Assembly (NCBI GenBank): GCA_019637955.1
Contig: JAHBUS010000004.1
Coordinates: 186,001-250,000 of the forward strand
Length of the DNA stretch: 64,000 bases
Reading direction: 5' to 3'
DNA from: Pseudobdellovibrionaceae bacterium
GTDB taxonomy: Bacteria > Bdellovibrionota > Bdellovibrionia > Bdellovibrionales > Bdellovibrionaceae
Positions 1-64,000 of the stretch are shown one piece after another. A program made the position numbers and the translations under genes. Under the pieces are notes generated by a model. It was not told the DNA's origin. It was given only the letters and a program-made list of their open reading frames with translations, and did no database searches. Within the stretch, counting starts at the first letter, position 1; every line of letters begins with the position of its first letter.

Positions 1-289
1 CACGTTTCTCATTCAAGACCAGCTGGGAAGAAACAAGAACGAAGACGATCGGCGCCAGTAAGGTGAGGGCGAGCGGAAGAAAGACCCCCGCCAAAATCAG
101 GGCCCCGGCCAAAATCTCGAGGATTTTGACCACGGTGAGCAGGTAACCGGTTTGATCCAAGGCTTTCACGAAAGCCGCCATGCGTGGTGCCGCTGGTGGG
201 ATCGGGAACCAATGAAAGAACCCATTCAAGCCAAAGACCAAAAAGTTCGCTCCGACCAACAGCCGCAGAACTCCTTCGAGAATCATCAT
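1..289 (-). CDS. DoxX-family membrane protein (partial, C-terminus off the window)
   Basis: Reading from an ATG at 289, the frame stays open for 96 codons to the window edge. It gives a hydrophobic protein with a start typical of small DoxX-like proteins (MMILEGVLRLLVGANFLVFG), a segment FFHWFPIPPA, and two further hydrophobic helices. DoxX/DoxD-like proteins are four-helix inner-membrane proteins whose roles, where known, involve respiratory quinone or redox chemistry. A good ribosome-binding site (GGAGGACG) precedes the start. The start overlaps the stop of the upstream methyltransferase (ATGATGA), so this is the last visible gene of a four-gene operon. The second ATG at 286 is an equally possible start. 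Family call is moderately sure; the C-terminus is not seen. Confidence 0.7.
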   Translation of the reverse strand, partial: MMILEGVLRLLVGANFLVFGLNGFFHWFPIPPAAPRMAAFVKALDQTGYLLTVVKILEILAGALILAGVFLPLALTLLAPIVFVLVSSQLVLNEKR

Positions 290-954
290 ACGCGTCCTCC
301 CCGGCTGTCCGTCGATGACCGGTACAGCGACCAATGCTCCGTGTGATAGGGCTCTTCCACTTGCGAAAGCCACGCGTGTTCGGTCGCGATCAAGTGACGC
401 GTGGCCCGGCCACGGCCGATCATGCTGATCGGCTTGCTTGCGACCTGCTCACGCAAGCGCCGCAAAAACGCCGAGATCTCACTCACCGAGCCGAAATCAA
501 AAAGAAAACCCACGTCAAACTCCGGAATTTCGAAGTTCTGATTCAGATCCACCTTCTCGATTCGTGGATGCTCCGAGCACCACGAACGCAAAACTCGATT
601 GCCCTCGGCGACTCGCGCCTCGACGTACTCAAAGCCCCGCCACCGATCTTCGGGACGGAACCAATCCACAATGAGACCCATCCGTCCGTAGGCGCAGCCA
701 AAGTCGACCCAACGCAGAGGCGGATCTCCCGCGAAATGCTGCAGAATTTGATGAAGTTCGGGGTAAGGCGTTTGGAAAGCCTGAGCGGAAAGATGGGACC
801 AATCGGCCTTCGAGATCGAAGCTTCGCGCGCCGAAACCTCGGCCCTCTCGATCTGAACACCCAAAAGAGCGTCAATCGTTTCGGATCGGCTCTTCGCCTC
901 TTCGTAAGACGACCAGGGCTCGCGAATCAACTCGCGAAGGCGCGCCTCAGCCAC
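286..954 (-). CDS. Class I SAM-dependent methyltransferase-like protein
   Basis: A 222-residue soluble protein. The segment WVDFGCAYGRMGL near residue 82 is methyltransferase motif I (Asp-x-Gly-x-x-x-Gly), the S-adenosylmethionine-binding loop. The following acidic segment (FEYVEARVAEGN) is where motif II would be. The N-terminal 75 residues are helical and charged and resemble no domain I can name. Its start overlaps the stop of the glutaredoxin-like gene by 8 bases and its stop overlaps the DoxX start, so all are probably translated from one message. The substrate cannot be told from sequence; a small molecule or lipid is as likely as a protein. I am confident of the fold, not of the function. 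Confidence 0.65.
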   Translation of the reverse strand: MAEARLRELIREPWSSYEEAKSRSETIDALLGVQIERAEVSAREASISKADWSHLSAQAFQTPYPELHQILQHFAGDPPLRWVDFGCAYGRMGLIVDWFRPEDRWRGFEYVEARVAEGNRVLRSWCSEHPRIEKVDLNQNFEIPEFDVGFLFDFGSVSEISAFLRRLREQVASKPISMIGRGRATRHLIATEHAWLSQVEEPYHTEHWSLYRSSTDSRGGRV

Positions 955-1198
955 CCGCGCTCCGCCGGGCCAGCGATCGCAGATGCGCGGCCGCGTCTTC
1001 CATGGTGGTCAGCCAGCGACCCTCCGCGGTCAGCACCGCCGGAATTTGCAGCGAACCGAGAGCGGCCTGCATCTCTTGCCGGGCCGATTCGCTCGCATCC
1101 ACGTTGCGCCACTGCACCTCTTCAAGAGCCAGTTCGACGATCAGGCGGCGAAGGGCCGCCGAGTTGGGATCCGAAATACGATGAAACAATTGAAACAT
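947..1198 (-). CDS. Glutaredoxin-like protein lacking the CxxC motif
   Basis: An 83-residue protein with the layout of glutaredoxin/NrdH: an N-terminal strand (MFQLFHRI), a loop where the redox motif should be (SDPNSAALRRLI), a second strand (VQWRNVDA), the turn IPAVLT with the cis-proline typical of the thioredoxin fold, and a C-terminal helix after WLTTMEDA. There is no cysteine anywhere, so it cannot act as a thiol-disulfide oxidoreductase. It starts 6 bases after the stop of the XRE regulator gene and overlaps the methyltransferase. A structural or regulatory role is inferred. The fold assignment rests on short motifs only. Confidence 0.5.
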   Translation of the reverse strand: MFQLFHRISDPNSAALRRLIVELALEEVQWRNVDASESARQEMQAALGSLQIPAVLTAEGRWLTTMEDAAAHLRSLARRSAGG

Positions 1199-1204
1199 AT
1201 GATC

Positions 1205-1933
1205 TCACTTCACGAATTGATGTTCGTCGGCGGCGATGAGGACGGCCACCTTTTTGATCTTGGACGCTTCTAAACGCAAGCGGTCTTTGCGCGACTGCGT
1301 GGAGTATTTATCCAGAAGCTGGCGCAGCTCTTCTTTCATTTCGGCAAAGCTCGCTTCGCTCAATTGCAAGAGTGCCAAATTCAAAACGTTGCGAGGATCC
1401 TTCTTTGTCAGAATCGCATCGATCAGTTCGGCCGACCACTTCCGATTGAGATGTTCAACGAGAGGGCCATAATTGCTCCAGCGGATCATGCCCTTGTCCG
1501 AAAACTCGAGATCACCTTTGGGATTGATGCGCACCAGCCCCACCTTTTCGAGCTGGCGCAGGCGTCCACGAACCTCTTCGCGGCCCGACTTGGCGTCCGC
1601 GATGTATTTGTGCAGCGGAACGTTTTCAAAACGCAGCTTCCAGTACAGATGAAAAACGTCGGCTTTTTTCAAAAGCAAGGTCTCTTGCTCATCGGTGAGA
1701 TACACGTCTTGAACCTTTTCATCGTCCGCAGCGGCAAGGACCTGCACGAGAGGAACGCCCAAAGCCTCGCAAATTTTCTGTAAGCGGCTCACGCTCAAGT
1801 CATCCGAGGCCAACGATTTTTTGAGGCCCGAAACGCTCATCCCCAACCGCTCGGCAAGATCCTCGTACTTCATCTTTTTGTTTTTGAGTTCCTTCTTCAG
1901 GATTTCAATCACACGGTCGGTCTGAATGGCCAT
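1205..1933 (-). CDS. XRE-family transcriptional regulator with a long C-terminal effector region
   Basis: A 242-residue protein. Residues 6-65 form a Cro/C1-type helix-turn-helix (KMKYEDLAERLGMSVSGLKK, then SRLQKICEALGVPL). Residues 80-242 are an alpha-helical region that seems to contain a second winged-helix-like unit (EEVRGRLRQLEKVGLVRINP). This two-part layout recalls the TIGR02147/DUF4423-type regulators common in Bdellovibrio and Fibrobacter, but I cannot prove the link. The start ATG at 1933 is preceded by AAGGA at a good distance. It heads the operon with the glutaredoxin-like protein, methyltransferase and DoxX, and it may regulate that operon. Confidence 0.75.
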   Translation of the reverse strand: MAIQTDRVIEILKKELKNKKMKYEDLAERLGMSVSGLKKSLASDDLSVSRLQKICEALGVPLVQVLAAADDEKVQDVYLTDEQETLLLKKADVFHLYWKLRFENVPLHKYIADAKSGREEVRGRLRQLEKVGLVRINPKGDLEFSDKGMIRWSNYGPLVEHLNRKWSAELIDAILTKKDPRNVLNLALLQLSEASFAEMKEELRQLLDKYSTQSRKDRLRLEASKIKKVAVLIAADEHQFVK

Positions 1934-2020
1934 AAAAGTTCCTTATTTTGGTCTCATGATCCATTGTTTGGATATCAGAGACCTCTTTAAGGTACTCTAT
2001 TTTCAAGGGCTGCGCAAGAA

Positions 2021-2776
2021 TTAAGCTTCGACTCGGCCCACGTGCAGAGCCAAATCCCAGCGCACCTCGATGATCTCGGCGCCATGGAGGTCCCATGCGC
2101 GGCGCAAATCTTCGATGACAAGTTCGCGAGGATCGCGGCCATGCTTCTTCAAGTAGGTTTGCAGCGACGACCACGTTCCCAAGTAACCAACGAGATGCTC
2201 GAAGCTCCAAGACGCGTGCATCTGAAACACGGGCGCCTCGAATCTCTTAAAATCAAAAGGCAAATTCCGGTATCCCAACTCCACCGAGCGGCGCTCCCCT
2301 TCCCAGTAAGGGCCCAAAATCGTTTCGTAGAGCTTCATCACGACGGCATCGATCTCGGGTGTGAGATGTGCCAGGGCGTAACTCCAGACCGCCACCACCG
2401 CTCCCGGACGGGCGACTCGGCGAACTTCCTTGAAGAAGTTCTCGTGTTGAAACCAATGATACGCCTGAGCGACCGTCACCAAATCAACGCTCTGGGCAGC
2501 AAGACCCGAAGACTCCGCGGTCCCGACCGAATAAGTCACGTTGGCCGACGGCGAGGCTTGAGAGAGCTGTGAGGCCGACGGGTCCGTCGCAAAAACTCTT
2601 TCGAAAAAGGGGGCGAGACCGAGCGCCGCTTGACCGTTGCCGGTGCCGCAATCCCAAGCCGCTTTCCTTGCTGGAACTTGATCGGCCAGCCAGGCATAGA
2701 GGGATTCGGGATAGTGCGGGCGAAACTTCGAGTAATCCAGGGCTTGAGACGAGAAAAGATCTTTGAAACCGTTCAT
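2021..2776 (-). CDS. Class I SAM-dependent methyltransferase (Methyltransf_11 type)
   Basis: A 251-residue protein with a complete SAM-binding core. Motif I is AAWDCGTGNGQAALGL near residues 39-54, the acidic residue ending strand 2 is in VFATDPS, and the post-core motif is DLVTVAQAYHWF. That trio is typical of Methyltransf_11 proteins of the yeast Crg1/Tmt1 or trans-aconitate methyltransferase type, which methylate small acids or lipids. An open frame continues upstream to 3178, but that part is antisense to the DoxX gene, so I take the ATG at 2776 (MNGFKDLFSSQ), where the family sequence begins. It is divergent from DoxX, with 33 bases between the starts. Confidence 0.8.
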   Translation of the reverse strand: MNGFKDLFSSQALDYSKFRPHYPESLYAWLADQVPARKAAWDCGTGNGQAALGLAPFFERVFATDPSASQLSQASPSANVTYSVGTAESSGLAAQSVDLVTVAQAYHWFQHENFFKEVRRVARPGAVVAVWSYALAHLTPEIDAVVMKLYETILGPYWEGERRSVELGYRNLPFDFKRFEAPVFQMHASWSFEHLVGYLGTWSSLQTYLKKHGRDPRELVIEDLRRAWDLHGAEIIEVRWDLALHVGRVEA

Positions 2777-2809
2777 GCCCTCTTCTACACTTTTTGAACG
2801 AGGTAAAAT

Positions 2810-3229
2810 ATGAAAAACATTTTTGGCGTTCGCACTCACCATATGTACGGCTCCATTGGACTTCTCTTCGTGCGAGTCGTCATGGGCGTCGCATTTCTGT
2901 TTCACGGCTGGGGCAAGATTCAATCTCCCTTTTCGTGGATGGGTCCCGATTCGACAATGCCGGGCCTTCTGCAGTTCTTGGCGGCTTTTTCTGAATTCGG
3001 CGGCGGGATCGCGTTGATCGCGGGGTTTCTGACGCCGCTCGCGTGCCTCGGGATCGCCTTCACCATGATCGGCGCGGTGTACACGCACGCCATCGTCATG
3101 GGCGACCCCTTTGTGGGCACCAGCTCCTATGAACTCGCTTTGGTTTACTTTTCGCTCAGCGTGCTGTTCATCACGCAAGGTCCGGGGTATTTCTCACTGG
3201 ATCGAATCGTATTTGGCCGAAAATCCTAA
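2810..3229 (+). CDS. DoxX-family membrane protein
   Basis: A 139-residue protein with four predicted membrane helices. Diagnostic DoxX features are LLFVRVVMGVAFLFHGWGKI in helix 1, the loop before LLQFLAAFSEFGGGIALIAG in helix 2, and TPLACLGIAFTMIGAVYTH in helix 3. The family is thought to work in respiratory or redox processes at the inner membrane. The start ATG at 2810 is preceded by GAGGTAAAAT. Its 3' end overlaps the convergent DUF2007-like gene by 36 bases. This is the second DoxX-type gene in the first 3.3 kb, the other being at 1-289. Confidence 0.85.
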   Translation: MKNIFGVRTHHMYGSIGLLFVRVVMGVAFLFHGWGKIQSPFSWMGPDSTMPGLLQFLAAFSEFGGGIALIAGFLTPLACLGIAFTMIGAVYTHAIVMGDPFVGTSSYELALVYFSLSVLFITQGPGYFSLDRIVFGRKS

Positions 3230-3703
3230 GGTTTCCAGGGCCTGTTGCATCAAAAACAGGCCCATCGCCAGTCCCGGCAACTGCATGATCGAAATCAAAA
3301 TGATGAAGAATGACGTCGAGGTGTCACGCGGACGAAGGCGCGCGTATTTGAGTGCCTCGCGGATCGAGATGTAGTTGCCAATCCATGGCAGTAGGATCAC
3401 GGCCATGATCGCGTAGCTCACCGAACGTCGCATCGAAACCGAGCTGGTTTCGGTCTGCGGCTCGTGCTTTTCGACGACCGCCACTTGGGAGCGACGCAAA
3501 AGATCCACGGCCCGATCATAGTCAACCGGTTTAACGTTTAAAAAGTAGCGGCCTTGAGTCCCACCCACAATGATGGACGAATACTCGCGCACGCCCTCCA
3601 GATCGGCCTCAATGCCCTGGCTGAGGAGGTAGTCCTTGGCCATCAGGCCTTCGGTGTGGTCTTGAAATTCGCGTACGAGTTTGCCGTCCGTCATGGTCAT
3701 CAT
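3194..3703 (-). CDS. DUF2007-like domain protein with two C-terminal membrane helices
   Basis: A 169-residue protein. Residues 5-75 have the pattern of the small DUF2007 / putative signal-transducing domain (KLVREFQDHTEGLMAKDYLL, then YFLNVKPVDYDRAVDLL), a ferredoxin-like fold in which a strand-helix unit reads out a co-ordinate such as a transporter state. Residues 93-165 carry two hydrophobic segments (VSYAIMAVILLPWIGNYI and FFIILISIMQLPGLAMGLFL), so the domain is probably held at the inner membrane facing the cytoplasm. No clear ribosome-binding site is visible, and three candidate ATGs lie within four codons. The function is unknown. Confidence 0.6.
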   Translation of the reverse strand: MMTMTDGKLVREFQDHTEGLMAKDYLLSQGIEADLEGVREYSSIIVGGTQGRYFLNVKPVDYDRAVDLLRRSQVAVVEKHEPQTETSSVSMRRSVSYAIMAVILLPWIGNYISIREALKYARLRPRDTSTSFFIILISIMQLPGLAMGLFLMQQALETLGFSAKYDSIQ

Positions 3704-3763
3704 CAGGGTTTAACACACCCCCTTTGCCCTGTCTAAAAACTCTTCGACTTGATTTAGGACTCA

Positions 3764-5977
3764 GTGTTAAATCGCTCCATGCCCTACAACTTCCTGCGCA
3801 CGCAAATCGGCAATCTCAATCGCAGCCTCTTTCTCGCCATGCTCTTCAGCGTGGGCCTCGTCCTTGCCTGCTCCCTTTTGTTCGTTTACCAGACGTCGGC
3901 ACAGAAGCAAAACAGCCAAGACCGCGGGCAGGCTCAAGAAATGATCAAGACCTTGCAGCGCGTGCTCATCGCGCTAGTGGACGCCGAGACCGCACAACGT
4001 GGTTATGAAATCGCCAAGGACGTGCGCTTTCTAGAACCCTACTACCGCTCAGCCGGTCTCATCGACAAAGAAATCGACTCCATTCACGAGCTGGCAAAGA
4101 AAATGCGCACCGAGCGCGGCGAGAATCGCATCACCGACGAGCAGATCGACGATCTCTCGGCGCGCAAAAAAGAACTCTTCGCGATCTTCGAATCCTCCGT
4201 GCAGAACTCGGGCGGAAAATGGTCCCGCACCGAAGCTCTGGAGGCTAAACGCAAGATGGATGAAACTCGAGACTTGATCGGCGAGCTTTTGGACCGCTCG
4301 TTGGCACACCTCGAAGACAACGACAAGCGCATGGTGCTCGGGTACTCGCGCATGTCGATCGTCGCGATCATCACCGTGCTCTTCTCTTTTGCGTCTTTGG
4401 TCGGTTCCGTCATGTTCCTGTCGCAAGGTCTCGAAAAACAGAAGGCTCGCGCGATGAGCTACTTTGAGTCCGCCTCGAAAGCCGAAGAGGCCTCCGACTT
4501 GAAGTCGGCCTTTTTGGCCAATATGAGCCACGAAATCCGAACTCCCATGAACGGCATCATCGGCGTGATCGACTTGCTCCGCTCAACCCGGTTGGACGAC
4601 GAGCAGCGCTCTTATGTCGAAATCGTTCGCGATTCCTCAAACACGATGCTCGCCCTTTTGAACAACATTCTCGATCTTTCAAAAATCGAGGCGGGAAAAT
4701 TCCACCTCGAAAAAGTCAGCTTCGAACTTCCCTCGTTGGTGCGATCGGTGGTGAGCGTTTTCCGTTACCAAGCGATCGAAAAGGGCCTGCGCCTGGATTT
4801 GCTGGTCGCCGATAGCGTTCCACACCACTTGATGGGCGACCCCCTTCGTCTCCGGCAAGTTCTGACCAACCTGATCGGAAACGCCTTGAAGTTCACGTCG
4901 GAAGGACTCGTCGCGATCCGCATTCAGGTCGTGAGCCAGGAGAGTGAGCTGTACAACGTCCGCTTCGAAGTCGAAGACACCGGCGAAGGCGTTTCGCCTC
5001 AGGACCAGGAGCGTCTTTTCCAACCCTTCACCCAGGCCGACCTTGCGACGTTTCGCAAATTTGGAGGTTCGGGGTTGGGTCTGGCCATTTGCAAACAGGT
5101 CGTCGAGATGATGAACGGGCAGATCGGCGTCATCAGCACTCCGCAAAAAGGATCGACCTTTTGGTTTGAAATTCCCATGATCAAATCGCAGGTCGAACCG
5201 GCCGAGATGGTCGACACCGAGGACCACCTCGTCCGCGACTTCCAGCGGGCCCATAAAATTCTCGTGGTCGAAGACAACGCCGTGAACAGCAAGGTTTTCG
5301 CGGGCATGCTCGAGAAAATGAACCTCCCTTACCGCATTGCCGAGAACGGGGCCGTGGGCGTCGAACTCTTCCGGCGCGAGCATTTCGATCTCGTCCTCAT
5401 GGACTGCAATATGCCCGTCATGGACGGTTACGAAGCTACCCGCCAGATTCGCGGCCTCCACGGCGCCCGAGGACTCACCCCGATCATCGCGATCACCGCC
5501 AACGTCATGCGCGGCGACCGCGAGAAGTGCATTCAGTCCGGCATGAACGATGTCATTTCCAAACCGGTCCCCTTCCCGGAGTTGCAGGCCAAGTTGTTTC
5601 AGTATTTGGTCCAGAACGATCTTCCGGCCCAAGTCAAAGCGGCCCTAGAAGTTCTGCAAAAGCTTGAGACCTCGTCGAATCCCACCTTCGTCGCACAACT
5701 GGTCCGAATTTTTGTGAAGGACACGCCGGTGACGATTGCTGAGGCCAAGCAAGCTTTGGCCAGGGGCGACTTCCCCGCTCTCGAAAGGGCCGCGCACTCA
5801 CTCAAGTCGAGTTTCGCGAATTTCGGCGCGAAAGTGGGCTCGCAAAAGGCGTTGGAGGTCGAGAAACTCGCGAAATCCTCGCAGGCCGCAGGCTCCGAAT
5901 CGCAGCTTCTGCAAATCGAAAGCGAGTTCGAAAAAGTTTCGCGCGTCCTGCTGCAGCTTATTCCGGGAGCGGAATAA
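3764..5977 (+). CDS. CHASE3 hybrid sensor histidine kinase with receiver and HPt domains
   Basis: A 737-residue inner-membrane sensor. Order: a membrane helix (about 20-42), a CHASE3-like periplasmic helical domain (about 45-190, with the family phrase ETAQRGYEI), a second membrane helix (about 195-215), HisKA with His256 in [15 protein letters not shown], a HATPase_c domain (N box [10 protein letters not shown]1 DTGEG, G2 GGSGLGLAI), a receiver domain with phospho-acceptor Asp547 ([15 protein letters not shown]), and a C-terminal HPt domain with His678 ([14 protein letters not shown]). All four phosphorelay residues are present, so it can run a full internal relay to an unlinked response regulator. 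I prefer the GTG at 3764, preceded by AGGA, over the ATG at 3779. Confidence 0.93.
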
Positions 5978-6827
5978 ATTCCGTCTCGTGCGGGACCGGA
6001 GCAAACTTCCGGTCCTTCCAGTCCTGCTTGGCTTTCTGAATTTTTTCTTTCGAACTCGAAACAAAATTCCACTCGATAAAACGCTCTTCCGGAAACGGTT
6101 GGCCGCCAAAAAGAACGGCGTGCGCCCCCGCCTCGAGATCCAATCGGATCTGGGCGCCGGGTTCAAAAATGATCAGCTCATGTCCGGGAGTTTCTTGCTT
6201 CTGATCCGCCGTCACGCGCACCCGGCCCTCCAGAACGATGAGCCCAAGGGCCTGATCACCCGAATCAAACTCAAAGTGCCCGCCCTTGGCGGACCGTAAA
6301 TTCATGAACACCAGCTTCGAATGCACCTGAACCGGCGAGCGCCGGCCGCGCGCCTCCCCGGCGATGAGCGTGACTTCGACGTCGCCCTCGGTCCATGTCG
6401 GAATGGCGGATTTGGCGTGATGAAAGAACTCCGGCGCCATGTCCTCTTTGTCTTTGGGAAGGGCGACCCAGAATTGCAGCATGTGCTGAGCGCGCTCGGT
6501 GGGGGCTTGCCCGTCGGGCGTACGCTCCGAGTGCACGATCCCACGCCCCGCGGTCATCCAATTGACATCGCCAGGTTTGAGCACCAGCTCATTGCCGAGA
6601 CTGTCACGGTGATAAGCCTGTCCTTTGAAAAGATACGACAACGTCGAAAGACCGATGTGGGGATGTGGGCGCACGTTCAACCCTTCGGCAGGTCCCTCGC
6701 TCGGCGGCAGGTAGTCCAAAAAAACGAAGGGCCCCACCGCGCGTTTTTTCATAAACGGCAGATAGCGAAAGATCGGGTGGCCGTCGATCGAGATCGTTCG
6801 CGGTTCAATTTTCATTTCGATGCCCAT
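5958..6827 (-). CDS. Pirin family protein
   Basis: A 289-residue bicupin. The N-terminal cupin has the pirin metal-site motifs: [14 protein letters not shown] gives the first two histidines, and [15 protein letters not shown] gives the third histidine and the glutamate. The second cupin (from about residue 180) is the usual degenerate half. Bacterial pirins bind iron or other divalent metals; reported roles include quercetin dioxygenase activity and modulation of metabolic enzymes. The start ATG at 6827 has GGAGGG just upstream. Its last 20 bases overlap the convergent histidine kinase gene. The upstream reductase gene overlaps the start by 16 bases, so the two form an operon. Confidence 0.92.
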
Positions 6828-7471
6828 GCACCCTCCAACATTTTTTTGTTCGAGATCAATTCGACCTTTGCCGTCTGATGAAAAAGGGCTGCGACCGCGG
6901 TTTCGGCCACGCGCTTCGCTTCGATGGGCCGCCCCGCCTTGAGCGGACCAACCAAAAGTGATTGGACCAAGGGCGCAAGGGTGATCGCGAGTTTTTCCAC
7001 GAAACGAGACTCTTGGCGTTCTCCCAAGAGAAGACTCGGTTGCAAGATCACCAAACTTTCAAAACCGATCTGCTTCAGATCGCGCTCGGCCGCGCCTTTC
7101 ACCTGGTTGTAGAAAAATCGTGAGTCGGCATCGGCTCCCATGGCCGAGACCAAGACGAATTTGCGGACACCCAACTCACGGCAGCGAGCCGCGAAACGCA
7201 AGACAAAATCGTGATCGATTTGAAAGAAGGCCTGTTGCGAACCGGCTTTGCGGATCGTGGATCCCAGAGCGCAAATCGCGGCATCGAGCGGCGCACCGCC
7301 GTCCGCGGCGAAAGACGAAAAATCCGTCTGCACGAATCGCAGTTTCGGACTTGATGCGCAGGAGGCGCGTCGTCCGTAAGAACGAATCGACTCAACGCGA
7401 GACTCTTGCTGCAAAATTTCGGCGCACGCACCACCGACCAACCCCGTCGCTCCCGCCAAACCGACTTTCAT
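6812..7471 (-). CDS. NAD(P)-binding atypical SDR (NmrA/HTATIP2-like)
   Basis: A 219-residue Rossmann-fold protein. The dinucleotide loop is at the very start (VGLAGATGLVG, Gly-x-x-Gly-x-x-Gly). The segment VRKFVLVSAMGADADSRFFYNQVKGAAE corresponds to the SxxxA...YxxxK region of the HTATIP2/TIP30-like subgroup, with Tyr and Lys of the catalytic pair kept. Such proteins bind NAD(P) and are often reductases or regulatory sensors. An open frame runs upstream to 8194, but that part is antisense to the PAP2 gene. The ATG at 7471 has an excellent GGAGGT 8 bases upstream. It is operonic with pirin. Confidence 0.8.
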   Translation of the reverse strand: MKVGLAGATGLVGGACAEILQQESRVESIRSYGRRASCASSPKLRFVQTDFSSFAADGGAPLDAAICALGSTIRKAGSQQAFFQIDHDFVLRFAARCRELGVRKFVLVSAMGADADSRFFYNQVKGAAERDLKQIGFESLVILQPSLLLGERQESRFVEKLAITLAPLVQSLLVGPLKAGRPIEAKRVAETAVAALFHQTAKVELISNKKMLEGAWASK

Positions 7472-7537
7472 CTGAAAGACCTCCGCCCGGCCATGATCGT
7501 TCTTGGGAATCGTTTTGAAAAGTGCTAATGTTTTTCG

Positions 7538-8209
7538 GTGCGCTACGTGAAGGTCACCCTGATTACGCTCGTGCTCTCCGCTCTGTCGATCCAGTTTTTG
7601 GATCAACCGATGACCGCATTCTTTATGCCCGACGAGCTCTACCGCTTTCGCCGCGTCTCCCGCCACCTGACCGATATTGGCGAAGGCCAAGTCTGGTTTG
7701 CCCTCGCGCTGCTTGCCCTTTTCGTGGCCTGGCTCGCGCGCAAAAACTTTTTTCGCGGCGCCGAGTCCCTGACCGAAAGGACACGCGCGCACTATGAACG
7801 TCTGCGCGTTTTTGGGATCAACCTCTTCGTCTCCTTGATTCTCAGCGGAGTGATTCTGCACCTGTTCAAATGGATCATCGGCCGCCAGCGCCCGCACGTG
7901 ACCGAAAGTTACGAGCCGCATGTTTTCTACTGCTTTAACACCAACTCGCACTACCATTCGATGCCGTCGGGCCACTCTCAAGTTCTTTTCGTGGCGGCGG
8001 TGAATCTCACGTTGATGTTCCCGCAGTACACGCGCTGGATTTATTTTTTCGCGTTCAACCTCGCGATGACCCGCGTGTACACGACCCAGCACTTTTTCTC
8101 GGACGTCTTGATGGGTTGCTTGACCGGCTATCTTGGCGCTCACCTCGCTCTGCACCTGCTCGAGAAGCGCCGAAATGCCTCGAGAAACCCTCACACTTCC
8201 ACCACTTAG
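7538..8209 (+). CDS. PAP2-family membrane phosphatase
   Basis: A 223-residue protein with about five or six membrane helices and the three phosphatase motifs of the PAP2/lipid phosphatase family: KWIIGRQRP (motif 1), SMPSGHS (motif 2, catalytic His), and TRVYTTQHFFSD (motif 3, Arg, nucleophilic His and Asp). Family members dephosphorylate lipid substrates such as undecaprenyl pyrophosphate, phosphatidate or phosphatidylglycerophosphate on the periplasmic face. The GTG at 7538 lacks a clear ribosome-binding site, and a GTG at 7547 is an alternative. It is divergent from the NmrA-like gene. The sequence does not tell which lipid is used. Confidence 0.88.
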   Translation: MRYVKVTLITLVLSALSIQFLDQPMTAFFMPDELYRFRRVSRHLTDIGEGQVWFALALLALFVAWLARKNFFRGAESLTERTRAHYERLRVFGINLFVSLILSGVILHLFKWIIGRQRPHVTESYEPHVFYCFNTNSHYHSMPSGHSQVLFVAAVNLTLMFPQYTRWIYFFAFNLAMTRVYTTQHFFSDVLMGCLTGYLGAHLALHLLEKRRNASRNPHTSTT

Positions 8210-8314
8210 CGCATCGCGCTAAATGTGTGTGTTACAATTAAGCAAAATTTTCTCGACAACCCTGGCAGATCTTCGTAACCCCAACAGCAACTTTAACTTT
8301 CTAAGGAGATCCTC

Positions 8315-8707
8315 ATGAAAAGTCTTTTTCTGACGGCAGCCCTTTTCGTTTCTTCGTTCGCCTTCGCGGGTGAATTGGACCAAGATGTGACCAATCAAGG
8401 CCTCACAGGCACCGTGGTTGTTCGCGTTGATTCGCGCGACAAATCGGTTTCGGTTTTGAAATCGGAAGTCGTTCCCGCTTCGAAAAAAGAAGCTCAAACT
8501 TTGGCCGCCTCGGGCGCTTTCCAATCCGCTCCTTCGGATAAAGTTCGCACCGAGTTGGACAACGAAGCTGGTTCGTCGAGCTGGTACTGGTACTGCGGCT
8601 ACAACACAAGCCCCTACCTCTACTGGTACGGCTACAACTACTACCCGACCTACTACTACTCCTATAGTTATTACACCTACTACTACTACTCGTACTACCG
8701 TTGGTAA
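8315..8707 (+). CDS. Small exported protein with tyrosine-rich C-terminus
   Basis: A 130-residue protein with a textbook signal peptide (MKSLFLTAALFVSSFAFAGE, cleavage after AFA). A hydrophilic middle of about 70 residues follows (DSRDKSVSVLKSEVVPASKK). The last roughly 45 residues are dominated by Tyr with Trp, Ser and Asn, ending in Tyr-Tyr-Arg-Trp, and hold a single Cys. The start has AAGGAG at the ideal distance. Such tails can be adhesive, can cross-link through dityrosine or can bind glycans, but no function is proven. The subtilase gene follows after 43 bases. I do not recognise a named family. Confidence 0.8.
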   Translation: MKSLFLTAALFVSSFAFAGELDQDVTNQGLTGTVVVRVDSRDKSVSVLKSEVVPASKKEAQTLAASGAFQSAPSDKVRTELDNEAGSSSWYWYCGYNTSPYLYWYGYNYYPTYYYSYSYYTYYYYSYYRW

Positions 8708-8720
8708 GAGAGTGGTAATC

Positions 8721-8748
8721 GGTCCTCCTGTTTAGTCGCAGGAGGACC
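8721..8748 (+). promoter_or_regulatory. Hairpin that contains the ribosome-binding site of the subtilase gene
   Basis: Bases 8721-8730 (GGTCCTCCTG) are perfectly complementary to 8739-8748 (CAGGAGGACC), with an 8-base loop (8731-8738). The only Shine-Dalgarno sequence for the gene starting at 8751 is GGAGG at 8741-8745, wholly inside the 3' arm. There is no T-tract after it, so it is not an ordinary terminator. As RNA it should hide the ribosome-binding site until opened. The upstream stop codon ends at 8707, only 13 bases before the stem, so coupling to upstream translation, a thermometer effect or a bound regulator are possible explanations. Confidence 0.6.
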
Positions 8749-8750
8749 AC

Positions 8751-10337
8751 ATGGGAAAATATTTCATTCTCTTCACGGGACTGACTCTCGCCGCCACTTC
8801 CTTCGCGGCACCGCTCTTCAAGAACAGCGCGGCCCTTCGCCAAACCTACCGATTCGACAAAGCCCTCGCCGCCATTCCGCAAAATCAGAAAATTAAAATC
8901 GCGGTTCTCGACAAAGCCTGGACCGGTTACAAAGCCGAGATCGGCAAAACCCTTCCGTCCACCACGCGATTCATCAATGGCGCCGTCTCCGCTCCCCAAG
9001 ATATGACCTCCAATCACGGTCTGCGCATGGCCCAAATCGTTTCGGCGATGCTCGATGCCGTCAAGCGCCCTCAGCAAGTTGAAATGCGCCTGTACCAAGT
9101 TTACGGATTCACCAATTTCAAAGCGGCGATCGACGCCCTCATTCAAGATCCTCCTCACGTTGTCTTGTACTCGGAAGTTTGGGAACTCGGCGGAAACTTC
9201 GATGGTCGCGGCTTTATCAATAGCGAAGTGAACCGCGCCACCAATGCCGGCATCATCTGGGTCAACGCCTCGGGAAATTTTGGCTTCCGCACCTACAACG
9301 CCCCCGTGCGCACGATCAAGGACGACTGGGTTCAGCTTCCCGATCTCAATAACTCCTGGAAGATCGTCTGCGAAGCGCCCAAAGGTCAGAAGTGCCCGGT
9401 TCGCGTCGTTCTGACTTGGAACGACTTCAAAGACGATTCCGAAGCCGGCACCAACCGCGATCTGGATTTGGCTCTCACCGATGACCTGCTCAACATCATC
9501 CAGACCAGCACGCTTAAACAGAGCGATGACCGCAACGAGGCACGCCCCGGATACTCAAAGTATCCCCGCGAAGCCGTGTCGGCCGAAGTGAAACCGGGCA
9601 CCTATTTCGCGCGCGTGAAGAATGCGAGCAAGAACTTCGCGGGAGCCGATGCCCTCCGCCTGACCGTCGATGGCGATTTCGTCAAAGTCGATTCGTACGA
9701 TCTTGATGAAAGCCTCTTAAATCCGGGCGACAACCCCAATGTCATTTCGGTGGGGGCCATCGATTCTGAACGCACGGGCCGATCGGCGCGCTTGGGCCGT
9801 CCCGATCTGTGGGCGGTGTCCTCGGTCCAGCTCGATGCCGACAACGAGTTCCGCGGCACTTCGAATTCGGCCGCCATCACCGCCGCTTCGGTGGCTTTGA
9901 CCATGGCCTACAACACCGGGCGCGGTTACAATCTCGACCGCCGCCAAGTGATGAATCTGCTGTCGCTGCCTTTTAGCTGGGAGCAGGGCGGAACTTCGCT
10001 GCGCGCTTTGGGCTTTGGACCTCAAGGTACTTGCTTCCAAGAAGGCGGATGGCCGCGTCCTCCTGAAGCCGCCGCGCGCCTGATGGCTTTGGGGGGCGTG
10101 ATCGTTTCGACCACCGAAGGTTGGAAAGTGATGACCGCCTTCGACCCTTGGATCGTCTCGGGTCTAAAACGCAATCGCGATCAAGAGCGCTTGATCGTCA
10201 CGCCCTCGGGCTACGTCAGCATGGACCGCTTTGCACCGCTGAATCCCGACCAAGTCGAAGTCTTTCAGCGCCCGCTCGAGGCCGGCCTGTGTCGCCGACC
10301 GTTGTTCACCAAAGGCAACCTTCTCCGCCCCTTCTGA
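8751..10337 (+). CDS. Exported subtilisin-like (S8) serine peptidase, divergent
   Basis: A 528-residue protein with a signal peptide ending near Phe-Ala-Ala (residue 20). The subtilase triad can be traced: Asp54 in IKIAVLDKAWTGY, His89 in SNHGLRMAQIV, the oxyanion Asn176 in VNASGNFG, and Ser371 in RGTSNSAAITAAS. Between Asn and Ser an insert of about 110 residues (roughly 205-315) contains a beta-rich segment like a jelly-roll (VRVVLTWNDFKDD, DLDLALTD, GTYFARVKN). The usual GTSMAxP is GTSNSAA, without proline. It is probably secreted and may process proteins outside the cell. Its ribosome-binding site sits in a hairpin (8721-8748), and a terminator overlaps its stop codon. Confidence 0.8.
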   Translation: MGKYFILFTGLTLAATSFAAPLFKNSAALRQTYRFDKALAAIPQNQKIKIAVLDKAWTGYKAEIGKTLPSTTRFINGAVSAPQDMTSNHGLRMAQIVSAMLDAVKRPQQVEMRLYQVYGFTNFKAAIDALIQDPPHVVLYSEVWELGGNFDGRGFINSEVNRATNAGIIWVNASGNFGFRTYNAPVRTIKDDWVQLPDLNNSWKIVCEAPKGQKCPVRVVLTWNDFKDDSEAGTNRDLDLALTDDLLNIIQTSTLKQSDDRNEARPGYSKYPREAVSAEVKPGTYFARVKNASKNFAGADALRLTVDGDFVKVDSYDLDESLLNPGDNPNVISVGAIDSERTGRSARLGRPDLWAVSSVQLDADNEFRGTSNSAAITAASVALTMAYNTGRGYNLDRRQVMNLLSLPFSWEQGGTSLRALGFGPQGTCFQEGGWPRPPEAAARLMALGGVIVSTTEGWKVMTAFDPWIVSGLKRNRDQERLIVTPSGYVSMDRFAPLNPDQVEVFQRPLEAGLCRRPLFTKGNLLRPF

Positions 10338-10356
10338 TCCGGGCGGAGTTTTATTT
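10323..10356 (+). terminator. Rho-independent terminator overlapping the subtilase stop codon
   Basis: Bases 10323-10330 (CTCCGCCC) pair with 10341-10348 (GGGCGGAG), followed by TTTTATTT. The hairpin begins inside the last codons of the subtilase gene, and the TGA lies in the loop. The tail also overlaps the end of the convergent YcaQ-like gene. Confidence 0.75.
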
Positions 10357-11502
10357 CGCCAACTGAAATTTTTCGAAACGGCCCAGCTCCTCTTCGATTT
10401 GGGCCTTGAGCTCCCGTGGACGTTTTTTCGCGGTCCACGTCCACTTTTGCATGAGCAGTTTTTCGTTCTCGCGATCGGTTTTTAAATCCAGAACCGCGAC
10501 GATCTGATCGTTCACCAGCACCGGCAACGCGAAGTAGCCGTAGAGACGTTTTTCTTTTGGGATGTAGGCTTCGAACCGGTGATCGTAGTCGAAAAAAGAT
10601 CTCAGCCGCTGACGCTGAATCGTGAGCGGATCAAACGGCGATAAGAGGTGCACCATGTCCTCGATGGGCTCGAGTTTTTGATCGAGATCTTCGGGCTTGA
10701 TCCAGTGAAGCGGGGCGTCCGCGCCTTCGATCTGAATCGGCACCAGCTCGCCCGCGCGCACGCGCCTCTCGATCAGGGCTTTGATCTCGGGTTTCGCCGA
10801 GGCGTTGAGGTGGCAAATCGAATCCAGACTGACGAGGCTCTGCGCGCGCAAGGAGCGGTCGAGGAGATAATTGGTGATCTCGCGTGCGGTGGCTCCTTTG
10901 GGTTTCTTGTCCCAGCCAAAGTGACGGTCGGTCAGATCGTACTTCTTCAGCATGCCCACCCGCTCGCAGATCGTCAGGTCTCCCATGTAAAAAGCCCGTT
11001 GCAGAGCGCGCTTCGAGGGCTTACGGCTCGCCCACTCGTGGTCTTTCTCAACCAGCTCATCATCGGTGATATCGCGAATCGAAATGGGACCTTCTTTGCG
11101 AATTCGGCGCATGACTTTGGCAAGATCTTGCTTGGAGACCTTCTGGAACCATTTGCTGGGATTTTTTTTCGACGCCCTCATGTCCGGCGCGAAGAAGCGG
11201 TAGTCGCGTGTCGGCACATACGCCAGTGCGTGGGTCCAGTACTCGAAAACCGACTTGTCCACGGACTGCGCCCGGCGCAGGTCTTCCCGCCGGTACTGCG
11301 GAATGCGCGTGAACAAAATATGGTGATGGCTGCGCTCGATCACATTGATCGTGTCGATCTGCACGTAGCCCAGATGCTCGATGGCCGCCGCCGTGGCCTG
11401 AGGCCCCTTGCCGAAGGGGTTTCGCTCATCCAATTTCTGCGCGTGAAGCCAAAGACGCTTCGCCTCATCTTTGGAAACGGATTTCAACACCGGCGCGCTC
11501 AC
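10351..11502 (-). CDS. YcaQ/AlkX-type winged-helix DNA glycosylase
   Basis: A 383-residue protein of the HTH_42 (DUF1006) family. Its N-terminal half has the family hallmark GYVQIDTINVIERSHH, whose Gln-x-Asp (Q48, D50) is the catalytic QxD motif of the interstrand-crosslink glycosylase YcaQ. Further family segments are HALAYVPTRDYRF, SPFDPLTIQRQRL and EAYIPKEKRLYGYFALPVL. YcaQ-type enzymes unhook alkylated bases and crosslinks in DNA. I choose the GTG at 11502: it overlaps the upstream acetyltransferase stop (GTGA) and has GGAGA 7 bases upstream. An ATG at 11526 would overlap more. The gene fits the DNA-repair enrichment seen later in the window. Confidence 0.85.
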   Translation of the reverse strand: MSAPVLKSVSKDEAKRLWLHAQKLDERNPFGKGPQATAAAIEHLGYVQIDTINVIERSHHHILFTRIPQYRREDLRRAQSVDKSVFEYWTHALAYVPTRDYRFFAPDMRASKKNPSKWFQKVSKQDLAKVMRRIRKEGPISIRDITDDELVEKDHEWASRKPSKRALQRAFYMGDLTICERVGMLKKYDLTDRHFGWDKKPKGATAREITNYLLDRSLRAQSLVSLDSICHLNASAKPEIKALIERRVRAGELVPIQIEGADAPLHWIKPEDLDQKLEPIEDMVHLLSPFDPLTIQRQRLRSFFDYDHRFEAYIPKEKRLYGYFALPVLVNDQIVAVLDLKTDRENEKLLMQKWTWTAKKRPRELKAQIEEELGRFEKFQLAK

Positions 11503-11990
11503 AAAAAAGTCTCCATCAGGATGCAATCGAAATAGCGCCCGTCGAGTTTTCGAAAATGCCGATTAAGACCGACGCGCGTGAACCCAAACTTTTCGTACAG
11601 TGCAAGGGCGGCCACGTTGTCCGAATAAACGGAAAGCTCCACTTTTTCGAGCCCGCACCTCTTGGCGTGATCCAAAGCCGCTTCCAGCAAACGAGAGCCC
11701 AACCCGCGGCCTCGATAGCCCGTCATGAGGCCCATACCCAAAGAACCTCGATGATTCATGCGTGCATTCTGGTAGCGGCTGATATCCGCCCAGCCAACGA
11801 CTTTGCCGTCCTCAACCGCGAAGTACGAAGGCAAATGGCTGGCGATCAGTTTGGTCTGGAACTCCGCGATTTTTTCGAGATCAATGGCCTCGATCATCTC
11901 GATGTAGACGCGTTCGCGCGCCACCGAGTCGAGGGCCGCGCGAAAACTTTCAAAGTATTGGGGATCGGCGTAAACGATCGAGACACTCAT
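11499..11990 (-). CDS. GNAT-family N-acetyltransferase
   Basis: A 163-residue protein with a complete GNAT core: strand GWADISRYQ, the acetyl-CoA-binding motif A (LGMGLMTGYRGRGLGSRLLE, with Gly-Arg-Gly-x-Gly), and motif B (ELSVYSDNVAALALYEKFGF). The substrate cannot be predicted; this subgroup includes YhfO/L-amino-acid-type acetyltransferases. The start ATG at 11990 is preceded by AGGTG. It lies 3 bases from the second acetyltransferase upstream and overlaps the YcaQ-like gene downstream, so all sit in one minus-strand operon led by the antiporter. Confidence 0.88.
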   Translation of the reverse strand: MSVSIVYADPQYFESFRAALDSVARERVYIEMIEAIDLEKIAEFQTKLIASHLPSYFAVEDGKVVGWADISRYQNARMNHRGSLGMGLMTGYRGRGLGSRLLEAALDHAKRCGLEKVELSVYSDNVAALALYEKFGFTRVGLNRHFRKLDGRYFDCILMETFL

Positions 11991-11993
11991 GCA

Positions 11994-12551
11994 TCACCTG
12001 CTCAATGACGGTCTTTCCTTTTGTGTCATTTTGTAAAGCACATGTCGACATAAAGGCGAGGCCGGGTCGACTTTAGGATGATCGAATTCGCCCGCGGCGG
12101 TCATCCCGATTTTGCGCATAACGTTCCAAGAACGGACATTTGTTTTGGCCGTGAAAGAGACGATTTCAGCCAACTGATAGCGGTCAAAACCAAGCTCCAA
12201 CGCCTTGCGTGCGCCTTCCGTGGCCAAACCCTGTCCCCAGTAATTTTTAGCCAAACGCCAACCGATTTCCACGCATGGCATGAAGGCCGCTTCGAAATTG
12301 GGAATCGAAAGGCCGATGAAGCCCATGAACTCGTCGGTCGCTTTCGACTCTGCGGCCCAGAGCCCAAAGCCGTGGCGGCGAAACCCATCTTGAATGCGGC
12401 GGTAGCTCGCAAGGCTGTCATCGAAACGCATCGTGCTCGGAAAGAACTCCATGACTTCGGGGTCCGCATTCAGATCGGCATAAGGCAGAAGATCCGCCTC
12501 GCTCCACGTGCGCAGACGAATCCGCTCGGTTTCGCCGACGACGACGGTCAA
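11994..12551 (-). CDS. RimJ/RimL-type GNAT acetyltransferase (Acetyltransf_3)
   Basis: A 185-residue protein beginning with the family-typical ETERIRLRTWSEADLLPYAD. It includes PEVMEFFP, the acetyl-CoA motif YWGQGLATEGARKALELGF, and TAKTNVRSWNVMRKIGM. Relatives acetylate the N-terminus of ribosomal proteins or small amines. The start is a TTG at 12551: it has AAGGAG 7 bases upstream and overlaps the antiporter stop codon (TTGA). A longer reading frame upstream is antiporter coding sequence. The sequence does not reveal the substrate. Confidence 0.85.
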   Translation of the reverse strand: MTVVVGETERIRLRTWSEADLLPYADLNADPEVMEFFPSTMRFDDSLASYRRIQDGFRRHGFGLWAAESKATDEFMGFIGLSIPNFEAAFMPCVEIGWRLAKNYWGQGLATEGARKALELGFDRYQLAEIVSFTAKTNVRSWNVMRKIGMTAAGEFDHPKVDPASPLCRHVLYKMTQKERPSLSR

Positions 12552-14791
12552 GGCAATGCTCCTTGGCTCTTCAAGGCTTTGAGCTTCTTCTGATCGCCCA
12601 CGATCCAAACCAGATCTCCGGGTTCGAGCTGCATCGAAGAATCCGGGTTGAGAATCCGGCGGCCCGCGCGCTCAATCCCCACGATCAAACCGCTCAAGAT
12701 CTCACGCAGTCCGCACTCGCGGATCGTCTTGTTCGCGAAGGGATGAGCCTCTTGCAGGAGCAAAGATCCCAGGCCGAACGATTCACCCAGATCGTTCTCG
12801 TCCAAACGAGGCCTGGTTTCGATCACGGGTTTAAAATGCGTGATTTGGTCGTCGGTCCCAATCACGAAGATACGGTCTGACGGAAGCAGCATGTCCCCGC
12901 GCGTGGGGGCCAGCATGCGGTGATTTCCACGTTTGATCATGGCGATCGTCACGCCATACTTTTCTTTGAGCGCCAGTTCCTGCAAGGTCTTGGCAATGAC
13001 CGGAGATTCTGCCGACACCACCAGTTCCGCCAATGTGGCGTCCCAGGGTGCGAGGTGGGGCTCGTGCGGCGTCTGCTCCATTTCGCCGCGCTCCTTTTCG
13101 GTGAGATTTTCCATAAAGCGATGCTCGACGGCTTGATACAAAGGCTCCGAGTACCGGCTGAAATAAAAACCTCCAATCGAGATTGCCAGCAAGACCACGC
13201 CCGCCAGGGCCGAGATCGAGGCGAACTGACCGATCACGAAAACGATCAGCAGAATCCCGAAGAAGAAGCGCACCATCGAAAGACCAAACTGCAATTTGCG
13301 GAGTTGTTTGATGGTCGCGGTGTCATAGGACTCTTGGTGTGAAGGCGGCGCCAAAACGATGGCCCATAGAAACGGGAAGCAAAGAATCAAGCAGCCCAAA
13401 CACATCAAGATATTGAGAGTCGACTCATTGACCGACTCGACCGTGATGTACGAAATCAGCACGCGACTGACCAGCAGGGTGATGGCGAGGACGATCACGC
13501 TGTTGAGCACGATTTTCATGCCGTATTCGCGCCAGATCAGCGAGAACGTGTTGTCCGGGCCGCTTGAAGACATCGCCGATTCATATCGAGCCAGACGTTC
13601 GCGGACCCTTTCCGGAATCCGTTTTTCAATGGCGGCAAAGAACGGATCGGCAAATTTAATCAAGTAGGGCGTCGTAAACGTGGTCACGGCCGAAACCGCG
13701 ACGGCGATGGGGTACAAGAAATCGCTGGTGACTTTCAAAGTCACCCCGAGGGTCGCGATGATGAACGAGAACTCACCGATTTGCGCCAAGCTCATCCCCG
13801 CCTGAACCGAGTGCTTCAAGCTGCGTCCCGAAATCACGGCACCGAGGGTGGTGCTCAGAAGCTTGCCAACGACGGTCGTCACCGTCATCAAAACGATGAT
13901 GCCGAAGTAATCTCGCAAAACCTGCGGGTCGATCATCATACCAACCGAAACGAAAAACACCGCGGCGAACAGGTCACGCACCGGAATGAGCAAGTGTTCG
14001 ATCCGATGCCCCTCGCGCGTCTCGGCTAAGAGCGAGCCCATCACGAAGGCACCCAAGGCCGGAGAGAAGCCCACGTGCGTCGCGATCATCACCATCAAGA
14101 GACACAAGGCAATGGAAACAATCAGCATCGTTTCGTCCGAGAGCATCTCGCGAATCCGTCGCAGAAGGACCGGAAGCACGTAAATTCCCACGACGAACCA
14201 GAGCACCATGAAAAAGACCAGGCGTCCCGACGACATCAGGAGCTCCGAGCCCGAAAAAGACTGCGAGACCGCAACCGAAGACAAGAGAACCAAGAGCAAG
14301 ATGGCCACAAGGTCTTCGACGATCAAAATACCGAAAACGAGCGAGACAAAATTACGGCTTTTCATCCCCAGCTCATCGAACGCGCGCACGATGATCGTCG
14401 TTGATGAAATCGAGAGGATCCCGCCGAGGAACAAGCTGTCCATTTTGGACCAGCCCATCAGCTGTCCAACGATATAACCCACGCCAAGCATGAAGAAGAT
14501 TTCGACGAGAGCGGTGATACTGGCGCTCTTGCCGACCTTCGAAAGTTTCTTGAAGCTGAATTCCAATCCAAGGCCGAAGAGCAGAAAGATCACGCCAATC
14601 TCGGCCCAGACTTTGATGCTCTCGGTATCGGCCACGGTCGGCACAAAAGGCACGTGAGGGCCAACCAAGAATCCCGCGATCAAGTAGCCCAGCACGACCG
14701 GCTGTTTCAGCTTTTTGAAGAGCAACGTCACGATCGCGGCGGTGATGAGGATAAATCCAAGGTCTTGAATTAAAAGAGGCAAGTGAATCAT
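12548..14791 (-). CDS. CPA2-family cation/proton antiporter with two RCK_C domains
   Basis: A 747-residue membrane protein. Residues 1-380 are a Na+/H+ exchanger domain of the KefB/YbaL type (KKLKQPVVLGYLIAGFLVGP, IGVIFLLFGLGLEFSFKKL, the helix with GGILSISSTTIIVRAFDELG, and EDLVAILLLV). Residues about 430-545 add three more hydrophobic helices. The C-terminus carries two RCK_C (TrkA_C) domains (LVVSAESPVIAKTLQELAL to RIFVIGTDDQ, and LLQEAHPFANKTIREC to LVWIVGDQKK). The Rossmann-fold RCK_N domain of KefB/KefC is missing. It likely exchanges K+ or Na+ for H+ at the inner membrane under ligand control. It leads the operon with two acetyltransferases and the YcaQ-like gene. Confidence 0.9.
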   Translation of the reverse strand: MIHLPLLIQDLGFILITAAIVTLLFKKLKQPVVLGYLIAGFLVGPHVPFVPTVADTESIKVWAEIGVIFLLFGLGLEFSFKKLSKVGKSASITALVEIFFMLGVGYIVGQLMGWSKMDSLFLGGILSISSTTIIVRAFDELGMKSRNFVSLVFGILIVEDLVAILLLVLLSSVAVSQSFSGSELLMSSGRLVFFMVLWFVVGIYVLPVLLRRIREMLSDETMLIVSIALCLLMVMIATHVGFSPALGAFVMGSLLAETREGHRIEHLLIPVRDLFAAVFFVSVGMMIDPQVLRDYFGIIVLMTVTTVVGKLLSTTLGAVISGRSLKHSVQAGMSLAQIGEFSFIIATLGVTLKVTSDFLYPIAVAVSAVTTFTTPYLIKFADPFFAAIEKRIPERVRERLARYESAMSSSGPDNTFSLIWREYGMKIVLNSVIVLAITLLVSRVLISYITVESVNESTLNILMCLGCLILCFPFLWAIVLAPPSHQESYDTATIKQLRKLQFGLSMVRFFFGILLIVFVIGQFASISALAGVVLLAISIGGFYFSRYSEPLYQAVEHRFMENLTEKERGEMEQTPHEPHLAPWDATLAELVVSAESPVIAKTLQELALKEKYGVTIAMIKRGNHRMLAPTRGDMLLPSDRIFVIGTDDQITHFKPVIETRPRLDENDLGESFGLGSLLLQEAHPFANKTIRECGLREILSGLIVGIERAGRRILNPDSSMQLEPGDLVWIVGDQKKLKALKSQGALP

Positions 14792-14996
14792 CTCTTAGTC
14801 TTTTCATAGACCTCGAGATCAGGCAATCAGACGTCTTAAAAAAAATTAATCTATGTGGAATTTCGCCTCGCGTCCTGTTTGAAATTGGGGTGATTTGCCT
14901 GTTTTTCGCCGGGTTTTTGGTGGGCACCGCTTTGCAAAGACACACGGAAAAGCGAGCAGAAAGCTGGCTCAAAATTTTTTGATGTGAGGTGTTTAC

Positions 14997-15560
14997 ATGA
15001 CAAAACGAACCACGGCTCTGGCCGCGATTTGCGCTCTGGCTTTTTCCTTTGGAGCACAAGCTCAGGAAAAAACAGGTTCTTCAACTTTCCCCAAGCCCCG
15101 TGAAGTGGTGGACCAAAGCGAACTGCGTCCTCACGTCGGTGTCATGGTTGGCGTCGCCAATCCTGAAGGCAGCTACCGCTCTTCGGGCGAATACGGTATC
15201 GATGTGGGTTACCAGCCTCTGATTCCGTTCGGTTTGGGACTCGAGATCACCGGCTCGGCGATCGAGAGCGACGCGGGTGACCGTTTGGACCGTACCGGCA
15301 TCTTGGCGAAAGCCACTTACAATTTTGGCGGTGAGACCGCCGTGATCCGCGACTCTTACGTGGGTCTCGGCTTGGGCGCGGCGCTGAAATCGGATGGCAC
15401 TGACTTGGTCAGCGCTCCTTTGGTTGGTTTCGATATTCCGATCAACCGTGAAAAAGGCCGCAACATGTTCTCACTCGGCGCCAACGCAAAATACATCATC
15501 GTGGGCAGCAGCGACCCTGACACTCTCTCGGTGAACGGCGTCGTCAAGTATTGGTACTAA
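14997..15560 (+). CDS. Outer-membrane beta-barrel-like protein
   Basis: A 187-residue protein with a clear signal peptide (ALAAICALAFSFGAQAQ, cut after AQA). Alternating strands follow (RPHVGVMVGVAN, YGIDVGYQPLIPFGLGLEIT, TGILAKATYNFG, SYVGLGLGAALK, NMFSLGANAKYIIVG), and it ends in an aromatic residue (VVKYWY), the typical outer-membrane barrel signature recognised by the BAM complex. About eight strands would fit. The start ATG at 14997 is preceded by GAGGTG. A strong terminator follows. No named porin or transporter family is recognised. Confidence 0.75.
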   Translation: MTKRTTALAAICALAFSFGAQAQEKTGSSTFPKPREVVDQSELRPHVGVMVGVANPEGSYRSSGEYGIDVGYQPLIPFGLGLEITGSAIESDAGDRLDRTGILAKATYNFGGETAVIRDSYVGLGLGAALKSDGTDLVSAPLVGFDIPINREKGRNMFSLGANAKYIIVGSSDPDTLSVNGVVKYWY

Positions 15561-15590
15561 GATCACAGATCAAATCGTGAGCGATCAGAA

Positions 15591-15622
15591 GAAGCGGAGT
15601 TGAAGAACTCCGCTTCTTTTTT
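15591..15622 (+). terminator. Rho-independent terminator
   Basis: A perfect 11-bp stem, 15591-15601 (GAAGCGGAGTT) with 15606-15616 (AACTCCGCTTC), a 4-base loop and six T residues. It ends the outer-membrane protein gene at 14997-15560. Confidence 0.9.
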
Positions 15623-15632
15623 GTTTTGGGAC

Positions 15633-16064
15633 CTAGCCCCAGGTGATTTTGATGGATTCGGCGGATCGTTTTGCCGGACCGTGAAAGACGGCTTCAATGT
15701 TATTGCCGTCGGGATCCGTGACGAAGCACGCGTAGTAACCGGGATGATAGGGTCGCTCCCCCGGTTTCCCGTTGTCTTTTCCACCGGCTTTTAATGTGAG
15801 TTCGTAAAAATGGTCCACCATTTTTGTGCTCGACGCTTGAAAGGCCAAGTGGGTGCGGCCCGTGAGCTGATTCTGAGCAGCCTTGCTCTCTTTGCTCGAA
15901 ATGAACAGCTCATCAAACCAAAAAAAATCCGGGCCTTCGCCGCCCATCGGAATTTTCAAGGCTTCCAAAGCCGCGGCGTAAAATTTTTTGCTGGCCGCGA
16001 GATCGCGCACCACGAGTTGTAGGTGATCGATCAAACGTCCACGTTGAATCTCATTCACTTCCAT
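15633..16064 (-). CDS. VOC-family (glyoxalase/bleomycin-resistance) protein
   Basis: A 143-residue protein with two VOC beta-alpha-beta-beta-beta units. The first begins LIDHLQLVVRDLAASKKFYA; the second includes THLAFQASSTKMVDHFYE and YACFVTDPDGNNIEAVFH. The metal-ligand positions (His in DHLQL, His in THLAF, Glu in NIEAV) are kept, so metal-dependent activity is possible. Relatives include lactoylglutathione lyases, dioxygenases and antibiotic-binding proteins; I cannot choose between them. The start has AGGAGG. The AAC(6')-like gene ends 15 bases upstream on the same strand, so they are probably co-transcribed. Confidence 0.85.
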   Translation of the reverse strand: MEVNEIQRGRLIDHLQLVVRDLAASKKFYAAALEALKIPMGGEGPDFFWFDELFISSKESKAAQNQLTGRTHLAFQASSTKMVDHFYELTLKAGGKDNGKPGERPYHPGYYACFVTDPDGNNIEAVFHGPAKRSAESIKITWG

Positions 16065-16079
16065 TTGTCCTCCTGAGAC

Positions 16080-16520
16080 TTAGGTGAGTTTCTTTCTGAA
16101 GTAGACGACCCTTTCGGTTTCTTCAAAACCCCAGCGGCCATGGGTGCGCTGCGAGTCCAGATTGTCGAGAGCGGCATCGGATCCGATCTCAAAGATCTCT
16201 TGCGACCGCGCCCAGCTCTCGACGGCGTCCACGAAAGCGCGTCCAAATCCCTGTTTGCGGTAGTCCGGATCGATCCAAATCCCTTCAAGAAAAACGACCG
16301 GCCGGCTGTCACAACCATTCGCGTAGGGTCTTAACGAAGCCTCGGCGAAACCAATGGCTTTGTCCCAGTCTTGGGCAATCCAGGCTTTGAAGCGCGGATT
16401 CTCGACTTCGGCTTCCAGCTCGCGCCGGTGCTCTTCGATCGAGGACTGGGGCCACAATCGGTGGCGCATCAGGGACCAATCTTTGAAATGTTCGCTCGTG
16501 GCTTCTTTGAGGGTCATCAT
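16080..16520 (-). CDS. AAC(6')-I-like aminoglycoside acetyltransferase (GNAT)
   Basis: A 146-residue GNAT protein whose sequence follows the chromosomal aminoglycoside 6'-N-acetyltransferase pattern closely: MRHRLWPQSSIEEHRRELEA, IGFAEASLRPYANGCDSRPV, VVFLEGIWIDPDYRKQGFGR (the acetyl-CoA loop) and LDNLDSQRTHGRWGFEETER. The phrases NGC-x-S-x-PV-x-FLEGI and NLDSQ...FxETER are diagnostic of that family. These enzymes acetylate the 6'-amino group of kanamycin, tobramycin and related drugs. Activity here is inferred. The start is uncertain: ATGs at 16520 and 16517, with no good ribosome-binding site. It is followed by the VOC gene after 15 bases. Confidence 0.75.
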   Translation of the reverse strand: MMTLKEATSEHFKDWSLMRHRLWPQSSIEEHRRELEAEVENPRFKAWIAQDWDKAIGFAEASLRPYANGCDSRPVVFLEGIWIDPDYRKQGFGRAFVDAVESWARSQEIFEIGSDAALDNLDSQRTHGRWGFEETERVVYFRKKLT

Positions 16521-16640
16521 CTGCACGTAGGCTAGCCGTCTCCCCGAACGAACACCACGCTTGTCTCGGCATGGCGGTGTCGGATTTTTTTGACATGTCC
16601 GAGTTTGACCCACCGAGCGAGATTCAGCACATTGGGAAGG

Positions 16641-17579
16641 ATGACCAAGATTTCAAATGAGCCTGTTCACACCCTGCACTTGATCGCCAACCCCAAATCC
16701 GGAAAAGGGTTGGGCGCGGCCCTTCCCGATCTGGCCCGGCGCCTCTGCCAAGAGCGCGGGGTTAAATTTATCCTGCATGAAATTTCAGAGCCGGGCTCCC
16801 TCGACGAAAAAGGCGAGACCGCACTGAAGCAGGCCACGAAAGATGGCGGGATCGTGGTGGCCGCGGGCGGTGACGGCACGATCCGCTCGGTGGCGGCGAA
16901 GCTTCGCGGCCAAGATGTTCGATTCGGCGTGATTCCCATCGGCACCTTTAATTTCTTCGCGCGCAACCATCGAATTCCCGAAGACCCCGAGGCGGCTCTC
17001 CAGATCGCGCTGGACGGGCGGTCAAAAGCCGTTCGGCTGGGCGAAATCAATGGTCACATCTTTTTAATCAACGCGAGCTTAGGTCTCTATGCCAAAGCGA
17101 TTCGCGACCGCGAACACCGCACCAGCCGTTGGGGCCGCAACCGGATCATCGTGATCATCTCGACGATCATCAGCCTCATCGAAGGCCACCGGTCGCTCAA
17201 AGTTGATTTGGTCAGCGACACAGTTGCCAAATCCATCGCCACCCCCATGATTTTCATCGGGAACAACGCGCTCCAGTTGCGAAATCTCTCGCTCGATGTG
17301 GCCCATTGCATGAAAAAGGATCTCTTGGCCGTCGTCACCATGAAACCGCTGACGACTTGGGGCACCCTCAAGCTGATCTTCATGGGCATGGCCCGTTCGC
17401 TCGAGAAGCAGGAAGGGCTCGACAGCTTTTGTGTCGAAACCCTGACGATCAAAACGCGCAAGAAAACCCAAGTCGTTGCCCTTGATGGTGAGATGTTCAA
17501 AATGAATTCTCCGCTCGTCGTGACCGCCCAACCGGAAATTCTCAACCTGATCGTGCCGCCACCTGAGGAGACGGCATGA
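16641..17579 (+). CDS. Diacylglycerol/sphingosine kinase-like lipid kinase (YegS/DagK family)
   Basis: A 312-residue protein of the DAGK_cat family. The start of the fold is LHLIANPKSGKG, and the nucleotide/catalytic motif is VVAAGGDGTIRSVA near residue 76. Then come GVIPIGTFNFFARN, the beta-sandwich domain around INASLGLYAKAI, and the conserved VVALDGEMF near the C-terminus. Such cytosolic enzymes phosphorylate diacylglycerol or related lipids using ATP. I choose the ATG at 16641, just before the family sequence; GGAAGG lies immediately upstream at tight spacing. Its stop overlaps the start of the phosphoesterase gene by 4 bases, so the two are translationally coupled. Confidence 0.85.
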   Translation: MTKISNEPVHTLHLIANPKSGKGLGAALPDLARRLCQERGVKFILHEISEPGSLDEKGETALKQATKDGGIVVAAGGDGTIRSVAAKLRGQDVRFGVIPIGTFNFFARNHRIPEDPEAALQIALDGRSKAVRLGEINGHIFLINASLGLYAKAIRDREHRTSRWGRNRIIVIISTIISLIEGHRSLKVDLVSDTVAKSIATPMIFIGNNALQLRNLSLDVAHCMKKDLLAVVTMKPLTTWGTLKLIFMGMARSLEKQEGLDSFCVETLTIKTRKKTQVVALDGEMFKMNSPLVVTAQPEILNLIVPPPEETA

Positions 17580-18400
17580 AGGTGAGAGTCGCGCACATCT
17601 CCGATCCTCACTTCGGGACGGTTGAGCCCGATGTGCGCGCGGCCCTGCTCCAGTCGCTAAAATCCCTCGCACCCAGCGCGATCGTCGTGACCGGCGACAT
17701 CACTCAGCGCGCCCGTCTCCGTCAATTTCGAGACGCCCGCCGGTTCTTTCGCGAACTTGAGCCCATCCCCGTTCTTGTGGTTCCCGGCAACCACGACATT
17801 CCGCTCTTCAATATTTTCGGCCGTCTTTTGCATCCTTATTTTGGCTACCGACGCATCCTCAAAGGGCATCTTAAAAAGCGCCTACCCCTTGAAGGCGTCG
17901 AGATCTTTGGCTTGGCCTCCACGCGGCGCTACCGCCACGTGCAAGGCGAAATCGACTTGCGCGCGATGAAAAAGTTTCTTTCAAAGCATCCCGACAGGGC
18001 GCCGGTGCGGATCGTCGGCCTTCACCACCCGCTCGACTGCCCGAAACGCGTGGATGAGAAGAACATCCTCCGCGGAGCCGATGGCATGATGGCGGCCTTG
18101 TCGAATCAACAGGTGGATCTGGTGCTTGGCGGTCATATCCATGACCCTCTCGTTTCGCTCTCTAGCGCCCGTTATCCCGGCATCGAGAAACCCTTGATCA
18201 TCTCTGTCGCCGGGACCTGCCTGTCTTGGCGAACCCGCGCTGATGCGCCCAACTCCTTCCATCTGATCGACATCCTCCCCACGGGAGAGACTCCGCAAAT
18301 CCAAATCCAGCGGCTCGACTACATCGATCGGGTTTCCTTTGAGAGCATCGAGTGTCATCAGTTTGTCCGCCAACCTGGAATCGGCTGGAACCGAGTTTAA
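17576..18400 (+). CDS. Calcineurin-like metallophosphoesterase
   Basis: A 274-residue protein with the whole set of metallophosphoesterase motifs: Asp10/His12 (AHISDPHFG), Asp41 (VVTGDIT), Asn72-His73 (VPGNHDIP), the His pair in GLHHPLD, and GGHIHDP. These bind two metal ions and hydrolyse phosphate mono- or diesters, for example cyclic nucleotides, nucleotide-lipids such as UDP-diacylglucosamine, or phosphodiester lipids. The overlap with the lipid kinase gene (ATGA at 17576-17579) suggests a joint role in lipid or nucleotide-lipid turnover, which is inference. No signal peptide is seen, so it is cytosolic. Confidence 0.88.
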   Translation: MKVRVAHISDPHFGTVEPDVRAALLQSLKSLAPSAIVVTGDITQRARLRQFRDARRFFRELEPIPVLVVPGNHDIPLFNIFGRLLHPYFGYRRILKGHLKKRLPLEGVEIFGLASTRRYRHVQGEIDLRAMKKFLSKHPDRAPVRIVGLHHPLDCPKRVDEKNILRGADGMMAALSNQQVDLVLGGHIHDPLVSLSSARYPGIEKPLIISVAGTCLSWRTRADAPNSFHLIDILPTGETPQIQIQRLDYIDRVSFESIECHQFVRQPGIGWNRV

Positions 18401-18576
18401 CCGGCCACAGGTTTTGTCTTTTTTTCCCTAAAATCGAGCGCAACGACCATTCTCGGCCCTCGCCTGCGGTCCCCATTTGAGTTGGGATTCTTTAGATTTC
18501 TTAACCATTCACTTCTTGGAAATTGAAGTCTTTACCCTCACTTGCCGCACCACGGTAAAAATCATTTACACATAGC

Positions 18577-18605
18577 ATCAAGACCGCTAATCCCTGCTCG
18601 TTCTC
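18577..18605 (+). promoter_or_regulatory. Weak candidate sigma70 promoter ahead of the exported dikinase operon
   Basis: Within the 240-base gap before the YkuD-like gene, TTTACA and TAATCC are separated by 17 bases (roughly 18566-18594), about 45 bases upstream of the start codon. The -10 hexamer is imperfect. No terminator hairpin or other structured element is evident in the gap. Confidence 0.25.
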
Positions 18606-18640
18606 ATTCATGAACCCCTTTTTATAGGAAGGCCCCTCAC

Positions 18641-20434
18641 ATGAAATTGAAGCGTGCATTCAATCTCGCCCTCGTGCTTTTGATCTGCTCGTCGGCGTCC
18701 ATCGCGCAAAGCCCGCGTATCGAAACCGTTGAAGACTACAACAAGCTCCTGCCTCACTGGGGCGTTAGCTGGTCTCCCGGTGCGAAATCGATCAACGGTT
18801 ACCACCAGACCTTCTACACCGGCTTCGCGATGCGCAGCGAATCTCCCGAGCGCATCCACGTTCGCACCTCGCGCGGCAATCAAACCCGCGTGTCGGTCAT
18901 CCTCGACGAACAGACCGTTGGCGATTATCTCTTCGATCTCGCCAAGCGCTATTCGTTCTATAAAAAGATGACCACGGGTTCAAAACCCCAATTGGATATC
19001 AACCCGGCCAACTCGAAAGCTCTCCCCCAGCTCGCTTACTACAATCAGATCCTCGAGTCGCCCCGTTACGGAATTCTCGAGTACGTTGAGCGCGCAAACC
19101 AAGGCCGCGAAAGCCAAGAAGCGGTTTATAAAAAATCGCTCGAAACGCTGACGGCTTTGAATCCTGGCCGCGTGTTCCCCTTGCGCTTCGATCTGCGCGC
19201 CGAGTTCACGAAATGGAAAACGGAGATGCGCACGCTCACGGGTGGCGATGCCAGCCGCGTGATGAGTTCGCCCGCCGCCGTCGTGACCGCGATCAACGGT
19301 CTTGTTTTCGGCCGCGTGAACTACACCGAGAAGCCCTCGGCTCAAGTTTTGGCTCAGTTGCAAACGGCTTTGAACGCCGCTCTCCAAAATGCTCCGGACG
19401 AAGTTTTCGTTCCCGCGGCTCTTGAGCTGTTCAAATCGGTGACCGGTTCGAAATACCAAATCAAAGTTCTGAATGCTCAAGGTCAATTCGAGCCCGCACT
19501 CAAATGCGCAGGCACGGCTTGTACGCTGACTTATACCGAGTTCACGACCATCTACCCCACCGGTTCGATGGAAGCGACGACTTCGGATGAGTACGGCAAC
19601 CGCATCAACTCGTTCGCGACTCCCGGCCTCTGGCAGTTCCTGTCTCGCGGCGGCAAACACGATATCGACAACATCCGCAACGAACCCTACTACGGTTGGG
19701 CTCCGAAAATGGATTTCGAAGCGATCGGCAACGGCTTCCACAACCCTGCGGTTCGCTTCTGGGATCCCAGCAAAGCGCTGAAAACAGCTTTGGGCATCAA
19801 TCCCGGCCACAACACCCTGTGGGCGGTTAAGCGTGGCGGCGTCTCGCACGGCTGCTTGCGCGTTCCCCTCGGCCACTTGTGGGAAATGCGTCAGATCTTC
19901 CCCGTCGAGAACGAAAAAGCGACGAAGATCATGTTCTTCGGTAACAACTCGCAAGATTTCGACGTCTACGACATCAACGGTGACGGACAACTCGAAGTCA
20001 TGGGCGTTCAATACCTGATCTCTTACGGCCTTCAAGGTGCCGACGGTCTGGCTCGCCGTGAAGGTTCGGGCTTTGAAGTCAACGAAGGCCGCAAGCTCGA
20101 TTTCTACACAAACCTGTACGGAGCTCGTAACGTCTTCCGCGTTGAGAACAACGGTGTTTACACGTTCCAATCTCCCCGCATCTCGTTCCCCTCGTACCTG
20201 GATCTGAAGCGCAAAGGCGTCACGGCACGTCCTAAACTTCAAGGCGACTACCCCTTGTACGAACAGGCTTACGAAAAAGACAAAGTTCAGTTCTACGCCG
20301 TCGGCGACATGAACGAGACCAACAAGCGCGTCGTTCGCCTCATGGGCCGAATCAAAGGCTGCGCTCCCACTTCGAACAAACAAGAGTGCGGTGAAGCCGC
20401 GTTCGACCAAGAAGCGAAAGGACTCGTTCGATGA
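18641..20434 (+). CDS. Exported YkuD-type L,D-transpeptidase-like protein
   Basis: A 597-residue protein with a signal peptide (LALVLLICSSASIAQ). Residues about 300-420 contain the L,D-transpeptidase signature: GVSHGCLRVP with the nucleophile Cys405 and SHGC at 402-405, and upstream histidines at 367 and 390 as candidates for the catalytic His. L,D-transpeptidases form or exchange 3-3 crosslinks in peptidoglycan, or attach proteins to it. The N-terminal 300 residues (DYNKLLPHWGVSWSPGAK, FRTLTGGD) match nothing I know. A segment near residue 445, DINGDGQLEV, looks like an EF-hand calcium loop. The start has AGGAAGG. It overlaps the next gene by 4 bases and is the first of three exported proteins. 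Confidence 0.75.
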   Translation: MKLKRAFNLALVLLICSSASIAQSPRIETVEDYNKLLPHWGVSWSPGAKSINGYHQTFYTGFAMRSESPERIHVRTSRGNQTRVSVILDEQTVGDYLFDLAKRYSFYKKMTTGSKPQLDINPANSKALPQLAYYNQILESPRYGILEYVERANQGRESQEAVYKKSLETLTALNPGRVFPLRFDLRAEFTKWKTEMRTLTGGDASRVMSSPAAVVTAINGLVFGRVNYTEKPSAQVLAQLQTALNAALQNAPDEVFVPAALELFKSVTGSKYQIKVLNAQGQFEPALKCAGTACTLTYTEFTTIYPTGSMEATTSDEYGNRINSFATPGLWQFLSRGGKHDIDNIRNEPYYGWAPKMDFEAIGNGFHNPAVRFWDPSKALKTALGINPGHNTLWAVKRGGVSHGCLRVPLGHLWEMRQIFPVENEKATKIMFFGNNSQDFDVYDINGDGQLEVMGVQYLISYGLQGADGLARREGSGFEVNEGRKLDFYTNLYGARNVFRVENNGVYTFQSPRISFPSYLDLKRKGVTARPKLQGDYPLYEQAYEKDKVQFYAVGDMNETNKRVVRLMGRIKGCAPTSNKQECGEAAFDQEAKGLVR

Positions 20435-21801
20435 AATCCTTGATCACGCTGGCCCTCGGCCTTGTTTTGTCGGTCGCCGCGCAGGCGGACCTCAAAGCTT
20501 CATTCAAGAAAATGGACTCGAACCGCAAGGGTCCCTTCACGGTGAACTACTTGCAAGGATCGCGCAGCCGCGTGATCGTGACGGACGGCTCGGCTTCGGG
20601 AACGTTCCAGTTCCAAGCCGCGTTCCGTAACGAAATCGGTCAAGAGCTCGCGACCCAGTACGACTTCTACGTCGCGAACCTCTTTACCACCAACTATTAC
20701 GAGTTGATGGGCGAGTACGTTTACGGCGACGCTTACAGCAGCCACGACATCGACCACAATGCGATGCTCGCCGCCGCTCCTCGCGCCGCTAAGAAAGCCG
20801 GCTCGATGGTCCGTCACTGGGTTCTCGAGAAACATTATGTTCAGAACTTTCCGAACACCAAAATCGCGCAGGCTTTTAAGCTGCGCGGAATCGGCGGATC
20901 CGAGTTCGAACAGGCTTACGCTCCTTATTTCTTTAACTTTTACATGACCACGTTGACCGAAGACTTCCAGTTCTTGCCGGTTTACTTGCTCGCCAAGAGC
21001 AGCCCGATCGCCGCCTCGAATTCGCTCGAGCGCGCCCGGGTGGTCGTGAATCAGATCTACGAAGGTCTGCTGGCCAGATTCGGCCAAGACCAAACGGTCG
21101 TTCGCCGCATGTACCAAATCCGCAACGTGATTCACAATCAGCTCTCGCAAGAGGTTGTTGCGCAAATCGACAGCTTCCACCGTGAGTTCCCCTGGTACCG
21201 GCAAGAAAGCTCGGATCTGGATGAAGTTCGCAGCATCGTCGTGGCTTACTACAGCGTCAGCGCCAAGAAAGTCTCGGAATTCGCGAAGAAAATTGGCGCC
21301 AACGATATCGTGGCGCAAGCCGATGCCATGGCTAAAAATGGCTCTTCACCCGACAGCATCTTGGCTCTTTCGAGCATGATCGCCAACCTGCGCACGGCGG
21401 TTGCGACCAGCGCGGTTCCGGCGGCTCAAAAATCGGACGCCCTGCTCGTGATCTTGACGGCCAATCAGTATCTCAACAAAGAGATCCTGAACATGTCGTC
21501 GGTTTCATCGAAGAGCGTGATCAAAGCCATCGTGAACCTGATCTACGTCGAAGGCTTCCTGATCAAAGACAACTGGCAGTACTTCACCGGTGAAGTTGAT
21601 AGCGCCGCCGACGTGGTGGCCGCGGGTGCCTTGTTCGCCGATATCGCCGATATCGCGAATGACACTCTCGCGCAGGCTTTCAACCCTTCGCTCGGTCAGT
21701 GGCTCTCGGTTGAGCCCAAAATGCAGTATTTCGTTGATAATACGATCAAATCATCGGCCCTTAACACCGCTTCCGTTATCGGAAAGAAAATTAAGAAGTA
21801 G
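20431..21801 (+). CDS. Exported protein of unknown function
   Basis: A 456-residue protein with a signal peptide (SLITLALGLVLSVAAQADL, cut after AQA). After an N-terminal beta-rich stretch (FTVNYLQGSRSRVIVTDG) the rest looks almost fully alpha-helical (LERARVVVNQIYEGLLARFG, VAQADAMAKNG, VIKAIVNLIYVEGFLI). A segment SSHDIDHNAM near residue 109 has clustered His and Asp that could bind metal. I do not recognise the family. It is tightly coupled: its start overlaps the YkuD-like gene (ATGA), and the dikinase-like gene begins 6 bases after its stop. A role as partner or substrate adaptor of those two periplasmic proteins is inference. Confidence 0.75.
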   Translation: MKSLITLALGLVLSVAAQADLKASFKKMDSNRKGPFTVNYLQGSRSRVIVTDGSASGTFQFQAAFRNEIGQELATQYDFYVANLFTTNYYELMGEYVYGDAYSSHDIDHNAMLAAAPRAAKKAGSMVRHWVLEKHYVQNFPNTKIAQAFKLRGIGGSEFEQAYAPYFFNFYMTTLTEDFQFLPVYLLAKSSPIAASNSLERARVVVNQIYEGLLARFGQDQTVVRRMYQIRNVIHNQLSQEVVAQIDSFHREFPWYRQESSDLDEVRSIVVAYYSVSAKKVSEFAKKIGANDIVAQADAMAKNGSSPDSILALSSMIANLRTAVATSAVPAAQKSDALLVILTANQYLNKEILNMSSVSSKSVIKAIVNLIYVEGFLIKDNWQYFTGEVDSAADVVAAGALFADIADIANDTLAQAFNPSLGQWLSVEPKMQYFVDNTIKSSALNTASVIGKKIKK

Positions 21802-21807
21802 GACTCT

Positions 21808-23355
21808 ATGAAACAAATCTTAGCTTCCCTCGCGATTCTCGTTTTTTCGCAGCTCGCCTTGGCGCAAGCCAAAGTCATGAACCCCGGCGAAGCCGTGGGT
21901 CAGTTGGTGATGCTCTCGGCGACCGACGTCACCACCGAGACTCCCAAGTACAAATCCTTGAGCCCGCTCTCGATCCCCTTGTTCGCGGAACTTCCGCTGG
22001 ACATGTCGGTCGTAGCCGGCGCGATCACATTGAAACAGCAAACGCTGCTCTCGCACGTTCAGCTGAAATCACGTGCCCGCAAAACGCCGAATCTCGACAT
22101 TTCGGCCCTCGAAGGCGGCGCGCAAAATCCCTTGCTCGCTCCTTTTAAAGACGGCGATTGGGTTCACATGATTCTGGGGGCCGACGGTTCGATCTCGATC
22201 AAGCCCTCAACCGAAGCTGAAGCAACGGCTTACTACCAAAGCAAGCGCACGGAGCCCGTTCAACTCGAGTCGGATGTTCGCGAATCGCGCATCCGCCCTC
22301 ACGCCGAACTTGGTTCGCCTGACTTCATCACCGTTGGATCAAAAGCCGCTAACTACGCAGAAATGGCGCGTGTTTTGAATACCGCTGATCGCACGGTTGT
22401 CCGCACCGGATACGGAATTCCGTTCTACTATTACGAAGAGTTTATCAATTCGAATCCCAAGATCAAATCGATGATCGATTCGATCCTGCGTGATCCGCTC
22501 ATGAATAAAGTCGCGAAAGTGTCGTACCGAGAAGCGAAACTCAAAGCCCTCCAAGAGGCCATGCTGAGCCCAGAAGCCGCCGTTAACGAGAAGCTCGTGG
22601 ATGAACTCATCGGCTACTTCGAGACCTTCCGTTCGAAAGGCCTGCCCCGCAACATGAAACTGCGCAGCTCGACAAACTCGGAAGATCTTCCGAATTTCAA
22701 TGGCGCCGGTCTTTACTCGTCGGAATCTTACAAGCCCGCGAAAAAGGGCAAAGAAAAAGACATGGCCAAAAAACGTGAGAGCCTCAAAGAAGCCCTCAAA
22801 ACCGTTTGGGCTTCGGTTTGGAATCTCCGCGCTTACGACGAGCGCAACTACTTCCAAATTCCCCACGCTCAAGTGAAAATGGGCATGCAAGTGAACCCCT
22901 CGTTCGGCGACGAAGGCGCGGACGGCGTGGTCGTGACCAAGAACGTTTCGAAAGATCCCCGCTTCCCGCAAGCCGGCGTCTACATCGAAGTTCACCGCGG
23001 GAGCGAGTACAGCGTGACCAATCCCGTTCCCGGAATCAAACCCGAGAAAATCTTGGTTCTCTTCAACGAATCCAATCCTCTCGACACGTCGGCGTACCAA
23101 ATTCAAGTTTTGCAGCGCTCGAACGTGGCTGATGACACGCGCACGATTCTTCCCACCGACAACCCGAATCCCGTGTTGACCGATGCGGAAATCAAAGATC
23201 TCACCTACCAAGTGATGAAAACGCACGTGCACATGCACAAAGTTTTGGATCCGAAAAACCCGAATTTCTCGCTCGATCTCGAGTTCAAAATCGATTCTGA
23301 GGACACCGGTTCACGTCAAGTTTATGTGAAACAAGCCCGGCCTTACATCGACTAA
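21808..23355 (+). CDS. Exported PEP-synthase/glucan-dikinase-like protein (swivel domain plus PPDK_N ATP-grasp)
   Basis: A 515-residue protein with a clear signal peptide (ILASLAILVFSQLALAQAK). Residues about 60-105 resemble the phosphohistidine swivel domain (TLLSHVQLKSRARKTPNLD, candidate His83). Residues 170-515 match the PPDK N-terminal ATP-grasp domain: VGSKAANYAEM, LRSSTNSEDLPNFNGAGLYS (Arg286, Glu292), VWASVWNLRAYDERNY, LDLEF (Asp490, Glu492) and VKQARPYID (Gln509, Arg511). The residues that bind ATP in PPDK and glucan water dikinase are all kept. Such enzymes normally act in the cytosol, so export is striking. The PEP-binding TIM barrel is absent. Substrate and phosphate donor are unknown. 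Confidence 0.75.
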   Translation: MKQILASLAILVFSQLALAQAKVMNPGEAVGQLVMLSATDVTTETPKYKSLSPLSIPLFAELPLDMSVVAGAITLKQQTLLSHVQLKSRARKTPNLDISALEGGAQNPLLAPFKDGDWVHMILGADGSISIKPSTEAEATAYYQSKRTEPVQLESDVRESRIRPHAELGSPDFITVGSKAANYAEMARVLNTADRTVVRTGYGIPFYYYEEFINSNPKIKSMIDSILRDPLMNKVAKVSYREAKLKALQEAMLSPEAAVNEKLVDELIGYFETFRSKGLPRNMKLRSSTNSEDLPNFNGAGLYSSESYKPAKKGKEKDMAKKRESLKEALKTVWASVWNLRAYDERNYFQIPHAQVKMGMQVNPSFGDEGADGVVVTKNVSKDPRFPQAGVYIEVHRGSEYSVTNPVPGIKPEKILVLFNESNPLDTSAYQIQVLQRSNVADDTRTILPTDNPNPVLTDAEIKDLTYQVMKTHVHMHKVLDPKNPNFSLDLEFKIDSEDTGSRQVYVKQARPYID

Positions 23356-23388
23356 GATTAACGATTTTTTAGACTCAAGTGAAAGACT

Positions 23389-23425
23389 AGGCCTGCCCAT
23401 TGTCTGGGCAGGCCTTGTTGCTTTT
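23389..23425 (+). terminator. Rho-independent terminator of the exported dikinase operon
   Basis: An 11-bp perfect stem, 23389-23399 (AGGCCTGCCCA) with 23405-23415 (TGGGCAGGCCT), a 5-base loop and a T-rich tail (TTGTTGCTTTT). Confidence 0.85.
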
Positions 23426-23501
23426 GGGGCCCGCCTGTAAAGTGTGAAGAGAAACTAACAATCGAATAGTCCCGTCAACCTTTGCTCATGGAGGAGCTCA
23501 G

Positions 23502-24449
23502 ATGACTCGAACCACCGTTGTTCGCAATGGCATGGCCGCGCTTTGCCTTTTGTTCGTCGCCCAGACCTCATGGTCGGCGATGCCCACCAACCCCGTTTCG
23601 GACCGTGAATTCACGATCCTTCCCAATGGAAAAGACCTCAGAACCATCAGCGTGAGCGGCGAGCGTCTTTCGCTTTCGCGCGGAACCGGACAGACCTTCG
23701 GCTCGTCGGCGAAAGCCGCCTATCAAAAACTAAAAGCGGATTCGAAAGCAGATCCCAATCACAAAGTTCACTGGGTCTTGATGGACCTGGACGGCGGCCG
23801 CGTGCTCGATCAAAGCGCCAATGCCGACAAACGCCTTTTCGGGGCTTCGTCGTCGAAGATCTTCGTGGGCGCGGGTCTTTTGGACAAACAAGCCGGCGCG
23901 CTCTCGAGTTCGCAGCTGCAACTGATGTCGGACATGCTGGTCGTGTCGTCGAACACCGCTTGGACGAATCTGCAGAGCCAAGTCGGTGATGGCAACTCGG
24001 ACAAGGGACGCGAACGCGTTTACGGATTCACTCAGCGAATGGGTTACGAACAAACGCGAGGTTTTCAAGGGTACTGGGGCAGCATGCACGGCAACGAGCT
24101 CACCGCGATGGAGACCGCCGAATTTCTGCACGACACGTACATGGGGAACTACCCGGGCGCCGAGACCCTGTGGAAACTCATGCACGCCTGCCGCACCGGC
24201 GCGAGCCGGGGCCGCAAGTACATGCCCTCCTCTCTCTACGTGGGCGGCAAGACGGGCACCTACGACGGTTCAACCGAGAATCCCGAGACCGGCAAGAACT
24301 ACAACGTGGCCATTCGCAACCACGTGTTGATCTTCAACGTCTTGGGCCGTCAGTACGGTCTGGTTGTTTTGGCCAACACCGGCTCCGACGAATCGGCGGC
24401 GCTGCTCGCGGGTGGACTGCTGCGTGAGTACACCGGATTTGCAGATTGA
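23502..24449 (+). CDS. Exported serine hydrolase (class A beta-lactamase / penicillin-binding fold)
   Basis: A 315-residue protein with a signal peptide (ALCLLFVAQTSWSA). Three active-site motifs of the beta-lactamase/transpeptidase superfamily are visible: Ser-x-x-Lys in GASSSKIFV, Ser-x-Asn in VVSSNTAW, and Lys-Thr-Gly in VGGKTGTYDGS. The class A omega-loop Glu is not obvious, so an actual beta-lactamase is less likely than a wall-directed carboxypeptidase or esterase. It acts in the periplasm or outside. The start has GGAGG and lies downstream of the terminator at 23389, so it is a separate unit from the YkuD/dikinase operon. Both, however, point to peptidoglycan metabolism. Confidence 0.8.
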   Translation: MTRTTVVRNGMAALCLLFVAQTSWSAMPTNPVSDREFTILPNGKDLRTISVSGERLSLSRGTGQTFGSSAKAAYQKLKADSKADPNHKVHWVLMDLDGGRVLDQSANADKRLFGASSSKIFVGAGLLDKQAGALSSSQLQLMSDMLVVSSNTAWTNLQSQVGDGNSDKGRERVYGFTQRMGYEQTRGFQGYWGSMHGNELTAMETAEFLHDTYMGNYPGAETLWKLMHACRTGASRGRKYMPSSLYVGGKTGTYDGSTENPETGKNYNVAIRNHVLIFNVLGRQYGLVVLANTGSDESAALLAGGLLREYTGFAD

Positions 24450-24620
24450 TTATTTTTGCGAGTTCATGAACCAGAGGTCCATAAAGGTGGACGGGCGCGG
24501 CGACCACAGGCCCGTCACCGGGGCGATGATCTCGATATAGAGAAGCATCGCGAGAAGAATCAGGAAGACGCTCTTATAAACCACCGGCGTTCGCCCGAAG
24601 CTGGCGAGTTTCTTGATCAT
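24450..24620 (-). CDS. Small single-pass membrane protein at the end of the molybdenum hydroxylase operon
   Basis: A 56-residue protein with one membrane helix (SVFLILLAMLLYIEIIAPV) and a short C-terminal tail rich in Trp and Met (TFMDLWFMNSQ). I pick the ATG at 24620 because it overlaps the cytochrome gene stop (ATGA). It is the seventh gene of the IorA/IorB cassette. It may anchor the cytochrome or enzyme complex at the membrane; that is inference. No family recognised. Confidence 0.6.
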   Translation of the reverse strand: MIKKLASFGRTPVVYKSVFLILLAMLLYIEIIAPVTGLWSPRPSTFMDLWFMNSQK

Positions 24621-25171
24621 GGGCACTCCGCGCCGGTGCCCACCCACTCGGCGATGATTTTACCGAACTGTTCTTGCGTTCCCGGCACGGGTTCACGGCC
24701 CGCGCCCGGGTTCCATCCCCAGGCGACCAACTCGTCGTGAGCGTTGTGCTCAATGAATTTTTCCATCGTCATCCCATGGTTCTTTTTGGGATCTTTCAAA
24801 GCTTGGCAAAGCTCGCGAAGCGAGAGGCCTTGCCAGCCCATGCTCTTGGGCGCCAGCGCCCATTTCGGCGCGCCCGGAACTCCGGAGTGATGGTTGTTCT
24901 CGGTTCCGTGACAGGCCGTGCATCGCATGCCGAGATTCCCTTTGTCGTCTTTTCCACGCTGAACGTTCATGATGTGTTCGTGCATGTCCATGCCTTGAGT
25001 GGGACGATCACCCGCCGGGTGGCAGTTCATGCAGCGAGGATGCTGAAAAACTTTGGCGGCTTCTTTGAAAAGCTCCACCGAACGTTTGACTTGAGCTTCG
25101 TCTTTGCCGGCCGATTGAACCGATGACCACGACAGCAACAGGGCACCGATGACCCATACGGATTTTCTCAT
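24617..25171 (-). CDS. Periplasmic diheme cytochrome c
   Basis: A 184-residue protein with a signal peptide (SVWVIGALLLSWSSVQSAG). It has two c-type haem motifs, CMNCH at 47-51 and CTACH at 84-88. A Met-rich region between them (GMDMHEHIM) and His91-95 could supply axial ligands. It fits the role of electron acceptor for the periplasmic molybdenum hydroxylase encoded by the same operon; IorAB-type enzymes typically pass electrons to cytochrome c. The ATG at 25171 overlaps the SufU stop (ATGA); an upstream in-frame extension to 25225 would overlap SufU coding sequence. Confidence 0.8.
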   Translation of the reverse strand: MRKSVWVIGALLLSWSSVQSAGKDEAQVKRSVELFKEAAKVFQHPRCMNCHPAGDRPTQGMDMHEHIMNVQRGKDDKGNLGMRCTACHGTENNHHSGVPGAPKWALAPKSMGWQGLSLRELCQALKDPKKNHGMTMEKFIEHNAHDELVAWGWNPGAGREPVPGTQEQFGKIIAEWVGTGAECP

Positions 25172-25596
25172 AACACCACCTCTTGAAGTGCCGTTCGCAG
25201 CGCGATCCATGGCAGGAGCGCGCAAGTCCGACGGCTCGGATTGACGCGTAAATGGTTAAAACTTGAAAGCGATGACAAAATTTCGGGCCAAGCGTCCTCC
25301 GCTTTGGCGACAACCGCACGTTCGAAAGAGTGCGAGAGGTCGACGGCCACTTCGGCGCGCTTTCCCTGAACCTCTTCGCACAGAAGCGAAGAGGAGGCCG
25401 TGCAAATGGCGCAGGCCTTGGCCTTAAAGCCCGCCGCCCGAATCATCCCCTCTCCGACCTCAAAACGCAGCTGCACATGATCGCCGCAAATCGGGTTGGT
25501 GAGCTGATGCTCATGGGTGTAATGAGGCGGGAACAGGCCGTTCTTTTTTGATTTTGAGTGCTGCGTGAGAATCTCGCGGGCTTCGGCCAGATTCAT
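25168..25596 (-). CDS. sufU: SufU/NifU-N-type iron-sulfur scaffold protein
   Basis: A 142-residue protein with the three cysteines and aspartate of SufU/IscU in the right places: Cys37 and Asp39 in TNPICGDHVQL, Cys62 in KAKACAICTASSS, and Cys125 in SRRTCALLPW. SufU-type proteins accept sulfur from a cysteine desulfurase, either building Fe-S clusters or acting as a zinc-dependent sulfurtransferase. Here it sits, with 4-base overlaps on both sides, between xdhC and the cytochrome gene. It may supply the [2Fe-2S] clusters of the small subunit or sulfur for the molybdenum cofactor. Finding it outside a suf operon is unusual. Confidence 0.82.
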   Translation of the reverse strand: MNLAEAREILTQHSKSKKNGLFPPHYTHEHQLTNPICGDHVQLRFEVGEGMIRAAGFKAKACAICTASSSLLCEEVQGKRAEVAVDLSHSFERAVVAKAEDAWPEILSSLSSFNHLRVNPSRRTCALLPWIALRTALQEVVL

Positions 25597-26567
25597 GACA
25601 GTTCTCCCAGGATTTCGGCCGCGATCGAAAGCGAAATCTCTTCGGGGTTTCGGGCGCCGATATCAAGTCCCACCGGAAGATGCAGGCGGGCATCAAGATC
25701 TTCGGCCCGTGCAATGCCAAGATGATTCTGAACTTCGACCACGCGCTTTTGGCTGCCGATCATCCCGACGTACGGAGCGCCCGCTTTGAGCGCGTTTTCG
25801 ACGAGATGCGGGTCCTGAGCGGTGTGGCTGGCAACAATGACCGCTTCATCGGGCGCAAATTCAATCTGGTCGTAAGACCCTTCTAGGCAATCGCATTTGA
25901 CGTTGGAAGGATAATCTTCTTTTGCCAAGAACGGCGCGAGCGCGCGGACTTGGAAACCGAGCAAAGAAAAATGCCGGGCCATGGCCTCGGTGATGCGGCT
26001 TCGTCCGATCAGGGCGACTTTGCGTGCCGACAGCCCGGACGTGGCCGTGCCGTTGACGCGAAGGGGGCGTCCGGATTTTCCGCGTTGGAGCGCGATGGTT
26101 TTGGCCATGTCTTGGAAGAGATCCGGAAAAGAAAGATCGTCTTTTCGCTCTCCCCACTCAATGTGCCATCCGCAGGCGCCGGCGATCAAACGGGTTTCCT
26201 TTTCGAAGCGGGGCACCAGGGGCAGACGGACTTGTTCCGCGGGCAAAAGCGGATCGATAAAGACATGCATGCGGCCGCCGCAAGCCACGCCGAGGCCCAG
26301 AATCTCGTCGTCCATGTCCGCCAAAACGATGCGAGTCTTGTTTTCTTTTAACGATTCGACAACTTGCTCACCGATAAAACGCTCGGCACAGCCGCCACCC
26401 ACCCAACCTTGGAGATTGATGCCCTTCTCATCAAAGATGGCTTTCGAACCCGTTTTGGCCGAAGCCGAGCCATCGACCTTGATGATGGTCGCCACCGCAA
26501 AAGGGCGCTTCGCCAGACGAAGCTGGGCGACCGAGCGGTGAAAATCTTCAATCGGATCAAGTTGCAT
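25593..26567 (-). CDS. xdhC: XdhC/CoxI-family molybdenum cofactor sulfuration factor
   Basis: A 324-residue protein. The N-terminal XdhC_CoxI domain is recognised by ATIIKVDGSASAKTGSKAIF and GWVGGGCAERFIGEQV, which holds the conserved Cys. The C-terminal XdhC Rossmann domain starts KVALIGRSRITEAMARHF and includes YVGMIGSQKR and VGLDIGARNPEEISLSIAAE. XdhC proteins bind the molybdenum cofactor, help its sulfuration, and insert it into xanthine-dehydrogenase-family enzymes. The ATG at 26567 has GGAGG 5 bases upstream and overlaps mocA by 11 bases. The open frame further upstream is mocA coding sequence. Confidence 0.9.
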   Translation of the reverse strand: MQLDPIEDFHRSVAQLRLAKRPFAVATIIKVDGSASAKTGSKAIFDEKGINLQGWVGGGCAERFIGEQVVESLKENKTRIVLADMDDEILGLGVACGGRMHVFIDPLLPAEQVRLPLVPRFEKETRLIAGACGWHIEWGERKDDLSFPDLFQDMAKTIALQRGKSGRPLRVNGTATSGLSARKVALIGRSRITEAMARHFSLLGFQVRALAPFLAKEDYPSNVKCDCLEGSYDQIEFAPDEAVIVASHTAQDPHLVENALKAGAPYVGMIGSQKRVVEVQNHLGIARAEDLDARLHLPVGLDIGARNPEEISLSIAAEILGELS

Positions 26568-27165
26568 GCAGGCCTCCGTGACGGAGGTAATCTTGGGGCT
26601 CATCGATATCGACAACCACACGGTCGCTCTCGACCGGAATTCCGACCAATTTCTCGGGGTATTTTTTAAATAAATAGGCACAGCCGAAGTCGCCGTCCTC
26701 ATGAGCGAGAATATCTTCGCGGTAAACGGCAGGAATCAGCACGGGATGTCCTTGGGCTCCGCGGTACGTGGGGAAGACGATCGCGTCACCCGCTGAACGT
26801 CGAAACCCTTCGACCATCAAATCCAAAACCTTCGCATCAAAATCGGGTTGGTCGGCCAAGCAGATCATGAACGCATCATGCTCTTTTTCGAGAGCCAAGA
26901 TCCCCTGCCGGATGGACGAATGCATTCCGACCGCGAAGTGAGGATTGAAGACGCGTTTCAGTTCGCGCGAGCGAAGCTCGTCATCGACGTTTTGTGAATC
27001 GTGCCCCGTCACGGCGACGACCTCACTGAGACTGGCTTTGAGAAGCTCGTCGGCCGTGTGCCCGACGAGCGTGCCGGATTTTAAGCGCAGCAGGAGTTTG
27101 TTCGGTCCCCCCATTCGGGAGGACCGCCCTGCCGCCAATAAAATACCAGCCACGCGTCGGCTCAT
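26557..27165 (-). CDS. mocA: MocA-type molybdenum cofactor nucleotidyltransferase
   Basis: A 202-residue NTP-transferase. It begins with the CTP/GTP-binding motif GILLAAGRSSRMGGPNKLLL and includes VGMHSSIRQGIL, MICLADQPDFD and AQGHPVLIP, the typical order of MocA, which adds CMP to molybdopterin to form the MCD cofactor used by xanthine-dehydrogenase-family enzymes. The ATG at 27165 overlaps the IorB stop (ATGA). A role in making the cofactor for the IorB subunit next door follows from context. Confidence 0.9.
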   Translation of the reverse strand: MSRRVAGILLAAGRSSRMGGPNKLLLRLKSGTLVGHTADELLKASLSEVVAVTGHDSQNVDDELRSRELKRVFNPHFAVGMHSSIRQGILALEKEHDAFMICLADQPDFDAKVLDLMVEGFRRSAGDAIVFPTYRGAQGHPVLIPAVYREDILAHEDGDFGCAYLFKKYPEKLVGIPVESDRVVVDIDEPQDYLRHGGLHAT

Positions 27166-29333
27166 GCGTTTAACTCTCGGCTGAACGGAAGCGCACGCAG
27201 ACGTTTTTTGGTCAGCTGGTAAAGAGCGTTCGCCACGGCCGGAGCCGATGGCGGTACGCCCGGCTCACCGAGACCCGTGGGCGGCTCGTCGGTTTTAACG
27301 AACTCAACGCTCACCTTGGGCATGTCTTGAATTCGCATGACGGGAAAGTCGTTGAAATTACCTTGAACGATCTGCCCGTCTTTGACTTGGATTTGTTGAT
27401 GCAGGGCTGCCGAGAGCCCGTAGACAATCGCGCCCTCAACTTGAGTGCGCGCGCCTTCGGGGTTGACGACCTGGCCGCAGTGAACGGCGCACCACATTTT
27501 ATGAATGCGAGGCTGGCCTTTTTCGATCGAAACCTCCGCGACCTGTCCCACGACCGACCCGAACGACTCGTGCACGGCGAGGCCCCAGGCGCGGCCCTTG
27601 GGCGCTTTCTTTTTCCCCCATCCCGTTTGCTTCTTAAGAAGATCCAGAACCGCGACGTGACGAGGCGATTTCGCCAACATCTTTCGGCGCATTTCGAGCG
27701 GATCTTGCTTCGAGACCTCGGCCACCTCGTCGATCATGGTTTCCATCGCGTAGGCCGTGTGCGTGTGCCCGACCGAACGCCACCAGAGAGTGGTCATTGG
27801 CGTGTCGGCGCGGGTCTGCTCGCAGCGGAAGTTGGCAATGTCGTAGTGGGTCTTGGCGACCCCTTCCACGACGGTTTCTTCGATTCCGTTTTTAATCATC
27901 CCGGCCATGACCGTATTGGCCATGATGGACTGTCCCACGATGTGATGGCGCCAAGCCAAGAGCTGATTTTTATCGTCGAATCCCACGCTGACTTTGTGAA
28001 AGTTCATCGGACGGTAGTAGCCGCCGCGCATGTCGTCTTCGCGGGTCCACGCCACTTTTAAGGGCTTCTTGACCACTTTTGCGAGCTCGCAAGCCTCGAT
28101 CACGTAATCCGACGTCTTGCTCGCGCGTCGGCCGAAGCTTCCGCCCGCGTAGGTGGTGTAGATGTTGACCTTGTCTGGCTTGATTCCCAAGACCTTCGCG
28201 GCCGCGCCGTTGTCCATCGTGGGCATCTGGTGTCCCGACCAGAGATCGGCGGTTTTTCCGTCAAAGTTCACCGTGCAATTCATGGGCTCCATCGGCGCAT
28301 GCGAGAGAAACGGAAACTCATAGGCGGCTTCGATCGTCTTTTTCGCGCCTTTGAGTTTGTCGTCAACCTCGCCGCGTTCATCCGCGACCAAGCCTTTTTT
28401 TTCGGCCCGCTCACGGAAGTCTTTCATCATGTCGTCGGTTGACGCCTTTGAATTTTGATTTTCTTTCCAACGCACGTTGAGGGCATCACGGCCCACTTTC
28501 GCCGCGTGCGTGTTCTTGGCCAGGACGGCCGCCTTGCCTTTTCCGAACTTGACGACGTCCAAAACTCCCGGAACCGCGCGGGCCGCTTTTTCGTCCATCG
28601 AAGCGATCTCGCCGCCTTCGATATGGGGACGGGCCACCACGGCGTACATCATCCCAGGAAGGCGCACGTCCATCCCGAACACGGCCGTGCCATTCGACTT
28701 CTCGACGGCGTCGACGCGTTTGATGGACTGTCCGATGATTTTATAGTCCTTGGACTTCTTGAGTGGCGGGTTCAGAGGCATTTGCATTTTGTTCGCCTCT
28801 TCGGCCAGCTCGCCGTAAGACAGCTTGCCTTTTTTCGGATGCGTGACAAACCCCTTCTCGGCTTTGACCTCCGAATCCGAAACGCCCCAACGTTTCGCCG
28901 CCGCCATCTTGAGCATTTCTCGCATCGAAGCGCCCAACTTGCGGTACTGGTCCCAGCTGGTGCTCAAAGCGGTGGATCCTCCGGTCATCTGCATCGGAAA
29001 CACGGTGTGATTGTAAACGGGATCGACGGGCGCCGAGATCGATTTGATCGAGGCCCAATCACACTCAAGTTCTTCGGCAATCAACTGCGCCATCGAGGTG
29101 TTCACGCCCTGGCCCATTTCGAGCTTGTTGATCACGATGGTGATCGTGTTATCGGGCGCGATCTGGATAAACGCATTCGGTGGGTAAACCGTCTTCGGGC
29201 TGGGCGCTTCGGCCGCCATGGCCTTGGTTAAAACCGAGGGCACGTGGAAGGCGACGATCAGCCCGCCCACGAAGAGGCCCGAGTTCGCCAAAAAACCGCG
29301 TCGCTCCAGATTGATGTCTTCTTGTTTCATCAT
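27162..29333 (-). CDS. IorB-like molybdopterin-binding large subunit of a periplasmic aldehyde/N-heterocycle oxidoreductase
   Basis: A 723-residue protein. The N-terminus has a twin-arginine signal (LERRGFLANSGLFVGGLIVA), so it is exported folded with its cofactor. The rest has the aldehyde oxidase/xanthine dehydrogenase Mo-binding domains in the IorB layout: NKLEMGQGVNTSMAQLIAEE, GGSTALSTSWDQYRKLGASM, YAGGSFGRRASKTSDYVIEA and, near the C-terminus, GLGEPGVPPSAPAVANAL, whose Glu is the catalytic base of the family. IorAB enzymes hydroxylate N-heterocycles or oxidise aldehydes; the substrate here is unknown. The start has GAGGTG. The small subunit without signal is encoded 5 bases upstream and is probably carried out as a passenger. 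Confidence 0.92.
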   Translation of the reverse strand: MMKQEDINLERRGFLANSGLFVGGLIVAFHVPSVLTKAMAAEAPSPKTVYPPNAFIQIAPDNTITIVINKLEMGQGVNTSMAQLIAEELECDWASIKSISAPVDPVYNHTVFPMQMTGGSTALSTSWDQYRKLGASMREMLKMAAAKRWGVSDSEVKAEKGFVTHPKKGKLSYGELAEEANKMQMPLNPPLKKSKDYKIIGQSIKRVDAVEKSNGTAVFGMDVRLPGMMYAVVARPHIEGGEIASMDEKAARAVPGVLDVVKFGKGKAAVLAKNTHAAKVGRDALNVRWKENQNSKASTDDMMKDFRERAEKKGLVADERGEVDDKLKGAKKTIEAAYEFPFLSHAPMEPMNCTVNFDGKTADLWSGHQMPTMDNGAAAKVLGIKPDKVNIYTTYAGGSFGRRASKTSDYVIEACELAKVVKKPLKVAWTREDDMRGGYYRPMNFHKVSVGFDDKNQLLAWRHHIVGQSIMANTVMAGMIKNGIEETVVEGVAKTHYDIANFRCEQTRADTPMTTLWWRSVGHTHTAYAMETMIDEVAEVSKQDPLEMRRKMLAKSPRHVAVLDLLKKQTGWGKKKAPKGRAWGLAVHESFGSVVGQVAEVSIEKGQPRIHKMWCAVHCGQVVNPEGARTQVEGAIVYGLSAALHQQIQVKDGQIVQGNFNDFPVMRIQDMPKVSVEFVKTDEPPTGLGEPGVPPSAPAVANALYQLTKKRLRALPFSRELNA

Positions 29334-29338
29334 TCACC

Positions 29339-29791
29339 TCACCCGATGGATTTCGCGGCCTGATGAATCGCCGTGCGAATGCGTTGATAGGTTCCGCAGC
29401 GGCAGATGTGTCCGCCAAGCGCGTTGTCGATGTCTTGGTCCGAGGGTTTGGGTTTCGCCCGCAAGAGCGCGACCGCCGACATGACCTGACCCGATTGGCA
29501 GTAACCGCACTGCGGGACGTGGTTGTCGACCCAAGCCTTTTGAACGGCGACCGAAACTTTGTCATTCAGACCTTCGATGGTCGTGATTTTGCGGCCCTCG
29601 GCCGCCTTCAAAGGAAATGAGCAGGAGCGAACGGGTTCGCCGTCGACATGCACGGTGCAAGCCCCACAAAGCGCTTTGCCGCAGCCAAACTTGGTTCCGG
29701 TGTAATTGAGTTCGTCACGAATCACCCACAACAAAGGCGTATCGCCATCCATGTTGATCGGAATCGTTTTTCCATTGATGTGAATGTCCAC
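29339..29791 (-). CDS. IorA-like [2Fe-2S] small subunit of the molybdenum hydroxylase
   Basis: A 150-residue protein with both ferredoxin-type clusters of the family. The plant-type one is in [17 protein letters not shown] with a further Cys in PVRSCSF. The second is in [13 protein letters not shown] and [13 protein letters not shown]. It passes electrons from the molybdenum site to the acceptor, probably the cytochrome c encoded downstream. There is no signal peptide, as usual for partners of Tat-exported IorB. The start is a GTG at 29791 with GGGAGG upstream. It is the first gene of the seven-gene operon; 115 bases separate it from the DTW gene. Confidence 0.93.
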
Positions 29792-29906
29792 TCATCCCTC
29801 CCTGAATTCTGTCCGATTAGTGTGAGGACGAAAAACCGGGACGGCAAATAGTAATTGAAAGCCAAGTGAATGCGGCGCGAAGAGCTTTTGAGATGTGAGA
29901 TTTTCT

Positions 29907-30641
29907 TTACAACTCGGTGATCTGTTTTCGCGGACGGCGGTAACGATCGGGTCGAGGATTCAACTCCGACAACCGAATAAATTCGAGCTGCCTCTCCACC
30001 ATCTTGTCGAAGACAAACAAGAGTTTGTCGTGCTCGCGTGCGGGGACATCAAAGCCCTGGCTCTCGCCCAAGAGTTCAATCGTGTGATGAATCGCTTCGA
30101 TAGTCGAGTAGCATTCGGGCGATGGCTGCTTTCGAACGCGAAAGTGCGAGGGACCCGGCGGCGTAAAGCCCACGCGCGGAAGCGTCTGCAGATTGCGGCT
30201 TTGGTGAATCATCTTTCCCGCCGTCGCCCACGTTCCGTCGATCACGAAGACCACGGGGGTTTTCCCAAGTTCAAAAAGAGCCCGCTTTTCTTGCGGGCCG
30301 GCCTGGGTCAGGTTCAGGGAGCGTGGGCCGGGATAGAGAATCACGCAGTCATTTTGCGGATCTTGAAGAATCGCGTTCACGCGGTCATGACGGGAGTAAT
30401 CCTGTCCCATCAGCAGTTCGGAATTTTGTAAGCACAGATGCGACATGCGTCCCGTGGCGATCCGCCGCTTCACCTCGATCGGGTGAATGAGGATGACAAA
30501 TTTGATTTTGGGATCAAAGGCGCGGACGTGCGGGCAAAAGCACGAGAATCCGGGCTGCATGCAGCTGACGCACAGATCGCGGTAGACCTTGGCGTTTCGG
30601 CGGCGCTCTTCGCGCTGTTCAAGAAATTGTTGCAGATTCAA
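29907..30641 (-). CDS. DTW-domain tRNA-uridine aminocarboxypropyltransferase
   Basis: A 244-residue protein with the DTW hallmark FVIDGTWATAGKM (Asp135 to Trp138) and the second family motif PSPECYSTIEAIHH. An N-terminal zinc-ribbon-like set of cysteines is at 24, 27, 34 and 36 (CVSCMQPGFSCFC). DTW enzymes such as TapT/TuaA transfer the 3-amino-3-carboxypropyl group of SAM to uridine in tRNA (acp3U). HPIEVKRRIATG is another typical segment. It is cytosolic and appears as a single gene ahead of the molybdenum hydroxylase operon. Confidence 0.88.
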   Translation of the reverse strand: MNLQQFLEQREERRRNAKVYRDLCVSCMQPGFSCFCPHVRAFDPKIKFVILIHPIEVKRRIATGRMSHLCLQNSELLMGQDYSRHDRVNAILQDPQNDCVILYPGPRSLNLTQAGPQEKRALFELGKTPVVFVIDGTWATAGKMIHQSRNLQTLPRVGFTPPGPSHFRVRKQPSPECYSTIEAIHHTIELLGESQGFDVPAREHDKLLFVFDKMVERQLEFIRLSELNPRPDRYRRPRKQITEL

Positions 30642-30723
30642 ATGCGAGCTCCCCCGAATATCGTGAATCCAACCGGGGGATCAAATCACTGATTTTTCAA
30701 TCAAACGGCGGCGCGTAAGCCGC

Positions 30724-31245
30724 TTAGTTGGGATTTTGCCAAAGCGAGCGGTCTTTGGCGATTTTATTGGCCGCCACATTGGACGGAACGCCCGTCCCCG
30801 ACCATTTTGTGGTCTTGTACGAGCCGCCTTCACTCACCTTCGCGCCCTGCAGGTCGACGTCGATGATCGCGTTGAATCCGGCTTTGGCGGCGAAGAACGC
30901 CAGACGCAACATCGCTTCGGCTTGATCGGCGCAATTGCTCACGCGGACGGTTTTTTCTTTGCGCGACAGGAGCCGCGTTTCTTTGGCCTGCTTCTTTTCG
31001 TAAACCAAAATGCTCTTGGCGCGCTCGAGAACCTCGTTGTAGGCCGCAAGTTCGCCGGCCACGTGCTGGTCAAAACAACCGGGGCAGTACGTCGAGTGGG
31101 CGAGAACTTCGGGTCGCGCGTTCATGAAAGAGAATTGGCCCTCGTCCAAAAACTGCGCGCAGTACTTGCACACGTCGGCGGCGCAGACTTCGCAGGTCAA
31201 CTGGGGCTTGGATTTTTGGCAACAAACGCACGTCTTGGAACTCAT
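30724..31245 (-). CDS. Cysteine-rich zinc-finger protein with YbjQ-like C-terminal domain
   Basis: A 173-residue cytosolic protein. The first 57 residues have nine cysteines in pairs (KTCVCCQ, CEVC, CKYC, CPGC), consistent with two or more zinc-binding sites. Residues about 80-173 contain LRLAFFAAKAGFNAIIDVDL and GSYKTTKWSGTGVP, which recall YbjQ/heavy-metal-binding domains of the form LxxxAxxxGANAVI. No catalytic motif is seen. No function is known; a nucleic-acid or metal-handling role would be a guess. Confidence 0.55.
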   Translation of the reverse strand: MSSKTCVCCQKSKPQLTCEVCAADVCKYCAQFLDEGQFSFMNARPEVLAHSTYCPGCFDQHVAGELAAYNEVLERAKSILVYEKKQAKETRLLSRKEKTVRVSNCADQAEAMLRLAFFAAKAGFNAIIDVDLQGAKVSEGGSYKTTKWSGTGVPSNVAANKIAKDRSLWQNPN

Positions 31246-31305
31246 GCCTTGTCCCTATCATAAGTTGCGGCCGTGTTTGAGAGTAAAGAATACCAAAAAC
31301 GGGAG

Positions 31306-32166
31306 CTAGGCGCGGGTCATGTAGGCTTCGACCAAGGCATCCACCGAAGCCTGATCTTCAGCGCGGCAATCGTAGGGGTATCGCAGGTGCGAGCGTCGAT
31401 ACCGCTCCAGCCAGGGCTGATCCAAAGGAGCTCGGAGCAAACTGCGGGACGTCGCGGCCTGGGTGGTTTGGTGCTTCAGGCCCGTCGGGAGGCCATAGCC
31501 CACGTCGAAACCGGCTTTGATCAAAGCCACCCGGATTCCGGTGGCTTGGCTGTACGTGTACAGATCCGCTCCGCCCTCGCTCAAATCTCGGGACTTGGCT
31601 CGCAATTTCGCGAAACACGCGCTGGTCCACATGTCTTGATTCACCTTCGGCGAATAGGGATCGAAAAAAATAAGGTGGGCCCGATGAGGTTCGGCGTCGA
31701 TCAAATCCAAGAAATCGCCCTCTCGCAGTTCCCAAACGATACCGGGCTCGCTCCAGCGGCCCGTCTCGAGTAAAGCGCTCAGGGCTTGTTGAAAGGGACC
31801 GAAGTGCGCAAAGGCCTCAGCGTTGTCGAGCGCGAATCGCAAGAGCTCCATTTCACGCTCGAAACTCACCATTCGAAGAGGCCGGTGATGGGGAACCGAG
31901 CGCGCGCAGCTCAGGGCCGCAATCGCGTTGGCCGCGGCTCCCAAGCCCACGTCAAAAATAACGAATTCGCCCTCCCCTTCGGCCAAACGCTCGGCCAAAC
32001 GGGATTGATGGATATAAAGCGCATTGGCTTCAACCCAAGGACCGACCGGGTTGTGCATGATTTCGTTCACGATTTTATTGCGAATCGAGACGGCGCCGGC
32101 GGTGGTGGTGACGATTTCAAAAAGTGGGTGGCTCACGGGGGCCGACAATAGAGACCGCCCTGGCAT
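31306..32166 (-). CDS. MnmC methyltransferase-domain-like protein
   Basis: A 286-residue Rossmann methyltransferase of the Methyltransf_30 (MnmC N-terminal) type. It has the family opening TTTAGAVSIRNKIVNEIMHN, then GPWVEANALYI, the SAM loop VIFDVGLGAAANAIA, and AHLIFFDPYSPKVNQDMWT, which holds the catalytic-loop Asp-Pro. E. coli MnmC uses this domain to methylate nm5s2U in tRNA; here the FAD-dependent domain is absent, as in stand-alone MnmC2-like proteins. The exact substrate is inferred. The start ATG at 32166 lacks a clear ribosome-binding site. It is divergent from the ABC-F gene, with 87 bases between. Confidence 0.72.
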   Translation of the reverse strand: MPGRSLLSAPVSHPLFEIVTTTAGAVSIRNKIVNEIMHNPVGPWVEANALYIHQSRLAERLAEGEGEFVIFDVGLGAAANAIAALSCARSVPHHRPLRMVSFEREMELLRFALDNAEAFAHFGPFQQALSALLETGRWSEPGIVWELREGDFLDLIDAEPHRAHLIFFDPYSPKVNQDMWTSACFAKLRAKSRDLSEGGADLYTYSQATGIRVALIKAGFDVGYGLPTGLKHQTTQAATSRSLLRAPLDQPWLERYRRSHLRYPYDCRAEDQASVDALVEAYMTRA

Positions 32167-32253
32167 CTGTCAAACACCCGGACCATCTGTAAAAATAACC
32201 TCCAAATCCGCGTCTGCATTGTGTTTTTTAGGGTTTTCCGATAGATCATCCGC

Positions 32254-33858
32254 ATGATTAGCACCACCAATATCAGTCTCCAGTTCGGCGGCCGCAAGCT
32301 GTTCGAAGACGTCAACGTCAAGTTCACTCCCGGCAACTGCTACGGCCTCATCGGCGCCAATGGCGCCGGAAAATCAACTTTCTTGAAAATCCTGGCTCGT
32401 GAGATCGAACCGAACACCGGCGAGGTCTCGATCGGCAGCAATCAACGCCTCTCGGTCCTCAAACAGGATCACTATGCCTATGACGATATGACCGTTCTGG
32501 AGACCGTTCTCATGGGGAACGACAAGCTCTACAAAGTCATGAAAGAACGCGAAGCCATCTATGCCAAGCCCGACTTCTCGGAAGAAGACGGGCTGCGCTC
32601 GTCGGAGCTCGAAGGCGTCTTCGCCGAGCTTGGCGGGTGGGAGGCCGAATCCGAAGCGGGCGTGATGCTCGCGGGACTGGGCATTAGCGAAGATCTTCAT
32701 ACCAAGCAGATGAAGTCGCTCGTTGCGGGCGATAAGGTCAAAGTCTTGCTCGCGCAGGCATTGTTCGGTCAGCCCGATATCTTGCTCCTCGATGAGCCGA
32801 CGAATCACTTGGACATTTACGCGATCCACTGGCTTGAAGAGTTTCTCTTGAATTTCAAGAACACGGTCATCGTGATCTCTCACGACCGCCACTTCTTGAA
32901 CAAAGTCTGTACGCACATGGCCGACATCGATTTCGGCAAAGTGACGACCTACACCGGCAACTACGATTTCTGGCGCCAGGCCAGCGAGCTTAATCAACGC
33001 TTGCTCTCGGATCAGAATAAGAAGTCTTCGGATAAAGCCGAAGAGCTCAAGAGCTTCATTCAACGCTTTAGCGCCAACGCTTCGAAATCGCGCCAGGCAT
33101 CGTCGCGCATGAAACAGCTCGAGAAGCTCGAGTTCATCGACATGCCCAAATCGTCGCGCAAAATGCCCTTCGTCGGGTTTGATCTCAAGCGTGATCTTGG
33201 CAACGACGTCGTCAGCGTGAACAAGGTGAGCTACACGCTCAAAGGCGAAACGATTTTGAAAGACGTGAGCTTCACCGCGCGCAAAGGCGATAAGATCGTT
33301 TTGCTCGGACGCAACGACGTGGCGAAAACCGCGCTCCTGGATATCATGGCCGGCGACGTGCAGCCCGATTCCGGAAGCGTCACCTGGGGCATCACGACCT
33401 CTTTCAGCTATTTTCCGACGGACAATTCCAAGTACTTTTCGGGCGATGAAGCCTCGTTGATTGACTGGCTCCGCCAGTATTCGCACGACAAAGACGAGTC
33501 CTTCATCCGTGGGTTCTTGGGCAAAATGCTCTTCAGCGGGAACGAGGCCTTGAAAACTCCCAAAGTTCTCTCGGGAGGCGAAAAAGTTCGCTGCATGCTT
33601 TCGAAAATGATGCTCTCGGGCGCGAACGTGCTTTTGCTCGACGGACCGACGGCCCACTTGGATCTCGAGAGCATCACGGCGGTCAATGAGGGTCTCAAAC
33701 GCTTCAAAGGCAATGTGATCTTCACGTCGCACGACCACGAATTCGTGCAAACGACGGCCAACCGGATCATCGAGATCGAGACGACCGTCGTCTACGATAA
33801 CAGCATCACCTACGACGAATACATCGCCGAAAAGCTCGCCAAATCGACTAAAGCTTGA
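32254..33858 (+). CDS. ybiT: ABC-F ATPase of the YbiT type with a degenerate second ATP site
   Basis: A 534-residue cytosolic protein with two ABC domains joined by the charged linker typical of ribosome-binding ABC-F proteins (SFIQRFSANASKSRQASSRM, a YbiT-like phrase). Domain 1 has an intact Walker A (GANGAGKS, 34-41), Walker B (LLLDEPTNHLD, Glu181) and H-switch His210. Its signature is altered (VAGDK), as also in YbiT. Domain 2 keeps LSGGE (439-443) and His493, but its Walker A reads GRNDVAKTA (352-360) and the catalytic Glu is Gly464 (LLLDGPTAHLD). ABC-F proteins act on translating ribosomes. The composite site made of NBD2 and signature 1 looks dead for hydrolysis. Confidence 0.9.
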   Translation: MISTTNISLQFGGRKLFEDVNVKFTPGNCYGLIGANGAGKSTFLKILAREIEPNTGEVSIGSNQRLSVLKQDHYAYDDMTVLETVLMGNDKLYKVMKEREAIYAKPDFSEEDGLRSSELEGVFAELGGWEAESEAGVMLAGLGISEDLHTKQMKSLVAGDKVKVLLAQALFGQPDILLLDEPTNHLDIYAIHWLEEFLLNFKNTVIVISHDRHFLNKVCTHMADIDFGKVTTYTGNYDFWRQASELNQRLLSDQNKKSSDKAEELKSFIQRFSANASKSRQASSRMKQLEKLEFIDMPKSSRKMPFVGFDLKRDLGNDVVSVNKVSYTLKGETILKDVSFTARKGDKIVLLGRNDVAKTALLDIMAGDVQPDSGSVTWGITTSFSYFPTDNSKYFSGDEASLIDWLRQYSHDKDESFIRGFLGKMLFSGNEALKTPKVLSGGEKVRCMLSKMMLSGANVLLLDGPTAHLDLESITAVNEGLKRFKGNVIFTSHDHEFVQTTANRIIEIETTVVYDNSITYDEYIAEKLAKSTKA

Positions 33859-34399
33859 TTTGGTTCAGCGTTTTTTCGGTGACCTTGTTAAAGACCTCGG
33901 CCATCGCCTCTTTGCATTTGGCGTCGACTTGATTGGCGCTGAAGAAGTTGCGCTTCCCTTCGCCGCTTTCCTTGACCAAAGTTTTGCCGTCCTTACCGCG
34001 AACTTCGAGTCCGTATTTGATCAGGCAGCCCATCGTCCAAAAGTCATGAACCGAGCGGCTCTGCACTTCGGGGTAAAGAAAGAGGTCGTAGCCTTGAGCC
34101 TTGCTGACATCGCTCACGGGAATAATGTCGACCTTCTTGGCCGTCATCGAAACGCGCTTCTGCAAGGCCTCCGTGATCCCGAGGCTGACATCTTTAAATT
34201 CGTAGGTGTAAACGTCCGTGCGGGTGGAGTGACCGTCTTGAATGCGGCCCGGATCCGCGACGACCGCGACCGATTTGTTTTCGAGACGGGGCAGCAAAGT
34301 CGAACCCGAATCGAATCCTCGCAGGCTCGCCGTGTGGGTGCACGCGCTCATCAAAAGGCCGATCAAGGACAAAAGAACGAGGATGGGTCGCCGTTTCAC
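33848..34399 (-). CDS. Putative lipoprotein of unknown function
   Basis: A 183-residue protein with a lipoprotein signal (PILVLLSLIGLLMSAC, lipobox Met-Ser-Ala-Cys). The mature part is mixed alpha/beta (ENKSVAVVADPGRI, YDLFLYPEVQSRSV, GLEVRGKDGKTLV) and recalls small lipoproteins with a GNA1162 or LptE-like layout, though I cannot assign a family. I choose the GTG at 34399, which has AAGGAG 8 bases upstream; a TTG at 34417 would put the ribosome-binding site inside the gene. The last 11 bases overlap the convergent ABC-F gene. Confidence 0.7.
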   Translation of the reverse strand: MKRRPILVLLSLIGLLMSACTHTASLRGFDSGSTLLPRLENKSVAVVADPGRIQDGHSTRTDVYTYEFKDVSLGITEALQKRVSMTAKKVDIIPVSDVSKAQGYDLFLYPEVQSRSVHDFWTMGCLIKYGLEVRGKDGKTLVKESGEGKRNFFSANQVDAKCKEAMAEVFNKVTEKTLNQIKL

Positions 34400-34546
34400 G
34401 CAAATTCTCCTTTTCAAAGTGATTCCATGTTAAGGGACAGGGGCCAGCTCAAACAAGGCCCGTCTGAGAAGGAGGCCGTTTTCTGAAACAGTTGTCTCTG
34501 GACCCCAGGCGGCATTCAGGGTACAAGCGACCCTTCGATTCTAAGA

Positions 34547-35911
34547 ATGGACCATATGACGCAATTTTCTGACCTGAAGCTGATCGCCCCGATTCAACAA
34601 GCCCTCAAAGACACCGGATACGAAACGCCCACGCCCATCCAGGCGCAGGCCATTCCCGTTGTTCTGGAAGGCCACGACCTTTTGGGAATCGCGCAAACCG
34701 GAACCGGCAAGACGGCGGCGTTCAGCCTGCCCATTCTCAACATCCTGGCCGAACGCCAAACCAAGCGCCATCCCCGCTGCCCGCGCACCCTTATTCTGAC
34801 TCCCACCCGGGAGCTCGCGATCCAAATTCACACCAACTTGCAAACCTACGGAAAACACCTGCGCCAGAAGTACGCGGTGATTTTTGGCGGCGTCGGCCAA
34901 GGCAATCAGGTGCGGGATCTCGCTCAAGGCGTGGATGTCTTGGTCGCGACACCCGGTCGCCTTTTGGACTTGATCGAGCAACGTTATTTGAATCTTGAGC
35001 GCGTCGAAATCTTTGTTCTCGACGAAGCGGACCGCATGCTCGACATGGGTTTCATGCGCGACATCAAGCGCATCGTGCCGATGCTCCCCCCGAAGCGGCA
35101 CAACTTGTTTTTCTCGGCGACCATGCCTCCCGAGATCCAGACGCTCGCGAACACGATCTTGCGCAGCCCTAAAAAAGTCGAAGTCACTCCGCCCGCGACC
35201 ACCGTGAAGCGCATCAAGCAATCGGTGATGTTCGTCGAGAAAAAAGAGAAACTGAATCTGCTCGTGCATCTTTTGAAAAACAAAGATCTGCACAAGGTTC
35301 TCGTTTTCGTCGAAATGAAGCACGTAGCGAACAAGGTCGCCGAGAAGCTTGAGAAAAGCGGAATTTCGGCCGCGGCGATTCACGGCAACAAATCGCAGGG
35401 CGCCCGTCAGCGCGCGCTCGAGGACTTTACGCAAGACCGGATTCGCGTGTTGGTCGCGACCGACATCGCTTCGCGCGGCATCGACATCGACGGGATCACG
35501 CACGTGATCAACTTTGAGCTCTCGAACGTTCCGGAGAGTTACGTGCACCGCATCGGCCGGACGGCCCGCGCCGGGACCGATGGCGATGCGATCTCGCTCG
35601 TCACCGCCGAAGAAAAATCCTACCTTTACGCCATCGAAAAAACGACCCGTCATAAGATCGACATCGACCGTGATCAACCTTACCACTCCGACGAGGCCGA
35701 AAACGCCAGCACGATGAGCGTCGGAAAAGCCAAGGCCATCATTGAAGGCCAGCGCGGCCAAGGCGGCGGCGGTGGACGTCGCTTTTCAAGAGGTGGCGGT
35801 GGCGGACGCCGTGGCGGCTCGGCAGGTGGGGGCGGCGGTGGTCCACGCCGTCAAGGCGGTGGATCTTCGAGTTCACGCCCGAGCGGCAGTCGCCCCTCGC
35901 GATCTCGATAA
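34547..35911 (+). CDS. rhlE: DEAD-box RNA helicase, RhlE type, with Arg/Gly-rich tail
   Basis: A 454-residue protein with the full DEAD-box motif series: Q motif (YETPTPIQAQAIP), AQTGTGKTAAF (I), PTRELAIQ (Ia), TPGRLLDL (Ib), VLDEAD (II), FFSATMP (III), LVATDIASRGIDI (V) and YVHRIGRTARAG (VI). The last roughly 80 residues are rich in Gly and Arg with Ser repeats, a disordered RNA-binding tail typical of RhlE/CsdA-like enzymes working in ribosome assembly or RNA decay. The start is at 34547 or at the fourth codon, 34556; no strong ribosome-binding site is visible. Its stop abuts the convergent DUF4336 stop with no gap. Confidence 0.93.
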   Translation: MDHMTQFSDLKLIAPIQQALKDTGYETPTPIQAQAIPVVLEGHDLLGIAQTGTGKTAAFSLPILNILAERQTKRHPRCPRTLILTPTRELAIQIHTNLQTYGKHLRQKYAVIFGGVGQGNQVRDLAQGVDVLVATPGRLLDLIEQRYLNLERVEIFVLDEADRMLDMGFMRDIKRIVPMLPPKRHNLFFSATMPPEIQTLANTILRSPKKVEVTPPATTVKRIKQSVMFVEKKEKLNLLVHLLKNKDLHKVLVFVEMKHVANKVAEKLEKSGISAAAIHGNKSQGARQRALEDFTQDRIRVLVATDIASRGIDIDGITHVINFELSNVPESYVHRIGRTARAGTDGDAISLVTAEEKSYLYAIEKTTRHKIDIDRDQPYHSDEAENASTMSVGKAKAIIEGQRGQGGGGGRRFSRGGGGGRRGGSAGGGGGGPRRQGGGSSSSRPSGSRPSRSR

Positions 35912-36574
35912 TCAGTTCAAACCGATTTTTTTCTGAAGCTCGTCTTGCAAAAGGCGCTTACCGCCCGAACGGACGAGCTCACCGTGAGCCACGACGATTT
36001 GATCGAAATCCCATTTCATCATCTCGCGCGCCGACGCCTTAAAGGCATTTTTGTCCTGGATCGATTTGACGACCAATCGGCTGATCGCAAATTTTTTGTA
36101 GGTTCCCATCATCTTGAGAATCAACCAGGCTCCCAAGCCTTGAGGGTGCCGAAGATTGAAACACAAATCGGTTAAGACCAAGGTGCGCGACTCGGGATGG
36201 AAAAAAACCGCCTCGTTGAGCCTAGGCGCGCCCTGAAGAAGTTTCGTTTCCAGCTCGGCCTGGTAGGGCCAGGTCTCATTGCCAATGATTTTATCAAACT
36301 GAATGTCCGGACATTTTTCTTTAAGACCGGGGACCCCCCAAACCGTGGCTTTCGGAAAGCGCCGAGACGCTTTGTTCACGAACGTATTGTGCAAGAGGCT
36401 GGGAGCCACGATCGCCGCGACCGGACCGAGATCTTCGATCTGACGAAATTGGTCTTCGGTAAAATCGAGCGGTGAGATGATCACCGATCCCTTCGAGGTG
36501 GGTACAACGGTGGAGCGCAGGTCCAACTTCATCACGGGCATTTTAAATTGCGATTCAAAAAACACCGGGGTCAT
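35912..36574 (-). CDS. DUF4336 (metallo-beta-lactamase-fold-like) protein
   Basis: A 220-residue protein with features of DUF4336: TVVPTSKGSVIISPLDFTED, VAAIVAPSLLHNTFVNKASRRF, AVFFHPESRTLVLTDLCFNL and DQIVVAHGELV. The family has a metallo-beta-lactamase-like layout, but the HxHxDH motif is reduced to single histidines (His in LLHNTF, AHGE), so hydrolytic activity is unsure. The ATG at 36574 shares one base with the stop of the PA2778-like gene (TGATG) and has GGAG upstream. It is third in an operon after the PA2779- and PA2778-like genes. Confidence 0.7.
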   Translation of the reverse strand: MTPVFFESQFKMPVMKLDLRSTVVPTSKGSVIISPLDFTEDQFRQIEDLGPVAAIVAPSLLHNTFVNKASRRFPKATVWGVPGLKEKCPDIQFDKIIGNETWPYQAELETKLLQGAPRLNEAVFFHPESRTLVLTDLCFNLRHPQGLGAWLILKMMGTYKKFAISRLVVKSIQDKNAFKASAREMMKWDFDQIVVAHGELVRSGGKRLLQDELQKKIGLN

Positions 36575-37506
36575 CAGTTCTCCTTCACGAGCCATTTCTC
36601 GAGCGACTTTTCATACTCGAGCCTAGAGTCCCTTGGCACCAATGCCAACGCGCGCCGCGCACTGCGATTGGCCTCTTGCAGCCTCTGCGCCGCACCTTCG
36701 GCAAAGGCGCGGTTGTGCCAAGCCGCCGCCGACTCGGGGTGTTCTTGCGTGGCCTTGGTCAGCCATTCGACCGATTGGGAGAACCGCTTTTCTTTGTACG
36801 CCAGATTCGCAAGACCGATCTTGGCGCCGAGGCTTTGAGGCCACCGCGCAAGAATGGCCTCGTAAGAAACCTGAGCTTCGGGATTTTTTTGAGCCTGCTC
36901 AAGACCCGCGGCGGCCGTCACGTGGGCGATTTCATCGGCGGCAGCGGCGAGCCGTCCCGGAGGCAACACGACCAGTCCCCAGTAATCTCCGAGCATCCAA
37001 GACCGTTCGAACTTGGCCATGTCCCAACGCTTTGAAGCCTCGGGACCGGAGTGCATCAGCACGGTTTGATCGCGAAGATCGTAGCCGAAGACAAGCGCAT
37101 AGTGCCAAGTCGGAGCCCAGCTCAGCGCGAGGTTTTCAAAGACGATCACCGGGTGACCTGCCGCCACTTCGCTCATCAGCGCGTTGACGCCCTCGATTCG
37201 AACCGCCATGAATCCTTGCCGGCGGGCCGCACTGATCATATCGGTCTGAAAGCTTCCCTTCATCCCGGGCGTGTAAACTTGCGGCGCGATTTCATTCACG
37301 CTGATCGGCCGCCCCGCCCAGTTCATGGCCATCGTGAGCGTCGCGGGTCCACAGTGACCCGCCTCTTGGTTGATAAAAGGAACCGACTCGATCTCTTGCG
37401 AGACCGGTAAGCCATGAGGAGACTTGAGGAAAGCTTCGGTCTGCACGGCCTTCGTCGCGCAGCCCGAACCCAGCGCCATCAACGCGAGGAGAAACCAAAT
37501 TTTCAT
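36574..37506 (-). CDS. PA2778-family C39-like cysteine peptidase lipoprotein with TPR repeats
   Basis: A 310-residue protein. A lipoprotein signal ends at Cys16 (LMALGSGC). The peptidase_C39-like domain has Cys52 in INQEAGHCGPATLTMAM and His135 in TWHYALVFGYD, the expected catalytic pair. Residues about 200-300 form tetratricopeptide-like helices (IGLANLAYKEKRFSQSVEWL, AAAWHNRAFAEGAAQRLQEA). PA2778-family proteins are predicted envelope peptidases and nearly always neighbour a PA2779-family gene, as here (6 bases upstream). The substrate is unknown. Confidence 0.88.
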   Translation of the reverse strand: MKIWFLLALMALGSGCATKAVQTEAFLKSPHGLPVSQEIESVPFINQEAGHCGPATLTMAMNWAGRPISVNEIAPQVYTPGMKGSFQTDMISAARRQGFMAVRIEGVNALMSEVAAGHPVIVFENLALSWAPTWHYALVFGYDLRDQTVLMHSGPEASKRWDMAKFERSWMLGDYWGLVVLPPGRLAAAADEIAHVTAAAGLEQAQKNPEAQVSYEAILARWPQSLGAKIGLANLAYKEKRFSQSVEWLTKATQEHPESAAAWHNRAFAEGAAQRLQEANRSARRALALVPRDSRLEYEKSLEKWLVKEN

Positions 37507-37512
37507 GTCAGA

Positions 37513-37875
37513 TTAAATGCGCTGAATGAGATAAATGATCAGCAAAACGATCAGGACGGTGACCAAAATGTCGCCGCCCGCGCGCGCTTGCTCCATCTGT
37601 CCCGCCATCTGGCGCAGCTCCGAGTCCGAGAGGCTCGCCATTCGCTGCGACACCTCGTCTGGAGAGACCCCGCGCTCGATGAGCTGGCGTCGAACGTTGT
37701 CTTGACTCAAGAAATTTTGAACGCGCTCCTGCGCCTGTGTGCGGCTCATCTCGGCGGCCACCGCACTGGTGCTGATCATTCCGCCGTCTTCGGCCAAAGC
37801 GACCGCGGGAATGTTGGTCAAGATGAGCGACATCATCACACTGCACAGAACACGGGTCGTGGAGGAAATTCTCAT
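37513..37875 (-). CDS. PA2779-family protein
   Basis: A 120-residue protein with an N-terminal signal (VLCSVMMSLILTNIPAVALA), a helical middle (RTQAQERVQNFLSQDNVRRQ, GVSPDEVSQRMASLSDSELR) and a C-terminal membrane helix (ILVTVLIVLLIIYLIQRI). This layout is that of the PA2779 family, a partner of PA2778 C39-like peptidases; its conserved block is LxxxGVSPDEVxxRxxxLSDxEL. It may present or regulate the peptidase at the membrane; that is inference. It is the first gene of the three-gene operon. Confidence 0.85.
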   Translation of the reverse strand: MRISSTTRVLCSVMMSLILTNIPAVALAEDGGMISTSAVAAEMSRTQAQERVQNFLSQDNVRRQLIERGVSPDEVSQRMASLSDSELRQMAGQMEQARAGGDILVTVLIVLLIIYLIQRI

Positions 37876-37965
37876 TGGAAGCCCTTTCGTCGGTGATTAA
37901 GGGCAAAATGCCCCGAAGGACCCCCATGAGTCCTCGATCCTAGGAAAAAAGCAAATCCAGTGCCG

Positions 37966-38895
37966 TCAGAAATTGACGCCGAATCCAAAGTTCAGACCCG
38001 CAACGCCGGTGAAGCCGCCTTCTCGGTTAAAATCCAGGTGCGGCGAGATCGAATAGTCCAGCATGCGCTTGTAAAGCAAATGGTACCAGCCGATCGAAAC
38101 GCTGTAACTCTCGAGGTGATAGTTGTCGCGGTTGTTCGATCCGGTAAAAAAGTTGTAAGAGAGCGAGGTTTTCGGCGTCAGAACCTGACCGAAAGAAAGG
38201 CCGTTGGTCGCCCTGTAAGTATGAATCTTGTCCTCGTACTGCCCTTCATTGATCAAACTCAGCCCCCACTTCTTGTTGAGCTGAAAATTGAAATTGAGGG
38301 CGTGAAAGATCCCGGCACCGACATTGGGATTGGCAAAGAACTCGAGCTTGGGGTTGATTTTATAACGGTCTTTGACCTCCGCGACGCTCTCGAACGTGAG
38401 CGAGTGCGCGACTTCGAGGGGGTCTTTGAGCGCGACACGCGGCTGGAACGCGGTTCGCACGTTGCCGAGTTTCTTGAAAAGACCCACCGTCGCTCCGTAG
38501 TTCTTTTCACGGGGCGTTTGACGGAGATAGGTATTCTGCACGCCGCGATCTTCGGTCTCATCGTAGTCGCTGAACTTCAGTTGCCAATAATCTTCGACAT
38601 TCGGAAGCCGCAAATTGACTTCCAAGTTGGTTTCGTTCTGCACGCCTTGCTTTTCAATTAAATAGGTGGAGTTCGAAATGCGAACGTTGCTCTCATTCAC
38701 GCGGTCCGTGACCTTTTTTCCAGCCAGGAAGAGATCGATCCCCTCGGCCATGCCGTCAAACCACTCCGAGACCTCGATGTTCCCCTTGATCAAACTCTCT
38801 TCCCAGGTCGTTTGATCCGCGTCTTCCGAAGAGGCAAACGCCGATCCGCAGAAAACCAGGGTGAGTAAAAAGATTGTTTGAATTTTGCGAATCAA
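37966..38895 (-). CDS. Exported beta-barrel-like outer-membrane protein
   Basis: A 309-residue protein with a signal peptide (TIFLLTLVFCGSAFASS). The mature part starts with an acidic stretch, then alternating strands (NETNLEVNLRLPNVEDYWQL, WGLSLINEGQYEDKIHTYRA, SYSVSIGWYHLLYKRMLDYS). It ends in GLNFGFGVNF, an outer-membrane C-terminal motif with terminal Phe. About 12 strands are possible. No family recognised. It is divergent from the next outer-membrane-like gene, with only 16 bases between start codons. Confidence 0.7.
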   Translation of the reverse strand: MIRKIQTIFLLTLVFCGSAFASSEDADQTTWEESLIKGNIEVSEWFDGMAEGIDLFLAGKKVTDRVNESNVRISNSTYLIEKQGVQNETNLEVNLRLPNVEDYWQLKFSDYDETEDRGVQNTYLRQTPREKNYGATVGLFKKLGNVRTAFQPRVALKDPLEVAHSLTFESVAEVKDRYKINPKLEFFANPNVGAGIFHALNFNFQLNKKWGLSLINEGQYEDKIHTYRATNGLSFGQVLTPKTSLSYNFFTGSNNRDNYHLESYSVSIGWYHLLYKRMLDYSISPHLDFNREGGFTGVAGLNFGFGVNF

Positions 38896-38911
38896 ATCTT
38901 ACTCTTCCTGC

Positions 38912-39517
38912 ATGAGGTTTTCAGCCGCGCTGATCGCGATCTTTTTTATCTCCCTTCAAACTTTGGCCTATACGCCCAAAGAAGGCAATGTCACGGCGAC
39001 GATCGGCCCCACTTTAACCCAAACCAACTTTCCGGGTTCCGCATCGGGCGCCGAAGCCGCCACCTTCGGCGGTTTTGGGATCATGGCCTTGGGCGACATC
39101 AATGACCGAGGCAGCCTGGAGCTCGCCGTTTTTACAATGCCGAAAGTTTATTTTCGCAAAAAGGACGATCTTTATCTGGGCGAGCAGACGCAGATCACCC
39201 ACATCACCATGGGCTACCGCCACTGGCTGGGCCCCTACATTTCGGGTGGTCTCAGCTTCTACTCCGCCTATTCGATGGGCGAAATTAAAACCGTGCACAA
39301 TGACTTCGCGCCGGGTCCCCAGCCCGACACCTCGGCCAGCGACAAGACCGAATACGGATTTGATTTTTCGATCCAAGGCCAGCTTTGGAGCGACGATCAT
39401 GTCACCTGCGTTCTTGACGGCCGTTACTCCCTCTCGGTGACAAGCAAAGAGAAAGAAAATGCCGACCACTACATGCTCTTTCTCGGCCTGCGCTACATGG
39501 TGAAAGAAAAACCATAG
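38912..39517 (+). CDS. Exported outer-membrane beta-barrel-like protein
   Basis: A 201-residue protein with a signal peptide (SAALIAIFFISLQTLAYT). Alternating strands follow (GNVTATIGPTLTQTNF, GSLELAVFTMPKVYF, QITHITMGYRHWLGPYISGG, TEYGFDFSIQGQLWSDDHVT, HYMLFLGLRYMV), as in small eight-stranded barrels. I choose the ATG at 38912; a TTG at 38885 in frame would extend it into the divergent gene. Two hairpins follow the stop. The ABC transporter genes start 52 bases downstream. No family recognised. Confidence 0.7.
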   Translation: MRFSAALIAIFFISLQTLAYTPKEGNVTATIGPTLTQTNFPGSASGAEAATFGGFGIMALGDINDRGSLELAVFTMPKVYFRKKDDLYLGEQTQITHITMGYRHWLGPYISGGLSFYSAYSMGEIKTVHNDFAPGPQPDTSASDKTEYGFDFSIQGQLWSDDHVTCVLDGRYSLSVTSKEKENADHYMLFLGLRYMVKEKP

Positions 39518-39558
39518 AGGGCCGTGCCCTCTGAGCCATAGAGGGCCTTCGCCCTCTG
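39513..39558 (+). repeat. Two tandem copies of a stem-loop sequence
   Basis: The unit CCATAGAGGGCC...GCCCTCTGA occurs twice in a row. Copy one pairs 39516-39522 (AGAGGGC) with 39526-39532; copy two pairs 39540-39546 with 39551-39557. The first copy includes the stop codon of the upstream gene. There is no T-tract, so a simple terminator is unlikely. It may be a small palindromic repeat element or an RNA-stabilising structure ahead of the ABC transporter. Confidence 0.6.
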
Positions 39559-39569
39559 AAAGGATCTGC

Positions 39570-40481
39570 GTGATTCAAGCCCGCGCACTCGTCAAAGCTT
39601 TTGGTGATTTCAAAGCGGTTGATGACATGAACTTGCAAGTTGAACCGGGTCAGTGCTTCGGTCTCTTGGGACCCAATGGGGCTGGCAAGTCGACTTTTAT
39701 CAATATGACCTATGGGACCGTGCTCAGAACGTCGGGCCATCTTTCGGTCTTCGGCCTTGATCCGCAAACCCAAAGCCGCTCCATCAAAAAACGCCTGGGG
39801 GTGGTCACGCAAGACAACGCTTTGGACGAGAGCCTGACCGTTGAAGAAAACATGCAGATCTACTGCGCTTTCATTGGGCTCCCCTCGCACGAACGCAAAA
39901 AACGCATCGACGATCTGTTGGAATACATGAACCTGTCCCATAAAAAGGACGCCCGGATCCAGACGCTTTCGGGCGGCATGAAACGGCGCCTGGTTTTTGT
40001 CCGTGCCTTGCTCGGAAAGCCCGAACTCATCATCCTGGACGAGCCCACGACCGGATTGGATCCAGCTGTTCGGCACTTGCTTTGGGGCAAAGTCAAAGAG
40101 CTGCGCGAGGGCGGAACGACGATCGTGCTCACCACGCACTACATGCACGAGGCCGAAGTTCTTTGCGACAAACTGGTCATCATGAACCAAGGGCGCGTCG
40201 TTTCGGAAGGAACTCCTCAAAAGATGATCGGTGAGCACACGCCCGGGTACGTCGGGATCTTCGGCCTTCAGGACAAAGCCGCCATCGAGCGGATTCACGC
40301 TTCAAAGCCGGACCTGCACTTTCATGAGGATTCTTCGGGATTGTACTTAAGGGCGGCGAGCCTTCCGGAATTGACCTCGATCCATGCCGAGCACGGTCTG
40401 ACGCCTTTGCAAATACGCCCCTCCAACCTGGAAGACGTGTTCCTCAAATTGACCGGAAAGGACCTGGCCGCCGATGCTTGA
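39570..40481 (+). CDS. ABC-2 transporter ATP-binding protein (NodI/DrrA-like)
   Basis: A 303-residue ABC ATPase with Walker A GLLGPNGAGKSTF, Q-loop VVTQDNALDESLT, signature LSGGMKRRL, Walker B LIILDEPTTGLDP and H-loop LTTHYMHEAE. The C-terminal region of about 80 residues (LQIRPSNLEDVFLKLTGKDL) is the typical extension of NodI/CcmA-like exporters. It energises the membrane protein encoded next, overlapping by 8 bases. The exported substrate (lipid, polysaccharide or drug) is not evident. The start ATG/GTG region has AAGGATC upstream. Confidence 0.92.
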   Translation: MIQARALVKAFGDFKAVDDMNLQVEPGQCFGLLGPNGAGKSTFINMTYGTVLRTSGHLSVFGLDPQTQSRSIKKRLGVVTQDNALDESLTVEENMQIYCAFIGLPSHERKKRIDDLLEYMNLSHKKDARIQTLSGGMKRRLVFVRALLGKPELIILDEPTTGLDPAVRHLLWGKVKELREGGTTIVLTTHYMHEAEVLCDKLVIMNQGRVVSEGTPQKMIGEHTPGYVGIFGLQDKAAIERIHASKPDLHFHEDSSGLYLRAASLPELTSIHAEHGLTPLQIRPSNLEDVFLKLTGKDLAADA

Positions 40482-41244
40482 ATCTCTCCGACTCTGCTTT
40501 CACATCACTCTTCGCAATTGGACCGTGTACAAAAAGGACCTAATCGCCAACATCTCGCCCACCGTTGCCGACCCCGCTTTGATCTTGATTTCTTTGGGTC
40601 TGGGGCTTGGCGGTTATCTCACGAACGTCGAAGGTATGACGTACATGCAATACTTGGCGCCCGGGCTGACCGTGGCGACCGCGCTGTTCACTTCATTTTT
40701 CGAAAGCAGCTACGGCTTTTACGTTCGCATGACGTTCGAGAACGTTTTTAAAGCCATGCTCACGACCCCGATTGGCGTCGAAGAAATCGTTTTTGGCGAG
40801 TTGATCTGGGTCGCCCTCAAAGGCGCCGTGATGGCGATTTGCGTGGCGGTCGTTCTCGCGATTTGCGGTTTTATGGCGAATCCTTGGCTGATCCCAGCAT
40901 TGGGAGTCGTGGGATTCTTGGTCGCGCTTCCTTGCGGAGCGATGGGTTTGCTGGCCACCGCGTACGTGCGCAATATCAACCAGTTTCAAACAGTGTATTC
41001 GTTCTTGATCGCGCCTCTCTACTTTTTGTCGGGAATTTTCTTTCCGATTGACCAAATGGCGGCACCCGTTCGAATTGTCGCGGATTTCTTTCCGCTGATT
41101 CACGGCGTACGGCTGGCGCAGTCTCTTTTCTGGGACAAAGGCATCTTCGACGCATTCGCGTACAGCGGAACGATCCTGCTTGTTCAGAGCGCGGTTCTTT
41201 GCGCCTGGTCCTACTCTAAAATCCGCAAGAAACTCGTCAGCTAA
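40474..41244 (+). CDS. ABC-2 type permease (NodJ-like)
   Basis: A 256-residue membrane protein with about six helices. The ABC2_membrane features are DPALILISLGLGLGGYL, YLAPGLTVATALFTSFFES, the cytosolic-loop region MTFENVFKAMLTTPIGVEEI, and PLYFLSGIFFPIDQM before the last helices, a NodJ-like pattern. It forms the channel with the NodI-like ATPase. Its end overlaps the convergent ATL gene by 8 bases. The family exports lipo-oligosaccharides, polysaccharides or drugs. Confidence 0.92.
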   Translation: MLESLRLCFHITLRNWTVYKKDLIANISPTVADPALILISLGLGLGGYLTNVEGMTYMQYLAPGLTVATALFTSFFESSYGFYVRMTFENVFKAMLTTPIGVEEIVFGELIWVALKGAVMAICVAVVLAICGFMANPWLIPALGVVGFLVALPCGAMGLLATAYVRNINQFQTVYSFLIAPLYFLSGIFFPIDQMAAPVRIVADFFPLIHGVRLAQSLFWDKGIFDAFAYSGTILLVQSAVLCAWSYSKIRKKLVS

Positions 41245-41614
41245 ACATCGTCGGGCCGCGCGGTCTTGCCGCCGCGGTCTTCTTTTTGACGGCACTTTTC
41301 TTTTTCCACTGAAAAATGTCGAGATCCAAGCGCCCATCAGGCGTGACTTCGACGCCTTCGGCGCGCAGAAGTTGACACTGCCGACGGTGCCCCGCCGATC
41401 CTTTCGGAAGACCAATCTGACCTTTGGAGTTCAAAACACGGTGCCATGGAAGCGAAAACGTCTCGGAGCTGGAGTGCAGGATCCACACGACTCCCCGGCT
41501 CGCGTTCGGGCGCCCCGCCAGCTTCGCGATTTGCCCGTAGGTCGCCACGCGTCCTTCGGGAATCTGCCGGATGATTTTGATCACCTGCCGCGTGAAATCG
41601 GTGGTCTTTTTCAA
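41237..41614 (-). CDS. atl: Alkyltransferase-like protein (ATL)
   Basis: A 125-residue protein of the MGMT DNA-binding fold: DFTRQVIKIIRQIPEGRVATY, GQIAKLAGRPNASRGV, then SLPWHRVLNSKGQIGLP. The methyl-acceptor Cys of MGMT (PCHR) is Trp57 here (PWHR), so it binds O6-alkylguanine without removing the alkyl group and hands the lesion to nucleotide excision repair, as known for ATLs. The C-terminal 25 residues are Lys/Ala/Arg-rich and may bind DNA. The start overlaps the haemoglobin gene stop by 4 bases. Confidence 0.92.
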   Translation of the reverse strand: MKKTTDFTRQVIKIIRQIPEGRVATYGQIAKLAGRPNASRGVVWILHSSSETFSLPWHRVLNSKGQIGLPKGSAGHRRQCQLLRAEGVEVTPDGRLDLDIFQWKKKSAVKKKTAAARPRGPTMFS

Positions 41615-41988
41615 GATCGGCTTTCGAGATGTTGAATGTTCGCCAGAAAATTGCGTCCGATGTTGAGCGCGCGCATTTTCACTTCATCGGCTTTTTGACC
41701 TTCGAACATTTCGTCCACGGTCAAAAAGAAAAGCTCAAGCCAACGTTCAAAATGTTCGACCTTAAGTCCCAATGGGATGTGCGGGGGAAAAGGCCGTCCG
41801 TGGTAGTTGTTCTCACCCAGCAAAAGATCGGCCCAGAAGTTCTGGATTTTTGGGATGTGTTCGTCCCAATGAACGCGGGCGACGTCGTTAAAAATAGGAC
41901 CGATCAACTCGTCTTGGCGGACGCGTCCGTAAAAACGCGCCACCAGCACTTCGATATCTTGTCGCGACTCCAACGTTTTTTTCGCCAC
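41611..41988 (-). CDS. Group III truncated haemoglobin
   Basis: A 125-residue protein that matches group III truncated haemoglobins: VLVARFYGRVRQDELIGPIF, WDEHIPKIQNFWADLLLGE, YHGRPFPPHIPLGLKVEHFE and RWLELFFLTVDEMF. The proximal His is in the VEHFERWL segment. Members bind oxygen or nitric oxide and are linked to redox or NO chemistry. It lies between a DUF1993 protein (11 bases upstream) and ATL (4-base overlap), so it may be expressed with stress-response genes. Confidence 0.92.
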   Translation of the reverse strand: MAKKTLESRQDIEVLVARFYGRVRQDELIGPIFNDVARVHWDEHIPKIQNFWADLLLGENNYHGRPFPPHIPLGLKVEHFERWLELFFLTVDEMFEGQKADEVKMRALNIGRNFLANIQHLESRS

Positions 41989-41999
41989 CCGAGCTCGCC

Positions 42000-42506
42000 T
42001 TACTTTTTGAAGGGCATTTCGCCGAGGAAATCCTTTTTACCCACGTCCACCCCGTTGTGACGCAGAATCGAGTAGGCCGTGGTGATATGGAAATAGAGGT
42101 TCGGCAAAATATGGTGGTGAACATAGTCGGTTCCCAGCAAGTACTTTCCGTCCCAGCGAGGAGTCGTGACTTGACGGGTCTCGGCGCCCTCGAAGTCCTT
42201 TGTTGAGAATTGGTTCAAATACGAAATGGTTTGGTCGATGCGCGACTTCACTTCGGACAGAGTTTTCTCGTTGTCCTCATGAGAGGGGGCCGGCTTGCCG
42301 GTCAAACGGGAGACGCCGAGTTTCGCCGTGTCGCAGGCGATTTGCACTTGGCGGATCAAATTGAACTGATCGGGAGCCAAACGCGCGTTCAAAAGAACAT
42401 CGACTTCGAATTTTTTCGTTTCGGCCAGCTGCGCGCCTTTATCTAAAATGGCGCTCAAGTTGCGCAGATTTTTTGTCAGCTGAGGAACCAAGATATCGTA
42501 AAGCAT
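42000..42506 (-). CDS. DUF1993 (DinB-like fold) protein
   Basis: A 168-residue cytosolic protein with family phrases MLYDILVPQLTKNLRNLSAI, LAPDQFNLIRQVQIACDTAK and HHILPNLYFHITTAYSILRH, ending GKKDFLGEMPFKK. DUF1993 proteins form a DinB-like four-helix bundle of unknown activity. The conserved histidines may bind metal. The start has a perfect AGGAGG that overlaps the stop of the upstream MFS gene. It is followed by the truncated haemoglobin gene after 11 bases. Confidence 0.88.
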   Translation of the reverse strand: MLYDILVPQLTKNLRNLSAILDKGAQLAETKKFEVDVLLNARLAPDQFNLIRQVQIACDTAKLGVSRLTGKPAPSHEDNEKTLSEVKSRIDQTISYLNQFSTKDFEGAETRQVTTPRWDGKYLLGTDYVHHHILPNLYFHITTAYSILRHNGVDVGKKDFLGEMPFKK

Positions 42507-42514
42507 TTGACCTC

Positions 42515-43717
42515 CTAGTGGTGATGCTTAATTTGAGTTCGTCCAATTCGAAGAATCAAGTAGGCCAGGACCGATGTGGCGGCCAGGATCAAAATGATCG
42601 AGAACACCTCTTGAAGGCCCAAAACGCCAACGGCCATCGACACCAGGGCGCCGATCCCCATTTGCAAGAACCCCATCAAAGCCGAAGCGCTTCCAGCGGT
42701 CTTCGGAAAGGGCGCAAGCGCGAGTGAGGCCGAATTCGGGTTGGTGAATCCCACGCACGACAAGAAGGCGAAGAACAAAAAGACCAAGCTGTAGAGATTG
42801 TACCAGTCCAGCATCGTCGTCACGAGCATGATCACGCCAATCACGGCTTGCCCGAGAAGGCCCGCGTGCAGAATTTGGGTGTTTTTGTAGCGCTTGAGCA
42901 AAACGACATTGAGCTGGCTCGCCGTGATGAGCCCCACCGAGATGAGGGCAAAAATCCAACCGTAAACCTGCGCGCTGACTTTGAAGATATCCATGAAGAT
43001 GATCGGCGATCCCGCCAGGTAGGCGAAGAGACCCGAAAAGGCCACGGCGCCCGAGATCACGTACGTGTAAAACTGCGGCTGCTTGAGAATCGTCAAAAAG
43101 GTTTTCGCGATCGGCTTTATTTTCAAAGACACCGTTTCGTCAGGCCGGTGACTCTCGGGCAAAAGAAAAATCACCGCCAGCAGCTGAAGAAGCGCGATGG
43201 CCGCGAGAACCAAAAAGACCGAGTGCCAGCCAAAGTGCGAAGCCAAATAGCCCCCGATGGTCGGAGCCAGCAGAGGTGACACGCCCAAGATCAAGATCAG
43301 GCGAGAAAACACCTTGGCGCCTTCTTGCGGCGGGAACAAATCACGAACGATCGCCATCGAAGCCACGCCTGCGACGCATCCGCCGATGGCCTGAATGAAA
43401 CGCAGTCCCACCAACCCCTCGATGGAACCGACCGCGAGACAACCCACCGAAGTGACGATGTAAAGTGCAAGCCCCGCGTACAACGGCTTTTTTCGACCGA
43501 AACGGTCAAGCAAAGGGCCATACATGAGCTGACCCAATGCCAGTCCGATGAAGTAACTCGACAGCGAGAGCGAAACCCGCGCCACGGTGGTTGCGAAGTC
43601 CACCGCGATTTCGGGAAAGGCGGGAAGGTACATGTCGATCGAGAAAGGTCCCAACGCCGTGAGCGCGCCAAGAATCAAGATGATGAGGGAGGAAGAGGGG
43701 GGCTTGGTATTGGACAT
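42515..43717 (-). CDS. Bcr/CflA-family MFS drug:proton antiporter
   Basis: A 400-residue protein with 12 predicted membrane helices and the Bcr/CflA start GALTALGPFSIDMYLPAFPE. It has LGQLMYGPLLDRFGRKKPLY (motif A between helices 2 and 3) and RLILILGVSPLLAPTIGGYL. Such transporters export bicyclomycin, chloramphenicol, sulfonamides or cysteine-type metabolites in exchange for protons. The start could also be an ATG at 43732, five codons upstream. It lies 8 bases before the DUF1993 gene and about 48 bases after the HTTM gene on the same strand. It could be the export or self-protection arm of that upstream cluster, but this is speculative. Confidence 0.88.
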   Translation of the reverse strand: MSNTKPPSSSLIILILGALTALGPFSIDMYLPAFPEIAVDFATTVARVSLSLSSYFIGLALGQLMYGPLLDRFGRKKPLYAGLALYIVTSVGCLAVGSIEGLVGLRFIQAIGGCVAGVASMAIVRDLFPPQEGAKVFSRLILILGVSPLLAPTIGGYLASHFGWHSVFLVLAAIALLQLLAVIFLLPESHRPDETVSLKIKPIAKTFLTILKQPQFYTYVISGAVAFSGLFAYLAGSPIIFMDIFKVSAQVYGWIFALISVGLITASQLNVVLLKRYKNTQILHAGLLGQAVIGVIMLVTTMLDWYNLYSLVFLFFAFLSCVGFTNPNSASLALAPFPKTAGSASALMGFLQMGIGALVSMAVGVLGLQEVFSIILILAATSVLAYLILRIGRTQIKHHH

Positions 43718-43765
43718 GTCACCAGTTATCATGGACCCCTGGTAATTGCGAAGTTTAAGCCCCCA

Positions 43766-44644
43766 CTATGCTGTGCGAAAGCGGGCGGGCGCCACCCGCC
43801 TCGCCCATGAGCGCCAAAGCTCGAGATCCTTCTCGGTCACAAAGAACAGCGCACCGAGGATCATGGCGGGACCAAAAACCGGGACCACCATCGTCAAATC
43901 GATCATCAGGTGCAGGCCAAACACGAAAATCAAGCAAGGAAGGCGGGTCCAGCGCCACCACAGACCCAAGCTGACCAGAATATACAGAACGGGCAAGATC
44001 TGCGTCGAAATCAGCAGCAGCGGCACGTTGTCGAAAATCCACGAGAAATTGAGCCGGTGAAAATCGGTCGACCGTCCAATGTAGTAAAGAGCGGTGCCGT
44101 TCAGCCAGGTGCTTCCCGAGAGTTTACAAACGGCATTGGTCAGGTAGATGTAGCTGATTTGAAGTTGCACGAATCGACTGCCCCAACCGACAACTCCGCT
44201 CCAAACCGACGGCTTTGAAAGAGGAGCGAAAACCGCGCAAAACAGGAGAATTCTGGCGACGCCAAAGCCGCCATTGTCGATGTAGGGGAAGCGAGCATAA
44301 AAATAGCTCGAGCACAAAAATGTCAGACCGCACCAAAGGCGCAGACGCCGCCCGCGGATCATAAATCCCAAAGCAACGATATAAAGTCCCAACACGGACC
44401 ACGAAAAAATCGCCGATTCAAAGGGCAAGAGTGAAAACAAATTCCAATCGTCATTGACCGCCATCATGGCACGCCGGCCTGCGGCCGAAAGGATCCCGTC
44501 CTCGGTGTAATAGTGCTGGTAAAGACCGACCATTCCCAGGGCATCGATCAACAAAACGGCCCCCAACAGCCGGAGCAACGTCTCGCGCCAGACCGGTCGG
44601 CACTCAAACCACCAATTTTGGAATCCGATCAGAGCTTTATTCAC
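43766..44644 (-). CDS. HTTM-domain membrane protein (SdpB-like / gamma-carboxylase-like)
   Basis: A 292-residue protein with several membrane helices and the HTTM core: ETLLRLLGAVLLIDALGMVG, YYTEDGILSAAGRRAMM, SRFVQLQISYIYLTNAVCKL and SGSTWLNGTALYYI. HTTM is the membrane domain shared by vitamin K-dependent gamma-carboxylase and SdpB, the protein needed to mature the Bacillus SDP peptide toxin. The companion gene directly upstream is SdpA-like in size and layout. I choose the GTG at 44644, which has AGGTGG upstream; a GTG at 44665 is also possible. It overlaps the companion gene by 8 bases. Function in peptide maturation is inference. Confidence 0.78.
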   Translation of the reverse strand: MNKALIGFQNWWFECRPVWRETLLRLLGAVLLIDALGMVGLYQHYYTEDGILSAAGRRAMMAVNDDWNLFSLLPFESAIFSWSVLGLYIVALGFMIRGRRLRLWCGLTFLCSSYFYARFPYIDNGGFGVARILLFCAVFAPLSKPSVWSGVVGWGSRFVQLQISYIYLTNAVCKLSGSTWLNGTALYYIGRSTDFHRLNFSWIFDNVPLLLISTQILPVLYILVSLGLWWRWTRLPCLIFVFGLHLMIDLTMVVPVFGPAMILGALFFVTEKDLELWRSWARRVAPARFRTA

Positions 44645-45197
44645 TGGGGGCCACCTGAACTTCACGAACCAAGATGGGCCGTGACGGAAGTTTCAGGACG
44701 TCATCCTGCGCGACGAACTGCGCGGGCGCGGGAATCGCGATTTCGTCACGGATGAATCGCAGCCGGTAGCGTTTGTGCCGGAAATCGGGATCTACTTTTT
44801 TGAGGATCCACTTCGAGAAGTCCTGATACAGCGGCTCCATTTTTTTTCGATCGCCGGTGCGAAGAAGCAACATCGAAAAGCGGTCAAAATCCCATGGATC
44901 CCAAGCAACATCGCCCGCCCGACCGACGAAATCAAAACGTTTCACTTCCTCCGAATCGTCTTGTTTGACCAGAACGTAAAAACTTTTCGTGCAGGTCCTT
45001 GAGACGTCGGGGCAGAACATCGTCCAACGCTCGGCGAGACTGAGAGAACGAAGCACGAAATTCGAAGAGCGGAAGGCCTCGGGAAACACTTGGCGGCGTG
45101 AGGATTGTTCGAAAGAAACCAAGAGCTGCATCGCCACCCAGATGCTCAAAGCGGCACCAACCGTCGCGCGAAGGATTTGGGTGGGGGTCAAACTCAT
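44637..45197 (-). CDS. Membrane-anchored SdpA-like companion of the HTTM protein
   Basis: A 186-residue protein with one N-terminal membrane helix (TVGAALSIWVAMQLLVSF). A soluble part containing ERWTMFCPDVSRTCTKSFYV follows, a pattern (aromatic, Phe, Pro, Asp, short gap, strand) like that after the helix of SdpA and of the lumenal parts of HTTM partners. Two Cys (FCPDVSRTC) are eight residues apart. There is also a YRLRFIRDEIAIPA strand pair. Its start overlaps the DUF1513 stop (ATGA), and its end overlaps the HTTM start. Being SdpA-like is a weak call; pairing with HTTM is solid. Confidence 0.6.
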   Translation of the reverse strand: MSLTPTQILRATVGAALSIWVAMQLLVSFEQSSRRQVFPEAFRSSNFVLRSLSLAERWTMFCPDVSRTCTKSFYVLVKQDDSEEVKRFDFVGRAGDVAWDPWDFDRFSMLLLRTGDRKKMEPLYQDFSKWILKKVDPDFRHKRYRLRFIRDEIAIPAPAQFVAQDDVLKLPSRPILVREVQVAPSE

Positions 45198-46285
45198 AAG
45201 TACATGATGTCAGAGTGCGGACCCCAGTCAACATCATGTCCGATTTGAACGGCTTTGCCCAAGCCGTCTTCTAAAATCGGGATCTGCAAAAAACCCCTCG
45301 AAGAGGTGACATAGAGGGCGCCTTGATACTGACTGACCGATTTGACGTGGCCCGGAAAGCGGTACGGCTGCAGCGTTTGTTTGGCAAAATCGTGCACGCC
45401 CAGGAAACCGCTTTGAGCAACCGAGATGAGCGTCCGGTCTCCGCTCAAGTTGAGGAAGTTCAAAGGTTCGCCTTCGTACTGGCCACTGGATAGAACTTCT
45501 TTTACGTCCCCGTTCTCGCTCTTGAGATCGACGGTGTAGACGCCGTTTCTCAAAGTGAGCGGGTTCCAGCTTCCCGCCGTGACCAAGCCGTCGGGCCGAA
45601 CGCAAAAATGTTGGGCGAACGGAAGAAGGATCCGGCGTTGCATCTTGAATTCACGTTCGTCAAAAAAAGTGAGGCTGGCGCTTTTGAGATTTTCGGGATC
45701 GACCGAATTGGCGATCATGATTTGCCCGTTCGGAAGACGCGTGATTTCGTGGGGAAACAGTCCTCCCGAGTCGACGGAGTCGAGCAGCGTCCAATCCCGA
45801 GTCGAATAAATCAGAATCAATCCTTGCTTCTTTTCGAAGTTGTGGCCGGAGGCATAAAAGGCGCTGCCATCTTCGCTAAAAATACCGTGGCCAAAAAAAT
45901 TCTCGGTTTTCGCCGGCGCCCTGAGAACGCGGACGAGCTCCCTTTTTTCAAGATCGTAGATGACGGCACCGTCCGACCACTTCGAAGCACCGAAGAGGAT
46001 TTCGGGCTGGGCCGGGCTTTGGGTGAACTTGTGCACCGAGACCGGGATGTTCTGCTCCCAGGGCTGCAAAGTTTGCATATCAACAATGAGGATTTTTCCT
46101 GGCAGGTGAGGTGCAACGCGCATTTTATAGTCGGTCTGATTCGAGAGTTCGGGGTGCCCGACTCCCTGAACGAGATAAGCGCGCGGGGCCGGGCGGCTTC
46201 CCCGCCACGCCGCGAACGCACCCGCGGCGGCCAATGTGCCGAGGGAACCTGCGCCAATCAGAAACTGCCGGCGGCTCAAGCTCAT
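45194..46285 (-). CDS. Tat-exported DUF1513 beta-propeller protein
   Basis: A 363-residue protein with a twin-arginine signal (SLSRRQFLIGAGSLGTLAAA). The mature part has repeated beta-propeller blades: KILIVDMQTLQPWEQ, FFGHGIFSEDGSAFYASGHN, FPHEITRLPNGQIMIANS and HFCVRPDGLVTAGSWN. DUF1513 proteins are known from periplasmic iron-uptake neighbourhoods with imelysin-type proteins, but no such genes are here. The ATG at 46285 overlaps the SBP-like gene stop (ATGA). It belongs to the peptide-maturation-like operon. Confidence 0.82.
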   Translation of the reverse strand: MSLSRRQFLIGAGSLGTLAAAGAFAAWRGSRPAPRAYLVQGVGHPELSNQTDYKMRVAPHLPGKILIVDMQTLQPWEQNIPVSVHKFTQSPAQPEILFGASKWSDGAVIYDLEKRELVRVLRAPAKTENFFGHGIFSEDGSAFYASGHNFEKKQGLILIYSTRDWTLLDSVDSGGLFPHEITRLPNGQIMIANSVDPENLKSASLTFFDEREFKMQRRILLPFAQHFCVRPDGLVTAGSWNPLTLRNGVYTVDLKSENGDVKEVLSSGQYEGEPLNFLNLSGDRTLISVAQSGFLGVHDFAKQTLQPYRFPGHVKSVSQYQGALYVTSSRGFLQIPILEDGLGKAVQIGHDVDWGPHSDIMYL

Positions 46286-47763
46286 TGAGGCATCCTCCAA
46301 AACAGATCAAAAAGCGCGGTTGTGTTTTCGTTTTTAAGGCTCTCGCTCTGCACGTAGCGAACGTTCATGGTGAAGAGCGGGAGCACGCAATTTTGGGTGT
46401 CGATCAAACGGGCGACCTCGGCGCGCGCCGATGCATCGTTGTCGTCCAGTGCCGCCACCTTCTCGCAAATCCCGCCGGTGTCCGGGTGCAGTTGCAGTTG
46501 CTTCGCGCAAAACTTCTCTTGCACCAATCCCTTGACCAAACCGTAAGGCAACACGCGTCGCTGCAGAATCATATCGAAACCCTGCTGCACCATTTGGGAA
46601 TAGGGCTGTATGCGAACGACCGAGACTTCGGCCTTCGCTCCCGTCTTTTTTGAAATCAAATCTTGAAGAGCGGCGCCCGCCCGGCTCCACCCGCCCGCGA
46701 GCGAAGCATCCAAGGCGACCTTCAGGGGCCTAGAGAATCGGGGAATTTCACCCTTGAGAACTTTCAGTTGAGGTTTCTCGCGCGGAAAAATCGACTCCGT
46801 GAAGTTTCCCGCTAAAATTTTTGACTGCAAGTCAGGACGGCCCTCTTGCACCAAAGCCATAAAATTCTGGCGAAGCTTTGCGTCCGTCCAGGGATCGGTT
46901 TCACAATTTAAAGTGAGCGTCAACAAATCGGGCATTTCGAACATTTTGCTTGGCGCCAAACCCGATTTGGGAATTTCCAATATGTACCGCGACTGAAGAA
47001 TGAAATCTCCAGAATCTTGAATCTTCGCGAACTCCTCAGGGGCCAAGCCGATAAAATTGATCTGTTCGTACTTGCTGGCTCCGGGCCAGGACGCCCGGCT
47101 GCGCTCGAAAACCACGCGGTCGCTTTTGACAGCCGTCATCTTCCAAGGGCCGTAGTGCCGTCTTTGTTCGGTGGTCGATTCGGGCTTTCCGGCCTCATCT
47201 TGATCGATCATTCCGAAGCGTGGCGCCTGCAAGCGCACCAGCAAATCGGGCTGAGGTGTCTTGAATTGAAGAACGACGCTGTTCTCTTTCCAACTCAAGG
47301 CAGGCGGAGGTTCGGGCGATTCACGCAGAGACGCCAATTCGGGCAAAAATTCGAACGTTCCCACTTCGCCAGATTTCATCCGCGCATGAATGACCGCGGC
47401 CAGTCCTCGAACGTAGCGTTCGGCGGTGATGGGTGACCCGTCATCGGCCGTCAAGCCGGGAATCAAATCAAAAACGAATTTTCGATCTCCCTCCGTGACC
47501 TGAAAAGACTTTGCCATCCAACCAACGACTTTTTTTCCGTCAGCGGTGCGGCGAACCAGGGCGGGCCGGCGCATCGCTCGAAGCAAGCCGTTCAGTTCGT
47601 AAGTGGTGGAGCCCTTGTCAGAAAAAACGACCGAACGGTCGACGTAGATATTCAGAACTTTGGAGCGATCGGGTGCGGAGTCTCGAAAAACGGCAAATTG
47701 AATCACGAGAGCGAGAGCGGCACAGCCGCCCAAAATGAGGGCGACCTTCAGCCCGCGGCTCAC
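46282..47763 (-). CDS. Membrane-anchored SBP_bac_5-like solute-binding protein
   Basis: A 493-residue protein with an N-terminal hydrophobic anchor (VALILGGCAALALVIQFAVF). A body follows with the pattern of family 5 (oligopeptide) solute-binding proteins: ITAERYVRGLAAVIHARM, ENSVVLQFKTPQPDLLVRL, YGPWKMTAVKSDRVVFERSR and a C-terminal LFDLFWRMPQ. A Cys inside LGGC could be a lipobox, but the hydrophobic stretch continues past it. No ABC permease is nearby, so it may bind a peptide for another purpose. The start is the GTG at 47763, which overlaps the small exported protein stop (GTGA). The open frame further up to 48195 is antisense/out-of-frame with that gene. Confidence 0.72.
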   Translation of the reverse strand: MSRGLKVALILGGCAALALVIQFAVFRDSAPDRSKVLNIYVDRSVVFSDKGSTTYELNGLLRAMRRPALVRRTADGKKVVGWMAKSFQVTEGDRKFVFDLIPGLTADDGSPITAERYVRGLAAVIHARMKSGEVGTFEFLPELASLRESPEPPPALSWKENSVVLQFKTPQPDLLVRLQAPRFGMIDQDEAGKPESTTEQRRHYGPWKMTAVKSDRVVFERSRASWPGASKYEQINFIGLAPEEFAKIQDSGDFILQSRYILEIPKSGLAPSKMFEMPDLLTLTLNCETDPWTDAKLRQNFMALVQEGRPDLQSKILAGNFTESIFPREKPQLKVLKGEIPRFSRPLKVALDASLAGGWSRAGAALQDLISKKTGAKAEVSVVRIQPYSQMVQQGFDMILQRRVLPYGLVKGLVQEKFCAKQLQLHPDTGGICEKVAALDDNDASARAEVARLIDTQNCVLPLFTMNVRYVQSESLKNENTTALFDLFWRMPQ

Positions 47764-48122
47764 GCGCCACCGTCCCCGCCACCATCGCCGCCTCCGTAGT
47801 AACCGCTGTAGCCACTGCAGTAGGCGCCGTTGCAGCTGCAAAGATCGCCGTAGGCCTTGCCCAAGCAGCCGGGAGACGAGTTGACCGCCGAGTCCCACCC
47901 CGCCGCCGTGCCGTTGGGAACCATCATCGTGTTTCCCGAACAGCCATTCGAAAAACCGTAGCAGCCCGTGTCTCCGGGACGCATCACATACGTGTACCAC
48001 CACCAGTAACCGCTGTTGTAAGGGATCCCGGTTTGCGCCTGCGTTTTCGAAACCACCACGACGGTGGAGACGATCAACATCACGGCGATTGTAAAAATGA
48101 GCTCTTTTAAGGAGAATTTCAT
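47760..48122 (-). CDS. Small exported Cys/Gly/Tyr-rich protein (candidate peptide precursor)
   Basis: A 120-residue protein with a long N-terminal hydrophobic signal (IFTIAVMLIVSTVVVVSKTQAQ, possible cleavage after TQA at 29). The mature part has six Cys at 54, 61, 86, 95, 97 and 102, with many Gly, Tyr, Ser and Asn (CSCNGAYCSGYSGYYGGG), and ends in Gly-Asp-rich repeats. The Cys number and export suggest disulfides. It is the first gene of the operon with the SBP-like, DUF1513, SdpA-like and HTTM genes, as expected for a toxin precursor or a secreted structural peptide. No family is recognised. Confidence 0.7.
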   Translation of the reverse strand: MKFSLKELIFTIAVMLIVSTVVVVSKTQAQTGIPYNSGYWWWYTYVMRPGDTGCYGFSNGCSGNTMMVPNGTAAGWDSAVNSSPGCLGKAYGDLCSCNGAYCSGYSGYYGGGDGGGDGGA

Positions 48123-48225
48123 TCTTTAATCGTAGCATAGACAGAGGGCGAAGCAACGATTTGCCCGTCCCGATTCGAGATCCAAAACCAAACAAAATCC
48201 ACCTGACTTTGGTCGGAGACGGGGA

Positions 48226-50406
48226 TTATCTCGTCGCAGTTTGAGAGCCCGGTTTGGGTCTCCATTTTTCGAGAATTTCTTCGAGAGACTGGATTAAGAC
48301 CGGCTTAAAAATGAAGTCGTCCATGACGGCGCCGATCTTCTGGCGTTCTTCGCCCTGAAAAACGGTCGCGGTAAAGGCGATAATGGGAACCCGGCGGCCC
48401 GTCCCCTCTTCGATTTTTCGAATGAGAAGCGCGGCTTCGCGGCCGTCCATGACCGGCATATGTTGATCCATCAAGATCAAGTCGTAACGGCCCTGGCCGA
48501 ACGCCTCAACGGCCTCATGGCCATTCGCGGTGAGGTGGGCCGAGTAGCCCAGTTTTTCGAGCATGCGCATGACGATCATTTGGTTGGTGTGATTGTCCTC
48601 GGCCACCAGAATCCGAACGGCCTTCCGCTCCTGCATCTGCTCCGGGGTGACCTCGATCTTTGTGGCGACCGGAACGGACGGAATCAATTTCTCGCCCATG
48701 CGAAATTCCATCGTGAACCAGAATGTCGCTCCCGATCCGGGTTGCGTTTCAACCCCGATCTCACCGCCCATGAGTTCAATCAGACGCTTGCTGATCGACA
48801 AACCAAGGCCGGTTCCCCCATAGCGGCGCGCCGTCGATCCGTCGGCCTGAACGAAGGGCGAAAACAAACGTGACGCTTGATCGGGACGCATTCCAATTCC
48901 GGTGTCCTGGACGCTGAAACGCACCCGGCAGCGCTCCGTTGTCTTGCCAAGAACCTCCGCTTTAACCGTGACACTTCCCTGTTCGGTGAACTTCACGGCG
49001 TTGCTCAAAAGATTCAGCAAAACTTGGCCGATGCGCCCCGGGTCTCCATGAACGTAGGGCGGCATCTGCGGATCGATAAAGGTGTGGAGCTTTAAGTTTT
49101 TCTCGTGCGCCAAAAGACCGATCAGACTGATCTGACTTTCAACCAAAGCATGAATGTCAAAATCGAGAAGCTCGATTTGCATTTTTCCGGCCTCGATTTT
49201 GGAGAAATCAAGAATTTCATTAATGATTCTCAGTAGAACGTCGCCGGATTTCCGGATCGCACCGACCAACTGCGCCTGCTCCGAATCCAAAGCGGTGCCT
49301 TCGAGCAAATTCGAGGTGCCAATGATCCCATTCAAAGGCGTGCGGATCTCGTGACTCATGTTGGCCAAAAATTCGGACTTTGCCCGCGCCGCTTCGACGG
49401 ATGAGCGCCTGGCTTCAACCAATTCATTTTCGAATTGCTTCTGCGCCGTCACGTCCCGGGCCACGGCGTACATCAGGTCCCCCGCCGGAGCCGACTTCCA
49501 AGACAAGGTTTTGTACTGGCCGTTTTTGCAACGGAAACGATTTTCGAAAGATAAAATCCGTTCGCCCCGGCTTTGCCGCTCGATCGCCAGACTTGTCTTC
49601 GCGAGATCGTCAGGGTGGATGAAATCCGCGATGGGCCGCGAGTAAAGTTCTGGCAGCGAGAACCCTAAAATTTCGGAGTACGCGGGACTTAGACGTTTGA
49701 AGTATCCGTCCATGCTTGAAATGCAGAGCATGTCGAGTGACAGCGAGAAAAAACGATCGCGTTCGTCTTCGGCCTGCTCGCGCCGACGCGCGTCCCGATG
49801 AACGATCAAAGCCGCGAGCGCGATGAGACAAAAAGCCAAGAATGAGCTGGCCGAAATTCCGTAAAAGGCCCACGCGGCGTACTCGGTGGCGCTTTGAACG
49901 CGCGCGCGGAGAACGTCCTCCTCTTCGCGCTTTAAGAGCGAGATGGATGACTGCAAGCTTGTGTCCAGAAGCTTGCCTTCGTTTCCGGCCATGACTTGCA
50001 GGATTTGCGCGAGGCCCTCGCGTCGACGGACGTCGATAAAGCGGTCCCAGCGAGCAATCCGCCCTTCAATCGCCGGAATCATTTTTTCGAGTTCCCGGCT
50101 TTGAACCACATTGCCATGCGTGAGCTTTTGAATTTTTTCAAGAACGCGCGGGATTTGCTCACGAGCCTCTTGATACTGATCCAAGTAGTAGTCTTGTCCG
50201 GTCATATGAAAGCCGCGCAGGCTCGCTTGCGCGCTCACGTACAAAAACGACAGCCTTTCGATCTCCGAACGGACCTCGAGCGTGTGCGAGGTCGAAGCGC
50301 CCTCATCAATCAACTTCAGCATGGTGAAATAGGAACTGAGACCCACCAAGAAAATCAAAATGGCGGCAAGGCTAAAACCCAAAGTTGTTTTGGTCCGTTT
50401 TTTCAT
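48226..50406 (-). CDS. CHASE3-PAS hybrid sensor histidine kinase with receiver domain
   Basis: A 726-residue inner-membrane sensor. Order: membrane helix (10-30), CHASE3-like periplasmic domain (35-178, phrase AQASLRGFHMTGQDYYLDQY), membrane helix (180-202), PAS domain (about 216-325, ending YAVARDVTAQKQ), HisKA with His352 ([13 protein letters not shown]), HATPase_c (NLLSNAVKFTEQG, DTGIGM, YGGTGLGLSISKR) and a receiver domain with Asp647 (LILMDQHMPVMDG). There is no HPt domain, unlike the kinase at 3764. The start overlaps the YggU stop (ATGA), so it is coupled to the RND/TolC operon and may sense substrates or envelope stress for it; the output regulator is elsewhere. Confidence 0.93.
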   Translation of the reverse strand: MKKRTKTTLGFSLAAILIFLVGLSSYFTMLKLIDEGASTSHTLEVRSEIERLSFLYVSAQASLRGFHMTGQDYYLDQYQEAREQIPRVLEKIQKLTHGNVVQSRELEKMIPAIEGRIARWDRFIDVRRREGLAQILQVMAGNEGKLLDTSLQSSISLLKREEEDVLRARVQSATEYAAWAFYGISASSFLAFCLIALAALIVHRDARRREQAEDERDRFFSLSLDMLCISSMDGYFKRLSPAYSEILGFSLPELYSRPIADFIHPDDLAKTSLAIERQSRGERILSFENRFRCKNGQYKTLSWKSAPAGDLMYAVARDVTAQKQFENELVEARRSSVEAARAKSEFLANMSHEIRTPLNGIIGTSNLLEGTALDSEQAQLVGAIRKSGDVLLRIINEILDFSKIEAGKMQIELLDFDIHALVESQISLIGLLAHEKNLKLHTFIDPQMPPYVHGDPGRIGQVLLNLLSNAVKFTEQGSVTVKAEVLGKTTERCRVRFSVQDTGIGMRPDQASRLFSPFVQADGSTARRYGGTGLGLSISKRLIELMGGEIGVETQPGSGATFWFTMEFRMGEKLIPSVPVATKIEVTPEQMQERKAVRILVAEDNHTNQMIVMRMLEKLGYSAHLTANGHEAVEAFGQGRYDLILMDQHMPVMDGREAALLIRKIEEGTGRRVPIIAFTATVFQGEERQKIGAVMDDFIFKPVLIQSLEEILEKWRPKPGSQTATR

Positions 50407-50702
50407 GCGCCCGGTACCATAGCCCTCTCGAGAGCAATGCGCATCTCTTCCAGCGTTATACCGTCGATCTCAACCGTCTTTTGTCGAGACTGCGCGCCGC
50501 GAATAAGGGACACCTTTTTTCTTGGAACGCCCAGGACCTGAGCGATGAAGGTTGTAACGGCCTCATTGGCCTGCCCCTCCACGGGTGGAGCCTGAACGCG
50601 GATCTTGAGAGCGCCGTCATGCACGCCCAAAATTTCTGACTTTTTGCCGTTCGGCTGCACGTAAAGGTGCAGCCGAACGCCTCCCGCACAGGCTTCGATC
50701 AT
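50403..50702 (-). CDS. yggU: YggU/DUF167 family protein
   Basis: A 99-residue protein that matches the DUF167/YggU fold: GGVRLHLYVQPNGKKSEILG, ALKIRVQAPPVEGQANEAVT and FIAQVLGVPRKKVSLIRGAQ, then SRQKTVEIDG. The family has a small alpha/beta fold of unknown function. It is overlapped by 4 bases at each end, with the RND pump stop upstream and the kinase start downstream. A functional link to the pump is not implied by family knowledge. Confidence 0.92.
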   Translation of the reverse strand: MIEACAGGVRLHLYVQPNGKKSEILGVHDGALKIRVQAPPVEGQANEAVTTFIAQVLGVPRKKVSLIRGAQSRQKTVEIDGITLEEMRIALERAMVPGA

Positions 50703-53700
50703 CGTGCCGGTTCCGGTGCGGCCTCATCCTCTTCGTCGTCGGCGTGCCGGCTTCGACGGTCAAAGCGCGCCAGCACGCTGTAAACGCTGGGAACCACGTA
50801 CAAAGTCAGGAGCGTTGAAACCATCACGCCCCCGATCACCGCGATGGCCATGGGTTGGCGGGCTTCGGCGCCCGGGCCGAAACTCATCGCTGCGGGCACC
50901 GCGCCCGCGATCGTCGCGATCGAGGTCATCAGAATTGGACGCAGCCGGTTCGGGCAAGCCTCCATCAACGCTTTTTTAACGTCGGTTTCGCCTTTGTCGC
51001 GCACCTGGTTCGTGAAATCCACCAACAAGATCGAGTTCTTTTTGACGATTCCCATCAAAAGAACCAAACCAATCATACTGAAGAGGTTGATCGATTGATT
51101 GCCGATGAGCAGCCCGAGAAAGGCTCCCGAAAAGCTGAACGGCAGAGCCACAAAGACGGTGAAGGGATCGATGAAGCTATTGAACTGCGACGCCAACACC
51201 ATGTACGCGACGACGAATCCAAGCAAGATCGCGATCAAGAGTCCAATGAAGCTGTTCATGAACTCCTCGGCCGATCCGCTCAGCCGGAACGAATAGCCAT
51301 CGGTCAGAACCTTCTTGGCGATTTGCTCGGCTTTGTCCAAGCTCTGCTGCTGACTCAAACCTTCGCCCACGTTGCCAAAGATGGTGATCGCGCGTTCGCG
51401 GTTCTTGCGCGAGATCGAAGACGCAACGCTTGCCTCCTTGATATCGACAACCGCCGACACGGGAACCAACTCCCCCCGATTGTTGCGAACGTAAAGAGAT
51501 TTGATCTTTTCGGCCGGTGACCGTCCGTCTTCACGGAGTTTGACTCGAATGTCGTAGCGGTGACCGCCCTTCTCGTAAGAGCCGGCGATCGCGCCGCCCA
51601 GAGCCGCATTCACGACGGCCCCGACCGCCGTGACCGCGACGCCACGTTCGGAGGCGCGCTGACGGTTCGGGATGATCTGCATTTCGGGCGCGCCCGTCAG
51701 CAGATCCGAATTGACGTCGGTCATCGCCTTCGTCGTTTTGACCTCTTCGATAATTTTCTCGGCCATTTGACCGAGCGTGGTCCAATCGGGACCTTGGATC
51801 GTGAACTCGACCGGGAAACCGCTGCCGCCACCGCCGCCCAAACCTTGAGTCGAAGGATCTTGAACTTGCGGTTTGGCTTCGGGAATTTCTTTATTCAAAT
51901 GGGCGCGCACGACCTCGATGAACTCTTGCTGGGACAGTTCTTTTTTCTTTTCGGCGTCCTGACCGCGATGGCCGCGCTCTTTCAACTCGACGAAAAGCAT
52001 CGAAGCATTCGTCTCACCGCCACTAAATCCACCGGCCGCGACGAAGTACGAATTCACCTCGGAGCGCGACGCCAAAAACTGCTCGACCTTCTTGGTGCGT
52101 TCGTCGGTCAACGTGATGGCCGTTCCCGGAGGATTGGTCATCTGGATCATGAGCATGCTTTGATCTTGCGGCGGCTGGAACTCTCCACGCAAAAGCGCCA
52201 CCGAACCGAAGCTCAGAACGAAAAACACCAAGGAGCCCACGATCACGAGAAGGCGGTGATTGAGGGCAAAAGCCAAAGTGCGCTCGTAGAAATGACGGGT
52301 GCGATCGAAGCCCGCTTCGAAGAAACGACCGAACCGGGTTTTGCGCTCGATATCGCCTTTGAACTGCGCGGCCCGCATCGGGGTGAGCGTCAAGGCTTCG
52401 AGCAACGAAATCATCACCGCGGCGCTCAAGGTCACGCCGAACTCGAACAAGAAACGGCCGATGATTCCTTCCATAAAGGCGATCGGTAAAAAAATCGCGA
52501 CCAGCGAGACCGAAGCGGCCATCGCGGCAAACGTGATTTCGCGGGCGCCGATCAGGGCGGCCTGGCGCCGTGGCGTTCCTTTTTCGCGGTGGCGGATGAT
52601 ATTTTCCAAAACCATGATCGCGTCGTCGACAACGATCCCGATCGCCAAGCTCAAACCGAGCAGCGTGAAGATATTCAAGGTGAAGTTGGCGAAGTACAGG
52701 ACGATAAAGCTTCCCAAAACGGAAGTCGGGATCGCCAACAAAACGTTGAGCGTGGACGTCCACGATCCGATGAAGATCCAGCAAACGATCGAGGTCAGAA
52801 GCGCGGCCAGAACCAGCGTCAGAACCAATTCGGCCACGGATTCTTCGACGAACTTCGTACCGTCGAAATTGACCATGATCTTGGTGCCTTCCGGGAGTTT
52901 TTTCTGCACCTGCTCGATGCGGGCCTTGACGGCCTTGGCGACTTCAACGGCATTGGCCCCGCGTTGTTTGACAACCCCGAGACCGACGGCCTGCACGCCA
53001 TTGGTGCGCGCAAACTGCAGCACATCCACCGTGCCCTCTTCGATTTGGGCGATTTTACCCAAGGTGACCGGGTTGAAGTTGGGTCCACCGCCGCGAGAGT
53101 TCACCAAAATATTGCGGAACCCCTCGACCGTCTTTTCTTCGCCCATCGTACGAAGACTGTACTCTTTGTTTTCGAACTCGCTGCGTCCCGATGCGGGCTC
53201 TTTGTGCTCGTTCTGAATATTGCTGATCACATCCGTGATCGAAAGGGCGTAGCGCTGCAAGGCCGCGTTGTCGACCCAGACGCGCAAATTCGGTTCGAGA
53301 TAACCGGGCATCCAAAGATTGCCCACACCCGGAACCGTGGTGATCTGATCGCGCACGTCGTTCTTTACGAACACCATCAGATCGGTCAAATTCATCTGAT
53401 CGCTCGTCACCGAAATCCACATGATCGGGAACTCGGAGATCGCAATTTTCATGACCGAGATGGGCTCCATCTCGGTGGGAAGCATCCCTTGCACCTGCGA
53501 AATTTTGGCCTGAACGTCCTGAAAAGCGGCATCGATGTCGCGGCTGAGATCGAATTCGAGCGTGATTTCGGCACCGCCAACGCGCGATTTGGACGTGATG
53601 TTCTTCACGCCCTGAATGCTGATCAACACGTCTTCGAGAGGATCGACGACGTCGGCTTCGATCACTTCGGGCGCGGCCCCTTCATAGCGCGCGTTGAGCG

Positions 53701-53836
53701 CGATGATCGGAAACTCGACGTCGGGCATTTCGCTCACGCCCATGCGGGTAAAGCTGATCGCACCGAACACGATCAACCCGAACATCAACATCCAGGCAAA
53801 AACGGGGCGGCGAATGGACAGATCGGACAAAGTCAT
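50699..53836 (-). CDS. RND efflux pump, HAE1 (AcrB-like) inner-membrane transporter
   Basis: A 1045-residue protein with the AcrB layout: TM1 (SIRRPVFAWMLMFGLIVFGA), a large periplasmic loop with docking domain, TM2-6 including the proton-relay Asp pair (AIGIVVDDAIMVLENI), a second loop, and TM7-12 (NLFSMIGLVLLMGIVKKNSI with Lys). GFFS-like porter segments are typical. It takes up drugs, detergents or metabolites from the periplasm or membrane and expels them with TolC. Its start follows the TolC stop by one base, and its stop overlaps YggU. No membrane fusion protein gene is seen beside it, although HAE1 pumps normally need one. Confidence 0.95.
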   Translation of the reverse strand: MTLSDLSIRRPVFAWMLMFGLIVFGAISFTRMGVSEMPDVEFPIIALNARYEGAAPEVIEADVVDPLEDVLISIQGVKNITSKSRVGGAEITLEFDLSRDIDAAFQDVQAKISQVQGMLPTEMEPISVMKIAISEFPIMWISVTSDQMNLTDLMVFVKNDVRDQITTVPGVGNLWMPGYLEPNLRVWVDNAALQRYALSITDVISNIQNEHKEPASGRSEFENKEYSLRTMGEEKTVEGFRNILVNSRGGGPNFNPVTLGKIAQIEEGTVDVLQFARTNGVQAVGLGVVKQRGANAVEVAKAVKARIEQVQKKLPEGTKIMVNFDGTKFVEESVAELVLTLVLAALLTSIVCWIFIGSWTSTLNVLLAIPTSVLGSFIVLYFANFTLNIFTLLGLSLAIGIVVDDAIMVLENIIRHREKGTPRRQAALIGAREITFAAMAASVSLVAIFLPIAFMEGIIGRFLFEFGVTLSAAVMISLLEALTLTPMRAAQFKGDIERKTRFGRFFEAGFDRTRHFYERTLAFALNHRLLVIVGSLVFFVLSFGSVALLRGEFQPPQDQSMLMIQMTNPPGTAITLTDERTKKVEQFLASRSEVNSYFVAAGGFSGGETNASMLFVELKERGHRGQDAEKKKELSQQEFIEVVRAHLNKEIPEAKPQVQDPSTQGLGGGGGSGFPVEFTIQGPDWTTLGQMAEKIIEEVKTTKAMTDVNSDLLTGAPEMQIIPNRQRASERGVAVTAVGAVVNAALGGAIAGSYEKGGHRYDIRVKLREDGRSPAEKIKSLYVRNNRGELVPVSAVVDIKEASVASSISRKNRERAITIFGNVGEGLSQQQSLDKAEQIAKKVLTDGYSFRLSGSAEEFMNSFIGLLIAILLGFVVAYMVLASQFNSFIDPFTVFVALPFSFSGAFLGLLIGNQSINLFSMIGLVLLMGIVKKNSILLVDFTNQVRDKGETDVKKALMEACPNRLRPILMTSIATIAGAVPAAMSFGPGAEARQPMAIAVIGGVMVSTLLTLYVVPSVYSVLARFDRRSRHADDEEDEAAPEPAR

Positions 53837-53837
53837 C

Positions 53838-55112
53838 TTACATCTCTTTCGTCAAAGCGGAGGGCAGAATGGCGGCGGCGGTTTCGAGCTTGATGCGATC
53901 CAAGCGCGCTTGGTAGCGGGCCTGATCGAACGTGCGCCGAGCCACGCGGTACTCGGTCAAACCCAATTGCACGTCGATACTTCGGGTCAGGCCCCGGCGA
54001 GAATCACGCAAGAGAACCTGGTAGTTTTTTTCCGAGAGATCCGAGGCGAGCTTCAAGGCTTTCAGCTGATCGGCGCGGATTCGAAGGCTCTCGTGCAGCG
54101 ACTTGATTTCGGCTTCGGTCTGCCGGCGGATGCGCGCAAGCTCCAGTTCGCTTTCTCCGCGTTTTGACGCCGCCTCACGCACTTGCGACTGACGAAGGCC
54201 GCCTTCGAACAAAGGCAGCGAGAACTTGAAGGTCACGTCCCACTTCAAGTCCTCCATGAATCCCTCTGGGCGCACGAGATAGTAATTGCCCACCACGTCC
54301 GCCGACGGCCAATGGCCCCCGCGAGCGATCGAAACCTCTTCGTCCGCGGCGCGCGCGTTTTCTTTCAGCGCCTTGACATCGGGACGCTCGTCGATGCGCG
54401 CGAGGTACTCACTCAACGGACGGAGCGTGAAGGTGGCCATGTCATCCGTGTCGGTCAACGCCTCATCCACCGGCAGACCGGTCAAGAAAGACATATTTTC
54501 ACGGGCGGTGCGAAGGCGCGACTGCACCATTTGCGTTTCGGCATCCAGAGCGGCCGCGGTTGACTGCGCCGTCAGCGCCTCGGTGGTGCTCGATTCGCCA
54601 CGCCGGGTGCGCGCCTGGAGATCTTTCACGCGCTGAGCGTAAATGGTCTTCTGTCCTTCGAGGTTGCGCAGATCTTGCTCGAGAGCCAGCACGTCCAAAA
54701 AGCTCGCGGCAATCTCTTGATAGAGTTTGATCAACTGGCCCAGACGGGCCTGCTCTTGGGCGCTGTAGAGATTTTTACGCTGGCGCAAAGCCGCGAATTC
54801 GCGAAAGCCACGGAATAGCGGCTGCGTGAGCGTGAAATTCGCGGTTCGTTGCTGCTCCGGAAAAAATTCGGCCGCGATCGGATCGCTGGGCTTGGGCTGA
54901 ATCAAATACGAAGCATTGAGCGACAGATTGGGAAAAATCGCGCTGCGGGCCTGCGAGATTTGCTCTTCCGAACGGCGAAGCTGTTCGCGGCTCTGCGCGA
55001 CGGTTTCGTTTTTTTGCAAAGCGGACTGCACCGCCTGGTCCAAGCTTGCGGCTTGAACCGTTCCGGCAAAGACAAACGGAATCCAACAGAATCGAAAAAA
55101 AACTGAAACCAT
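53838..55112 (-). CDS. TolC-family outer-membrane efflux protein
   Basis: A 424-residue protein with a signal peptide (PFVFAGTVQAAS). It has the two internally repeated OEP units: LDQAVQSALQKNETVAQSRE with FPNLSLNASYLI, and VKALKENARAADEEVSIARG with WPSADVVGNYYL. Each gives two strands and long coiled helices, and it would form the trimeric outer-membrane channel. The start has AAGGAG (55121-55126 region) at a normal distance. It is the first gene of the operon with the RND pump. The ribosome-binding site lies in a short palindrome (AGGAGCTCCT). Confidence 0.93.
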   Translation of the reverse strand: MVSVFFRFCWIPFVFAGTVQAASLDQAVQSALQKNETVAQSREQLRRSEEQISQARSAIFPNLSLNASYLIQPKPSDPIAAEFFPEQQRTANFTLTQPLFRGFREFAALRQRKNLYSAQEQARLGQLIKLYQEIAASFLDVLALEQDLRNLEGQKTIYAQRVKDLQARTRRGESSTTEALTAQSTAAALDAETQMVQSRLRTARENMSFLTGLPVDEALTDTDDMATFTLRPLSEYLARIDERPDVKALKENARAADEEVSIARGGHWPSADVVGNYYLVRPEGFMEDLKWDVTFKFSLPLFEGGLRQSQVREAASKRGESELELARIRRQTEAEIKSLHESLRIRADQLKALKLASDLSEKNYQVLLRDSRRGLTRSIDVQLGLTEYRVARRTFDQARYQARLDRIKLETAAAILPSALTKEM

Positions 55113-55238
55113 AAGAGGAGCTCCTTAACGGCAAAATAGTCGTCCCGTTTGGGCCAGTAAAGTGAGTTTTCTCTGACGACTTCTAAACGCGAAGGGCCAT
55201 GGGTCGACGAGCGGGTCGCTGGCGCTCATGATGAAAGC

Positions 55239-56282
55239 ATGATGACAAATTCCTTCGTTCAGCATTTTGGCTTGAAGGGGCCTTTGGTTCTGGCCCCCCT
55301 CGCGGGCGGCCCGTACACGCCCCGCTTGGCCGCCGCGGTGGCCGAGGCTGGCGCCTTGGCCTCGGTGGGCGCCGCCTACATGGGCCCGAACGAGATGATT
55401 CGCACCACCCAGGAGCTGCGCCAGTTCACGAAAAGGCCTTTCGTGATCAACCTTTTCGCCCCCGAGCCGGTCAGGGCCGTTTCTGCCAGCGAACTCAAGG
55501 CCGCCCTCGAAGCGACGCAGGTTTACCGGGAGGAGTGGAAGCTCCCGCCCCCGCTCGTTCAACCTCCCTACCACGAAAACTTCGATGCGCAGTTTGCGAC
55601 GATGCTGGATTTAAAGCCCGCCGCTTTCAGCTACGTTTTTGGACTTCTCGACGACGCCCACGTGCGCGCCTGTCAATCGCGCGGAATCTACCTGATCGGG
55701 GCCGCCACGACTCCCGAGGAGGCCGAACGTGTTCAAGCCTCGGGGGCCGATGCGGTGGTCTGCCAAGGTGTTGAGGCCGGAGGTCACCGTGCCATTTTAA
55801 ATTCCCAAAGCCCAGATCCGGGAATCTCAACGCTCGATTTGGTTCGCGCGAGCGCGCGTCGACTCCACATTCCGATCATCGCGGCGGGAGGGTTGATGAC
55901 GGGCGCGGACATTGCCGGCGCCCTCAAGGCCGGCGCGCAAGCCGCTCAGCTCGGCACCGCGTTTCTTTGCACCGAAGAGGCCGGCACTTCACCCGCCTAC
56001 CGCAAGGCCCTTCACGACCCCACTCCCACCGAACTGACCCGCGTTTTCTCGGGACGCTGGGCGCGGGGGATGTCGAACCGCTTTCTTGAGGAAATGAAAG
56101 GAAAACCCATTCTGCCCTTTCAGGCGCAGAACAAACTCACGCGCGATTTGCGGCAGGCCTGCCATGCACACGGCTCTTCCGAGCTTCTCTCGCTCTGGGC
56201 TGGAGCGGGCGTCCACCACCTTCGCGAAGGACGTGCCGCCGATTTGGTCCGAACTCTTTTTTTAGAAATAGAAAGCGCCTAA
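55239..56282 (+). CDS. Nitronate monooxygenase (NPD) family flavoprotein
   Basis: A 347-residue TIM-barrel FMN protein: PLVLAPLAGGPYTPRLAAAV at the start, PFVINLFAP, the FMN-phosphate region GADAVVCQGVEAGGHRA with the catalytic-type His in the GGH triplet, IPIIAAGGLMTGADIAGALK and AAQLGTAFLCTEEAG. Such enzymes oxidise nitronates such as propionate 3-nitronate to aldehydes and nitrite, detoxifying nitro-compounds. The start may be ATG 55239 or 55242; no strong ribosome-binding site. It is followed by a convergent small lipoprotein gene after 6 bases. Confidence 0.9.
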   Translation: MMTNSFVQHFGLKGPLVLAPLAGGPYTPRLAAAVAEAGALASVGAAYMGPNEMIRTTQELRQFTKRPFVINLFAPEPVRAVSASELKAALEATQVYREEWKLPPPLVQPPYHENFDAQFATMLDLKPAAFSYVFGLLDDAHVRACQSRGIYLIGAATTPEEAERVQASGADAVVCQGVEAGGHRAILNSQSPDPGISTLDLVRASARRLHIPIIAAGGLMTGADIAGALKAGAQAAQLGTAFLCTEEAGTSPAYRKALHDPTPTELTRVFSGRWARGMSNRFLEEMKGKPILPFQAQNKLTRDLRQACHAHGSSELLSLWAGAGVHHLREGRAADLVRTLFLEIESA

Positions 56283-56288
56283 CTCAAC

Positions 56289-56585
56289 TTAAGGCGCGGC
56301 TTCCGTCGACTTTTGCGACTTGGCTTTTTGCTCGGCCATGTCCTTGTCAATGCAGTCGGCATAGTTGCTGGCCGAAGTGCTGCGGCCCAAGCCCAGGCCA
56401 AAGTTGCCCAGTCCAAGCCCGACGCCCACGCCGACCCCGCTGGCGCTGCCGCGGCAGTTTTCTTGAGCCCGGCAAGCCGAAACGGGCTCGTCGGCTTCGG
56501 TGGGACACACTTTCTTTTCCTTGGAAGCGCAGCTCACCGCGAGGAGAGCGCCAAGGGACGCTAGAAACACTTGAGTTACCTTCAT
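56289..56585 (-). CDS. Small cysteine/glycine-containing lipoprotein
   Basis: A 98-residue protein with a lipoprotein signal (VFLASLGALLAVSCAS, lipobox Ala-Val-Ser-Cys). The mature part has four more Cys (CPTEADEPVSACRAQENC, and Cys in NYADCID), a Gly-rich run (GVGVGVGLGLGNFGLGLG) and a Lys/Gln-rich tail. The ATG at 56585 is preceded by AGGAG at a good distance. An upstream in-frame extension to 56633 has no support. Function unknown. Confidence 0.7.
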   Translation of the reverse strand: MKVTQVFLASLGALLAVSCASKEKKVCPTEADEPVSACRAQENCRGSASGVGVGVGLGLGNFGLGLGRSTSASNYADCIDKDMAEQKAKSQKSTEAAP

Positions 56586-56660
56586 GGAATCTCCTTTCGC
56601 TCCGGAATGAAACCATAAATTCCTCCCGCCCAAGAAGCAAGGATGCTAGAAATATTGTGC

Positions 56661-57716
56661 ATGAAAACACTCTTTGATTCCGTGAAAATTGGCGATGTTC
56701 AACTGCGCAACCGTCTCGTGATGGCGCCCCTCACGCGCAGCCGCGCCGATGCCGGGCGTGTCCCGAACTCCTTGATGAAGGAGTATTATGTTCAGCGCTC
56801 GGGAGCCGGCCTGATCTTAACCGAGGCGACGGCGGTCACGCCGATGGGCGTGGGATATGCCGACACTCCCGGTATCTGGTCGCGAGAACAAGTCGCCGGC
56901 TGGAAAGCCATCACCGACGCGGTTCACGAGCGCGGCGGCACCATTTTCTTGCAGCTCTGGCATGTCGGCCGCATCTCTGATCCTTACTTCCTCGACGGAA
57001 AACTTCCGCTGTCGCCCAGCGCGATCGCGCCCGAAGGACACGTGAGTCTGCTCCGACCGCAGCGCCCCTTTGTCACGCCGCAAGCGATGACCAAGGCCGA
57101 CATCAAAGAAGCGGTCGAGAGGTACCGGCAAGGCGCTTTGAATGCCAAAGACGCCGGTTTCGACGGCGTCGAGATCCACGGCGCCAACGGGTACTTGATC
57201 GATCAGTTTTTGCAGAGCGGTTCGAACGCGCGCACGGATGAGTACGGCGGCCCCATCGAGAACCGGGCGCGCTTCGCGCTTGAAGTGACCGATGCGGTCT
57301 TGAGTGTCTGGCCCGCGGGCCGTGTCGGTTACCACATGTCTCCGCAAAGCGACTCGAACTACATCAGCGATGCCAACCCGAAAGAAACTTTTCCCTACTT
57401 GGCGCGCGAACTCGGAAAACGAAAGCTGGCTTTCTTGTTCCTGCGCGACAAGCAAGGTCCGGGTTACGCGACCCCCGAACTGAAAACCGCGTTCGGCGGG
57501 CCCGTGGTGGCCAATGAAGGGCTCACTCAAGAGTTGGCGGAATCGCTCCTGCAAAAAGGAACGGCCGACCTTTTTTCATTCGGAAAACTGTACATTTCGA
57601 ATCCCGACTTGGCCGAGCGTCTGCAGAAGAAGGCTCCGCTGACGCCGCCCAATCCCGCGACATTCTACGCGCCGGGAGCGACCGGTTACACCGACTACAA
57701 GTTTTTAGGTGAGTAG
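56661..57716 (+). CDS. nemA: Old yellow enzyme family alkene/N-ethylmaleimide reductase
   Basis: A 351-residue FMN TIM-barrel protein matching NemA/OYE: MKTLFDSVKIGDVQLRNRLV at the start, MAPLTRSRADAGRVPNSLM, FLQLWHVGRISDP, VEIHGANGYLIDQFLQSGSN with the His-x-x-Asn substrate pair, and ARTDEYGGPIENRARFALEV. It reduces activated alkenes, maleimides and nitro-compounds using NAD(P)H. I choose the ATG at 56661, where the family sequence begins, rather than 56643. With the nitronate monooxygenase gene close by, this is a small nitro/electrophile-detoxifying region, though the two are not clearly one operon. Confidence 0.92.
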   Translation: MKTLFDSVKIGDVQLRNRLVMAPLTRSRADAGRVPNSLMKEYYVQRSGAGLILTEATAVTPMGVGYADTPGIWSREQVAGWKAITDAVHERGGTIFLQLWHVGRISDPYFLDGKLPLSPSAIAPEGHVSLLRPQRPFVTPQAMTKADIKEAVERYRQGALNAKDAGFDGVEIHGANGYLIDQFLQSGSNARTDEYGGPIENRARFALEVTDAVLSVWPAGRVGYHMSPQSDSNYISDANPKETFPYLARELGKRKLAFLFLRDKQGPGYATPELKTAFGGPVVANEGLTQELAESLLQKGTADLFSFGKLYISNPDLAERLQKKAPLTPPNPATFYAPGATGYTDYKFLGE

Positions 57717-57725
57717 TCTTCGCCT

Positions 57726-58208
57726 TTAGCGGCCCGACTTTTCGATCTCGAGAAGCCGGGTCTTGACATCCAACCCACCGGCGTAACCGCCCAAGGTTCC
57801 ATCCGCCGCGATCACGCGGTGGCAAGGCACGACGATCGAAAGTGGGTTGCGGCCGTTGGCGGTTCCCACCGCGCGCACGGCTTTGTCATTTTTAATTTTC
57901 TTGGCCACGTCGCTGTACGAAAGCGTCTTCCCGTATGGAATCCGCGACAACTGGCCCCAGACCTTGCGCTGAAATTCCGTGCCATCCACATCGAGCGGAA
58001 GATCAAACGCCGTGCGCGTTCCGCCGAAATACTCCTGCAATTGACGAACGGCCGTCGCCAAGATCCGCACTTGAGGGTCATCGGAATCCAAGGATTTCGC
58101 GATGGGATCAGGGCGTTTTTTCCAAACGATCGCTCGTAAACCTTTTTCGGAGGCCACCAAATAGAGGGGGCCGACATCGGTTTTGAGGATCCATTGCAGC
58201 GTGTTCAT
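57726..58208 (-). CDS. ogt: Methylated-DNA--protein-cysteine methyltransferase (Ogt)
   Basis: A 160-residue protein with the MGMT fold: FDLPLDVDGTEFQRKVWGQL, SRIPYGKTLSYSDVAKKI, AVRAVGTANGRNPLSIVVPC and HRVIAADGTLGGYAGGLDVK. The acceptor is Cys129 in PCHRV. It removes O6-methylguanine and O4-methylthymine lesions in a suicide reaction. The ATG at 58208 has AAGGAG and overlaps the Ada-AlkA stop (ATGA), so the two form an alkylation-response operon. Confidence 0.95.
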   Translation of the reverse strand: MNTLQWILKTDVGPLYLVASEKGLRAIVWKKRPDPIAKSLDSDDPQVRILATAVRQLQEYFGGTRTAFDLPLDVDGTEFQRKVWGQLSRIPYGKTLSYSDVAKKIKNDKAVRAVGTANGRNPLSIVVPCHRVIAADGTLGGYAGGLDVKTRLLEIEKSGR

Positions 58209-59659
58209 GGCGAACTCCTTTTGGTTTTTTTCCGGACGGACGTGAGAGTCTTCGCGTACTCGCGCCACAAGAGAGCGGCGGCGTAACCGCGCCAAGGGCG
58301 CATCTGTTCGAGAGTGTCTTTCGGATGAAATTCCAGCGCGCGTGCCAACACCAAGTCCGTTTCGGGAAAGGCATCGGTGTTGCGAAGCGCTTTGAGCGCC
58401 ATGTAACTGGCGGTCCAGGGTCCCACGCCCGGGATCTCCAGGACCGTCTTGATAAAGACATCCACGTCTTGAGCCGACTCGAGAGACAGTTTTTTGTCGG
58501 CAATGGCCCGCGCAAAGGCCCGCAGAGTTTTTTTGCGCAGACCGGTCGTCTTGAGCCCGAGGAGTTCCGAACGGGCGATCGCTTCGGGCGTCGGAAACAG
58601 CTTGATGCGACGGCCCTCGCGCTCAACTCCCGAATCTTCTCCCAACATCTCGATGAGATCGGCCACCAGACCGCGGCCGCGTTCGACACTGACCAGCTGA
58701 CCCAGAATGGTGCCCACGGCGATTTCGAAGGGATCCCAACCCGAAGGGAGCCGCGTGCCCGGATATTTTTTGAGCAAGGCTTTCATCTTCTCGTCGGATT
58801 CTAGGCTGTTGGCAATCACGACCGGATCCGAATCCAGATCAAAGAGAGCGCGCACGCGCGTGACGATGGCGTGGACCTTTGAGGTGTCAGGAACATCGAT
58901 CTTTAAAAGCAGGCGCGAGTTTTTCGCATCGTTCGAGATGCCGATCGTTCCCACCTGACCGTCCAAAGAGACCAAGCGGTGCATCTCGTTCGGCGAGAAC
59001 CATTCGAGATCGCCGATACGATGGGACTGATAACTCGCCAGCAGGCCTTCAAAATTGAAGGGAGGACGATAAGGGAGTGAAATGCGAATCCCGCCCTCCG
59101 CGCTCACGGGCTGACGGCGGATCTGGCTGGGGCTTCGCTTGAAGCGGTCTTTGAACGCGTCGTTGAAACGGCGGACCGACCCAAAGCCCGAGGCGTAGGC
59201 CACCTGGGCCACCGGGAGACGGGACTCCACCAACAGACGCCGCGACAAACTCAGGCGGTTCTCAAATGAAATTTGTTTGGGGGTCTTGCCGATCTCGGCG
59301 ATAAAAAGCCGCCGCAAATGACGTGCGGTGACGCCAAATCTCGCGGCGAATTCGTCCTCGTGAAACTCGATCGTCTCTTGGCTCTGAATCATCTTGACCG
59401 CGCGCTGAACCACCGCGGATTTTCCGACCCAGGCCGGAGACAGCGGGGCGCATTCTGGACGGCAGCGAAGGCACGGGCGGTAGCCAGCCTTTTCGGCCTC
59501 AAGATGGTGGTGAAAGAACTCGACATTCTGGCGCTTGGGTTTTGCCGGGCAGATCGGCCGGCAGTAAATTCCAGTGGTTTTCACCGCGACAAAAAACTTG
59601 CCATCGAATCGATGATCCCGGGCAAGCATGGCTTTAAAGTAAATGTCGTCGCGCTTCAT
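58205..59659 (-). CDS. Ada-AlkA fusion: methylphosphotriester sensor, AraC-type regulator and 3-methyladenine glycosylase
   Basis: A 484-residue protein in three parts. Residues 1-75 are the Ada N-terminal zinc domain with Cys33, Cys37, Cys63 and Cys66 (TGIYCRPICPAKPKRQ and RPCLRCRPEC), which accepts methyl groups from phosphotriesters. Residues about 80-185 are two AraC helix-turn-helix units (FGVTARHLRRLF, VAYASGFGSVRRFNDAFK). Residues about 190-475 are an AlkA-type glycosylase, with AlkA_N, then the helix-hairpin-helix LEIPGVGPWTASYM and the catalytic Asp435 in PETDLVLAR. It senses alkylation, probably activates its own operon, and excises alkylated bases. The O6-MGMT domain of E. coli Ada is a separate gene, ogt, downstream. 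Confidence 0.93.
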   Translation of the reverse strand: MKRDDIYFKAMLARDHRFDGKFFVAVKTTGIYCRPICPAKPKRQNVEFFHHHLEAEKAGYRPCLRCRPECAPLSPAWVGKSAVVQRAVKMIQSQETIEFHEDEFAARFGVTARHLRRLFIAEIGKTPKQISFENRLSLSRRLLVESRLPVAQVAYASGFGSVRRFNDAFKDRFKRSPSQIRRQPVSAEGGIRISLPYRPPFNFEGLLASYQSHRIGDLEWFSPNEMHRLVSLDGQVGTIGISNDAKNSRLLLKIDVPDTSKVHAIVTRVRALFDLDSDPVVIANSLESDEKMKALLKKYPGTRLPSGWDPFEIAVGTILGQLVSVERGRGLVADLIEMLGEDSGVEREGRRIKLFPTPEAIARSELLGLKTTGLRKKTLRAFARAIADKKLSLESAQDVDVFIKTVLEIPGVGPWTASYMALKALRNTDAFPETDLVLARALEFHPKDTLEQMRPWRGYAAALLWREYAKTLTSVRKKTKRSSP

Positions 59660-59779
59660 GCTTCGGGTTGTAGCCTAAAAACCGAGCGGTGTCTGGCTGT
59701 TTTCGGACATTGTCGTCGGCCGCTCCCGGGCGAAATCTTTGATTGTCATTTACCGGTCCCCGTGATTGTTTGGACGTTC

Positions 59780-60418
59780 ATGAACAAGGCGATTTTTCGG
59801 CTCATGGTGGGTTTTCGGCGCTTCCGCGAGAAGTACTATGTGCCCGAGCATTCGATTTATCAGCGCTTGGCCTCTTCGGGCCAAACCCCCAAGACTTTGT
59901 TGATCGGCTGCAGCGACTCGCGCGTCGACCCCGCGATTTTGACCGGCGCGGCTCCGGGTGAATTGTTCGTGGTGCGCAACGTGGCCAACTTGGTCCCGCC
60001 TTGCGCCACGGTCACCAACGGTTTTCACGGAACCAGCTCGGCGATTGAGTTCGCGGTCATGAATCTCAAAGTCGACAACGTGATTGTTTTGGGCCACCGC
60101 CAATGCGGCGGCGTCCGCGCCCTCATGCAGCCGAGCGAAACCACGGGTCAGTTTATCGGGTCTTGGATCAAGATCGCCGACGATGCACGCACCAAAGTTT
60201 TGGCCGAAGCCGGTGATGCCGACGACGAAACAAAATGGCGAATGGCCGAAATGGAATCGCTCAAAGTGTCGATTCGAAATCTGCACACTTTCCCTTTCGT
60301 GCAAGAGGCGATCAAGTCCCGCGGGATGAACGTCATCGGAATTTATTTTGACCTCGAGCGCGGCCAACTCTGGGAGCTCGATAACGAGCTGGGCGCGTTC
60401 CGCCAACTCGAAATTTAA
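59780..60418 (+). CDS. Beta-class carbonic anhydrase
   Basis: A 212-residue protein with the beta-CA zinc site: Cys44 and the Asp46/Arg48 dyad in LLIGCSDSRVDPAIL, and His106/Cys109 in VIVLGHRQCGGVRAL. It interconverts CO2 and bicarbonate in the cytosol for anaplerotic carboxylation or pH control. The body has FVVRNVANLVPP and GTSSAIEFAVMNLKV. The ATG at 59780 fits the family start (MNKAIFRLMVGFRRFREKYY); the open frame upstream to 59273 overlaps Ada-AlkA and is not supported. The ribosome-binding site is weak. It is divergent from Ada-AlkA. Confidence 0.93.
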   Translation: MNKAIFRLMVGFRRFREKYYVPEHSIYQRLASSGQTPKTLLIGCSDSRVDPAILTGAAPGELFVVRNVANLVPPCATVTNGFHGTSSAIEFAVMNLKVDNVIVLGHRQCGGVRALMQPSETTGQFIGSWIKIADDARTKVLAEAGDADDETKWRMAEMESLKVSIRNLHTFPFVQEAIKSRGMNVIGIYFDLERGQLWELDNELGAFRQLEI

Positions 60419-60523
60419 GCGCTGGGGCAATTTTCCCGGCGCCTGGCTTTGAAACCAATCCAATCCGCATAATCGTGATCTGAACTTGGGCTCCCGTGGT
60501 CTGCTTCTTGCTCGAATCCTCGC

Positions 60524-61513
60524 ATGAGCTTGGTACGCGTCACCCCCGATGGACTTTACTGCGAAGCCGGAGACTTTTACATCGACCCTTGGCGGCCGGT
60601 GAAGACCGCCGTCATCACCCATGTCCACTCGGATCATGCCCGCGTGGGGTCCGGTTTTTATTACGCCACCCATGGCTCGGTTCCCTTGCTCCAGCACCGC
60701 CTGGGCGAGATCAACTGCGAAGGCAAAAACTACGGCGAAAAATTCAAAGTCGGCAACACCTGGGTGAGCCTTCACTCTGCGGGGCACATTCTGGGTTCGG
60801 CCCAAGTGCGCATTGAGCACAAAGAAGATGTCTGGGTTTTATCGGGAGATTATAAACGTACCTTCGATCCGTCTTGCGAGCCCTTCGAAGTCGTTCCGTG
60901 CGACACCTTCGTTTCCGAAGCGACGTTCGCGCTGCCGATTTACAAGTGGCAAACGGGCGCGGTGACCGCCAAACATCTCTACGATTGGTGGCAAAGCGAA
61001 CCCGAACGCCCCTCGATCGTCTTTTGCTACGCGCTCGGCAAGGCGCAGAGAATCCTGGCCGAACTCACGGCGTACACCGACCGCACGGTTTACGTTCACG
61101 GGGCGGTTCACAACCTCACCGAGATTTACCGCGCGCAAAAGATCTCCATGCTTCCCACCCGCCTCGTGACCGATGCGCACAAGGATCACGATTTCAAAGG
61201 CGACCTGATCTTGGCGCCGCCATCGGGACACCGCTCACCTTGGATGAAGCGATTCAAAGACCCGCAAACTGCCTTCGCTTCGGGCTGGATGCAAGTGCGC
61301 GGCGCGCGCCGGCGCAAAGGTTACGAAAAGGGCTTCGTGCTCTCGGACCATGCGGATTGGAACGAACTCAATCTCACCATCACGCAGACGGGGGCGAAGA
61401 CGGTCTATCTGACTCACGGAAAGACCGACGTGCTCGAGCGTTATCTCAAAGAAAAGGGTCTCACGGTCAAACTCTTCGAAACCGATTACGAAGATAGCGG
61501 CGAGCCCACATGA
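60524..61513 (+). CDS. Ligase-associated DNA exonuclease (MBL/beta-CASP-like)
   Basis: A 329-residue metallo-beta-lactamase-fold nuclease with the HxHxDH motif at 33-38 (ITHVHSDHARVG), a second His in LHSAGHILGSAQVRI, WVLSGDYKRTFDP with the metal Asp, and VLSDHADWNELN with the C-terminal His. This matches the ligase-associated DNA exonuclease family, whose genes occur with an ATP-dependent ligase and an Lhr-like helicase, as here. It probably trims DNA 3' or 5' ends at breaks before ligation. Its stop overlaps the ligase start (ATGA). Confidence 0.92.
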   Translation: MSLVRVTPDGLYCEAGDFYIDPWRPVKTAVITHVHSDHARVGSGFYYATHGSVPLLQHRLGEINCEGKNYGEKFKVGNTWVSLHSAGHILGSAQVRIEHKEDVWVLSGDYKRTFDPSCEPFEVVPCDTFVSEATFALPIYKWQTGAVTAKHLYDWWQSEPERPSIVFCYALGKAQRILAELTAYTDRTVYVHGAVHNLTEIYRAQKISMLPTRLVTDAHKDHDFKGDLILAPPSGHRSPWMKRFKDPQTAFASGWMQVRGARRRKGYEKGFVLSDHADWNELNLTITQTGAKTVYLTHGKTDVLERYLKEKGLTVKLFETDYEDSGEPT

Positions 61514-63177
61514 AGCTTTTCAACGAACTCTTTCAACAGCTGGACGCCACCACGTCGACGCTCGAAAAAGTGGACGCGCTTAAAAAATACTTCAAGCGTG
61601 CGCCTGAGCATGACGCCGTCTGGGCGGTGCTGATCCTGACGGGACGGATCCAAAAAAAATACCTGACGTCCCGAAATTTGCGCGATTCTTTTTTAAGAAC
61701 GACGGGCTATCCCGATTGGTTGTTCGAAGAAAGCTACGCCCATGTCGGCGACACCGCCGAGACCTTGAGCCTTTTGCTTCAGAGTCTTGAGTTGGTTCAA
61801 CAGGACGATCTGCAAGAGCGTCCGTCAAAACCCCTGCACCTGTGGATGGAGAGCGAAATCCCCGCCCTCGGAAAGCTCAAAGACGAAACGGCGCGGGCCG
61901 ATAAACTGATGGAGCTCTGGCGCGAACTCGATGCGGATCAAATTTTTATTTTGAATAAACTGATCACGGGCGGTTTCCGCGTCGGCGTGAGCGAAAAATT
62001 GGTGATTCGCGCTTTGTCCGAGGTGTTCGGCACGGCCAGCGATCAGATCTCTCACCGCTTGACCGGACCGCAAGAGGCCACCGTCGAGAATTTTCGTCGG
62101 TGGGTCTCGACCGAGGTCAGCGAGCTCGCGGTCAGCCAACCTTATCCCTTCTGCTTGGCTTACGCTTGGGGCGATCGCAAAGATGAAAATTGGCGCCCCG
62201 AAGAATGGGCGCTGGAGTGGAAGTACGACGGCATCCGCTCGCAAGTGATCCGGCGTGAAGACCACGTTTGGATCTGGTCTCGAGGCGAAGAGGAAATCAC
62301 GGCGACCTTTCCGGAGCTCACCCAGGACTTTGCGGGCCTTGAGCCGGGCACCGTTCTGGATGGAGAGGTGGTCGTGCTTCGCGACGGCTTGGTCCAGCCT
62401 TTTCAGGATTTGCAAAAAAGATTGGGCCGCAAAAAAGTCTCGGCCGCGACGTTGAAAGAGCAGCCCGCTGGATTTATCGCCTATGATTGCCTCGAGTGGA
62501 AAGGCGAAGACATCCGCCAACGTCCCTTCTCCGAGCGCCGCAAAATTCTCGGCGAAGCCCTTGCGGGTTTGTCGAGTCCGCGACTCCAAGTCTCCCCGAT
62601 TTTGTCGTTACCGCCCGGCTCGACACTCGACGATCTTGAAAGTCTGCGCTCCCAGTCCCGAGAAAACCGCGCCGAGGGCCTGATGCTCAAAGCTTGGGGT
62701 AGTCCGTACATCGTGGGCCGTAAAATCGGCTACTGGTGGAAGCACAAAGTCGATCCCCTCACGCTCGACGCCGTTTTGATTTACGCGCAAGCCGGCACCG
62801 GCCGACGGGCCAACCTTTACACCGATTACACGTTCGCCCTTTGGAAAGAAGAAGAGGGCGAACGTTTGCTCGTCCCCTTTGCCAAGGCGTACTCGGGTCT
62901 CGATCAAGGCGAGATCGACGAACTCGATTCTTGGATTCGACGCCACACCGTCGAAAAATTTGGACCCGTTCGATCGTTGCGGCCCGAGCAAGTTTTCGAA
63001 CTTGGCTTCGAGGGGATTTCAAAATCCAACCGGCATAAATCTGGGATCGCCGTGCGGTTTCCGCGGATCTTGCGCTGGCGCAAAGATAAAAAACCCGCGG
63101 ATGCCGACAGCCTGGGGACGGCTCTTCAACTTCTCGACTCTGTCGCTCCCGCCCGCGAAGCCGAGGCCTCGCCATGA
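61510..63177 (+). CDS. ATP-dependent DNA ligase (ligase-associated repair cluster type)
   Basis: A 555-residue protein. Residues 1-200 form the helical N-terminal DNA-binding domain (LDADQIFILNKLITGGFRVG). The nucleotidyltransferase domain has the active-site Lys238 (ALEWKYDGIRSQVIRRE), then WSRGEEEITATFPEL, VLDGEVVVLRDG, PAGFIAYDCLEW, AEGLMLKAWGSPYIVGRK and YWWKHKVDPLTLDAVLIYAQ. The C-terminal OB fold contains FALWKEEEGERLLVPFAKAY. It seals nicks using ATP, distinct from the essential NAD-dependent LigA. It overlaps the exonuclease before it and the helicase after it (ATGA at 63174), so the three are one translational unit. Confidence 0.95.
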   Translation: MKLFNELFQQLDATTSTLEKVDALKKYFKRAPEHDAVWAVLILTGRIQKKYLTSRNLRDSFLRTTGYPDWLFEESYAHVGDTAETLSLLLQSLELVQQDDLQERPSKPLHLWMESEIPALGKLKDETARADKLMELWRELDADQIFILNKLITGGFRVGVSEKLVIRALSEVFGTASDQISHRLTGPQEATVENFRRWVSTEVSELAVSQPYPFCLAYAWGDRKDENWRPEEWALEWKYDGIRSQVIRREDHVWIWSRGEEEITATFPELTQDFAGLEPGTVLDGEVVVLRDGLVQPFQDLQKRLGRKKVSAATLKEQPAGFIAYDCLEWKGEDIRQRPFSERRKILGEALAGLSSPRLQVSPILSLPPGSTLDDLESLRSQSRENRAEGLMLKAWGSPYIVGRKIGYWWKHKVDPLTLDAVLIYAQAGTGRRANLYTDYTFALWKEEEGERLLVPFAKAYSGLDQGEIDELDSWIRRHTVEKFGPVRSLRPEQVFELGFEGISKSNRHKSGIAVRFPRILRWRKDKKPADADSLGTALQLLDSVAPAREAEASP

Positions 63178-64000
63178 AGGTCAAAGCTCAAGATCCTTTG
63201 GTTCCCATCCGGAACTTTTTCAAGAACCGGGGTTGGACTCCCTTCGCTTTTCAAGAGCAGGCCTGGGAGGCGTGCGTTCGCGGCGAATCGGGATTGATTC
63301 ACGTGCCGACCGGCTCGGGCAAAACTTACGCGGCCGTGATGGGCGTCTTTGCCAAAATCATGGCGGCGCCTAAGACCAAATCTCTCAAGGCCCTTTACAT
63401 CACTCCCCTCAGAGCGCTGGCGCGCGACATCGAACTGGCGCTGCAAGAACCCATCGAGCAAGAAGGCTGGCCGGTCAAAGTCGAGTCGCGAACCGGAGAC
63501 ACCAAAGGCACGGTGAAAAAAAAGCAGTTGCAGAATCCGGCCGACTTTCTTCTGACGACGCCCGAGTCGCTCTCGGTGCTGATTTCGCAAACCGAAGCCG
63601 AGGAGATTCTCAAATCCGTTCAAGTGGTGATTCTGGATGAATGGCACGAGTTGATGTCCAGCAAACGAGGCAGCCTACTGGAGCTGAGTTTGTCTTACCT
63701 CAGGCACCTTAATCCCGAACTTCAGGTCTGGGCTTTGTCGGCCTCCATCGGAAACATCGAACAGGCCGCGCAGGTGGCGGTCGGTCCCAACGTCAAACCG
63801 GTCATCATCTCGGGCGGAAGCGACCGCAATCTCGAGATCGACGTCTTGCTTCCCGCTTCCATCGATGGTTTTCCTTGGGCCGGCCATTTGGGATTCGCGC
63901 TTCGCGACGCCCTCATTCAGACTCTGGACCGCGAAAAGTCGACGCTTATTTTTACCAACACCCGCTCCCAAGCCGAGCGTTGGTTCGAAACGCTCTCGGA
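63174..64000 (+). CDS. Lhr-like DEXH helicase of the ligase-associated cluster (partial, C-terminus off the window)
   Basis: The frame opens at the ATG at 63174, which overlaps the ligase stop, and runs off the window after 275 codons. Visible motifs are FAFQEQAWEACVRGESGLIH, PTGSGKTYAAV (Walker A, Lys50), LYITPLRALARDI (Ia), TTPESLSVL (Ib), VVILDEWHELM (DEXH box), WALSASIGN (III) and LIFTNTRSQAERWFETLS (IV). This is the superfamily 2 Lhr-core type found in ligase-associated DNA-damage-response operons with the upstream exonuclease and ligase. A metallophosphoesterase gene (PdeM type) often follows in such operons, beyond this window. Confidence 0.93.
   Translation, partial: MKVKAQDPLVPIRNFFKNRGWTPFAFQEQAWEACVRGESGLIHVPTGSGKTYAAVMGVFAKIMAAPKTKSLKALYITPLRALARDIELALQEPIEQEGWPVKVESRTGDTKGTVKKKQLQNPADFLLTTPESLSVLISQTEAEEILKSVQVVILDEWHELMSSKRGSLLELSLSYLRHLNPELQVWALSASIGNIEQAAQVAVGPNVKPVIISGGSDRNLEIDVLLPASIDGFPWAGHLGFALRDALIQTLDREKSTLIFTNTRSQAERWFETLS

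Follow-up and report, generated by a model that had tools for sequence, protein, structure and literature searches.

In glucan, water dikinases, the phosphohistidine domain lies N-terminal to the PPDK_N ATP-grasp domain, and to our knowledge all known dikinases of this superfamily work where ATP is made. Excerpts of the HpeHI report give the canonical swivel loop before the phosphohistidine as a glycine-rich T/SxxGGxxxH motif (PMC12167813), and excerpts of the rifampin phosphotransferase report state that Lys22 and Arg117 of that enzyme are needed for resistance (PMC4844700). Prey-wall L,D-transpeptidases of Bdellovibrio, Bd0886 and Bd1176, are named in the excerpted text of a further report (PMC12546842). 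Here we analyzed a locus in a 64,000-nucleotide stretch of DNA (the window) from a Pseudobdellovibrionaceae bacterium, whose genome assembly comprises 3.77 Mb in 14 contigs. The cluster is surprising in that an ATP-using phosphate-transfer enzyme, normally intracellular, appears to be exported together with a cell-wall-type enzyme in relatives of Bdellovibrio. The first-pass annotation of this DNA considered the combination undescribed, and we found no description of it in the open-access literature searched, nor a relevant one of an exported PPDK_N protein or of Bdellovibrio with a dikinase.

The locus contains three open reading frames on the + strand: LDT (18641-20434, 597 aa), with the ribosome-binding site AGGAAGG; MID (20431-21801, 456 aa); and PPDK (21808-23355, 515 aa). 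The tight gene coupling reported earlier is present, with LDT and MID overlapping by 4 bases (ATGA) and a spacing of 6 bases between MID and PPDK. A strong terminator had also been proposed at the end of the operon. A terminator-like hairpin is indeed located 3′ of PPDK (23389-23415, + strand), with an 11-pair stem containing 8 GC pairs and then a T-rich tail, TGTTGCTTTT, and it is the best terminator-like hairpin of the region. Its strength, however, depends on this single stem, and the total of terminator-like sites (13 observed, compared with 10.0 in shuffles, sd 2.7) is not above that of the shuffles. Of the neighboring genes, those for a diacylglycerol-kinase-like protein and a phosphoesterase on the upstream side (16590-18400) do not accompany the operon in relatives; the downstream gene BLA (23502-24449, + strand) does. 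BLA with its export signal was absent from the first-pass annotation, as were the N-terminal phosphohistidine domain of PPDK and the MID-PPDK fusions described below. Judging from sequence, we read the locus as encoding a putative exported, split, glucan-dikinase-like phosphotransferase alongside wall-peptide enzymes.

LDT, MID, and PPDK are each predicted to carry a Sec signal peptide at the N-terminus. The signal scan was a crude one, with a charged n-region, an uncharged hydrophobic core, and an A-x-A or lipobox as criteria. It was passed by PPDK in 11/11 cases, MID in 10/11, fused MID-PPDK in 4/5, and nearly all LDT proteins, and by none of five cytosolic controls (the three PPDK/PEPS-type proteins of the genome and the two upstream enzymes). 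As to its limits, BLA signals pass in only some members of the set, and overall the scan is passed by 8 of the 61 open reading frames of the window. The strongest argument for export of MID and PPDK is that the fused MID-PPDK has a single N-terminal signal, while the split proteins have one signal each. The scan and the conservation in homologues agree with the earlier proposal of signal peptides on all three products, and the homologues encoded in the operon retain their signals by the same scan.

The full LDT family is found in 15 of 369 Bdellovibrionota genomes. At the level of the order (141 genomes), the ten genomes with LDT are also the ten with MID. LDT, MID, and PPDK are adjacent in 14 of the 15 Bdellovibrionota genomes with LDT and in one Desulfobacterales MAG, counting two genomes (G302 and G211) in which a contig end truncates LDT. 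In G049, LDT stops at a contig edge, and MID-PPDK is on another contig amid other genes. The dispersal of the genes in relatives that was suggested as evidence against the operon is thus not what we observe. MID is fused to the N-terminus of PPDK in five genomes (G048, G077, G196, G211, and G369). Pairwise distances are correlated between LDT and MID (0.93), LDT and PPDK (0.94), and MID and PPDK (0.985), and between BLA and the others (0.81-0.88), all of these values including a contribution of shared species ancestry. Taken together, the export signals, the clustering, the fusion, and the conserved catalytic residues indicate that the module is real, conserved, and, as predicted, exported. 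The module is patchy, and almost every listed genome of genus g4, which belongs to the same family, also lacks it; it therefore does not appear to be a core predation gene.

The Desulfobacterales-labelled MAG (G369, L083:4071-9342) has a reversed gene order, with the MID-PPDK fusion upstream of LDT, and its LDT is 38% identical to that of the window. There is no other LDT in its class among 290 further genomes (291 searched), which points to an isolated transfer or a binning error.

The description of the third protein as glucan-dikinase-like is supported by a Pfam match to PPDK_N (E 5e-20) over residues 175-512 of PPDK (22330-23343, + strand). This ATP-grasp domain matches PEP synthase and rifampin phosphotransferase in the PDB, and Foldseek with a model of the fused MID-PPDK from L085 (mean pLDDT 80) retrieves rifampin phosphotransferase, HpeI, and PEP synthase with values of 1e-9 to 1e-6. 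Ahead of it, residues 22-168 (21871-22311, + strand) form a phosphohistidine-like domain containing His83. When this region was compared by hhalign with the swivel domains of the genome's own PPDK/PEPS proteins, P was 1.5e-4 with His aligned on His, compared with P 0.5 for MID as a control. The window PPDK has no match to GWD1_pHisD (PF22973). In relatives, sub-threshold matches ahead of PPDK_N are found to PF00391 (E 3e-4 in L083 and 0.05 in L077) and, weakly, to the GWD1 phosphohistidine model (0.02-0.15 in L074, L169, L171, and L181), the latter reaching at most 14.8 bits in the relatives scanned against a curated cut-off of 27. Residues H83, K179, R286, D490, E492, Q509, and R511 are invariant in 15/15 sequences, down to 23% identity and, for H83, including fusions and distant members; K179 and R286 are the apparent equivalents of rifampin phosphotransferase Lys22 and Arg117. 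The PPDK chain stops at residue 515, immediately past PPDK_N, and no PEP/pyruvate-binding domain is found by Pfam. These features indicate that PPDK is not just an ATP-binding fragment, with a predicted divergent phosphohistidine domain ahead of the ATP-grasp domain in the glucan, water dikinase order. Its residues would allow dikinase-like function, and we place it outside the GWD family.

The T/SxxGGxxxH swivel loop is not conserved in PPDK; the window has ITLKQQTLLSH, and the GG is absent in relatives. The missing GG, along with Pfam phosphohistidine models that match only below threshold, would fit a PPDK that is catalytically dead or altered, with a degraded phosphohistidine loop, and a MID-PPDK pair that partners LDT in a structural or regulatory role. 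We consider this distinctly unlikely, as H83 and five ATP-grasp residues (K179, R286, E492, Q509, and R511) are kept invariant down to the most divergent sequences, and distant exported relatives weakly match the GWD1 phosphohistidine model at the same place. The intact ATP-grasp residues would also be compatible with an exported nucleotide-binding or salvage device, in which PPDK and MID hydrolyze or capture extracellular, prey-derived ATP to yield AMP and phosphate that the cell takes up, the wall enzymes being merely co-regulated. Pfam matches no glucan-binding domain in either MID or the PPDK N-terminus, and the lack of a recognized acceptor-binding domain speaks for such a device. It is nevertheless unlikely, because a swivel His that is invariant in 15/15 would be needless for a simple hydrolase, and because the stable partners of PPDK are wall-type enzymes, not transporters.

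MID is a predicted exported, Cys-free, all-helical protein. The first-pass annotation left the second protein without a family, and MID has no Pfam match and no PDB relative by sequence search. The AlphaFold2 (AF2) model of MID is helical, with block pLDDT mostly 75-95, and gave no structural match in Foldseek; no MID relatives were found outside the module. In the fusions, MID precedes the phosphohistidine domain, the place that an acceptor module would occupy in GWD, and MID is therefore probably the acceptor-binding part of the pair it forms with PPDK.

LDT is a divergent YkuD-type, L,D-transpeptidase-like protein. The YkuD-type active site noted earlier is supported: the SHGCLRVP motif begins at residue 402, and H367, S402, G404, and C405 are invariant in 12/12 aligned sequences. 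Pfam gives no direct YkuD (PF03734) match on the window LDT, a PDB sequence search gave nothing credible, and comparing its profile directly with other YkuD proteins of the genome was uninformative. The catalytic half of LDT is poorly modeled by AF2, and the model yields no PDB match, so that we argue the YkuD assignment from profiles and motifs. A profile links LDT to distant homologues (E 1.8e-16), in which FHG...SHGC aligns with H367 and C405, and one of which, L130, passes the PF03734 cut-off (24.9 bits vs 23.4). The profile search also retrieves a wider set of Bdellovibrionota proteins at E of about 1e-7 to 1e-14 that retains F/YHG...SHGC or SHSC. The retained motifs, the profile link, and the YkuD pass suggest that His367 and Cys405 are likely the catalytic pair. 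His390 was also considered as the catalytic His and was ruled out, as it is not conserved whereas His367 is.

The middle His of SHGC is Arg in two solo paralogues and Ser in one operon copy, with the Cys retained. The solo paralogues (L063:5542-7311:+ and L060:259-2082:-), which have SRGC in place of SHGC, are away from MID-PPDK and have similar neighbors in two genera. A wider Bdellovibrionota YkuD-like family (L130-L138) is marked by FHGPIxN...RGYVSHGC and, after it, a DxxDWDxDG-like stretch; the members scanned have a weak Pfam match or none.

Some L,D-transpeptidases attach proteins to the wall. LDT may accordingly be pictured as an anchoring transpeptidase that forms a covalent link between peptidoglycan and MID and/or PPDK, with PPDK as a wall-bound sensor or binding protein and not a kinase, and the co-encoding and co-inheritance of LDT, MID, and PPDK would suit this picture. 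We find it improbable, since the kinase residues of PPDK are invariant, which would be unnecessary in a protein that merely binds while anchored.

The fourth gene, BLA, encodes a serine beta-lactamase/D,D-peptidase-fold protein (Pfam Beta-lactamase2, E 1e-8) with a predicted N-terminal export signal. Its motifs S116xxK119, S149xN151, and K250TG are invariant in 9/9. BLA adjoins the module in 10 of the 11 unfused genomes (seven with BLA downstream in the same orientation, two with a divergent arrangement, and one with a convergent one), and is not present near MID-PPDK of G049 or near the fused type. As L,D-transpeptidases and serine peptidases are commonly found among wall enzymes, and as there are six other YkuD matches in the genome, the exported proteins might serve ordinary upkeep of the cell's own wall, with no link to polymer phosphorylation or prey. 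This would leave the exported dikinase-like protein of the same operon unexplained, and we regard it as highly improbable.

We instead favor, tentatively and with slightly less than even confidence, a conserved exported envelope-modification module, in which PPDK is the engine, MID its partner, and LDT and BLA edit wall peptides, and which would phosphorylate an extracytoplasmic polymer or glycan. PPDK would be a two-domain dikinase engine with a phosphohistidine swivel and an ATP-grasp domain, and MID would be separate or fused according to lineage. ATP would phosphorylate His83, and the swivel domain would then bring the phosphate to a MID-bound acceptor. The extracytoplasmic polymer or glycan would thus be phosphorylated while LDT (Cys405/His367) and BLA (active-site serine) edit peptidoglycan peptide stems of the same wall in the same compartment. 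This scheme supposes catalytic activity, acceptor binding by MID, a wall polymer as the acceptor, and ATP available outside the cytoplasm, which lysing or invaded prey, for one, might supply. The fuller claim, that an extracytoplasmic ATP-dependent dikinase phosphorylates wall glycan or peptide, own or prey, in coupling to L,D-transpeptidation and with ATP from outside the cytoplasm, seems doubtful to us. ATP is not normally present outside the cytoplasm, which counts against the favored scheme, as do the missing Gly-Gly of the swivel, the lack of a recognized acceptor-binding domain, the patchy distribution, and the poor LDT model. A conserved exported dikinase-like protein in a wall-enzyme operon, fused in some lineages to a second exported protein, suggests either that ATP drives chemistry outside the cytoplasm or that the fold has a new use other than as a kinase.

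PPDK-like proteins with the same domain order fall into two groups in the phylum, one exported and one without a signal peptide. The exported group has several other N-terminal parts across Bdellovibrionota, which makes the question general and testable. PPDK_N proteins with likely export signals and differing N- or C-terminal modules are found at L070, L071, L074-L076, L169-L172, L181, L182, and L188, with a clear lipobox at L075. The homologues without a signal peptide are encoded outside the operon, and the existence of this cytosolic group suggests that export is tied to some branches and not to the architecture as such. The cytosolic phosphohistidine and ATP-grasp protein of about 670 aa (L173-L179, L186) adjoins an MFS transporter in several Bdellovibrionota genomes, for example at L176:3819-5825:+ and 5822-7024:+, and the two are possibly a small-molecule kinase/transporter pair.

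Compared with known systems, BLA shares SxxK, SxN, and KTG with the class A beta-lactamase/D,D-peptidase fold (PF13354), but scores far below the equivalog cut-off for class A beta-lactamases. LDT has the H...SHGC active site of YkuD L,D-transpeptidases (PF03734), and its distant homologue exceeds the Pfam cut-off; it differs in having no direct Pfam match, about 300 extra N-terminal residues, and HN in place of HG following the catalytic His. Bd0886 and Bd1176 are of the same enzyme class and bacterial group as LDT, a likeness by class alone, and the excerpted text does not mention a dikinase link (PMC12546842). PEP synthase/PPDK enzymes differ from the window PPDK in their C-terminal PEP/pyruvate-binding domain. 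Rifampin phosphotransferase and HpeHI are the best PDB match for the ATP-grasp fold, and the HpeHI two-component dikinases, like MID and PPDK, have their parts on separate polypeptides (PMC12167813); as their excerpted reports describe them, they differ in domain order and swivel loop and act on small molecules, and export is not mentioned in those excerpts (PMC4844700, PMC12167813). Unlike GWD, PPDK is bacterial and predicted to be exported, has no recognized starch-binding domain and no match above the curated cut-off, and has MID standing in place of the GWD N-terminus. Its closest likeness in layout is nevertheless to the C-terminal half of the glucan, water dikinases (GWD/PWD), in which the phosphohistidine domain also comes before PPDK_N with no PEP/pyruvate domain, consistent with the weak matches of its relatives to GWD1_pHisD.
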